Shown: one piece after another, positions 1 to 29,054 of the stretch
How positions within the stretch are numbered: the first letter of the stretch is position 1
Layout: every line of letters starts with the position of its first letter
From: a virus
Reading direction: 5' to 3' (one strand)
Length of the DNA: 29,054 nt
IMG/VR virus record: IMGVR_UViG_3300002835_000818
Coordinates: 1 to 29,054 of that record
The notes under the pieces: model-generated
What the model saw: only the letters and a program-made list of their open reading frames with translations
Databases searched by the model: none
What the model was told of the DNA's origin: nothing
Position numbers and translations under genes: made by a program

Positions 1-2334
1 TTATCTAACTTCACATCTTCGACTAATTTAGGTCCAGTTTGTGATAAAAATGCAGAATTATTTTCCTCATCTGGAGATTTAAGTAAGGACTCTATTTTAT
101 TATGTCCTGATGGCGCAGAAGGAACTCCAGATGGTGATGATGAACCAGACAAGTTGGGTACTGATCCAGCTCCAGATAATCTTCCTCCAGAGTGGCCATT
201 ACCAAAAGTTCCAGGAATTAGGTGCTATGAGATAGCACCAGGATCTACTGTTTGCTATCCAGATTTTCTTCCCGATGATCTTGGAAATTCAATGGTTGAT
301 CCACTAGGTAGGAAGAGAAGGAATAATACTTATAGAAGTTCTTTATATTGTGGAATATTAGAAGACTTTGGAAGTTGGGGAGTATATGAATATGTTCTTC
401 CAAATACTACAGATAAAGTAACAGTATCAATGTATGGTGCTGGAGGAGGTGCTGGTGGTTCTGATCAAGGACAAACATTCAGTACAACTAGGAGTGCCAA
501 TAATTGTGGTGGTACTGGTTCTGAGATGAAGTTGGAAATTTTATTAGATCCAACTAGAATAAATGTAATAACTGCAGTTCTAGGGCAAGGTGGTAAGGGT
601 GGATCCAATCATATTAATGATTCCTTAATGACTAGGCATGTTTTTAATCGTGGTGGGAGAGGTGGTCATCCTGGTCCTAGAGGTCTATCTGGTGGCGGTG
701 GAAGCGGAGGAGGTGCTACAGATCTATACATCAACGGAAGACTTGTTGCATCTGTAGCAGGCGGTGGAGGAGGTTCTGGGCAAGGATGCTGGGGGTTTAA
801 TCCATCTGCTCCAGGGAAACCATATGCAAATTGGGTAACTCCAGCAGCATTAGAAGTATCCAGGTATCCAAAAATATTAAGTCTCCCAATGCAGATCGTG
901 GATACACACCCAACTTGGTCTGACTTTATGAAACAGTATGTGGTCTGGCCAAGTTTTGGGCAGGAACCTAGATTGGGTGAAGTTTTTGATGCAAGATTGA
1001 ATCTTGAGTTTCCTGTATCTGGCACATATACTTTTGATGTTGCTGCAGATAATGCTTTGGCAGTATATATCTCTCCGTATACTCCAGTAACTCCAAATCA
1101 ATTTATCACTGATCCATATACTGAAATCTTTAATGGTGGAACAAGTGGTATTCCAAGTTGGTCTGGTGCTGAAGATAGTGGAGTGCCACCATCAACACCA
1201 CCGTCCACATTAGATTCATTTACTTTAGTTGGATTTACAACTAACTTCAGTCAAAATCCACCAGTCAATTTTACATATAATATACCTTCTGCTGGTAGAT
1301 ATGTTCTAAAATTTGTTTTTTATAACAATCAGGATGATGGTGATAGTTGGAATCAAAATCCTGCAGGAATTGCTGTAAGAATACGCAAACCAGATTCTAG
1401 TGTTCTCTGGACAACTAGAACTTATTATGGCGAAGATGGTCACAATCGTCCATTTGGCGATGGTGGTGGTTCTGGTGGTGGAGGTGGAAATGGAGGTCCA
1501 GCTGGATTAACTTCAGTTGAAATGGGATTCACTGGTGGTAGTTGTTCTAATGAAGATTCAACAGGTCAAGGTGGATCTGCTGGTAGATCTTGGGTTTTAG
1601 ATCACCCTTCAGTAACTCTTAATTCTTTCAGGCAAGCACCTTCTGGTTTTATTGCAGGATGGCAAACTCCTACAATTCCAGATGCTTCGGTTAGAACTGG
1701 TGGAGGTGGATGGGGTGGTATGAGACCACTTCGCTATAGTTTAATCTTTAATGGTGTTGAGTATCCACTACAAAATGCTAAAGGAGTTTCGACAACTGTT
1801 TCTATTCCTGGAATGGGACAAGGAATATGGTCCGATGAAATTAGTGGTACAAGTTTTGTTTATCAATATTACTGGGGTAAAACCTTAGGAGATATTGAAC
1901 CAGCAAATAATATTCCAAATATAACTAGAGTAGATCCAGTAGATCCAAGATCACTTCAGATTTCTTTGAGATGGGTTCCAATAAAAACTGGTTCTACTTG
2001 GAGGACTGAAGTTAGATTGGAAGGTGTTCCACCTTGGGCTCGTGGAACTGGTTGGGCAGTTAATGATATTCTAAATGGAAAAATGCCAGCAGCACAGTCT
2101 GATGGAACACAACCATGGTTAGATAAAGTTATTGGTAATTGGTCTGCTTGGAATAGAGACTTGATAATTAATGGAAAGCGTGCTACCATAGGAAATGGAG
2201 TACACTTTAACTTCCAAATAAAAATAACTGAAGTGTCAAATCTCATTAATTCTAGAGATGGTTTTAGTGGGAGATTATTTTTTGATGCTTCTTACATAGA
2301 AGAGGACGAATCTTATGAACTTGCCGAAGATTAA
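1..2334 (+). CDS. Glycine-rich tail fibre / adhesin-like structural protein (5' end outside window)
   Basis: The reading frame is open from base 1, so the gene starts upstream; the TTG at 154 is probably internal. 777 residues are visible. Two glycine-rich blocks (about bases 436-800 and 1447-1725), with runs such as GGGGSGGGA and GGGSGGGGGNGG, flank a segment (about bases 1000-1420) with alternating beta-type patterns (SGTYTFDVAADN, GRYVLKFVFYN) resembling a PA14-like or jelly-roll ligand-binding domain. Glycine-rich sandwiches of this kind occur in phage tail-fibre adhesins, for example the polyglycine-II tips of some T4-like phages. A role at the virion surface in host recognition is therefore inferred. 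Proline is mostly coded by CCA, matching the tRNA-Pro(UGG) in this window. The 3' end overlaps the next gene by 20 nt. I do not recognise an exact family for the whole protein. Confidence 0.6.
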   Translation, partial: LSNFTSSTNLGPVCDKNAELFSSSGDLSKDSILLCPDGAEGTPDGDDEPDKLGTDPAPDNLPPEWPLPKVPGIRCYEIAPGSTVCYPDFLPDDLGNSMVDPLGRKRRNNTYRSSLYCGILEDFGSWGVYEYVLPNTTDKVTVSMYGAGGGAGGSDQGQTFSTTRSANNCGGTGSEMKLEILLDPTRINVITAVLGQGGKGGSNHINDSLMTRHVFNRGGRGGHPGPRGLSGGGGSGGGATDLYINGRLVASVAGGGGGSGQGCWGFNPSAPGKPYANWVTPAALEVSRYPKILSLPMQIVDTHPTWSDFMKQYVVWPSFGQEPRLGEVFDARLNLEFPVSGTYTFDVAADNALAVYISPYTPVTPNQFITDPYTEIFNGGTSGIPSWSGAEDSGVPPSTPPSTLDSFTLVGFTTNFSQNPPVNFTYNIPSAGRYVLKFVFYNNQDDGDSWNQNPAGIAVRIRKPDSSVLWTTRTYYGEDGHNRPFGDGGGSGGGGGNGGPAGLTSVEMGFTGGSCSNEDSTGQGGSAGRSWVLDHPSVTLNSFRQAPSGFIAGWQTPTIPDASVRTGGGGWGGMRPLRYSLIFNGVEYPLQNAKGVSTTVSIPGMGQGIWSDEISGTSFVYQYYWGKTLGDIEPANNIPNITRVDPVDPRSLQISLRWVPIKTGSTWRTEVRLEGVPPWARGTGWAVNDILNGKMPAAQSDGTQPWLDKVIGNWSAWNRDLIINGKRATIGNGVHFNFQIKITEVSNLINSRDGFSGRLFFDASYIEEDESYELAED

Positions 2335-2623
2335 TAAAGAAGATCTTCCAGAGGAAATGCAACAAAGATTAGGTAATGGTGAAATTGAAATTGAATCTTT
2401 TGTTGACAGTATTAGTGAAGAACAAATTGAAGAACTTAAACAACAATCACTAGATGCAAATGCGTCAATAGATAGAAGAATCAAAAAGAAATTGGATCAA
2501 CTCCAATATCTTCAAGGACTTCATGACTCAAACAAAAGTAAAAAAGAAAATTGGAAAAAGATTAAAAAAGCATCTCGATACTTCAAGTCAAATCTCTATG
2601 AGGTCAAAAGCCTTGACAAGTGA
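2315..2623 (+). CDS. Small acidic coiled-coil-like hypothetical protein
   Basis: 102 aa, starting at ATG 2315 inside the 3' end of the fibre gene (20-nt overlap), which suggests translational coupling. The N-terminal half is acidic (EDLPEEMQQ, ISEEQIEELKQQ) and the C-terminal half is lysine-rich (KSKKENWKKIKKASR). The heptad-like spacing of Leu/Ile suggests helices or a coiled coil. No catalytic motif, signal peptide or membrane segment is visible. Its position just behind a fibre gene would fit a fibre chaperone or accessory structural protein, but that is only an inference from position. The promoter for the porin gene overlaps its last codons. Confidence 0.6.
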   Translation: MNLPKINKEDLPEEMQQRLGNGEIEIESFVDSISEEQIEELKQQSLDANASIDRRIKKKLDQLQYLQGLHDSNKSKKENWKKIKKASRYFKSNLYEVKSLDK

Positions 2624-2641
2624 CTGGTCATGTAGTATCAT
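2613..2641 (+). promoter_or_regulatory. Sigma70-type promoter for the porin/permease cassette
   Basis: TTGACA at 2613-2618 and TATCAT at 2636-2641 are separated by 17 nt. It is placed over the end of the small acidic gene and 62 nt upstream of the porin ATG. Expected transcription start is near 2648. The -35 is extended to TTGACAAG, as at three other promoters in the window. Confidence 0.75.
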
Positions 2642-2651
2642 ATATAGTCTG

Positions 2652-2677
2652 AGGAAAGAAACGGTCTTTCCTTTTTT
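2652..2677 (+). terminator. Intrinsic terminator hairpin between the fibre operon and porin
   Basis: Stem AGGAAAGA (2652-2659), 5-nt loop, TCTTTCCT (2665-2672), followed by T residues to 2677. It would stop transcripts arriving from the fibre gene. Because the porin promoter lies just upstream, the same hairpin would form the very 5' end of the porin transcript, where it is too close to the start to terminate and could protect the mRNA. Confidence 0.75.
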
Positions 2678-2702
2678 AATGTAAATTAGGAAATCAAAAT
2701 CT

Positions 2703-4175
2703 ATGATTCGTTCAATGATTGCTGCTGGTGCTGCTGTTGCCTCTGTTGCAACCCCCGCACTTGCTGCTGAAATTAATCTTGATGGTGTGAGTAAGTATGC
2801 TTCTTCTGAGCAAGTTACAAGTATCAATCAATTCTCAGATGTTCGCCCTACTGACTGGGCATATCAGGCACTCAATAACCTTGTAGAGCGTTATGGTTGT
2901 GTTGCTGGTTATCCTAACGGCACCTACAAAGGTGGTCAAGCAATGACTCGTTTTGAGGCAGCTGCTCTACTGAACGCCTGTCTTGACCGAGTAACCGAAA
3001 CTACTGACGAACTTAAGCGTCTTCTTGCCGAGTTCCAAACAGAACTTTCTGTTCTTCGTGGTCGTGTTGACGGACTTGAAGCGAAAGTTGGTCAACTGGA
3101 AGCAACTCAATTCTCTACCACTACTAAACTTAAGGGTGAAGCAAACTTCATTCTTGGTGGTGTTCCTGGTGCTCGTACCACGAATGGTGCTAATGTTGGA
3201 AATACTGCTTTCAACTATGACCTTCGCCTGAACTTTGACACTTCGTTTACTGGCAAAGACCTGCTTCGTACTCGTCTTCGTTCTGGTAACTTCAGTGCTC
3301 AACCTTTCGGCACTTCCTCTTCTATCCTGAAACTGGATAAAGCAGAAGCTTATGAGAACTCAGTTTTCATTGACCGTCTGTACTATCAGTTCCCTGTCAG
3401 TAAGGGTGTAACTCTTACTGCTGGTGCTCTGGTTCGTAACACTGAAATGGCATGGGTTCCTACCGCTTACCGTTCGGAAATCCTTGACTTCTTCACCACT
3501 GCTGGTGCTCCTGGTGTTTACAACAAAGCAACTGGTGCTGGTTTTGGTGCTCAGTATGTTCAACCTGGCAAGAAAGGTGGATTCGTTGCTGGTGTAAACT
3601 ATGTTGCCCAACAAGGCGACAACAGTGACACTGGTGTGTTCAATGAGCAAGGTGCTCTCAATACCCTGGCACAGATTGGTTATCGTGCTCCTCAGTGGGG
3701 TGTGGCATTTGGTTATCGTTATGGTACTCAAGGCACCCGTGTTCGTACTTACAATGGTGTTCTTGGTGCTAACGGTACTCTCGCCGCTGGTCAATCGTCC
3801 AACGGTTATGCTGTGAACGCTTATTGGCAACCCAAGACTTCCAGCATCATTCCTTCTGTGAGTGGTGGTTATAGCTGGAACACTGTTAGCGGTCCTTCGA
3901 CTCCTAACAATGCTACCAACACTTCCACTTGGTTCGCTGGTCTTCAGTGGAGCGATGTGTTTGCTAAGGGCAACTCTGCTGGTGTTGCTTATGGTCAACC
4001 TGGCAATGCTGCTGGTCTCAGTGAGAAAGCTGGTCTGCTTGAAATCTTCTATAAGTATCGTGTGAGCGACAACATTAGCATCACTCCTGCTATCATCTAT
4101 GTTGCTAACAACCAAGCATTCCAAAACGCCTCTTCTAACTGGGGTGGTGTGATTCAGACCAAGTTCACTTTCTGA
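2703..4175 (+). CDS. Cyanobacterial-type outer-membrane porin (SLH domain + OprB-type barrel)
   Basis: 490 aa and apparently full length. Residues 1-22 are a Sec signal peptide ending in PALAA. Residues about 40-97 form an S-layer-homology domain (FSDVRPTDWAYQALNNL, GYPNGTYKGG, MTRFEAAALLNACL), followed by a short coiled coil (about 102-134) and a long beta-rich region ending in a terminal Phe (KFTF), the usual outer-membrane assembly signal. This is the SomA/SomB-like porin architecture of cyanobacteria: the SLH part binds peptidoglycan-linked polymer and the barrel forms a diffusion pore. All arginine codons are CGN, unlike the AGA-rich tail genes, which fits recent host origin or selection for high expression. 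It shares a promoter with the DUF401 permease, whose ATG follows 6 nt after this stop. A structural role in the virion is unlikely given the signal peptide. Confidence 0.93.
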   Translation: MIRSMIAAGAAVASVATPALAAEINLDGVSKYASSEQVTSINQFSDVRPTDWAYQALNNLVERYGCVAGYPNGTYKGGQAMTRFEAAALLNACLDRVTETTDELKRLLAEFQTELSVLRGRVDGLEAKVGQLEATQFSTTTKLKGEANFILGGVPGARTTNGANVGNTAFNYDLRLNFDTSFTGKDLLRTRLRSGNFSAQPFGTSSSILKLDKAEAYENSVFIDRLYYQFPVSKGVTLTAGALVRNTEMAWVPTAYRSEILDFFTTAGAPGVYNKATGAGFGAQYVQPGKKGGFVAGVNYVAQQGDNSDTGVFNEQGALNTLAQIGYRAPQWGVAFGYRYGTQGTRVRTYNGVLGANGTLAAGQSSNGYAVNAYWQPKTSSIIPSVSGGYSWNTVSGPSTPNNATNTSTWFAGLQWSDVFAKGNSAGVAYGQPGNAAGLSEKAGLLEIFYKYRVSDNISITPAIIYVANNQAFQNASSNWGGVIQTKFTF

Positions 4176-4181
4176 TAAGTT

Positions 4182-5222
4182 ATGGACTTGGCAATGGGTA
4201 TCTGGGAGAAACTTCTCTTTCTCCCTTACATCATCGGCATTATGATTGTCGGTGGTCTCGTAAAACAATACGGAGTGCTCAACGAAGTATTCGTAGCACT
4301 ACGAAAAATCTTCAAGTCAAATAGACTTGTTGTTGCTGCTACTGCTTTAGCTGGTGGTGTTCTACCCATCGAAGGGCGTGTCGTTATGTCGGCACCCCTT
4401 CTGGACTCCATCGCTTCGGATAAATCACAATCTCGTTCCAAGTTTGGTATCGTAGATTATCTTTCTACTCACCACTATTACTGGTGGTCGCCACTTGAGA
4501 AGACTGTGGTTCTTCCGATGGCAGCACTGGGTCTATCCTACACACAATTTCTAGGATATACTTTGGTTCCCCTCATCATTACACTTGCGTTTGCTGGATC
4601 TTTTATCTTTGCTTATGTAAAGGAAACTGATGTGGAGATTATCCAAGAGACCCGTACTTTTAGTTGGAATCGTCTTCTGAAAGGTTGGGCTCCTATCGTT
4701 GCTACGATGTGGTTCCTGGTTTGCTATGGCGATCCTGATATGCCTTACCTGTTCTCTGTTTGGTTTGGTGGTCTTGCTGCTTATTATTCATTCATCTGTA
4801 ATGATTGGAAGTGGGGTCGTTATATCAACTGGAAGTTTGCTGGTCTTGCAGCACTGGTTCTCACCCTTGCTGCTGTGATGGGCGAGATCAAAGAACCAGT
4901 CATGGAATACCTGAAATTGACTGCTGAGCAGGGCACTGCTGCCCTCTATACGGTCTCTGTGGTGGGGTTCCTGGCATCATTCGCCATGGGTTCCTCTGGT
5001 AAGTATGCTGGCATCGTCTCGCTGCTTGCCAAGGCATTTGGTCCTGGATACTTGACATGGTTCCTCTGTGTGGAGTATGCTGGGTACATCATCTCACCGA
5101 TGCACAAGTGCCTGCTGATCGGTCAGCAATACTTCGGCACTCCTATCAAAACTTATTACAAAGTTCTTGGTTGGTTGATTGCTGCTTTGGTTGGATGGGG
5201 AGCACTGACTTTAGTATTCTAA
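4182..5222 (+). CDS. DUF401-family integral membrane protein (ion-transporter superfamily)
   Basis: 346 aa with about eight to ten hydrophobic segments (for example about residues 11-30, 47-62, 108-146, 168-182, 220-235 and 255-345). GGVLPIEGRVVMSAPLLD at 58-75 and GYIISPMHKCLLIGQQYF at 301-318 closely resemble the two signature regions I know from the DUF401 family, membrane proteins related to the ArsB/NhaD/C4-dicarboxylate type of ion transporters. The substrate is unknown for the family. It follows the porin by 6 nt and overlaps the next small gene by 1 nt (TAATG), so it is co-transcribed from the 2613 promoter. Together the two would place an outer-membrane pore and an inner-membrane carrier in the infected cell. 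Family confidence is good; transport function is inferred. Confidence 0.8.
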   Translation: MDLAMGIWEKLLFLPYIIGIMIVGGLVKQYGVLNEVFVALRKIFKSNRLVVAATALAGGVLPIEGRVVMSAPLLDSIASDKSQSRSKFGIVDYLSTHHYYWWSPLEKTVVLPMAALGLSYTQFLGYTLVPLIITLAFAGSFIFAYVKETDVEIIQETRTFSWNRLLKGWAPIVATMWFLVCYGDPDMPYLFSVWFGGLAAYYSFICNDWKWGRYINWKFAGLAALVLTLAAVMGEIKEPVMEYLKLTAEQGTAALYTVSVVGFLASFAMGSSGKYAGIVSLLAKAFGPGYLTWFLCVEYAGYIISPMHKCLLIGQQYFGTPIKTYYKVLGWLIAALVGWGALTLVF

Positions 5223-5344
5223 TGTGGTTTGCTCTAGGTATCTTTCTTCTGGTATTGATAGATGATTACCTTCTGATGGCAATCATCATGGGATTGATTA
5301 TCTGGGATACTAGGAGAAAGAATCTACAAAAAAGGGGGGATTGA
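5222..5344 (+). CDS. Small (40 aa) membrane peptide
   Basis: ATG 5222 overlaps the stop of the DUF401 gene (TAATG). The predicted product is one hydrophobic helix (WFALGIFLLVLIDDYLLMAI) followed by a basic tail (DTRRKNLQKRGD), consistent with a single-pass inner-membrane peptide with a cytoplasmic positive C-terminus. The overlap suggests translational coupling with the permease, so it may be an accessory subunit. No family is recognised. The stop codon is only a few bases from the -35 box of the tRNA promoter. Confidence 0.5.
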   Translation: MWFALGIFLLVLIDDYLLMAIIMGLIIWDTRRKNLQKRGD

Positions 5345-5370
5345 CAAGTCCCCAACACCTCCTATATAAT
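5341..5370 (+). promoter_or_regulatory. Consensus sigma70 promoter for tRNA-Ser/tRNA-Pro
   Basis: TTGACA at 5341-5346 and TATAAT at 5365-5370, both perfect hexamers with an 18-nt spacer (or TATATA at 5363 with 16 nt). Transcription would start near 5377, about 11 nt before the mature tRNA-Ser 5' end. The -35 again reads TTGACAAG. Confidence 0.85.
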
Positions 5371-5387
5371 ATGGAGGTCAATCAAAT

Positions 5388-5477
5388 GGAAGGTCAATCC
5401 GATTGGCGACGGAACCTGTCTTGAAAACAGTTGAGGTGTTAAAGCCCTTGGGAGTTCGACTCTCCCACCTTCCGCCA
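5388..5477 (+). tRNA. tRNA-Ser (anticodon UGA)
   Basis: Acceptor GGAAGGT (5388-5394) pairs with ACCTTCC (5467-5473); discriminator G 5474 and an encoded CCA 5475-5477. Anticodon loop CTTGAAA holds TGA at 5422-5424. A long variable arm makes the class II shape expected of Ser. T arm GGGAG-TTCGACT-CTCCC. The outermost anticodon-stem pair is a C/T mismatch. It decodes UCA, common in the AT-rich tail genes. The next tRNA begins at the very next base. Confidence 0.93.
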
Positions 5478-5549
5478 CGGGGCATAGTTCAGCGGTAGAA
5501 TGCTGGTTTTGGGAACCAGAGGTCGCAGGTTCGATCCCTGCTGCCCCGA
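5478..5549 (+). tRNA. tRNA-Pro (anticodon UGG)
   Basis: Acceptor CGGGGCA (5478-5484) pairs with TGCCCCG (5542-5548), discriminator A 5549. CCA is not encoded (TCA follows). Anticodon stem CTGGT/ACCAG, loop TTTGGGA with TGG at 5510-5512. T arm GCAGG-TTCGATC-CCTGC. It decodes CCA, heavily used in the fibre gene at the left of the window. It abuts tRNA-Ser, so the pair must be cut from one transcript. Confidence 0.94.
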
Positions 5550-5565
5550 TCAAAAGTAATCAATT

Positions 5566-5754
5566 ATGGAACAAGAAGAATTTAAGATAGAAGAACCTGA
5601 TTTTTCTGAATTTTCTGAACTATACAAGAAGACACTTATTGGTGCTCTTGATATTATGAGTAATATTGTTGACGATAAATTAGAAAAGCAAGATCTGATT
5701 GATGAAATACAATCAGATCTTGATAATACATTAAAACAATTAGGAGGAATGTGA
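5566..5754 (+). CDS. Small acidic hypothetical protein
   Basis: 62 aa, beginning 17 nt after tRNA-Pro and ending 1 nt before the glutaredoxin ATG. It is rich in Glu and Asp (MEQEEFKIEEPDFSEF), with likely amphipathic helices in the rest (LIGALDIMSNIVDDKLEKQDLIDEI). There are no cysteines, no membrane segment and no recognised family. No clear ribosome-binding site precedes the ATG. It is probably read from the tRNA promoter and coupled to glutaredoxin. Confidence 0.6.
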   Translation: MEQEEFKIEEPDFSEFSELYKKTLIGALDIMSNIVDDKLEKQDLIDEIQSDLDNTLKQLGGM

Positions 5755-5755
5755 A

Positions 5756-5992
5756 ATGAAGTTTGCAGTTTATACTAAAACTGGATGCCCTTATTGCGAT
5801 AAAATTAAAACAGTTCTTTCTGCTAAAGGTTATAACTATGCAGAATATATTTTAGATCGTGACTTTACTAGAGAACAGTTCTATTCTCAGTTTGGTCAAG
5901 GATCTACTTTTCCTAGAGTTATTCTAGATGATAAAGTTCTAGGTGGTTGTACTGAATCTGTTCAGTATCTAATGTCTAAAGGTCTTATCTGA
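5756..5992 (+). CDS. grx: Glutaredoxin
   Basis: 78 aa, the usual size of a minimal glutaredoxin. The redox centre is CPYC at residues 11-14 (TKTGCPYCDK), and the glutathione-binding region shows TFPRVILDDKVLGGC with the conserved Pro after Phe. The likely role is cytoplasmic thiol reduction, including recycling of ribonucleotide reductase during phage DNA synthesis. T4-like phages often carry such a protein (NrdC-type). AGGAGG at 5742-5747 sits 8 nt before the ATG, a strong ribosome-binding site located inside the end of the preceding gene. Confidence 0.93.
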   Translation: MKFAVYTKTGCPYCDKIKTVLSAKGYNYAEYILDRDFTREQFYSQFGQGSTFPRVILDDKVLGGCTESVQYLMSKGLI

Positions 5993-5994
5993 TA

Positions 5995-6001
5995 CTAAAT
6001 A
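5995..6001 (+). promoter_or_regulatory. Possible late-type box (CTAAATA)
   Basis: CTAAATA just after the glutaredoxin stop and 64 nt before the next ATG. It resembles the T4-type late -10 box but lacks the leading TA. Weak support. Confidence 0.3.
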
Positions 6002-6064
6002 GTTTTAAGTTTAGAATAGGAGGTTGGGATCCTTTATCATCGCAAACATTAGCAGGAGGACCCC

Positions 6065-6307
6065 ATGCTAGAACACATAGAATTCATTTACATTGCATTC
6101 TTTTTAACAATTGGAACATTCATCCTTGCATTTATGGCAGGGTGGTTTGCTAATAATATTTTTGATGCCTGGTATCAGAACGCTGGTTATGCAAAGTCCA
6201 TCACTCATCCTGAGATGCTGGACGATGAAGGCCAAATCTTAAGAGACGAACTGATTTACTTGACATTCCGCGACGATGATGATATGCTTGATGAGGAAGA
6301 TGAATAA
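6065..6307 (+). CDS. Small membrane protein next to RNase H
   Basis: 80 aa. Residues about 7-30 are a hydrophobic helix (FIYIAFFLTIGTFILAFMAG), followed by a soluble tail that ends in a very acidic stretch (FRDDDDMLDEEDE). A strong ribosome-binding site (AGGAGG at 6054-6059) precedes the ATG. It ends 5 nt before rnh. I believe similar small membrane proteins occur next to RNase H in other cyanomyoviruses, but I cannot assign a function. A second AGGAGG at 6018-6023 in the leader has no matching start codon. Confidence 0.7.
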   Translation: MLEHIEFIYIAFFLTIGTFILAFMAGWFANNIFDAWYQNAGYAKSITHPEMLDDEGQILRDELIYLTFRDDDDMLDEEDE

Positions 6308-6312
6308 CTGAC

Positions 6313-7188
6313 ATGATCCTTATCGACATGAACCAAGTGATGATTTCTAATCTGATGGTTCAGATTCAATTATCTAATGAACTTGATGCAGGACTAGTTC
6401 GCCATATGGTACTCAACTCTCTTCGGATGTATAATCAGAAGTTTGGTGAGGAGTATGGCGAACTAGTCCTTTGTTATGACTCCAAGCGTTATTGGAGGAG
6501 AGAATTCTTTCCTTACTACAAGGGAACACGAAAACGAGATCGAGAGAAGTCTAGTTTTAACTGGGGTTCTATCTTCGAGATTCTAAATCAAATTCGTGAT
6601 GAAATTCGTGAATACATGCCATACAAAGTTATGGAAGTAGATGGTGCAGAAGCAGATGACATTATTTCTGTACTGACGAAGCAACAAGCATTTACGAACA
6701 TCAGGTTGCAGCGAGATATGCAACCAGCAATAAAGGTTCTTATTCTATCTGGTGATAAAGACTTCATCCAACTGCAAAAGTATCCTTGGTTGAAGCAATA
6801 CAATCCAGTGATGAAGAAGTTTGTTTCTGGAATGGATCCAAAAGTATACATTCTTGAGCATGTACTCAAGGGTGATAAGTCTGATGGTATTCCAAACTAC
6901 CTATCACCAGATGATACCTTCGTTGAAGGTAAGAGACAACGACCACTTCAGAAGAAGACTCTAGAGAGAATTGTGAATCTTTCCCCAGAGCAGTTCTGCA
7001 ATGAAGAACAACTGCAGAACTATAAGAGGAATCTTACCCTGATTGATTTCTCCTATATACCTGTAGAGGTCGAAGAAAGAATTGTTGAGTCTTTCGATTC
7101 ACTGACCCCTGCTCCTAGAAACAAAATGTATAATTATTTTGTGAGCAACCAACTTATTACATTACTTGATAAAATCGGAGAATTTTAA
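6313..7188 (+). CDS. rnh: RNase H, T4 type (FEN-1-like 5' nuclease)
   Basis: 291 aa, close to T4 RNase H (about 305). It removes RNA primers and 5' flaps on the lagging strand. The acidic metal ligands of the FEN family are visible: D5 (LIDMN), D56 (LCYDSKRYWRREFFPYYKG, with conserved basic residues), E113/D115/D116 (DGAEADDI), D148/D150 (SGDKDF) and D188/D191 (KGDKSDGIPN). The last motif belongs to the helix-hairpin-helix DNA-binding part. It starts the compact replication run that continues to gp32. There is only 1 nt between its stop and the next ATG. Confidence 0.95.
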   Translation: MILIDMNQVMISNLMVQIQLSNELDAGLVRHMVLNSLRMYNQKFGEEYGELVLCYDSKRYWRREFFPYYKGTRKRDREKSSFNWGSIFEILNQIRDEIREYMPYKVMEVDGAEADDIISVLTKQQAFTNIRLQRDMQPAIKVLILSGDKDFIQLQKYPWLKQYNPVMKKFVSGMDPKVYILEHVLKGDKSDGIPNYLSPDDTFVEGKRQRPLQKKTLERIVNLSPEQFCNEEQLQNYKRNLTLIDFSYIPVEVEERIVESFDSLTPAPRNKMYNYFVSNQLITLLDKIGEF

Positions 7189-7189
7189 G

Positions 7190-7642
7190 ATGTCAATGAA
7201 TACAAGCAATCGTTTGCTTCTTTCGGAAATTCTGCAAAAGGTATCGAACGCAAAGACCAAAGCAGAAAAGATTAAAATCCTACAAGACTATAACTCACAA
7301 GCACTTCGTAGTATTCTTATCTGGAACTATGATGACAGTGTAGTTTCTATGCTACCTGAAGGTGAAGTTCCTTATCGTCCTAATGAAGCACCAGCTGGGA
7401 CAGAACATACTATCCTTGAACAAGAGTATAGGAAACTATACAACTACATCAAGGGTGGTAATAATGAACTCAAACAACTCCAGCGAGAGAGTATGTTTGT
7501 TAGACTTCTAGAAGGTCTTCATTCTTCTGAGGCAGAACTTCTTGTTCTTGTAAAGGATGGACAACTTCAGAAGAAGTATCGTATCACCAAAGCAGTTGTT
7601 GAAGAGGCATTCCCTCAAATCAAATGGGGAGGTCGTAGTTAA
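7190..7642 (+). CDS. Conserved cyanophage hypothetical protein (DUF6433-like)
   Basis: 150 aa from ATG 7190, which I chose because GGAG at 7177-7180 sits 9 nt upstream; the frame extends further up but only through rnh. The protein is predicted mostly helical, with the sequence LLLSEILQKVSNAKTKAEKI near the start. It has no membrane segment or catalytic motif. It resembles a short protein that follows rnh in other cyanomyoviruses (annotated as DUF6433, from memory), which suggests a role in DNA metabolism. Its stop overlaps the next ATG by 1 nt. Confidence 0.7.
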   Translation: MSMNTSNRLLLSEILQKVSNAKTKAEKIKILQDYNSQALRSILIWNYDDSVVSMLPEGEVPYRPNEAPAGTEHTILEQEYRKLYNYIKGGNNELKQLQRESMFVRLLEGLHSSEAELLVLVKDGQLQKKYRITKAVVEEAFPQIKWGGRS

Positions 7643-7893
7643 TGAGAATTATTCATCATAATTGTGATCCTTCGATGGCAGATGATCGTTCTCTGCCATG
7701 TACTGCATACTTGGTAACTTATAAAATTGATGGAGCAATTGCTTATGATTTAGTAATTGCCAGTAAGAAGATTGAAATTTTTGATTATTATTGGGATCGC
7801 TATCGTGATGACTTTGTAACCTTCAAGCAATCTGAAGGTAGAGTAAATCCTAAGTTATGGGCACCAGCTAAAAAACAAGAGAAGAAGAAATGA
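7642..7893 (+). CDS. Small conserved hypothetical protein
   Basis: 83 aa. The ATG overlaps the previous stop (TAATG) and the end overlaps the next ATG by 4 nt (ATGA), so it is translated as part of the operon. It starts MRIIHHNCDP, has an aromatic middle (YYWDRYRDDF) and ends in a lysine-rich tail (KKQEKKK). No family function is recognised. The compact beta-like core (TAYLVTYKIDGAIAYDLVIA) suggests a small folded protein. Confidence 0.65.
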   Translation: MRIIHHNCDPSMADDRSLPCTAYLVTYKIDGAIAYDLVIASKKIEIFDYYWDRYRDDFVTFKQSEGRVNPKLWAPAKKQEKKK

Positions 7894-8306
7894 AATTTCA
7901 CTTCGGGAATAAAAAACCAAGTATAAAACAGTATGCCATCGTTGCGATAATTTTATCTACTTTGATGGCAACTCTGTCCCAATGTACTGGTATTCCCGAA
8001 GTTAATCTTTGGGATATCTTTGACGAGATACAACGGAAATATTTTCCTGGTTCAATGGTCAATGATTTTATAATTAAAGATCCTGAAAAACTTGACAGGA
8101 GAATTATAAGGGATGTTGACAAAGCAATTAATAATTACTGGAGAGAAATAGGAGAATCCCCAGTAGAAATCCCTGCTCCCATCTTCTCAGAGAATCCAGT
8201 AGATAATTCAGTATGCTATACTGAAGAGTGCAAATCTCTTGGTGGTGAAATGAGATTGTGTTCTCCATGGAATCCCGATTGTCCGAAGAAAGATGAAAAC
8301 AACTGA
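7890..8306 (+). CDS. Membrane-anchored hypothetical protein
   Basis: 138 aa starting in an ATGA overlap. Residues about 14-30 are hydrophobic (YAIVAIILSTLMATLSQC), preceded by basic residues: an N-terminal signal anchor. The following Cys is in a poor lipobox (LSQC), so a lipoprotein is possible but not supported. The rest is outside the membrane and carries four further cysteines near the C-terminus (CYTEEC, LCSPWNPDC), which could form disulfides in the periplasm. Function unknown. Confidence 0.6.
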   Translation: MKFHFGNKKPSIKQYAIVAIILSTLMATLSQCTGIPEVNLWDIFDEIQRKYFPGSMVNDFIIKDPEKLDRRIIRDVDKAINNYWREIGESPVEIPAPIFSENPVDNSVCYTEECKSLGGEMRLCSPWNPDCPKKDENN

Positions 8307-8580
8307 AAGAAAAATGACAGTTTATCTAGACCATAGAGGTACAGCAAAAGAGCAAGAAGAAGAGTTGCAAAGACAACTTGAAGAGCAAGAGAAGAAAGAA
8401 TCTGTAGAAAATGTGATGGGTATCCTTAATGGACTTCTTGCCTACACGGTAATCCTTCCACTTATTTTCATGGTCTCCTTCAATGTGTCCTTGACAAAAA
8501 TGTTCAACTTTGCTAACATAGGTTATGTTGAATCCCTCGGGGTTGTAATTGTCGCAAGAGTATTGAGAGGTAAAAAATGA
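8293..8580 (+). CDS. Small membrane protein with N-terminal charged helix
   Basis: 95 aa from ATG 8293 (14-nt overlap with the previous gene), or 88 aa from ATG 8314; neither start has a good ribosome-binding site. A strongly charged helix (KEQEEELQRQLEEQEKKESVENV) precedes a hydrophobic region (about residues 50-72, LLAYTVILPLIFMVSFNV) and a second weakly hydrophobic stretch ending VIVARVLRGKK. Likely an inner-membrane protein with a cytoplasmic coiled coil. Function unknown. Its 3' end overlaps the thyX ATG by 4 nt. Confidence 0.6.
   Translation: MKTTERKMTVYLDHRGTAKEQEEELQRQLEEQEKKESVENVMGILNGLLAYTVILPLIFMVSFNVSLTKMFNFANIGYVESLGVVIVARVLRGKK
8491..8519 (+). promoter_or_regulatory. Possible promoter inside the small membrane gene, upstream of thyX
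   Basis: TTGACA at 8491-8496 and TAACAT (4 of 6 matches) at 8514-8519 with a 17-nt spacer, 57 nt before the thyX ATG. The -10 is imperfect and the site lies in coding sequence. Confidence 0.35.
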
Positions 8581-9266
8581 CTAAAGCATGTCTAGTATCA
8601 GTCACGCCAGATGCAGAAAAGACAATGGCATATATCGCAAGGGTTAGTAATCCTGCCAACCAGGACAATCCTAACTTTGCAAAACTTCTAAAGTATTGTA
8701 TTGATCACCAGCACTGGTCTGTGTTTGAGCAATCAACTATGACTCTTGAGATTGAAACAACTCTAGATATCGCAACTCAAATTCTTCGTCATAGGAGCTT
8801 CTGCTTCCAGCAGTTTTCCCAACGCTATGCTGATGCATCTCTTCTAACTGAAGAACTTCCTGTTCCTCAACTTCGTAAGCAGGATACAAAGAATCGTCAG
8901 AACTCTATTGATGATCTTGATCCTGAACTGAAGCGTAGTTTTGAGCGTCGGATCAAGCATGTGTTTGCGGACATCATGGATCTCTATGATGACATGCTTA
9001 CTGCGGGAGTGGCAAAGGAATGTGCTCGCAAAGTGCTTCCACAAAACACTCCGACTCGCATTTACATGACAGGATCGTGCCGTTCATGGATCCATTATAT
9101 CGGTCTCCGAGAGAAGAATGGAACTCAAGCAGAGCACATGCAAGTTGCTGAGGCAGCAAAGAAGATCTTTGTTTGTCAGTTTCCCAGTGTTGCTGAAGCA
9201 CTTGGATGGTGTGATGGTAAATGCGAATGTGAAGAATCTGTTCAACCTTGTATCAGGATTGATTAA
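8577..9266 (+). CDS. thyX: Flavin-dependent thymidylate synthase
   Basis: 229 aa. ThyX makes dTMP from dUMP using methylene-tetrahydrofolate and FAD/NADPH, supplying nucleotides for phage replication. The signature RHR-X7-S is present at residues 71-81 (RHRSFCFQQFS), followed by QRYAD; the C-terminal substrate-binding pattern appears as LREKNGTQAEHMQVAE. The length is normal. It is the standard thymidylate synthase of cyanomyoviruses, replacing ThyA. The ATG is in an ATGA overlap with the upstream gene. Confidence 0.96.
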   Translation: MTKACLVSVTPDAEKTMAYIARVSNPANQDNPNFAKLLKYCIDHQHWSVFEQSTMTLEIETTLDIATQILRHRSFCFQQFSQRYADASLLTEELPVPQLRKQDTKNRQNSIDDLDPELKRSFERRIKHVFADIMDLYDDMLTAGVAKECARKVLPQNTPTRIYMTGSCRSWIHYIGLREKNGTQAEHMQVAEAAKKIFVCQFPSVAEALGWCDGKCECEESVQPCIRID

Positions 9267-9267
9267 A

Positions 9268-9414
9268 ATGAATAACCAAGAAGTAATTGAAATCGCAAAA
9301 GAATGTGGTCTAATCTACAATAACAATCATGATATTCTAGATTTCTATCAAAAGATTCGTAAAGAACTTAAGAAAGAATTTGGAAGTAAATCTGAAGTTG
9401 CTACTACTAAATAA
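9268..9414 (+). CDS. Small hypothetical protein
   Basis: 48 aa from ATG 9268, 1 nt after the thyX stop; an in-frame extension further up lies only within thyX and is ignored. The sequence (MNNQEVIEIAKECGLIYN) starts with a helix and continues DILDFYQKIRKELKKEFG, giving a basic amphipathic second half. No membrane segment or known motif. Its stop codon lies within a late-like box CTAAATA (9407-9413). Confidence 0.5.
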   Translation: MNNQEVIEIAKECGLIYNNNHDILDFYQKIRKELKKEFGSKSEVATTK

Positions 9415-9428
9415 AAAGGAGGTGCTCA

Positions 9429-9659
9429 ATGCCAACATATCCCGTTATTAATAATAATACTGGTGAGAAACAAGAACTTTACCTGTCAATGACAGAGTAT
9501 GATCAGTGGCGCAAGGATAATCCTGAATGGGATAAAGATTGGACTGCTGGTTGCGGGGGATCTATGTATGGAGCACCCAAAAGTTCGGATGGTTTCCGAG
9601 AAGTAATGTCTAAAGTGCAGGAAGCACATCCGAGAGCAAACCTATCACGATTTACCTGA
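9429..9659 (+). CDS. Short conserved phage protein (FmdB-like without zinc ribbon)
   Basis: 76 aa, preceded by AGGAGG at 9417-9422. The N-terminus MPTYPVINNNTGEKQEL and the layout resemble the short FmdB-type phage proteins, but the CxxC pairs of the zinc ribbon are missing (only one Cys, in AGCGGSM). The motif YDQWRKDNPEWDKDW and the C-terminal REVMSKVQEAHPRANL look conserved in similar proteins next to phoH in cyanomyoviruses (from memory). Function unknown. It ends 1 nt before phoH. Confidence 0.6.
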   Translation: MPTYPVINNNTGEKQELYLSMTEYDQWRKDNPEWDKDWTAGCGGSMYGAPKSSDGFREVMSKVQEAHPRANLSRFT

Positions 9660-9660
9660 T

Positions 9661-10416
9661 ATGCCAGTCAAAAAGAGAAACAACAACTCTGTCGTTCCAG
9701 CTGGAATGAGTGCAAAACAAATGAGAAGAAAGAAGCCAATCAACAGTGATCACCTCCTCAACATCGAACCACTAACAGACTCACAAAGATCCGTGTTCGA
9801 TGCTTGGGCAGATGACAAACACATGATTCTTCATGGATGTGCTGGTACTGGTAAAACATTTATCAGTCTATATCTGGCACTGAGGGAAGTACTTAATCCC
9901 AATACGCCATACGATAAAATTTATGTTGTTCGTTCTCTTGTCCCAACTAGAGAAATCGGTTTCCTTCCTGGAGATCATGAAGATAAGTCAGCACTTTATC
10001 AGATTCCCTATAAGAATATGGTAAAGTTTATGTTTGAGATGCCTGACGATAATGCCTTTGAGATGCTATATAATAATCTAAGGGCTCAAGAAACTATCTC
10101 CTTCTGGAGCACTTCTTATATTCGTGGTGTAACCTTAGACAACTGCATCATCATCGTTGATGAGTTTGCTAACCTAAACTTCCATGAACTTGACTCAATG
10201 ATTACCCGTGTTGGTCAAGATGCTAAGATTATTTTCTCTGGTGATATTACTCAGTCTGACCTTATTAAGCAGAATGAAAAGAATGGGGTCTTAGACTTCA
10301 TGAAGATCTTAGAAACCATGGAAGAGTTTCGTTGTATTGAGTTTGGTGTTGATGACATTGTTCGTTCTGGACTTGTCCGTAGTTACATTATTAGTAAATT
10401 GAATTTAGGATTCTGA
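9661..10416 (+). CDS. phoH: PhoH-family P-loop ATPase
   Basis: 251 aa. Walker A is GCAGTGKT at residues 59-66 and Walker B is IIIVDEFAN at 163-171, followed by FSGD at 192-195. These match the PhoH family, predicted ATPases that are widespread in marine phages; the exact activity is still debated (RNA-related or helicase-like). In phosphate-starved hosts the cellular homologue is Pho-regulated, but no PhoB-type site is visible here. The stop overlaps the next ATG by 1 nt (TGATG). Confidence 0.95.
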   Translation: MPVKKRNNNSVVPAGMSAKQMRRKKPINSDHLLNIEPLTDSQRSVFDAWADDKHMILHGCAGTGKTFISLYLALREVLNPNTPYDKIYVVRSLVPTREIGFLPGDHEDKSALYQIPYKNMVKFMFEMPDDNAFEMLYNNLRAQETISFWSTSYIRGVTLDNCIIIVDEFANLNFHELDSMITRVGQDAKIIFSGDITQSDLIKQNEKNGVLDFMKILETMEEFRCIEFGVDDIVRSGLVRSYIISKLNLGF

Positions 10417-11087
10417 TGTTTAATTTTGTTACCCTTCCTGTTCAACTAGAAGAACTGGAGTCGATTGATAAAGATGGTATGCGTTTCTACCCCATACCAT
10501 CGGGGAAACAATATCCATCTATTACTACAGTAACTTCATTTAAGAAGGCTGCATTCTTTAAGGAGTGGAGACAAAAGGTTGGAGAGGAGGTAGCAAATCG
10601 TAAGACTGCTAGAGCAACAGGAAGAGGTACTGCTTTTCATAGTATTGTTGAATCATACCTAAAGAATGAATCACTTGAAGAGCATAAAGGTAAACCTCTT
10701 CCTTATACTTTATTCCAAGTTGCGAAACCTGTACTCAATAGAATTAGCAACATTCATGTTCTTGAAGGTGCTTTATATTCCGATTATCTAGGTGTAGCGG
10801 GACGAGTTGATTGTATTGCTGAGTTTGATGGTGAACTTGCTGTAATCGATTTCAAGACATCAGATAAAAATAAAAAAGAAGAGTGGATTGAAAACTATTT
10901 TGTCCAAGAAACTGCATACGCAGTTATGTTCTACGAACGAACTGGACTTATGCCTCAAAAGATCGTAACTATTATTGCAACCGAAGAAGGCGAATGCCAA
11001 GTGATAGTGAAGTACGATCTAGATTATTATTTTACATTATTAAAGGAGTACATAGATGCTTTTACTAGGAGTAGAATTAGTGAATGA
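10416..11087 (+). CDS. PD-(D/E)XK exonuclease (RecB/Cas4-like nuclease fold)
   Basis: 223 aa. The nuclease core is visible as H75 (GTAFHSIVE), E117 (LEGALYS), D132 (GRVDCIAEF) and D145-x-K147 (VIDFKTS), the order found in RecB/Cas4-type PD-(D/E)XK nucleases. It likely trims DNA ends in phage recombination or degrades host DNA. It lies between phoH and gp33 in the replication/recombination run. The last 32 nt overlap the gp33 gene. Substrate and direction cannot be told from sequence alone. Confidence 0.85.
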   Translation: MFNFVTLPVQLEELESIDKDGMRFYPIPSGKQYPSITTVTSFKKAAFFKEWRQKVGEEVANRKTARATGRGTAFHSIVESYLKNESLEEHKGKPLPYTLFQVAKPVLNRISNIHVLEGALYSDYLGVAGRVDCIAEFDGELAVIDFKTSDKNKKEEWIENYFVQETAYAVMFYERTGLMPQKIVTIIATEEGECQVIVKYDLDYYFTLLKEYIDAFTRSRISE

Positions 11088-11337
11088 GAAAGTAGAAGAC
11101 TATAGCAACAAGTTTTTAACATCCTCAAAATTTACTGAAGAGATTGAGAGGATCGTGAAGGATAGTGATGGCCTTGTTAATTACATTGATGCTATAGTTG
11201 CATACTGTGACGATAAGCAAATTGAATTAGAGACTGTGCCTAAACTTTTGACGAAACCGTTGAAGGAAAAGATCAAGTATCAGGCACAGCAACTAAATCT
11301 AATGAAGCGAACTTCGAGAGGAATCTTACCGTTATGA
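11056..11337 (+). CDS. 33: Late transcription coactivator gp33
   Basis: 93 aa (T4 gp33 is 112). The core NYIDAIVAYCDDKQIELETVPKL, followed by KPLKEKIKYQAQQLNLMK, matches the cyanophage gp33 pattern. In T4, gp33 bridges RNA polymerase and the sliding clamp so that gp55-bound polymerase starts at late boxes; those boxes are present in this window. ATG 11056 is chosen because AAGGAG (11043-11048) lies 7 nt before it. It overlaps the exonuclease by 32 nt and gp59 by 4 nt. Confidence 0.8.
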   Translation: MLLLGVELVNEKVEDYSNKFLTSSKFTEEIERIVKDSDGLVNYIDAIVAYCDDKQIELETVPKLLTKPLKEKIKYQAQQLNLMKRTSRGILPL

Positions 11338-11945
11338 CAGGGTATGAAGTTTATAAAATGTATCTTGCATTAAAACTTCACTTCACCAAAGATGACTACG
11401 ACTACTTCAAGTTCAACGGAAAAACTAGAGCAAGTGAGGAGTCATTCAACAAAAGGAATGACTCCTATTTTTTTAAGAAGTTGGCATCCAAGTATGACCG
11501 TGATAAGATACAGGAGTATTTCGTATCAAACTTTATTAGTGATACTAAAGGATACATCAAGGATATTATTCGCCCTAGTGGTGAAACTACTTACGCACAA
11601 TGGAAAAAGAAACAAGAGAGTCTCCTATATATTTTTAGGGAAGAAATTGGTAGCCTATTAGACAATATTGAATCTCCCTATGAAGATAACTTTGACAATT
11701 TATTTGTTTGCTCAAAGGGTCGTCATCCCATCATTCTTACTTCTTATTTGAGGAAAGAGATTAGTGTAGAGACTTTAATTATTTTTGAGAAATGTTTGGG
11801 ATATGTTAAAAGAATAGATAAAACATTAACAGATCCAGTTTGGAAAGACACAAAGACTCAAGTAATAAAGTATGCTCCCTTTCTAGCCATTGATTGTAAG
11901 AAATATAAGTCAATCGTTCTTAAGGTAATAAAAGAAAAGGTATGA
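11334..11945 (+). CDS. 59: gp59-like loader of the replicative helicase
   Basis: 203 aa (T4 gp59 is 217). It begins MTGYEVYKMYLALKLHF and has YDYFKFNGKTR followed by FNKRNDSYFFKKLA, a pattern I recognise from gp59 proteins. gp59 binds fork DNA and gp32 and loads the gp41 helicase, linking recombination to replication. The protein is basic and predicted helical, as expected. Both ends are in ATGA overlaps, so translation is coupled with gp33 and the DUF1825 gene. Confidence 0.85.
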   Translation: MTGYEVYKMYLALKLHFTKDDYDYFKFNGKTRASEESFNKRNDSYFFKKLASKYDRDKIQEYFVSNFISDTKGYIKDIIRPSGETTYAQWKKKQESLLYIFREEIGSLLDNIESPYEDNFDNLFVCSKGRHPIILTSYLRKEISVETLIIFEKCLGYVKRIDKTLTDPVWKDTKTQVIKYAPFLAIDCKKYKSIVLKVIKEKV

Positions 11946-12274
11946 GCTTTTTTAATTCAGAAATTGTTCAGGAACAATTACAATCCATCTACGACACATA
12001 TGTAGAATTACTAGACAATTCAGATAGTCTAACCACGATGCCTAAGGAAGAGGCATTAAAACATGTAGAGAAAACTAAAAATCTTATAGAAAAACAGAAG
12101 ATCTTCTACACAAGACTGCAATTATCTTCCTCAATGGATGAAGATGCAGCAGATATGAAACACAGAATTGATTTAATATCCAACATGTTTGGATATACCA
12201 ATCTCAATGAGTCCTTGTCCTCTATGGAAAATTACCTGGATCGGGTCGCAGCGGACCTTGACAAGGACGCCTAA
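11942..12274 (+). CDS. DUF1825-family protein
   Basis: 110 aa. The start FFNSEIVQEQLQSIYDTYVELL and the later KIFYTRLQLSSSMDEDA correspond to the cyanobacterial DUF1825 pattern (FFDSDIVQ..., a helical protein also found in cyanophages). The fold is all-helical with no catalytic motif; the function is not known to me. It lies between gp59 and gp32, and the gp32 promoter begins in its last codons. Confidence 0.75.
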   Translation: MSFFNSEIVQEQLQSIYDTYVELLDNSDSLTTMPKEEALKHVEKTKNLIEKQKIFYTRLQLSSSMDEDAADMKHRIDLISNMFGYTNLNESLSSMENYLDRVAADLDKDA

Positions 12275-12286
12275 ATAGGGTATGAT
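12258..12286 (+). promoter_or_regulatory. gp32 promoter with an embedded late-like box
   Basis: TTGACA at 12258-12263 and TATGAT at 12281-12286 with a 17-nt spacer. CTAAATA at 12271-12277, a late-like box, is inside the spacer. Start expected near 12293, giving a leader of about 60 nt before the gp32 ATG. The -35 reads TTGACAAG. Confidence 0.75.
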
Positions 12287-12354
12287 ATCATGGTCGGGTG
12301 AGGGGGGTCGCTCCCAACTTAATCCAACAAATACAACTAATACGGAGAATACAA

Positions 12355-13302
12355 ATGTCTTTTGCTAGTCTTAAGAAGCAGTCAGGTTCGGTGTTTGAGA
12401 AACTGACTAAGGAAGTCGAAAAGATTTCCAATCCAGAGAGCAGTGGTGGTGCTGATGAACGCCTCTGGAAACCCGAGATGGATAAGTCGGGTAATGGTTA
12501 TGCTGTAATTCGTTTCCTCCCTGCTCCTGAGGGTGAAGACATCCCCTGGGCGAAGGTTTGGAGTCATGCCTTCCAAGGTCCTGGTGGTTGGTATATTGAG
12601 AACAGTCTGACGACTCTCAATAAGAAAGATCCCGTTGGTGAAATGAATCGTCAACTGTGGAACAGTGGTAGTGATGCTGATAAGGAAATTGCTCGTAAGC
12701 AGAAGCGTAAACTCTCTTACTATGCTAACATCTATGTGGTAGAGGATCCTGCTCATCCTGAGAATGAGGGTAAGGTGTTCCTTTATAAGTTTGGTAAGAA
12801 GATCTTTGATAAGATCATGGCAGCAATGCAACCTGAGTTTAAGGATGAAACTCCCATTAATCCTTTTGACTTCTGGCAAGGTGCTGACTTCAAGGTGAAG
12901 ATCCGCAAGGTGGATGGATACTGGAACTACGACAAGTCTGAGTTCTCTCGTCCTGGTACTCTTGGCAATCTCGATGATGATCAACTGGAGGCAATCTGGA
13001 AGCGTGAATACTCTCTGACTGAATTCACCAATGAGAATAACTTCAAGACTTTTGAGGAACTCGAAGCACGACTGAATGCTGTTCTGAATTCTCGTCCTCA
13101 ACCTTCTCGTCGTATCGATGAAGAAGTTCAAGAAGAAGAGATTATCTCTCGTCCTTCTGCACCTTCTAGTTGGAGTGAAGAGGTAAGCAACTTCCGTTCT
13201 AATGTAAGTGCTCCAGCACCTGCTCCTTCTCTTCCTAGTTTCGGTAACGATGAGGAAGATGATGATCTGAGTTACTTTGCTCGTCTCGCTGAGGAAGACT
13301 GA
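12355..13302 (+). CDS. 32: Single-stranded DNA-binding protein gp32
   Basis: 315 aa (T4 gp32 is 301). The OB-fold core is recognisable (ERLWKPEMDKSGNGYAVIRFLPAP, KVWSHAFQGPGGWYIENSLTT, VFLYKFGKKIFDKI), and the protein ends in a flexible acidic tail (NDEEDDDLSYFARLAEED) like the T4 partner-recruiting domain. There is no cysteine in the protein, so the T4 zinc site (His plus three Cys) is absent. ATG 12355 is preceded by GGAG at 12343-12346; the open frame further up is leader. Arginine codons are all CGN, as in highly expressed genes. It ends the replication block. Confidence 0.93.
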   Translation: MSFASLKKQSGSVFEKLTKEVEKISNPESSGGADERLWKPEMDKSGNGYAVIRFLPAPEGEDIPWAKVWSHAFQGPGGWYIENSLTTLNKKDPVGEMNRQLWNSGSDADKEIARKQKRKLSYYANIYVVEDPAHPENEGKVFLYKFGKKIFDKIMAAMQPEFKDETPINPFDFWQGADFKVKIRKVDGYWNYDKSEFSRPGTLGNLDDDQLEAIWKREYSLTEFTNENNFKTFEELEARLNAVLNSRPQPSRRIDEEVQEEEIISRPSAPSSWSEEVSNFRSNVSAPAPAPSLPSFGNDEEDDDLSYFARLAEED

Positions 13303-13311
13303 TAAACTAAA

Positions 13312-13336
13312 AGAGGGTCTTACGACCCTCTTTTTT
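13312..13336 (+). terminator. Bidirectional intrinsic terminator between convergent gp32 and gp53
   Basis: AGAGGGTC (13312-13319), loop TTAC, GACCCTCT (13324-13331), then six T (13331-13336). In the - direction the stem is followed by TTTT, so it can also stop transcripts from gp53. The gp53 stop codon overlaps the T tract. Confidence 0.9.
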
Positions 13337-14009
13337 ATTGGAACATATCTAGATTCAATCGATTATAGGATTCATTTCCTGGACCTTTTAAGTTTGGTTC
13401 TGATGGAATTAAATCTTGATGCTTTGCATATTGAATATTCTGATTGTACTCAGTGACAAATTTATCTAGAACATCAGGATAAACTAGATATATATTTCTC
13501 TTCTTATCATTATACTCTAATTCATATTCGTAGTTAGTTACTCTTTCAATCAATTGACTCTTTGGTATAAATTCTCCATTAGGTAATCTGTAGGTAAATG
13601 ATTCTTCTACAATCAATCCTCCAGGAACTATAATATTATTTTTATCATCTTTTATTTGTTTTGTTCTCCAGTATTTGGTTTCGTTCTGTCTTACTCCATA
13701 CTCCTGTTTAATTTTCTTTTCTAATTCTACTGCTGATAACGGCCATTGCTCATATACATTTGTTATATCATTTGTGATTAAGATGACCCATTCATAATTT
13801 CTAGACCCATAAATATCGTGTGATACTTGATATGGTTTAGCATTTCCAGGTATAGTATACTTTGTGAAGTATGTAAAGTTTCTCAATACTTCTGGAATTA
13901 CTTTGGATCTTCTGAATAAATTTTTTGTTGTAATATAATTTGATGGAACAGAGTCTGAGTGGGGATCTCCAACAATTATATTTGGTAATCTACTGAAAAA
14001 GTTTGCCAT
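13335..14009 (-). CDS. 53: Baseplate wedge protein gp53
   Basis: 224 aa from ATG 14009 (MANFFSRLPNI); the frame continues upstream but only through the gp48 end. T4 gp53 is 196 aa. The central region SHDIYGSRNYEWVILITNDI followed by YEQWPLS is the typical gp53 signature. gp53 joins the wedge to the baseplate periphery and hub in the contractile tail. It follows gp48 with 1 nt between stop and start, and its stop codon overlaps the bidirectional terminator. Confidence 0.9.
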   Translation of the reverse strand: MANFFSRLPNIIVGDPHSDSVPSNYITTKNLFRRSKVIPEVLRNFTYFTKYTIPGNAKPYQVSHDIYGSRNYEWVILITNDITNVYEQWPLSAVELEKKIKQEYGVRQNETKYWRTKQIKDDKNNIIVPGGLIVEESFTYRLPNGEFIPKSQLIERVTNYEYELEYNDKKRNIYLVYPDVLDKFVTEYNQNIQYAKHQDLIPSEPNLKGPGNESYNRLNLDMFQ

Positions 14010-14010
14010 T

Positions 14011-15033
14011 TTAGTAATTTCCTTCGTTGAAGTCTTGCTTTGTAATGATAGATAGTTCCACAAATCTCAAATCCAATTGAATTGCAGGAACTAATCCTTG
14101 ATCAGTTGTGACATATTGACCGTCTGGTGTATATGATACTTGAACATTCGTTAGAACAGATTCCTTAAATTTATATAGACCAGGAATTTCAGATACTGAT
14201 GTTGATGAAATTTTTGTGCTTCCAGTTATATCTGAACCAGATGCTCTCTTGAATTCAATCTGAAATCTATTAGGTACTTTAAGATATCTAGATCCAGAAC
14301 TTCTACCTGTAAATACTGGAGGTGTAGGTGGGGTTGTTCCTCCAGATGCAGCTGCTTCCCCAGTTGCGCCAGGTCCAGTTGTTGGACCTCCATCTAGTTC
14401 TGGTAGCATTGCCATCTTGAAAAATTTTATTATTTGAGCAATTTCATTTGCTTCTTCAATATTTCTAGCAATTAACTTAAAAGAGAAGTTATGATTTCTA
14501 AAACTAACTCCCTCAAATATTTGCTCCATAAAAGGATTGAATGCTAATCCTTGACCAAGTGCTGACAATGAACTGGCACTTACTCCAGATGATAAACCAA
14601 CAATATTGTTTGCTGCTCCTATACCTTGTGCTATTGTATTAAAAAGTGCTTCTGGTGTAGCAGAAGATGCAGCTGCGCTAAGTGCTTGTGTTATTTCTGC
14701 ACTGCTCTTGCTTTGGATTACTGACGCTGCTTCAATACCTAATGCTCCCATGTTAACTTGATTATATTGCACACCATAATCTGTGCTTATATTTTGTGGG
14801 ATATACAGATAGCAGGATCCCACTACATCTCTAGTCGCAGTAGATGGTCTACTGGTTGGAATTGAAGACAGTCCCCCACCAGATCCATAGTTTTTTACTT
14901 TAACTTCTGAGAATTTAATATAATCAATCGAATCTGTTGGGTACTCACCACCGCTAGAAAAGTACGCTCCATTACCATCACTTGTTGATGGTGGATTTGG
15001 AACTTTTCTTGGGTATATGAGATCTTTTGCCAT
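14011..15033 (-). CDS. 48: Baseplate-tail tube cap protein gp48
   Basis: 340 aa (T4 gp48 is 364). The part CYLYIPQNISTDYGVQYNQV, then an Ala/Ser-rich middle, then SFRNHNFSFKLIARNIEEANEIAQIIKFFKM, is the gp48 pattern with the tail-tube-like fold: the second region is the beta-sheet plus helix that stacks as a ring. In T4 gp48 rings sit on the hub and gp54 follows. It lies between gp4 and gp53 on the - strand. Confidence 0.88.
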   Translation of the reverse strand: MAKDLIYPRKVPNPPSTSDGNGAYFSSGGEYPTDSIDYIKFSEVKVKNYGSGGGLSSIPTSRPSTATRDVVGSCYLYIPQNISTDYGVQYNQVNMGALGIEAASVIQSKSSAEITQALSAAASSATPEALFNTIAQGIGAANNIVGLSSGVSASSLSALGQGLAFNPFMEQIFEGVSFRNHNFSFKLIARNIEEANEIAQIIKFFKMAMLPELDGGPTTGPGATGEAAASGGTTPPTPPVFTGRSSGSRYLKVPNRFQIEFKRASGSDITGSTKISSTSVSEIPGLYKFKESVLTNVQVSYTPDGQYVTTDQGLVPAIQLDLRFVELSIITKQDFNEGNY

Positions 15034-15037
15034 TTGG

Positions 15038-15472
15038 TTAAACCTTTAATTCTTTTTCTGTTAGAATAATGAATTCCCACATATGGTCTGAGCAAAATTC
15101 TTTTGCTGCTTTCCACTTTGCTTGATTCACAGCATAGGTCATAACTTCATTAATATACTTTTTTGTTCTCTTTTGTTGAACTTGAGGTCCAACAACTTGA
15201 TATAGTGGCTTCACTTCAACTAGATACTTTTTTATTTTTCCTTCTTTATTTAATGTTTTAATATAGAAGTCTGGAAAGTATCTATGCTTTTTGCCATCTA
15301 CTGGGGATGTGTATGGTATAAAAATCTCCTCACTTCCCCACTCTAATATATTCTCATTACTATCACAGTATATCATAAACTTGAGTTCCCATGAAGATCT
15401 ATAGATTATATTATTTTGATCTCCTTTGTATTTTTTGGGATTCTTGGGATTGTATCTTCCCCTATAAGCCAT
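15038..15472 (-). CDS. 4: Head completion protein gp4 (PD-(D/E)XK-type)
   Basis: 144 aa (T4 gp4 is 150). It begins MAYRGRYNPKNPKKYKGD, the usual cyanophage gp4 start. E29 (SSWELKF), D68 (RYFPDFYI) and E86-x-K88 (LVEVKPL) form a PD-(D/E)XK nuclease pattern; this fold may be used to trim or bind DNA ends after packaging. In T4, gp4 completes the filled head before tail joining. The start is 28 nt downstream of a perfect late box on the - strand; no good ribosome-binding site is near the ATG. Confidence 0.9.
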   Translation of the reverse strand: MAYRGRYNPKNPKKYKGDQNNIIYRSSWELKFMIYCDSNENILEWGSEEIFIPYTSPVDGKKHRYFPDFYIKTLNKEGKIKKYLVEVKPLYQVVGPQVQQKRTKKYINEVMTYAVNQAKWKAAKEFCSDHMWEFIILTEKELKV

Positions 15473-15477
15473 AAATA
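15470..15477 (+). promoter_or_regulatory. Late promoter box CATAAATA for the gp54-like gene
   Basis: CATAAATA at 15470-15477, 42 nt upstream of ATG 15519. It matches the NATAAATA late box of T4-like phages, overlaps the gp4 start codon and faces an opposite late box at 15501-15508. Confidence 0.65.
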
Positions 15478-15500
15478 TATTTAGAGTACTAATCCTCTAA

Positions 15501-15508
15501 TATTTATA
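15501..15508 (-). promoter_or_regulatory. Late promoter box TATAAATA for gp4-gp48-gp53
   Basis: A perfect TATAAATA on the - strand, 28 nt upstream of the gp4 ATG. Transcription would begin near 15495 and run through gp4, gp48 and gp53 to the terminator at 13312-13336. Confidence 0.8.
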
Positions 15509-15518
15509 GAGAGAATCA

Positions 15519-16400
15519 ATGACATCTTTCACTCCATTAGCTGGTCCTAATAGTTTCCAAGGATTTAGATCCATGGTAAGTCGTCAGGCACCTGCAGCAT
15601 CTAACTTATATTGGGTTAGATTTAGGGAACCTCCTAATGTTTTTTCTGGATGGGATGAAGGCAAAGCAGCATTCAATAATGGAATTACTACTGGACCAGG
15701 TGTTGATAATGCAAGACTGTTAACTTATTACGCTACAGATGTAACTATTCCAAGCAGACAATTGACAACTGGTGATGCTAAAACAGTTGGTTCAATGTAC
15801 AGATATGTTACTGGAACAACTTATAGCGAAATAAGTATTCAATTTATTCTCCCAAGGACACTTTATACTAGAATGTTTTTTGAGAGATGGATGAATTGGG
15901 CATCTAATGATTCTACGCAAAAAGTATCTTGGTATGATGATTACACTTGCTCTTACTTGGATATATTTAAGTATGAAAGAGGTGGAATGACACCAGCTCC
16001 AACGGATTGGACTTCATACTCTTCTGTTGTATCTCCAGGAGTTGGTGGAGAAAAACCAACATTGGAAAATTACAAAGCAAATAGTGTTAAGTTTAACAGA
16101 TGTTCTGGTGTGTGGTCTCTTAAGAAAGCATTTCCATTTAACATAAGTAATATAAACTTAAATTCTGGACCTACAAATTTACTGAGTATGGAAGTATCTT
16201 TTTACTATGAAAGATATAGATTCTATACACCAGTAAATCCAAATGTTGGAGATATTAATATTCCAGTAACTCTTGGGTCAACAGGATCCAGAAGTGCTAG
16301 TACTGGAATTAGTACTGCTACTGCTCGTGGTCCAGTTGGATTGAGTGGTGCAACATCAACTGTCTTGGCATCATTAACTGGAGCAGTTGCGTACATCTAA
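15519..16400 (+). CDS. 54: Tail-tube-fold protein, probable baseplate-tail tube initiator gp54
   Basis: 293 aa (T4 gp54 is 320). The middle reads YYATDVTIPSRQLTTGDAKT, then EISIQFILPRTLYTRMFFERWM, and the end has FPFNISNINLNSGPTNLLSM followed by VSFYYERYRFY. This is the tail-tube-like sheet-plus-helix fold shared by gp19, gp48 and gp54. The divergent neighbour gp48 and the following hub genes favour gp54, on which the tube starts to polymerise; a tube-like protein such as gp19 is the alternative. A late box is 42 nt upstream. Confidence 0.6.
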   Translation: MTSFTPLAGPNSFQGFRSMVSRQAPAASNLYWVRFREPPNVFSGWDEGKAAFNNGITTGPGVDNARLLTYYATDVTIPSRQLTTGDAKTVGSMYRYVTGTTYSEISIQFILPRTLYTRMFFERWMNWASNDSTQKVSWYDDYTCSYLDIFKYERGGMTPAPTDWTSYSSVVSPGVGGEKPTLENYKANSVKFNRCSGVWSLKKAFPFNISNINLNSGPTNLLSMEVSFYYERYRFYTPVNPNVGDINIPVTLGSTGSRSASTGISTATARGPVGLSGATSTVLASLTGAVAYI

Positions 16401-16406
16401 TAAATA
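16399..16406 (+). promoter_or_regulatory. Late promoter box AATAAATA for gp26/gp51
   Basis: AATAAATA at 16399-16406, overlapping the preceding stop codon and 34 nt before the gp26 ATG. A GGAG lies 6 nt before the ATG. Confidence 0.65.
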
Positions 16407-16440
16407 ATCATACTGAAACTTTATTTCATTTGGAGATATT

Positions 16441-17154
16441 ATGCCTTTACCTAAATTAGTAGTTCCTGAATATGAATTGGAATTGCCATCAACGAAAGAA
16501 ACAATTAAGTACAGACCATTTCTAGTTAAGGAAGAGAAACTTCTTCTTACTGCTATGGAAATGGGTGGTGAAAAAGAAATGATCAATGCAATTAAAACTA
16601 TTATCAAAAATTGCACAAACTTAAAAGGACGCATTGATGATCTAGCAACATTTGATATTGAATATGTGTTCTTAAAGATCAGATCTAAATCTGTTGGTGA
16701 AGTCTCCAAAATTATGGTTACATGTCCTGACGATGGTGAAACTCAAGTTCAAGTTGATGTTCCTCTAGATCAAATCGAAGTTAAGTGGCCTGAGAAGCAT
16801 AGTAATACTATCGAACTTAACGATACTGTTGGTTTGATCATGAAGTATCCTTCTATTGATACCTTTGTTAAGTTGAATTTCACTGGTGAAAGTATTACTG
16901 TTGATAACATCTTTGAGTTGGCAGCAACATGTATTGATCAAGTATATGAAGGTGAAGAAATTTATGAGACCAAAAACTTTACTAAGAAAGAAATCAATGA
17001 GTTCCTTGAAGGAATGAAGAGTGATCAATTCCTTAAACTACAAGAGTTTTTTGCTGAGATGCCTAAACTTGAGTATGATATTGAAGTTGAAAATCCAAAT
17101 ACTGGAGTGAAGAGCACTATTAAGTTAGAAGGTCTTGGAGCTTTTTTCGAGTAG
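16441..17154 (+). CDS. 26: gp26-type baseplate hub / tail assembly protein (T4 baseplate family)
   Basis: 237 aa (T4 gp26 is 208). It begins MPLPKLVVPEYELELPST, with KYRPFLVKEEKLLLTAMEMG and later FDIEYVFLKIRSKSVGEV and VTCPDDGETQVQVDV, the pattern of the T4 baseplate (gp26) family. It is required for assembly of the central hub. The last codons are GCT TTT TTC GAG TAG and contain a T-TTT-TTC slippery heptamer, from which a -1 shift would add the gp51 frame and make a fusion of about 305 aa. Position before the tape-measure-like genes is where other phages encode frameshifted tail assembly chaperones. Confidence 0.85.
   Translation: MPLPKLVVPEYELELPSTKETIKYRPFLVKEEKLLLTAMEMGGEKEMINAIKTIIKNCTNLKGRIDDLATFDIEYVFLKIRSKSVGEVSKIMVTCPDDGETQVQVDVPLDQIEVKWPEKHSNTIELNDTVGLIMKYPSIDTFVKLNFTGESITVDNIFELAATCIDQVYEGEEIYETKNFTKKEINEFLEGMKSDQFLKLQEFFAEMPKLEYDIEVENPNTGVKSTIKLEGLGAFFE
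17142..17148 (+). other. Putative -1 ribosomal frameshift site (T TTT TTC)
   Basis: In gp26 the codons are GCT TTT TTC GAG TAG. The heptamer T-TTT-TTC allows both Phe tRNAs to slip back one base with good pairing. The -1 frame then continues CGA GTA GCC and stays open to the stop at 17355-17357. The site lies 3 nt upstream of the zero-frame TAG. No strong stimulatory hairpin is obvious just downstream. Confidence 0.7.
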
Positions 17155-17204
17155 CCCTTCTTCATAGTAGTTTAGCAAATCATCTTGAGACTAATTTTGC
17201 TTTA

Positions 17205-17357
17205 ATGCACCATCATAAGTGGTCCTTGTCTGATCTCGATAACTTAGTTCCTTGGGAAAAGGCAGTGTATGTTGATATGTTAGTTGGTCATCTGAAGAAG
17301 GAAGAAGAAAGATACAAGAAACAACAACAACAAACGCAAGGTCGAACTAGTCTCTAA
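17205..17357 (+). CDS. 51: gp51-like frame (separate start, or -1 extension of gp26)
   Basis: The frame is open from 17124 to the TAA at 17355-17357. ATG 17205 would give 50 aa (MHHHKWSLSDLDNLVPWEKA, then VYVDMLVGHLKKEEERYKK), but no ribosome-binding site precedes it, and the residues before it in frame (LLHSSLANHLETNFAL) look like real protein. It most likely is made as a -1 extension of gp26, starting at 17148, of 69 residues. The HHHKWSLSDLDNLVPWEK part matches short gp51-like proteins in related phages, as I recall them. gp51 is a hub assembly factor in T4 (249 aa there, so the relation is loose). The stop overlaps the next ATG by 1 nt. Confidence 0.6.
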   Translation: MHHHKWSLSDLDNLVPWEKAVYVDMLVGHLKKEEERYKKQQQQTQGRTSL

Positions 17358-20300
17358 TGTTATACAGCAATAAGATCAAGCCATACTCATTTATTAACCC
17401 AAATCTGATCTCTGCTCCAAGATCAGGTATGGCTTCTGCTGTAAAATCTGGAGGAAGTAGAATTGGTTCTACATTTGCAGCATCCTCCAAGAAAACTCTA
17501 CTTGGATTGAATAGACTTGGATCATCTCTAGCTTCTCTAGGAGAAACACAAAGACAGATAAGAGATGTCATCTCTATTCAATTAGTTGCATCTAAAGATG
17601 TAAAAGCACTTAAGTTAAGAAGAAAGCAATATCTAAGAGATCAACAATCAGAAAGGCAAACTGAACTTGCTGGACAAAAGAAGGGAGAAGTAGTAGATAA
17701 GGAAGAAGTTAAAAAAGAAGGTGAGAAGAAGTTATCTTGGTTAGAGAAACTTCTAGGTCCATTTAAGGGCATCGTTGAGTTTGCACTACGAACTATAATT
17801 ACTCAAGGCATTCTTAGATGGATGTCCGATCCTAAGAATGGAGAAAGACTTGAGAAGGTTGTATCTGGTCTTTCTAAATTCTTTGGATTTATATTTGGGA
17901 TCGTTAGTTGGTCTATTGGATCATTCATGTCTGGCATTAGTAATGTCTTTGGTGATGGATCCAAGGGAGGATTGTCTAGATTTGCAGAAATCTTAGGTGG
18001 ACTGGGGCAGATAATTGTAGGAATTGCTGGTCTAAAAGCAGCATCATATTTGCTCAATCCATTTAGTTTGATTGGTGATATTCTAGGTCTCCTTGATGTT
18101 ATGTCATCCAAGGATACCTCTGGCGGGGGAGATTTACCAACAGACAAACCAGGTAAACCTGGACGAGCAGAGAGGGGTGCATTAACTAAGTTTGGTAGAA
18201 ATGCTTTTGTTAAAACTCTAGGTAAGGGTGGAGCAAAATCTGCACTAACATTCTTCAAGAAAACAGTATCACCAATACTTAAAAGGATTCCGATCATTGG
18301 TGGTCTAATTGACTTCGCAATAAATGTATTTGTATTCAAGGAGTCTCCTGGAAAGGCAGCATTCAAGGCAATAGGTGCTGGTCTTTTGGGATGGATAGGT
18401 GGAGCACTTGGTAGTGTTATTCCTGGTCCTGGAACATTCGTTGGTGCTCTACTTGGAGGCATGGCAGGTGATTCTCTAGGGGGTCTTCTATATGATGCTA
18501 TCTTTGGTAAGAGTAAGAAGGATGATGAACCTGCTCTTGCTGAGGGTGGACTAGTTACAAAACCAACGAGAGCAATTATTGGTGAAAAGGGTCCAGAGAT
18601 TATTATTCCTTTAGCAATGATGGGTTCTGTTGGTGGAACTGGTCCAGTAATTTCAATATTAAGTTCTGCATTAACTGGTGCATTGTCTGCAATGGGATCC
18701 TCTGGAGAACTTGCTAAGCAGGTTATCTCTGATGATCTTGCAGAAATGCAGAAGCAAGCAGGAGGTGCTAGACCTGCACAACCTGGAGAAACTTTAGGTA
18801 AGAGTGTAGTTAAAGCAGGTGTATCCTTAGAGCAGATGCAATTGGGTGCTGGTTCTGGTGAAGTTAATGAATACATAGGAGTCAAATCTTCTTATGGGAA
18901 GAAGTCATCTAGAAATACCCTAAGAGGAGCACTTGCAAATATCTTAGGAGTATTTGAGTCAATCACTAAGAAGTCTTTTAGTACTGGTGGAGGAGGTGGA
19001 ACTGGTGGATCTGGAGGAGGTAGCGACAGTGGTGATCTTGGTCCAATAGAAGAAATTAAACCAGGTCCAATGCACACTAAAGGTGCTCAAATTGCTAAAA
19101 ACTTGATGCGTTTACTTGGCATTAAAGATTATCAGGCAGCTGGTATTGTTGGAAACCTCATTCAAGAAAGTGCTCTTGTTCCAGATAGGATACAAGGAAA
19201 ACCGCCAAACCAAGGTGGTCCACTAAAACTAGATGGCAGAACTGGTTATTCCTATCCCCAATGGACTTCTATTGATAGGCAGAAGAATTTTGCTGCATAC
19301 ATGGAGTCAAAGGGATTTGATTGGAGAAATAGAGGAGCAACTGATGAAATGGCAACGGGATTCCTAGCTAAGGAATTCAAGGGTTATATGTCTAGCGTAT
19401 TCAAGAACACGAAAGATGCAGCGGCAGCATCAAACTGGGTTCTATTTAACTATGAAAAACCAGCAGATCAGGGTGTAGGAGAGCAAAGAGAAAGATCCGC
19501 TGATTCTCAGGCAGTTCTTAATAAAATGGCAAGAGGTGGTAAGATCCCTATGGATTCTCCAGAATATAAGGAGAAGTGGAGTGGAGATGGAAGAGATGAG
19601 ATGCTGAAAAAGTTCTCTGCTGGAGGAAAGGCAATTGTTGAGGGAGCAAAGAAGATAATTGGTCAGGGAAGAGGTGTTGTAAATCAATGTGCAATTACAA
19701 CAAGAGATGCGTTAAAGGCAGCAAAACATCCTTCTGCTAAAAAACCAACAGGAATTGGAGATCTTGATACTCCAAGAGGAAGTTCTTTTAGTAAAGTATT
19801 AGATTATGCTGCATCATTTGGTGGAAGTGATATGGGAACAGTGATAAAAGATAAATCTCAAGTAATGGCAGGAGATATTTTATTGTGGAAAGCTGATAGA
19901 GATCTAGGTGGAACTTCCAATAAAGGAGCGATTACTCATGTTGGAATCGCTGCTGATGATGGATTAAAGCATCAATATGATCATAATGTTTCTAGAGGTT
20001 TTCATTACAGACCACATTGGGGTTCATCTGGTGGCACTTCATGGTTTGCTGCAATTCGTTTAGGTGGATCTGGAACAATTGGACCAGGGGAATCTACAAC
20101 AACTTCTGGTTCAAGTTCTGTTGAAGAGAAGGAGATGACTCCAGAGGAGCAATTAAAATCAATCTTCTCAAAGATGGCTTCTGATATCATGAAACTCAAT
20201 ACTGCATCATCAGAACCACAGTCAACATCTAGTTCTCCATCCCCTGCAGTTAAACCAGTTCCAAATCAAAATCAAAATTTGGATAAACTATCAGCATCTG

Positions 20301-20440
20301 CTGCTGCCTTAGAGGAAGATAACAAACCAAAAGCGTCTATTGTACCAGTACCCACTGCAATAAATAGTGGCAGTGCTTCAGCACCAGCAGCTCAACCTCC
20401 AGTAGTTCGTGCTAGAAAACCTATTACTTACGGATTCTAA
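17357..20440 (+). CDS. Tape-measure-like tail protein with phage tail lysozyme and NlpC/CHAP-type domains
   Basis: 1027 aa. The N-terminal third is Lys/Glu-rich and helical, then QGILRWMSDPKNGERL at about 150, a hydrophobic Gly/Ile-rich region (about 165-390), and GGLVTKPTRAIIGEKGPEI (about 396-414), the small motif typical of tape-measure proteins. Residues about 570-720 (KGAQIAKNLMRLLGIKDYQAAG..., GNLIQESAL with E604) match the phage tail lysozyme domain, and residues about 770-905 show C778 (NQCAITTRDAL) and H861 (ITHVGIAADD), the Cys-His pair of an NlpC/P60 or CHAP amidase. The C-terminus has PEEQLKSIFSKMASDIMKLN, shared with the next protein. It likely sits in the tail tube and opens the cell wall on injection. 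Confidence 0.8.
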   Translation: MLYSNKIKPYSFINPNLISAPRSGMASAVKSGGSRIGSTFAASSKKTLLGLNRLGSSLASLGETQRQIRDVISIQLVASKDVKALKLRRKQYLRDQQSERQTELAGQKKGEVVDKEEVKKEGEKKLSWLEKLLGPFKGIVEFALRTIITQGILRWMSDPKNGERLEKVVSGLSKFFGFIFGIVSWSIGSFMSGISNVFGDGSKGGLSRFAEILGGLGQIIVGIAGLKAASYLLNPFSLIGDILGLLDVMSSKDTSGGGDLPTDKPGKPGRAERGALTKFGRNAFVKTLGKGGAKSALTFFKKTVSPILKRIPIIGGLIDFAINVFVFKESPGKAAFKAIGAGLLGWIGGALGSVIPGPGTFVGALLGGMAGDSLGGLLYDAIFGKSKKDDEPALAEGGLVTKPTRAIIGEKGPEIIIPLAMMGSVGGTGPVISILSSALTGALSAMGSSGELAKQVISDDLAEMQKQAGGARPAQPGETLGKSVVKAGVSLEQMQLGAGSGEVNEYIGVKSSYGKKSSRNTLRGALANILGVFESITKKSFSTGGGGGTGGSGGGSDSGDLGPIEEIKPGPMHTKGAQIAKNLMRLLGIKDYQAAGIVGNLIQESALVPDRIQGKPPNQGGPLKLDGRTGYSYPQWTSIDRQKNFAAYMESKGFDWRNRGATDEMATGFLAKEFKGYMSSVFKNTKDAAAASNWVLFNYEKPADQGVGEQRERSADSQAVLNKMARGGKIPMDSPEYKEKWSGDGRDEMLKKFSAGGKAIVEGAKKIIGQGRGVVNQCAITTRDALKAAKHPSAKKPTGIGDLDTPRGSSFSKVLDYAASFGGSDMGTVIKDKSQVMAGDILLWKADRDLGGTSNKGAITHVGIAADDGLKHQYDHNVSRGFHYRPHWGSSGGTSWFAAIRLGGSGTIGPGESTTTSGSSSVEEKEMTPEEQLKSIFSKMASDIMKLNTASSEPQSTSSSPSPAVKPVPNQNQNLDKLSASAAALEEDNKPKASIVPVPTAINSGSASAPAAQPPVVRARKPITYGF

Positions 20441-20446
20441 TAAGAG

Positions 20447-23400
20447 ATGGCAATAAAAGCACCTTCAACTTCAACTAGACCTGCTCTCTATAAGATGGTA
20501 AGTTTGCCATCTTATGGTACTGCTACTGCTACAAAGGGAGCAGGAGAAAGTAAAACGATACAGTCTGGTTTTGGAGCATTTATTACTTCAATTAATAGAA
20601 TGGGTGCTACTATCAATAGTACCATAATTGTTAACCAGCAAATACTAAAGACTCTAACGGAAGATATTAAGTTAAAGTCTGATGAACTTGCAAAGATGAA
20701 GTCTGCTTTCCAAAAGGAAAAGGCAGGTAAGGATATTGACGGAACAGATGAGGGTGCTAAGAAAGAACCCTGGTGGAAAAAGGCAATGGGTGGATTTGCC
20801 AAAGCAGTTGTTCCTAACTTCTTCGAGGGTTTAGCGCAGTTAGGACAATTTTTCATCAGAGCATTTGTAGTTCAAGGTGTTCTTAGGTGGATGTCTGATC
20901 CTAAGAATGGGGAGAAGTTAGCAAAAATTGTTGGTGGATTAATAAAAATATTCTCTTGGTTGTATAAATTTGTTACTGATAATTTATTCAAGACTATTGA
21001 AGGTCTTGTTGATATGTTTGATGGTGATAAGAATATATGGGAACGAATAGTAGGATTTGGTAAATTTATTACTGGTTTTGGTGCTCTTCTTTTGGGAATG
21101 GCATTCCTCAAGAAACCAGCAATGGTTATTAGAGGATTTACTTGGGTACTTACTACTCTATATAAGAATTTATTTAAGACTAAATCAAAGTTAGCAAAGC
21201 AATCTGCTGGCGGTGCTGCAGGAGGCATCCCTACCAGAGGAGGCGGTAGAGGTCGAGGTCTTGCAACATTTGCTGCTGGCGCTGCTGCTGGTGCCTTAGC
21301 AAGTGGAATGCTTAGTGGTGGTGATTCTTCGTCAGATACATCAAATGGTTCCGCCCCAAATGAACCAATGTTGGCTGCTGGTGGTATTGCAACTAAACCA
21401 ACCTCTGCAATACTTGGTGAAAGAGGACCAGAGATTACAATGCCTCTCAGTAGGAACATGGCAATTCCTTCTGATAACGAAAAGAGAAGAAAGGATGCAG
21501 GAATTAAACCACTTTCATCTTTGGGATCTGCTGGAGCATCTTCAGATCCAAATCAAGCAAATAATTTATCTAAGTTATTCATGGCACCATTCAAGGGAAT
21601 TGGTGCTGGTATTCTTGCTAATATATCACAGGTAGTAACATCAATTGGTGGTTCAACAGGTAAGTTACTTACTCCTATATTAGGAAATCTCATAGCACCA
21701 ATCGCAAATAGTTTTGGTATTCCACCTGGAATTGTCAAAACTGTTCAGGGAAAAATGTCTTCTGGAGTTTCTGGTGGAGGTGCTTTGCCTGGAAAGAAAG
21801 AAGGATCTGATGGAATTAAGAAACTTTTTGGTAAAGCAGGTTCAGTTCCATCTGAGGAAGAAAAGAAATTTAAGAAGAGAAATGATAATTCTGTTCTTGG
21901 ATTACTTTCTGATATTCTAGGTGCATCAATTGTAATTAATAACAAACTAAAAGGTTCTGGAGATTCTTCCACAACTACAGGTTCTAGTGGCGCTGCAGCA
22001 GGAGATTCTTCTACAACTGAAACTGGTGCAGGATCTTCTGGAGGTGGTGCTGCTGGTGGTTCTACGAATACTGCTCAGGCAACTATGTCTAAAGCAGGTG
22101 GATTGCGAGAAGATGGAACTCATAAGGCAGTTACGGGTGTAACAACTGGAGAAGGTAAAACAACAAAAACTACTCCAGGGGCAGGTTTGTTGCCAGTTGA
22201 AGGTGGAGATAAGAAGTATTGGTATAATAGTTCTGGTGATGTCTTCATGTGGCAAAAACCTGGAGACCCTCTAACTGATATTACTTCATCTCAAGATAAG
22301 CAAATGTGGCAAGGTCTTGGAGGACCATTAGTTAGAGATCTTAAGGATGGTAAAGTTAAAATTCTAAAGGGAATGTTTGGTGGAGATCAAACTCCTGTCG
22401 GATATTTTAGTTATGCAATGGGAGCAATTCTCAAGGCAAGAGGTAAAAGGGGTGCAAGAGGAGGTAACTCACCAGACACATGGGAAAAACCTAAAGATGG
22501 AAAATATGGTCCAACAATAACACCAAAGAGAGCAGCAGGTGGTTGGATTAGTGGTCCTATGTCGGGTTATCCAGTATCACTCGATGGTGGTAGAAGTATT
22601 GCATTCGAGGGTCATGGAACTGAATGGGTAGGATTCAAGAAAGCTGCTGGTGGAAGAACTAATGATGCCTTTGTGGTTCCATTCAACACACCAGCAACTA
22701 GAAGTAATGGTGGACTAGTTAGTAGAAGACTTTCTGAAGCAAGAAGTGGAGGATACTCTTTACCAAGATTCTCTGCTGGTGGTGTAGTTAAGACTGAAGG
22801 TAATTGGGATACTGGACCTGGATACACAATTGGTGGAGCAACTGATCAGCAAGGAAGACCAGTTGTATTTTCTGCTGATGCCGCAAAAGCATTTGCTAAA
22901 ATGATGTCAGAATCTGGAGGAAAAGTAAAACCATCTGATGTTGCAAGTAGTAAAAGAAGTCCAGAAAAAAATAGAGCAGTAGGTGGTGCTTCTGGTTCTA
23001 AGCATATGTATGGAACTGCCATGGATATTCATGGTTCTTCCAATACATGGATTCGTAAGTATGGTTCTAAGTATGGGTGGGTAGCAAATGATTACCCAGG
23101 AAGTCATGGTGGCCACTTTGAGTTTAAGGGAGCTGGAATTACACCTGCTGATTCTCCATCTGCACCTGGAAAAAATGAAGATGGAACTTCACCTGATGTT
23201 GCAGGAGATACTGGTTCACAAGCAGAAAAGAGTCCCGAAGAACAACTCAAGTCAATCTTCTCTAAGATGTCTGATGATATCATGAGATTGAATGGTATTC
23301 CTGCAGGAGACATTGCCAAAGCAACGGAAAATGCAAAATCAGAAAAGGATAAATCCGAACAAGCACAGAGTCAGAGAATAAATAATGCAGCTGCTGCCGC

Positions 23401-23554
23401 ATTGAATAAAACAAAAAATATGAAACCAGTCGATATGAAACAAGCAATAGCGATGGAACCAATCATTCTTCCTGGTCCAGCAACATCTTTACCTATCGAG
23501 GCATTAAATCCATCAACTTCAATGATTCAATACGGTTGGAAGGTTAACATATAA
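20447..23554 (+). CDS. Second tape-measure-like tail protein, ending in an M15-type peptidase domain
   Basis: 1035 aa and a paralogue of the preceding protein: QGVLRWMSDPKNGEKL at about 144, GGIATKPTSAILGERGPEI (about 309-327) and PEEQLKSIFSKMSDDIMRLN near the end correspond to blocks in the same order in its neighbour. The hydrolase differs: SGSKHMYGTAMDIHG with H853 and D860, then GGHFEF with H890, is the HxxGxAxD...HxE pattern of M15 (VanY/D-Ala-D-Ala carboxypeptidase or L-Ala-D-Glu type) zinc peptidases. No lysozyme domain is seen. Gly/Ser-rich linkers lie at about 500-560. It starts 6 nt after the first paralogue and is followed directly by gp27. Confidence 0.8.
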   Translation: MAIKAPSTSTRPALYKMVSLPSYGTATATKGAGESKTIQSGFGAFITSINRMGATINSTIIVNQQILKTLTEDIKLKSDELAKMKSAFQKEKAGKDIDGTDEGAKKEPWWKKAMGGFAKAVVPNFFEGLAQLGQFFIRAFVVQGVLRWMSDPKNGEKLAKIVGGLIKIFSWLYKFVTDNLFKTIEGLVDMFDGDKNIWERIVGFGKFITGFGALLLGMAFLKKPAMVIRGFTWVLTTLYKNLFKTKSKLAKQSAGGAAGGIPTRGGGRGRGLATFAAGAAAGALASGMLSGGDSSSDTSNGSAPNEPMLAAGGIATKPTSAILGERGPEITMPLSRNMAIPSDNEKRRKDAGIKPLSSLGSAGASSDPNQANNLSKLFMAPFKGIGAGILANISQVVTSIGGSTGKLLTPILGNLIAPIANSFGIPPGIVKTVQGKMSSGVSGGGALPGKKEGSDGIKKLFGKAGSVPSEEEKKFKKRNDNSVLGLLSDILGASIVINNKLKGSGDSSTTTGSSGAAAGDSSTTETGAGSSGGGAAGGSTNTAQATMSKAGGLREDGTHKAVTGVTTGEGKTTKTTPGAGLLPVEGGDKKYWYNSSGDVFMWQKPGDPLTDITSSQDKQMWQGLGGPLVRDLKDGKVKILKGMFGGDQTPVGYFSYAMGAILKARGKRGARGGNSPDTWEKPKDGKYGPTITPKRAAGGWISGPMSGYPVSLDGGRSIAFEGHGTEWVGFKKAAGGRTNDAFVVPFNTPATRSNGGLVSRRLSEARSGGYSLPRFSAGGVVKTEGNWDTGPGYTIGGATDQQGRPVVFSADAAKAFAKMMSESGGKVKPSDVASSKRSPEKNRAVGGASGSKHMYGTAMDIHGSSNTWIRKYGSKYGWVANDYPGSHGGHFEFKGAGITPADSPSAPGKNEDGTSPDVAGDTGSQAEKSPEEQLKSIFSKMSDDIMRLNGIPAGDIAKATENAKSEKDKSEQAQSQRINNAAAAALNKTKNMKPVDMKQAIAMEPIILPGPATSLPIEALNPSTSMIQYGWKVNI

Positions 23555-23557
23555 AAC

Positions 23558-24898
23558 ATGTCAGCAAAAATAAAAATAGAAGAAGCAAGAATTCAATTAA
23601 TTGACTCTAAGAAAAGAGTTGATATAATGCCTCTCATTGCAGAATTAAATATAATTGAATCATTAGATTTTCCTTGCATTAGAATTAATCTTGCTATCAA
23701 TGATTCCGTACAATTAGTTGATAGTCTAAGAGGAAATGAGTTGCTAACATTTATTATGACATCTGAGACAACAGGTGATAAGAAAATTGAATTCAATGTT
23801 AGAGCATATAGAATAGCAAATAGAATTCGTTATGAGAAAAAAGAAGCATACACTATTGAATGTGTATCTAATGAGTTCATGAGGAACGAAGTCATTAATG
23901 TTTTTAGATCATTTAAGGGAAAGAAGGCACATGAAATTGTAAATGAGATTTTAACTGATAGTAAGTATCTAAATGTACCTGCATCCTCAACACAGATTGA
24001 GAAAACTAATGATGTTATTCAATGTGTAGTTCCAAATTGGAGACCATTTGATGTTATAAACTGGTTGGGTGGAAGAGCAACAAGGGCAGAAAATTATAGA
24101 CAAGGTGGATTTATATTTTATCAGAACTCAAAGAAAGGTTATCATTTTAAGTCATTTGATAAAATTATCATAGATGCTAATAAGCAATCTACTGTGCCAA
24201 CTTATAAGTATGCCATGAAAAATACTACACAAGACAGTGATGCTAGTGATTTATATACTATAAAATCAGTTTCATATCCAGCACTATTCGATGCACTAAC
24301 TCCACTCAGAAATGGTACTTGGGCTGGTATATTTACTGGAATATCTCTTGATTATATTCCAGGATCTAGAGTTCCATCTCCAAAAGGAAATAAGCAAATA
24401 CCATATGGAGGAACTCAGTATAGAATTATGGAGCAATATCAAAACATGGAACATTTGGGTACACAAAATCCATATAATAGTGTCAGTCCAGACTTTGATG
24501 TTCTCATAAACAATGTTAAGAGAATGAGATATAGATCCAATCAAGTTCACTTATGGGATACTGAGAAGAGTGTAAATTCTAGTAATTTAAGTGAGGGTAA
24601 AGTCCCAGTTCGTTGGGAAGAAACTGCTATCTATAATTATTGTAGAAAGAATAACTTTGAGCACATTAAACTTGAAGTTTCAATTCCTGGGAACTTTGCA
24701 CTACATGCTGGAGAAGCTATTGATATTGAGATCCCTAGATCAATAACAGATACCAATAAAATCGAATTGGATAAGATCTATAGTGGAAGATATGTTATTG
24801 GTGGAGTCAGGCATAAAGTATCAAATGGAAATGCTCTAACGACAGAACTTACTCTTCTCAAAGATTCATTGGGAAATACTAGACCTAGCACTAGATAA
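23558..24898 (+). CDS. 27: Baseplate hub protein gp27-like
   Basis: 446 aa (T4 gp27 is 391). Beta-rich throughout, with IKIEEARIQLIDSKKRVDIM at the start, IECVSNEFMRNEVINVFRSF and VPNWRPFDVINWLGGRATRA in the middle, and GNFALHAGEAIDIEIPRS near the end, the pattern of gp27-like hub proteins. In T4 it forms a trimeric ring that docks the gp5 spike and the tail tube. It precedes the CP12-RlpA island, and its normal partner gp5 follows that island. The stop codon is part of a late-like box (GATAAATA). Confidence 0.88.
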   Translation: MSAKIKIEEARIQLIDSKKRVDIMPLIAELNIIESLDFPCIRINLAINDSVQLVDSLRGNELLTFIMTSETTGDKKIEFNVRAYRIANRIRYEKKEAYTIECVSNEFMRNEVINVFRSFKGKKAHEIVNEILTDSKYLNVPASSTQIEKTNDVIQCVVPNWRPFDVINWLGGRATRAENYRQGGFIFYQNSKKGYHFKSFDKIIIDANKQSTVPTYKYAMKNTTQDSDASDLYTIKSVSYPALFDALTPLRNGTWAGIFTGISLDYIPGSRVPSPKGNKQIPYGGTQYRIMEQYQNMEHLGTQNPYNSVSPDFDVLINNVKRMRYRSNQVHLWDTEKSVNSSNLSEGKVPVRWEETAIYNYCRKNNFEHIKLEVSIPGNFALHAGEAIDIEIPRSITDTNKIELDKIYSGRYVIGGVRHKVSNGNALTTELTLLKDSLGNTRPSTR

Positions 24899-24901
24899 AT
24901 A
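24894..24901 (+). promoter_or_regulatory. Late-like box GATAAATA before CP12
   Basis: GATAAATA at 24894-24901, overlapping the gp27 stop and 24 nt before the CP12 ATG (24926). It fits NATAAATA but could reflect the stop codon context by chance. Confidence 0.45.
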
Positions 24902-24925
24902 GTCAGAACCATTCAACAACTTTCT

Positions 24926-25138
24926 ATGGATAGTATCGATAAACATATTCAGCATGATATTGATATCCTAGATAATCCAACAACTTCCCCTCAGCAGAGA
25001 AGACATACTGAAGAGGAACTGAAGTCATTGGAATCTTATAAAAATAATCATCCTGATGCTAAGAATGATCCAACCCCTCTAGAACTATTTTGTGATGAGA
25101 ATCCACATGCAGATGAGTGCCGAATTTACGATGTTTGA
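24926..25138 (+). CDS. cp12: CP12 (Calvin-cycle regulator)
   Basis: 70 aa. The C-terminus PLELFCDENPHADECRIYDV is the CP12 signature, with Cys56 and Cys65 forming the redox pair. CP12 is a disordered linker that binds GAPDH and phosphoribulokinase and shuts down carbon fixation; cyanophage CP12 is thought to redirect carbon flux to the pentose phosphate pathway and nucleotide synthesis. The N-terminal Cys pair of plastid CP12 is absent, as in many cyanobacterial and phage forms. It sits at the head of the island inserted between gp27 and gp5. Confidence 0.92.
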   Translation: MDSIDKHIQHDIDILDNPTTSPQQRRHTEEELKSLESYKNNHPDAKNDPTPLELFCDENPHADECRIYDV

Positions 25139-25163
25139 CAAGCAGCGTCTGGTGTGCTATGAT
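25135..25163 (+). promoter_or_regulatory. Sigma70-type promoter overlapping the cpeT start codon
   Basis: TTGACA at 25135-25140 and TATGAT at 25158-25163 with a 17-nt spacer. The -10 box includes the cpeT ATG (25159), so a transcript from it would start near 25170, inside cpeT. It may therefore serve tRNA-Val and rlpA rather than cpeT, or be a chance match. The -35 again reads TTGACAAG. Confidence 0.5.
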
Positions 25164-25617
25164 TACGGAGTTCTTGAGTTGCCTGCTTGGCACTTGGTCT
25201 AACAAGCAACAAGCATATGGCAACCCATCTAAGTTCGCCTGGATTCTAATCTCTTGGGAACAAGTCGATGATGGTAAGTTCTATACTAAGCAGTGGTATC
25301 ACTACAAAGGTAAGAACGATCCATATCGAGAAAAATACTACACTATGACTGAAACTGAATCTGGAATTCTTCTCCAGAATTGGAACTTAGACTGGACAAG
25401 GAACGAAAGGTGTGATACAATAGTCACTCCTGAAATCAAAGGTAAATGGGTTGGAACAAACATCGGAACGGAATGCATTGTAAGAGGTGCTATTCTTCGT
25501 TCCGAGTTCCAATTGTCAAAAGAATCGTTATTTACCCGTGATGCGGGATATCTAAATAACCAAATAACTTGGGGTAGTAAAGACTACTATCACTTTGGGC
25601 GATTAACTCAGCGGTAG
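25159..25617 (+). CDS. cpeT: CpeT-like phycobiliprotein lyase
   Basis: 152 aa from ATG 25159; the open frame further up crosses CP12 and has no ATG. The sequence LSCLLGTWSNKQQAYGNPSKFAWILISWEQV, split by the family landmarks GTWSNKQQA and FYTKQWYHYKGKNDPYREKYY, matches CpeT/CpcT (DUF1001-type) lyases, which attach bilin chromophores to phycoerythrin. Cyanophages carry such genes to keep light harvesting or its repair active during infection. The last eight codons (HFGRLTQR plus stop) run 21 nt into tRNA-Val. No good ribosome-binding site is visible. Confidence 0.88.
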   Translation: MITEFLSCLLGTWSNKQQAYGNPSKFAWILISWEQVDDGKFYTKQWYHYKGKNDPYREKYYTMTETESGILLQNWNLDWTRNERCDTIVTPEIKGKWVGTNIGTECIVRGAILRSEFQLSKESLFTRDAGYLNNQITWGSKDYYHFGRLTQR

Positions 25618-25711
25618 AGTGCCTCCTTTACACGGAGTAGGTCGGCGGTTCGATCCCGTCATCGCCCATTGATAGTAGGCTTTTTTATTATGAAGCACTT
25701 GACTACTATCA
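25582..25711 (+). repeat. 11-bp direct repeats flanking tRNA-Val with a complementary copy between them
   Basis: GACTACTATCA occurs at 25582-25592 and 25701-25711. TGATAGTAG at 25670-25678 is complementary to both, giving either a 9-bp stem closed over the whole tRNA or a 9-bp hairpin downstream with a 24-nt loop. Six T residues follow at 25681-25686. Confidence 0.7.
25597..25668 (+). tRNA. tRNA-Val (anticodon UAC)
   Basis: Acceptor GGGCGAT (25597-25603) pairs with ATCGCCC (25661-25667), discriminator A 25668; CCA is not encoded. D stem ACTC/GAGT, anticodon loop TTTACAC with TAC at 25629-25631, T arm GGCGG-TTCGATC-CCGTC. The top anticodon-stem pair is a C/T mismatch, as in tRNA-Ser. Its 5' 21 nt are also the end of cpeT. 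It decodes GUA. Confidence 0.94.
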
Positions 25712-25722
25712 TTTAGAGCCCA

Positions 25723-25760
25723 GGAAGGTGCCCTCCGAGAGGTTGGGTGTACCCCCCTTC
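25723..25760 (+). ncRNA. Predicted structured RNA (three-way junction) before rlpA
   Basis: Outer stem GAAGG (25724-25728) with CCTTC (25756-25760), an inner hairpin CCTC-CGA-GAGG (25732-25742) and a second GGG-TGTA-CCC (25745-25754). This is a compact G/C-rich element in an otherwise AT-rich spacer, 30 nt upstream of the rlpA ATG. It does not match a riboswitch class I can name. It could be a leader or a separate RNA. Confidence 0.4.
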
Positions 25761-25789
25761 TATTGGGATGTAGAGTTCTATCAAAATTA

Positions 25790-26152
25790 ATGCGTCTTAT
25801 TTCAACACTTTTACTTGCTTCTACACTTATTGGATTTACGCCCCAAAAAGCAGAAGCAGCGAGCGGATGTTCCCTCGCCTCACATTATGGAATCGGTGAT
25901 GGATATCATGGGCAGACAACTGCCAATGGAGAAAGATACAATGCTTATGGGAAATCGGTAGCACACAAGTGGTTACCATTTGGGACCAAGTTGAGAGTGA
26001 CGAATCAACGAAATGGTAAATCAGTGATTGTGCGTGTGAATGATCGTGGTCCTTATGTAGGTGGTAGGGATCTAGATCTATCCTATGGTGCATTTTCTAC
26101 TATTGCTTCACCAAGTCAAGGTGTAGCAAGTATTTGTTATAATAGAGTTTGA
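25790..26152 (+). CDS. Secreted RlpA-like protein (double-psi beta-barrel)
   Basis: 120 aa from ATG 25790; an upstream in-frame TTG is not needed. Residues 1-24 are a Sec signal peptide (LISTLLLASTLIGF, cut after AEA-A) without a lipobox, unlike bacterial RlpA lipoproteins. The rest is one double-psi barrel: ASHYGIGDGYHGQTTANGE, VAHKWLPFGTKLRV and VIVRVNDRGPYVGGRDLDLS. E48, H59 and D85 keep the spacing (11 and 26) of the catalytic residues reported for RlpA of Pseudomonas, a lytic transglycosylase. Export to the periplasm suggests a role in wall cleavage at lysis. The SPOR domain is missing. It ends just before a strong terminator. Confidence 0.85.
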   Translation: MRLISTLLLASTLIGFTPQKAEAASGCSLASHYGIGDGYHGQTTANGERYNAYGKSVAHKWLPFGTKLRVTNQRNGKSVIVRVNDRGPYVGGRDLDLSYGAFSTIASPSQGVASICYNRV

Positions 26153-26158
26153 GATATT

Positions 26159-26182
26159 AGGGAGGGCAACCTCCCTTTTTTT
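26159..26182 (+). terminator. Intrinsic terminator after the RlpA-like gene
   Basis: AGGGAGG (26159-26165), GCAA tetraloop, CCTCCCT (26170-26176), followed by seven T (26176-26182). It separates the accessory island from the gp5 late promoter. Confidence 0.92.
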
Positions 26183-26183
26183 G

Positions 26184-26191
26184 TATAAATA
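26184..26191 (+). promoter_or_regulatory. Late promoter box TATAAATA for gp5
   Basis: A perfect T4-type late box, 28 nt upstream of the gp5 ATG and directly after the terminator, the same distance as at gp4. Confidence 0.85.
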
Positions 26192-26219
26192 TCTCAGATA
26201 AGATACTAGAGTTTCGTTC

Positions 26220-28673
26220 ATGGCAACTACTTTTGATGGAATCATTAATGAACCAATTGTAGATTATGTAGGAAAAGATGGTTTTTTCTGGTGGTTTGGA
26301 GAAGTAGTAGATAATAAAGATCCATTGCGAATTGGTAGAGTTAAAGTTCGCGTCATGGGTTGGTACACTGGGAACGATGATAAGTTCCGTGAAGCAATGC
26401 CAGATTCAGATCTTCCATGGGCAGTTGTTCTTCAACCAACTAATCAATCTGGTATTGATGGAACTGGAGAATCTTCTGGGCAATTGCAAGCAGGTGCAAT
26501 GGTCATGGGTTTCTTCATGGATGGGCAGGAAGCCCAAGCACCAGTTGTAATGGGTGTCATCAGGGCACAGAAGACTGATTCGACTGAGAACGGAACGATC
26601 CAAGGCATCTTCAACCAGAAGCACACAACGCTCTCAGAGACGCTCCTAGCGACCCCTAACGGTCCTGTTCAGGCAGGCGATGGTGGTGGACCTACGACGG
26701 CAACGCAACCTGCTCCAGGGTCCAAGGCAAAACCATCTACGGCAAATCCACTTCAGTCAGTACCAAACCTAACTCACGCTTCACATAATATTCCAGAAGC
26801 AAATGCTCTCGATAGTAACTTTGAGAAGCATTTGGAATCTATGTTTGGTGAACTGGCATATACAGTTTCCCATATTGTTCCATCTAATGGAAGTCTGATT
26901 AATATTATTGATGGAACAGTTACCAATGTTGAGGCACTCATTGGTAAGATTAAGAATCTAGTCAGTGGTATTTTTTCGGAGGCACTTGCTGGTCTAAAGG
27001 AATTGATCCTTCAGCAAATCTCCAAGATCGTTAAGAAAATTAGATTGTTTGGTAAGACTGGTATTCCACTAGTCATTACTGCAGCGATTCAATCTATTAT
27101 TCAACTTGTATTATCACTAATGTGTAATGCTGATTCATCATTCTTGAATCAAGCATTGAGTATTATGAATAATTTCTCTGGGTTTATTCTTGGATTAGTT
27201 GGACAAGCATTGGATTCTATTATTTCAATGCTTGCCAAAGCGTTTGATTCCCTTGTCAATAGTATTATATGTGCAATCAATGAGGCTTATAATACTATTA
27301 GAGGAATAATATCAGCAATTAAAGCCGCAGTTGCTGTAGCAAAGGCAGTATCTGAAGCAATTAAAAAAGGCACAGCATTTTTCGAGAACTTAGAAAAAAT
27401 TGATGTTAATACTATTAGTAGCATCACAAGTATTATATCACTTATATTGGGTCTATTAGTGACGCAATGTGATCGAACAGTTCCCGTAGACCAATTATCT
27501 AACTTTGTTCCTTTCTTTGGATCAACATCTTGTGCAGATACAAAATCTAAAGGACTAGGTGGTACTGGTCCTGGTGAATGTGGAGGAACTGGTAGTGGAA
27601 CTGGTGGTCGATTTGCAGCAAGTCTTAACGCAGCAGCAAACTTAGTTCAGTCTGTGGTTAAGGCAGCAGATCCATACAAAACCACTGTAAAGAACTTCGA
27701 GAATGGATATGTACAGGCACAGTTAAGTACTCCTGGTCAACTTGCCACAATTACAACATATCCATCTGGTGCTACTCATACTTCCATTCGCCACAACTCA
27801 GATACCTATGAGAAGTGGAAGAAAGAAATCGACAAGCAGAAAAAAGGATCTGAACCTGCACCTATTACTGGCGGAGATCCCAAAAAAACCATCATTGGTG
27901 ATGAATTCCAATATTATGGAGCAACTGATTATCGCTACCATAAAGACCATGCAATCTTAAATAAAGGTAAGTTTGTTCATACCGTAGAGGGTGATTACAA
28001 ACTTAAGATTGTTGGCAACATGGATGTTGAAATTGATGGTCGTTTAGCATTTCATGTTAAGGGTGCTCCACAAGTTTCAACGAACAGTGGCGGTAGCACT
28101 GGTGCTCCAAGCAAGCAAGCAAAGAATATGATTCTATTCGACTCTGATACTGAAGTGTCAGGTAGAGGAAAAGTCGAGATGCAGGGAGTTGGAACAACTA
28201 CTGCAGCAAAACCAGGAACTGATGTAAAAATTATTTCTGATAACTTAAACCTAAACGCACCATCACTTAATATTAACTGTACTAATGACTTAAAACTTTG
28301 TGCTGGTAATGCAATTTATGTAGAAACACCATCACTGGTTAGAAATATCAATATGCCACCTCTACCAAGAGCAAAGGCAGGTATTTTCACGATCATGTTT
28401 GGATCATACGACATGATTATGAAACCAGGAATTGGAGCAGACAGTCTACCAAGATACACAGTAACCAATACATTAGGACCAATCAAGATGACATCTGGTG
28501 CTCCTGGTGTATTCATCACTGCAGGAGCAGGTGCAATGGTATTATCCTGCTTAAAGGGTGCAATGTCAATCAATGCTGCATCTGGTCCAATGTCAATATT
28601 CTCTGGATCAACAATGAATCTTACAGCAACAGCAACTATGGCACTGACTGCTGCTGTAATTAAACTTAACTGA
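26220..28673 (+). CDS. 5: Baseplate spike protein gp5-like, without lysozyme domain
   Basis: 817 aa (T4 gp5 is 575). Residues about 20-120 (FFWWFGEVVDNKDPLRIGRV, VMGFFMDGQEAQAPVVMGVI) form the gp5 N-terminal OB-fold that docks in gp27. Residues about 560-817 are a repetitive beta-helix spike region (GDYKLKIVGNMDVEIDGRLA and later repeats). Between them, about 200-430 is an Ile/Leu/Ala-rich, helix-prone segment (FSGFILGLVGQALDSIISML, and IRGIISAIKAAVAVAKAVSE) in place of the T4 lysozyme; I see no Glu/Asp/Thr lysozyme pattern. A spike role in piercing the outer membrane is likely, while wall cleavage is probably carried by the tape-measure-like proteins. Confidence 0.85.
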   Translation: MATTFDGIINEPIVDYVGKDGFFWWFGEVVDNKDPLRIGRVKVRVMGWYTGNDDKFREAMPDSDLPWAVVLQPTNQSGIDGTGESSGQLQAGAMVMGFFMDGQEAQAPVVMGVIRAQKTDSTENGTIQGIFNQKHTTLSETLLATPNGPVQAGDGGGPTTATQPAPGSKAKPSTANPLQSVPNLTHASHNIPEANALDSNFEKHLESMFGELAYTVSHIVPSNGSLINIIDGTVTNVEALIGKIKNLVSGIFSEALAGLKELILQQISKIVKKIRLFGKTGIPLVITAAIQSIIQLVLSLMCNADSSFLNQALSIMNNFSGFILGLVGQALDSIISMLAKAFDSLVNSIICAINEAYNTIRGIISAIKAAVAVAKAVSEAIKKGTAFFENLEKIDVNTISSITSIISLILGLLVTQCDRTVPVDQLSNFVPFFGSTSCADTKSKGLGGTGPGECGGTGSGTGGRFAASLNAAANLVQSVVKAADPYKTTVKNFENGYVQAQLSTPGQLATITTYPSGATHTSIRHNSDTYEKWKKEIDKQKKGSEPAPITGGDPKKTIIGDEFQYYGATDYRYHKDHAILNKGKFVHTVEGDYKLKIVGNMDVEIDGRLAFHVKGAPQVSTNSGGSTGAPSKQAKNMILFDSDTEVSGRGKVEMQGVGTTTAAKPGTDVKIISDNLNLNAPSLNINCTNDLKLCAGNAIYVETPSLVRNINMPPLPRAKAGIFTIMFGSYDMIMKPGIGADSLPRYTVTNTLGPIKMTSGAPGVFITAGAGAMVLSCLKGAMSINAASGPMSIFSGSTMNLTATATMALTAAVIKLN

Positions 28674-28680
28674 TGAGGGC

Positions 28681-28709
28681 TTGACAGGGGACCCAAGACC
28701 CTGTACAAT
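28681..28709 (+). promoter_or_regulatory. Sigma70-type promoter downstream of gp5
   Basis: TTGACA at 28681-28686 and TACAAT at 28704-28709 with a 17-nt spacer, 29 nt before the next ATG. ACAGGG (28684-28689) and CCCTGT (28699-28704) form an inverted repeat within it, and AGGGCT/AGCCCT (28676-28681/28718-28723) a second one around it. Confidence 0.75.
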
Positions 28710-28738
28710 AACTCTGTAGCCCTTCAGAGACAACTTCT

Positions 28739-28936
28739 ATGAATATTAGAGATGATTCTACTTTAGAACATGTAGTAATAGACTTTGCTAAACGCACAGT
28801 TGAAATGCATGGATCTGATGGGGAATACAAAGATGTATCCTGTAATTTTGATGCTGAGGGGTTGCAGGAATTCCAAAATATGGTAGAATTCTGCCAACAA
28901 ATCCTTCCTACTGAACAGATTAAATTTAAGCTATGA
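28739..28936 (+). CDS. Small hypothetical protein
   Basis: 65 aa starting MNIRDDSTLEHVVIDFAKRTVEMHG, acidic, with short beta segments (VVIDFAKRTVEMHGSDGEYKD) and a C-terminal helix (EGLQEFQNMVEFCQQILP). No known family. It has its own promoter 29 nt upstream and overlaps the next start by 4 nt (ATGA). Confidence 0.6.
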   Translation: MNIRDDSTLEHVVIDFAKRTVEMHGSDGEYKDVSCNFDAEGLQEFQNMVEFCQQILPTEQIKFKL

Positions 28937-29054
28937 ACACACAAGTACCTGTAATTAATCTCCAAGAACTTACTGAAAATGCAGAGTTTATCTGTGAAGT
29001 TCTTGTTGGACGGAATCGTATGTCTTTACGAGTGACAACTGAAGATCATGGAGA
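28933..29054 (+). CDS. Hypothetical protein, cut by the window end
   Basis: Starts in an ATGA overlap with the upstream gene and is open to the last base (40 complete codons visible). The sequence (MNTQVPVINLQELTENAEFI, then EVLVGRNRMSLRVTTEDHG) gives no family. It is probably translated with the preceding gene. Confidence 0.5.
   Translation, partial: MNTQVPVINLQELTENAEFICEVLVGRNRMSLRVTTEDHG

Follow-up and report, generated by a model that had tools for sequence, protein, structure and literature searches.

The DNA stretch that was analysed, here called the window (29,054 nucleotides, IMG/VR record IMGVR_UViG_3300002835_000818), is a cyanophage contig whose nearest named relatives are S-CREM1 and S-H38 of the Kyanoviridae, with gp26 identities of 72-76%. 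In the region of interest, a tail tube gene is followed by gp26, gp51 and the gene for a large tail protein (Table 1). The gene 26 product matches phrog_150, "baseplate hub" (8.9e-81), and PF12322, T4_baseplate (2e-72; 243.8 bits, the curated cut-off being 24.5). An ORF located in the -1 frame at the end of this gene matches phrog_634, "baseplate hub assembly catalyst", with E values of about 9e-27 to 4.2e-26. These matches place the two in the T4 gp26/gp51 families.

Table 1. Genes and predicted signals around the 3' end of gene 26 in the window (TAC, tail assembly chaperone; N and NC, short and long forms).
Feature	Coordinates	Strand	Evidence or remarks
Tail tube protein, upstream	15519..16400	+	phrog_45 tail tube, 8.9e-41
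Gene 26 (predicted TAC-N, zero-frame product, 237 aa)	16441..17154	+	phrog_150 and PF12322 matches; GGAG 5 nt upstream of ATG
Shine-Dalgarno-like GAAGG (GAGGG in many relatives), possible stimulator	17128..17132	+	10-14 nt upstream of slip; base frequencies in 136 relatives
Slippery heptamer T TTT TTC, one codon ahead of gp26 stop	17142..17148	+	T TTT TTC/A/T in 213/213 comparable loci
-1 ORF from slip (gp51, predicted TAC C domain; 71 codons + TAA)	17142..17357	+	phrog_634 match; pN/pS (see text); alignment with invariant residues
1027-aa protein, ATG overlapping -1 stop; candidate tape measure/tail lysozyme	17357..20440	+	Phage_lysozyme2, 6.8e-17

Other genes were identified elsewhere in the window. 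Nucleotides 2703-4175 (+) encode a protein with an OprB porin domain (1.3e-14) and an SLH domain (5.8e-10) that resembles a cyanobacterial outer-membrane porin. It had no PHROG match, and its near full-length phage relative was found only in Synechococcus phage S-SRM01 (80%), with partial matches in S-CREM1 and S-PM2. Immediately 3' of this gene, nucleotides 4182-5222 (+) encode a DUF401 membrane protein (PF04165, 1e-12; phrog_14035, 3.6e-128), and the two could possibly form a transport pair. An RlpA-like DPBB lytic transglycosylase protein is encoded among the tail genes at 25763-26152 (+) (PF03330, 6.5e-22), and tRNA genes are found at 5388-5549 and 25596-25669 (tRNA-Ser(TGA), tRNA-Pro(TGG) and tRNA-Val(TAC)).

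The 3' end of gene 26 reads GGA GCT TTT TTC GAG TAG, with the TAG at nucleotides 17152-17154. As the initial annotation had pointed out, the T TTT TTC sequence next to this stop codon is a slippery heptamer, and its phasing relative to the gp26 frame is X XXY YYZ. Also as described there, the -1 frame is open across this point (17124 to 17354), running 67 codons beyond the gp26 stop to a TAA at 17355-17357 that shares its last A with the ATG of the following gene. The functional part of this stop-to-stop frame, 17124-17357, would begin at 17142. The first ATG, GTG or TTG of the -1 frame in the window is the ATG at 17205, 51 nt past the start of the gp26 stop codon, and no Shine-Dalgarno match at normal spacing was found for it, in agreement with the earlier statement that this frame has no ribosome-binding site of its own. 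The predicted junction is G-A-F-F-R-V-A-L-L-H-S, which in its window form is ...LEGLGAFFRVALLH... and contains the same residues as the AFFRVALLHS peptide proposed originally. In the zero frame, about 9,200 codons of the window contain 27 heptamers of the X XXY YYZ type, and only the one in gene 26 has a -1 frame that outruns the stop of its gene. Because it is the sole one of the 27 with this property, and because it is kept in all 213 comparable loci, the predicted slip site is not a product of chance.

Relatives of gp26 were collected using peptide patterns that exclude the slip region, together with named isolates. The resulting set consisted of 235 loci on the plus strand, each with an ORF of the gp26 type. 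A T TTT TTN sequence in the gp26 frame near the 3' end was present in 213 of the 235 (177 with C, 27 with A and 9 with T as last base), and exactly one codon separated it from the gp26 stop in 208 of these. The 213 comparable loci, which dereplication below 85% identity reduced to 136, are all those outside the Ackermannviridae-like and T4-clade phages. The remaining 22 comprise 19 Kuttervirus-type Ackermannviridae, Serratia MAM1, Vibrio K397 and one T4-type locus, which contributed gp51 itself. The comparison across gp26/gp51 genes that had been suggested as a check hence found the heptamer invariant outside two lineages, and it is kept even in distant gp26 relatives with no more than 26-31% identity (Vibrio PVA8 and D485, Cronobacter S13 and Acidovorax ACP17). 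The codon ahead of the T-run ends in T in 136 of 136 dereplicated loci, although the amino acid it specifies may be S, D, N, A, G or R; the log10 P calculated for this from the genes' own codon usage, about -29, takes the sequences as independent and serves as a guide rather than an exact probability.

The strong conservation of the Phe-Phe dipeptide at the end of gp26 could also be explained if the protein itself required it and the -1 frame were open only through accidental overlap. However, Phe-Phe elsewhere in these genes is encoded by TTC TTT in 75 of 142 instances and by TTT TTC in only 6, and 27 loci in which the second codon is TTA (Phe-Leu) still keep T TTT TTN despite the change in the protein. 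These 27 loci indicate that the conserved element is the heptamer and not the dipeptide. Since the -1 frame has, in addition, the substitution pattern of a coding sequence (see below), an accidental overlap is already contradicted and we give it practically no credence.

The -1 ORF extends for 57-71 codons from the slip across the relatives and has a conserved core, with residues F1, F2, F19, P37, E39, Y43 and L47 invariant in the alignment. A Pfam scan of this family returned chance-level matches only, and a structural model of the domain consists of three helices (pLDDT 74, modest confidence). Disjoint pairs of relatives gave a -1 frame pN/pS of 0.25 over the 54 nt that follow the slip and of 0.16 over the subsequent 90 nt, similar to the 0.28 obtained for the end of gp26, while those 54 nt read in the other two frames gave 1.29 and 1.82. 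The -1 frame is, by this measure, under purifying selection even ahead of any possible start codon. Up to and including the slip, the -1 frame contains an ATG, GTG or TTG in only 3 of the 136 loci. The positions of the first ATG are scattered, 44 of the 136 (the window among them) lack such a codon over the initial 48 nt counted from the slip, and a start preceded by a Shine-Dalgarno-like 4-mer exists in only 17. Thus, a search among the gp51 relatives for a good start with its ribosome-binding site, the outcome that would have spoken against the initial annotation, revealed neither of them to be conserved.

These data bear on the view that gp51 is a separate short gene whose translation starts within the -1 frame, past the gp26 stop, by re-initiation or coupling, with the T-run kept for another reason. 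Compatible with it are the 38 of the 136 loci whose first ATG, at +15 from the slip, lies 5 nt beyond the first base of the gp26 stop, the ATG that overlaps the gp26 stop in Vibrio PVA8 and D485, and the assorted internal starts used by depositors. On the other hand, the start positions vary and are lacking from the first 48 nt in the 44 loci mentioned above, the selection on the -1 frame begins ahead of any start, and the T-ending codons and the heptamer are preserved across differing amino acids, all of which make a separate gene very improbable. The purifying selection ahead of any start codon implies that this stretch is translated in the -1 frame, so that frameshifting would be required in the window. 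The frameshift considered probable in the initial annotation is therefore supported by a -1 product that is conserved from the slip onward. We estimate at roughly 0.93 the probability that a programmed -1 frameshift at the end of gene 26 produces both gp26 and gp26-gp51, the likely TAC-N and TAC-NC. This is the best explanation for the site, its phasing, its conservation and the coding selection observed, and the slippage, its efficiency and the role as chaperone are predicted from them.

Sequences that could stimulate slippage were found on both sides of the heptamer. In many clades, the RNA segment covering nt 7 to 57, counted from the start of the heptamer, folds more stably than its dinucleotide-shuffled versions (mean z of -2.1), with flanking windows near 0. 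Two stems start 5 nt downstream of the heptamer, one of 11 bp in phages of the L013/L045 type and a GC-rich one of 6 bp in the P-HM2 group. No single structure emerged when the downstream regions of all 136 loci were folded to a consensus, because the hairpins differ between clades, and an Rfam search of nucleotides 16900-17500 gave no match. Folding by cluster revealed hairpins in several clades, but no shared stable one in that of the window (the window, L001, S-H38 and S-CREM1), the z of the window being +0.7. Slippage in this clade would therefore rest on the heptamer and perhaps also on the Shine-Dalgarno-like GAAGG. At the position of this element the GAG:GAA ratio is 73:44, as compared to 729:1638 elsewhere in the genes, which suggests a dnaX-like stimulator, a signal confounded by the conserved Glu-Gly encoded there.

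The Ackermannviridae-like loci have a weaker slip site and a conserved -1 product. The sites in the Kuttervirus-type loci, Serratia MAM1 and Vibrio K397 are A/G-ATT-TTC, G-GTT-TTC and A-CTT-TTC, and the -1 product is conserved in all of them. At these gp26 3' ends (L091, L095, L219-L236 and L092) such sequences permit a weaker P-site re-pairing. This type of slip site is unusual and worth measuring.

The model of gp26 has a pLDDT of 89.5, and among its fold matches in the PDB those to solved TACs were below significance: HK97 2ob9 gave an E value of 2.0 (probability 0.35, TM 0.38 of target) and 3fgx, which we take to be a TAC relative, gave 6.5 (TM 0.45 of target). A PDB sequence search with the gp26 profile returned nothing relevant. 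The protein encoded downstream of the -1 ORF matches "endolysin" PHROGs and, more weakly, tape-measure PHROGs (2.8e-6). This gene (17357-20440) and the adjacent one (20447-23554) code for proteins of about 1,030 amino acids that are 30% identical over the N-terminal 240 residues and share the motif PEEQLKSIFSKM close to their C termini; one of the pair has the tail-lysozyme domain, the other an M15 peptidase domain, and the tape-measure matches are weak. Because of these domains and weak matches, the gene that follows the -1 stop can be considered only a putative tape measure gene.

T4 gp26 and gp51 are both proteins with the gp26 domain (PF12322/phrog_150), and T4 gp51 adds a C domain that matches the -1 ORF. 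Residues 1-201 of T4 gp51 match PF12322 (3.9e-52) and residues 3-248 match phrog_150, while its C end (residues 207-243) matches a profile of the -1 ORF built without the T4 clade with an E value of 3.7e-5, the best of 500 shuffles being 0.08. These matches give T4 gp51 the same layout, an N domain followed by a C domain, as the gp26-gp51 fusion predicted for the cyanophage. The coding layout is thus that of a short and a long form sharing the N domain, through the frameshift arrangement here and through a gp51 consisting of N plus the same C domain in T4. The genetic arrangement differs, however: T4 has no slippery site, and its genes 26 (- strand) and 51 (+ strand) stand apart and are transcribed divergently, whereas the cyanophages have one gene and a predicted -1 slip. 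The proposed gp26-gp51 frameshift is supported for the comparable loci outside the two lineages, and T4 itself, although the best-studied relative, does not use it.

Based on homology and design, gp26 and gp26-gp51 are likely a tail assembly chaperone pair. This recasting, already suggested in the initial annotation, fits the gene order, the layout of T4 gp51 and the weak fold evidence; its component concerning the next gene stays at the level of a candidate tape measure. Alternatively, the frameshift could be real and its products be baseplate hub components or hub-assembly catalysts, as they are named in T4. Classic T4 genetics puts gp26 and gp51 in hub assembly (PMC3004832), where both are listed as hub assembly chaperones and the data on gp26 in the hub are contradictory, and the fold match to the HK97 TAC is not significant. 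Yet the slip design and the N/NC layout are those of TACs, as would be the gene order if the candidate tape measure gene is one, and T4-like TAC genes have been identified by Vladimirov et al. 2022, as cited in PMC10885494 and PMC12846349, so we consider an exclusive hub function rather unlikely. Loading of the tape measure takes place where the hub is assembled, and the two roles may coincide.

Under the frameshift and chaperone reading, gene 26 and the following -1 ORF would constitute a single expression unit for the tail assembly chaperone. The majority of the ribosomes would terminate at the TAG at 17152 and release the short form, TAC-N. A minority, with tRNA-Phe in both the P and A sites at UUU UUC, would move back one base to UUU UUU and continue with CGA GUA GCC..., generating TAC-NC, in which gp26 residues 1-236 are fused to a 69-amino acid helical C domain. 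As in the analogous lambda G/GT and P2 E/E' pairs, TAC-N may cover the tape-measure protein, and the C domain of the less abundant TAC-NC may recruit tail tube subunits.

Lambda gpG/gpGT and P2 gpE/gpE+E' are frameshifted TACs with -1 slip heptamers G GGA AAG or T TTT TTG, and TACs of this type were reportedly described by Xu, Hendrix and Duda in 2004. The window locus resembles them in layout: a heptamer close to the 3' end of the first ORF at which a -1 slip is predicted, a location between the tail tube gene and the candidate tape measure gene, and a predicted minor long form. It differs in the T TTT TTC heptamer and in a stop one codon later. In the TAC locus of Vandenendeviridae and Andersonviridae, an invariant poly-T (GTTTTT) is found near the TAC-N 3' end and the -1 frame is open for more than 200 bp (PMC12846349). 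This locus, with its short C domain ahead of the tape measure, is likewise comparable in layout, and it belongs to other phage families.

The author of the initial annotation did not know of a frameshifted TAC in T4-like gp26/gp51. This has to be corrected, since the TAC genes of T4-like phages had already been identified by Vladimirov, Gautam & Davidson (2022, Virology 566:9-15), according to the two papers that cite it, PMC10885494 and PMC12846349. Judging by gp26/gp51 homology these are the same gene families, with short N and long NC forms. PRFect (PMC10885494) cites that study for T4-like phages in which the short form and the long fusion are encoded by separate genes, while PMC12846349 credits it with poly-T slippery sites in T4-like TAC-N genes. 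The arrangement cited by PRFect differs from that of the window, where, as in almost every relative surveyed beyond the T4 clade, one gene and a predicted -1 slip are found. On the basis of these citations the kind of system is already known, gp26/gp51 has already been proposed as a TAC pair, and the window locus is a member. A description of the cyanophage gp26/gp51 frameshift by name was not found in the literature searched, in which the 2022 study is represented by the papers citing it. New here are the near-universality of the site beyond the T4 clade, the test for coding selection, the hairpins that differ by clade and the finding that deposited gp51 annotations are inconsistent.

It is tempting to speculate that gp26 frameshifting is the general, probably ancestral, route of the T4 superfamily to a tail chaperone pair, represented in Kyanoviridae, KVP40-like, S13-like and ACP17 phages and, with a weaker site, Ackermannviridae, and that T4 is the exception in which gene 26 was duplicated into a full-length, divergently transcribed gene 51. 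We regard this scenario as tentative, at somewhat less than even odds; if true, it would be new provided that the 2022 study treated separate genes as the T4-like rule.

Cyanophage gp51 is most likely the C domain of a frameshifted tail chaperone and not a small separate gene. It is annotated from differing internal starts in the S-H38, S-CREM1, P-HM2, P-SSM7 and ACG-2014f records and omitted from those of ACG-2014d and P-RSM1, and as a consequence TAC-NC would be missing from them. The natural slip sites with and without hairpins provide a ready series for measuring frameshifting, and the T4 "hub assembly" genes 26 and 51 would become directly comparable with the lambda- and P2-style tail chaperones.

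Follow-up and report, generated by a model that had tools for sequence, protein, structure and literature searches.

Why does a lone tRNA-Val gene in a cyanophage stand between two protein-coding genes, with an exact repeat on either side of it and the complement of that repeat immediately after it? The window, a stretch of 29,054 nt that is part of a T4-like cyanophage (a 29 kb viral record), has the gene order hub/tail gene, CP12, cpeT, tRNA-Val, rlpA-like gene and gp5-like gene, and Synechococcus phage S-CREM1 has an identical order, including the tRNA. All parts of this locus lie on the plus strand. A consensus scan predicts a sigma-70-like promoter at 25135-25163 (TTGACA-17-TATGAT, 11/12 matches), which is the probable start of a cpeT–tRNA-Val–rlpA unit. 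The cpeT-like gene (25159-25617) encodes a product that matches Pfam CpeT over residues 5-77 (PF06206, 7.3e-12); the scan was made with the C-terminus obtained by joining the flanks of the tRNA, and the Pfam match falls upstream of that join. The final 21 nt of cpeT, including its TAG stop codon, lie within tRNA-Val(TAC), which Rfam places at 25597-25668 (tRNA, 63 bits) and ARAGORN at 25596-25669. The rlpA-like gene (25790-26152) encodes a putative DPBB lytic transglycosylase with a secreted-type N-terminus (Pfam DPBB_1 PF03330, 5.4e-22), and a pattern scan finds an intrinsic terminator after it at 26159-26186. Because a promoter precedes cpeT, the consensus scan finds no promoter-like match between the six-T run that follows the tRNA and rlpA, and a terminator follows rlpA, the simplest transcription unit comprises cpeT, the tRNA and rlpA.

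The initial annotation of this DNA placed the repeats correctly. The direct repeat GACTACTATCA has two copies in the window (25582-25592 and 25701-25711), its complement TGATAGTAG has one (25670-25678), and the six-T run, preceded by GC after the complement, lies at 25681-25686. In Markov-resampled 151-nt stretches, the 11-nt direct repeat has a probability of ∼0.003, the 9-nt inverted repeat ∼0.16 and the two jointly ∼0.0004 (∼4 in 10,000 stretches), and the arrangement is therefore real and above chance. It was also correctly noticed that the strand at 25670-25678 has two possible partners: it can close a stem around the whole tRNA with the upstream copy, or form a local hairpin with the downstream copy, and both pairings are sterically possible. 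When 25570-25720 is folded as a single RNA, the enclosing stem is preferred (−50.2 versus −47.2 kcal/mol for the local stem; z −4.3), and the local hairpin forms when the upstream strand is removed. Comparison with relatives indicates that the two pairings are unequal in standing and that the local one is the conserved one.

The local hairpin, P1, has its 5′ basal strand, TGATAGTAG, 1 nt past tRNA-Val (25670-25678) and its 3′ strand, CTACTATCA, within the downstream repeat copy (25703-25711); once it forms, the six-T run becomes the 5′ side of its loop. Among 22 tRNA-linked copies, 97.7% of P1 cells are paired, with two-sided changes in 7 pairs and 34 cells; the basal stem is paired in 98.5% of cells and has two-sided changes in 6 of its 9 pairs. 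None of 500 shuffles is as good, and slid versions are only 21-56% paired. The strand variants include TGATAGTAG/CTACTATCA, TGGTAATAC/GTATTACCA, TGGTAACAC/GTGTTATCA and TGACAACAC/GTTGTTGTCA. The tRNA that precedes P1 varies (Val, Val+Ile, Tyr, Arg or Asn), and P1 starts 0-2 nt from the end of the tRNA in all tRNA-linked copies, which number 16 of 94 leader copies and 27 rows once further searches are added.

The enclosing stem behaves differently. The upstream repeat copy consists of cpeT codons, those for D-Y-Y-(H); before the precursor is cut, positions 25584-25592 of this copy could base-pair with 25670-25678. The C-terminus ...DYYHFGRLTQR is common to the window, loci L005 and L006, and S-CREM1, and reads ...DFYHFGRLTQR in L023. 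The stem has no mismatch in the window, S-CREM1 or L006. Among the cpeT-linked loci there are eight distinct combinations, each of which keeps 7 or more of the 9 pairs (90% of cells overall, one two-sided pair); covariation in these eight does not rise above shuffles (37/500). It is absent from the tRNA-Tyr, -Arg and -Asn loci, from several tRNA-Val loci and from all tRNA-linked loci without cpeT, including L301 and L297, which have the window's P1 strand after tRNA-Val yet lack the upstream copy. The stem occurs only with cpeT upstream because the codons GAY TAY TAY CAY (DYYH) complement TGRTARTA by composition. The idea that pairing between leader and trailer is common among the tRNAs of these phages was rejected, since the baseline averages −3.4 kcal/mol and nine contiguous pairs occur in 1%. 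The window's enclosing stem is thus unusual for these tRNAs but is accounted for by the cpeT codons, and it possibly forms in the modelled precursor. Of the two-way pairing first proposed, the downstream half is conserved in relatives with compensatory changes, whereas the enclosing half occurs only beside cpeT. As judged from these comparisons, the upstream repeat is ordinary coding sequence, and with the downstream repeat begins a leader RNA that has strong comparative support.

This conserved structured leader occupies 25669-25789. Its order is P1, P2 (25719-25727 with 25757-25767), a GAGA-capped P3 (25734-25736 with 25741-25743), the nearly invariant GGATGTAGAGTTC and a start codon at fixed spacing. 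The core (25711-25781), which is supported by covariation, scores 99.2 bits with covariance model R1, whose training set includes the window. Across 84 distinct cores, 95.6% of P2 and P3 cells are paired and 95 cells have two-sided changes, compared with a mean of 27 for shuffled controls, none of 500 of which reached as many; slid versions were far worse. P2 occurs as CCCA/UGGG, CCGA/UCGG (L005) and CCUA/UAGG (S-PM2), and in DSL-LC03, which is outside the alignment, as CCGU/ACGG. The pairs of P3 vary while its GAGA/GAAA loop is kept. The 94 distinct leader copies come from an exact DNA pattern scan together with earlier loci; because most were fetched with the exact pattern, the invariance of the pattern letters is partly by construction. 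This selection does not bear on the covariation seen in P1, in P3 or at those positions of P2 that vary. A nearly invariant ATGTAG within the leader (25768-25773 in the window, and in relatives; ATGTCG in L024) reads as a start codon followed by a stop codon, 22 nt ahead of the real start and in a different frame.

The leader was found by R1 in six cultured phages, S-PM2, S-CREM1, DSL-LC02, DSL-LC03, S-SRM01 and, in divergent form, S-CRM01, four of these matches being outside the training set; such carriers make mapping of RNA ends feasible. A host origin is without support, as the exact pattern has no match in a genome collection of 84,980 species and R1 finds nothing in 292 cyanobacterial genomes under strict filters, a set from which a positive control is absent. 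Use of GGATGNNGARTTC as a wider marker was abandoned, since its matches in S-CAM1 and S-SZBM1, like one of the two in S-SRM01, fall within coding sequence by chance. Two possible divergent relatives were noted separately: GGATGCTGAGTTC before a lysozyme gene in S-RIM8 (L267, about 730-805), and TTGTGCCGC...GCGGATGTTG before an RlpA gene in S-CBWM1 (L273, about 690-768).

In Rfam 15, no family matches 25670-25790 at E ≤ 10, nor the core in 12 further loci, and a permissive search over the region returns only the tRNA and one chance snoRNA match. Literature searches, with subscription journals largely outside their reach, found no description, and the leader is apparently undescribed so far. Given its compensatory changes and fixed position before functionally related genes, it would class as a structured cis-regulatory leader RNA. 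The manA (RF01745) and wcaG (RF01761) RNAs are likewise structured leaders of T4-like cyanophages without known ligand, but neither matches the window leader in sequence or structure; the leader serves wall-lytic enzyme genes and is far smaller than manA. Few leader RNAs are known in cyanophages, and this one, which Rfam 15 lacks, would add to them with support from covariation. The S-CREM1 paper reported an Rfam search for non-coding RNAs that gave abiF, wcaG, manA and glnA only (PMC9964418); S-CREM1 carries the leader, which is not among them. As a parallel to the tRNA-linked leader, the start of manA RNA lies 0-4 nt past a tRNA in all nine loci compared (L008-L013, L022, L025, L054). Several of these have another tRNA directly behind manA, as if the RNA had been excised from a tRNA array.

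The genes served by the leader are of two kinds. The gene that follows is RlpA-like in 41 of the 94 copies and a phage tail lysozyme (PF18013) in 51; in two it is neither, and at least one of these two is cut by a contig end. The start codon (ATG in 87, GTG in 7) lies 24-25 nt after GGATGT in all 94 copies, 24 nt in the window, and four have a Shine–Dalgarno-like tetramer in this spacer. RlpA and the tail lysozyme are unrelated to one another, and the link of the leader to both suggests one common control at the RNA level. An unannotated phage-lysozyme homologue with 55% identity to the leader-linked lysozymes was also seen in S-SZBM1 (L268, 3501-3950).

The 5′ side of the leader is what connects it to the tRNA. 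A sigma-70-like promoter with a score of at least 10 lies upstream of 63 of the 78 tRNA-less copies, compared with 12% of control windows, and of only 2 of the 16 tRNA-linked copies, in both cases upstream of the tRNA. For 53 of 56 predicted starts, a hairpin of at least 5 bp begins no more than 3 nt away, a modest excess over the 60% seen in shuffles. The leader is thus usually preceded either by a promoter whose predicted start falls at a hairpin or by a tRNA 0-2 nt before P1, and its first element seems to be a 5′ hairpin produced by initiation or, presumably, by tRNA excision.

We propose that the locus is a junction at which excision of tRNA-Val leaves P1 as the 5′ end of the rlpA mRNA, with the leader then protecting this mRNA and/or setting its translation; we put the probability of this reading at roughly 0.6. 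As the tRNA genes here encode no CCA, RNase Z-type cutting just 3′ of the tRNA is to be expected. In the tRNA form, the transcript would arrive from upstream, in the window through cpeT, and RNase P together with an RNase Z-type 3′ tRNA nuclease would excise the tRNA. The rlpA mRNA would then carry P1 at its extreme 5′ end, an end made by tRNA 3′ processing, as we infer, in place of the one that other phages obtain from a promoter. The message could thereafter be protected, and/or its translation set, by the 5′ hairpin together with the leader. The predicted preference of the one-piece precursor for the enclosing stem counts against this proposal. Creation of mRNA ends by tRNA excision, or tRNA punctuation, is classic in mitochondria, and the 5′-terminal stem-loop of E. 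coli ompA mRNA is stabilising. The present locus resembles the former in that tRNA and mRNA body adjoin, leaving no space for a promoter and showing no promoter match between them, and the latter in having a hairpin at its presumed new 5′ end. It differs from both in that the tRNA-borne leader alternates with a promoter-borne one in sister phages. Defining an mRNA 5′ end is a testable reason for a lone tRNA between genes.

The leader could instead be a real regulatory RNA (a riboswitch, thermosensor or protein-binding element) that came to lie beside tRNAs through recombination of modules at tRNA 3′ ends, with tRNA processing having no special role. Its occurrence behind Val, Ile, Tyr, Arg and Asn tRNAs is what a recombination joint predicts, and cpeT and leader assort independently, L023 and S-H38 having cpeT and the tRNA without the leader. 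However, a promoter and a tRNA almost exclude one another at this position, and the spacing is held strictly to 0-2 nt; both suggest function, and we consider recombination by itself a rather unlikely explanation.

An improbable alternative gives the enclosing stem a genuine role as a second state of the RNA. The end of nascent cpeT RNA would pair with 25670-25678, enclosing the tRNA, until RNase P cutting or cpeT translation freed the strand and let P1 form; CpeT translation, tRNA maturation and rlpA expression would thereby be coupled. The folding preference of the intact RNA and the pairing in all eight cpeT-linked combinations are in keeping with such a switch, but that pairing is almost automatic for these codons, its covariation is no better than shuffles and the stem is missing at every locus without cpeT. 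We are similarly doubtful of a composite reading: a phage-only leader family in which promoter and tRNA excision are interchangeable means of making the 5′ end and in which, at cpeT-linked loci, the same strand also pairs around the tRNA, so that the RNase P cut switches the leader fold. If it were true, the same cut would also remove the cpeT stop codon and link CpeT, tRNA-Val and a wall enzyme.

The initial annotation had likened the locus to an intrinsic terminator with the tRNA as its loop, in which case transcripts would end at the six T. The 9-bp stem of the window, with GC and T6 behind it, does resemble one, and the fold is stable. However, the stem is A/T-rich and, unlike P1, which places the T run 5′ in its loop, is not conserved outside cpeT-linked loci; the T run is displaced or interrupted in relatives; and termination here would sever rlpA, which has its own terminator, from its sole evident promoter. 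The terminator pattern scan lists none at tRNA-Val or the T run. Taken together, these observations make the terminator very improbable.

The remaining suggestion, that insertion of the tRNA and hairpin into cpeT duplicated GACTACTATCA, is scarcely credible despite the exact 11-nt direct repeat and the restoration of an open frame (...KDYYH-LEPRK...FYQN) on joining the flanks, because the 3′ copy is a covarying P1 strand that, like the hairpin, also occurs without cpeT, the upstream copy belongs to the coding sequence of cpeT and is missing from L301 and L297 despite the same P1, and cpeT terminates inside the tRNA even in phages without the leader. The joined frame runs through 25787 (...KDYYH-LEPRKVPSERLGVPPFYWDVEFYQN), and a search with the joined protein matched dozens of contigs over the last 25 residues only, mostly without cpeT. 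What these contigs hold at the DNA level is a conserved non-coding stretch directly before a start codon, interrupted by stops and by 1-2 nt indels that break the frame; no intact cpeT running into the sequence of 25712-25787 without a tRNA was found. The supposed remainder of a split cpeT is thus the leader RNA.

Overlap of cpeT with the tRNA, by 10 to 21 nt, is seen in 11 of the 12 loci examined, including phages without the leader. In many cyanomyoviruses the cpeT stop is supplied by tRNA bases (25597-25617 in the window; L174-L177, L180-L182), either at tRNA positions 8-10 (TAG/TAA, 10-nt overlap) or as a D-arm TAG (21 nt), and the overlapping cpeT is missing from the annotations of S-CREM1, S-H38 and S-H25. 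RNase P cleavage would strip the stop codon from the cpeT mRNA. Permuted tmRNA genes lie near phage tRNA clusters (L269, 1673-1894, in S-CRM01; L009, 4046-4375), and a phage tmRNA could serve such stop-less messages. Elsewhere in the window, tRNA-Ser(TGA) and tRNA-Pro(TGG) directly adjoin one another at 5388-5549; the former scores barely over the Rfam threshold as a selenocysteine tRNA, probably an artefact of its long arm. In the twelfth locus, S-RIM50 (L002, 2500-3000), an HNH endonuclease gene intervenes between cpeT, which retains the initial tRNA bases, and tRNA-Gly. The initial 12 nt of tRNA-Gly, GCGGATGTAGTT, flank the HNH gene on both sides, and the TAG within them terminates both the cpeT and the HNH frames; from its sequence, the HNH gene looks like an insertion at the start of tRNA-Gly.
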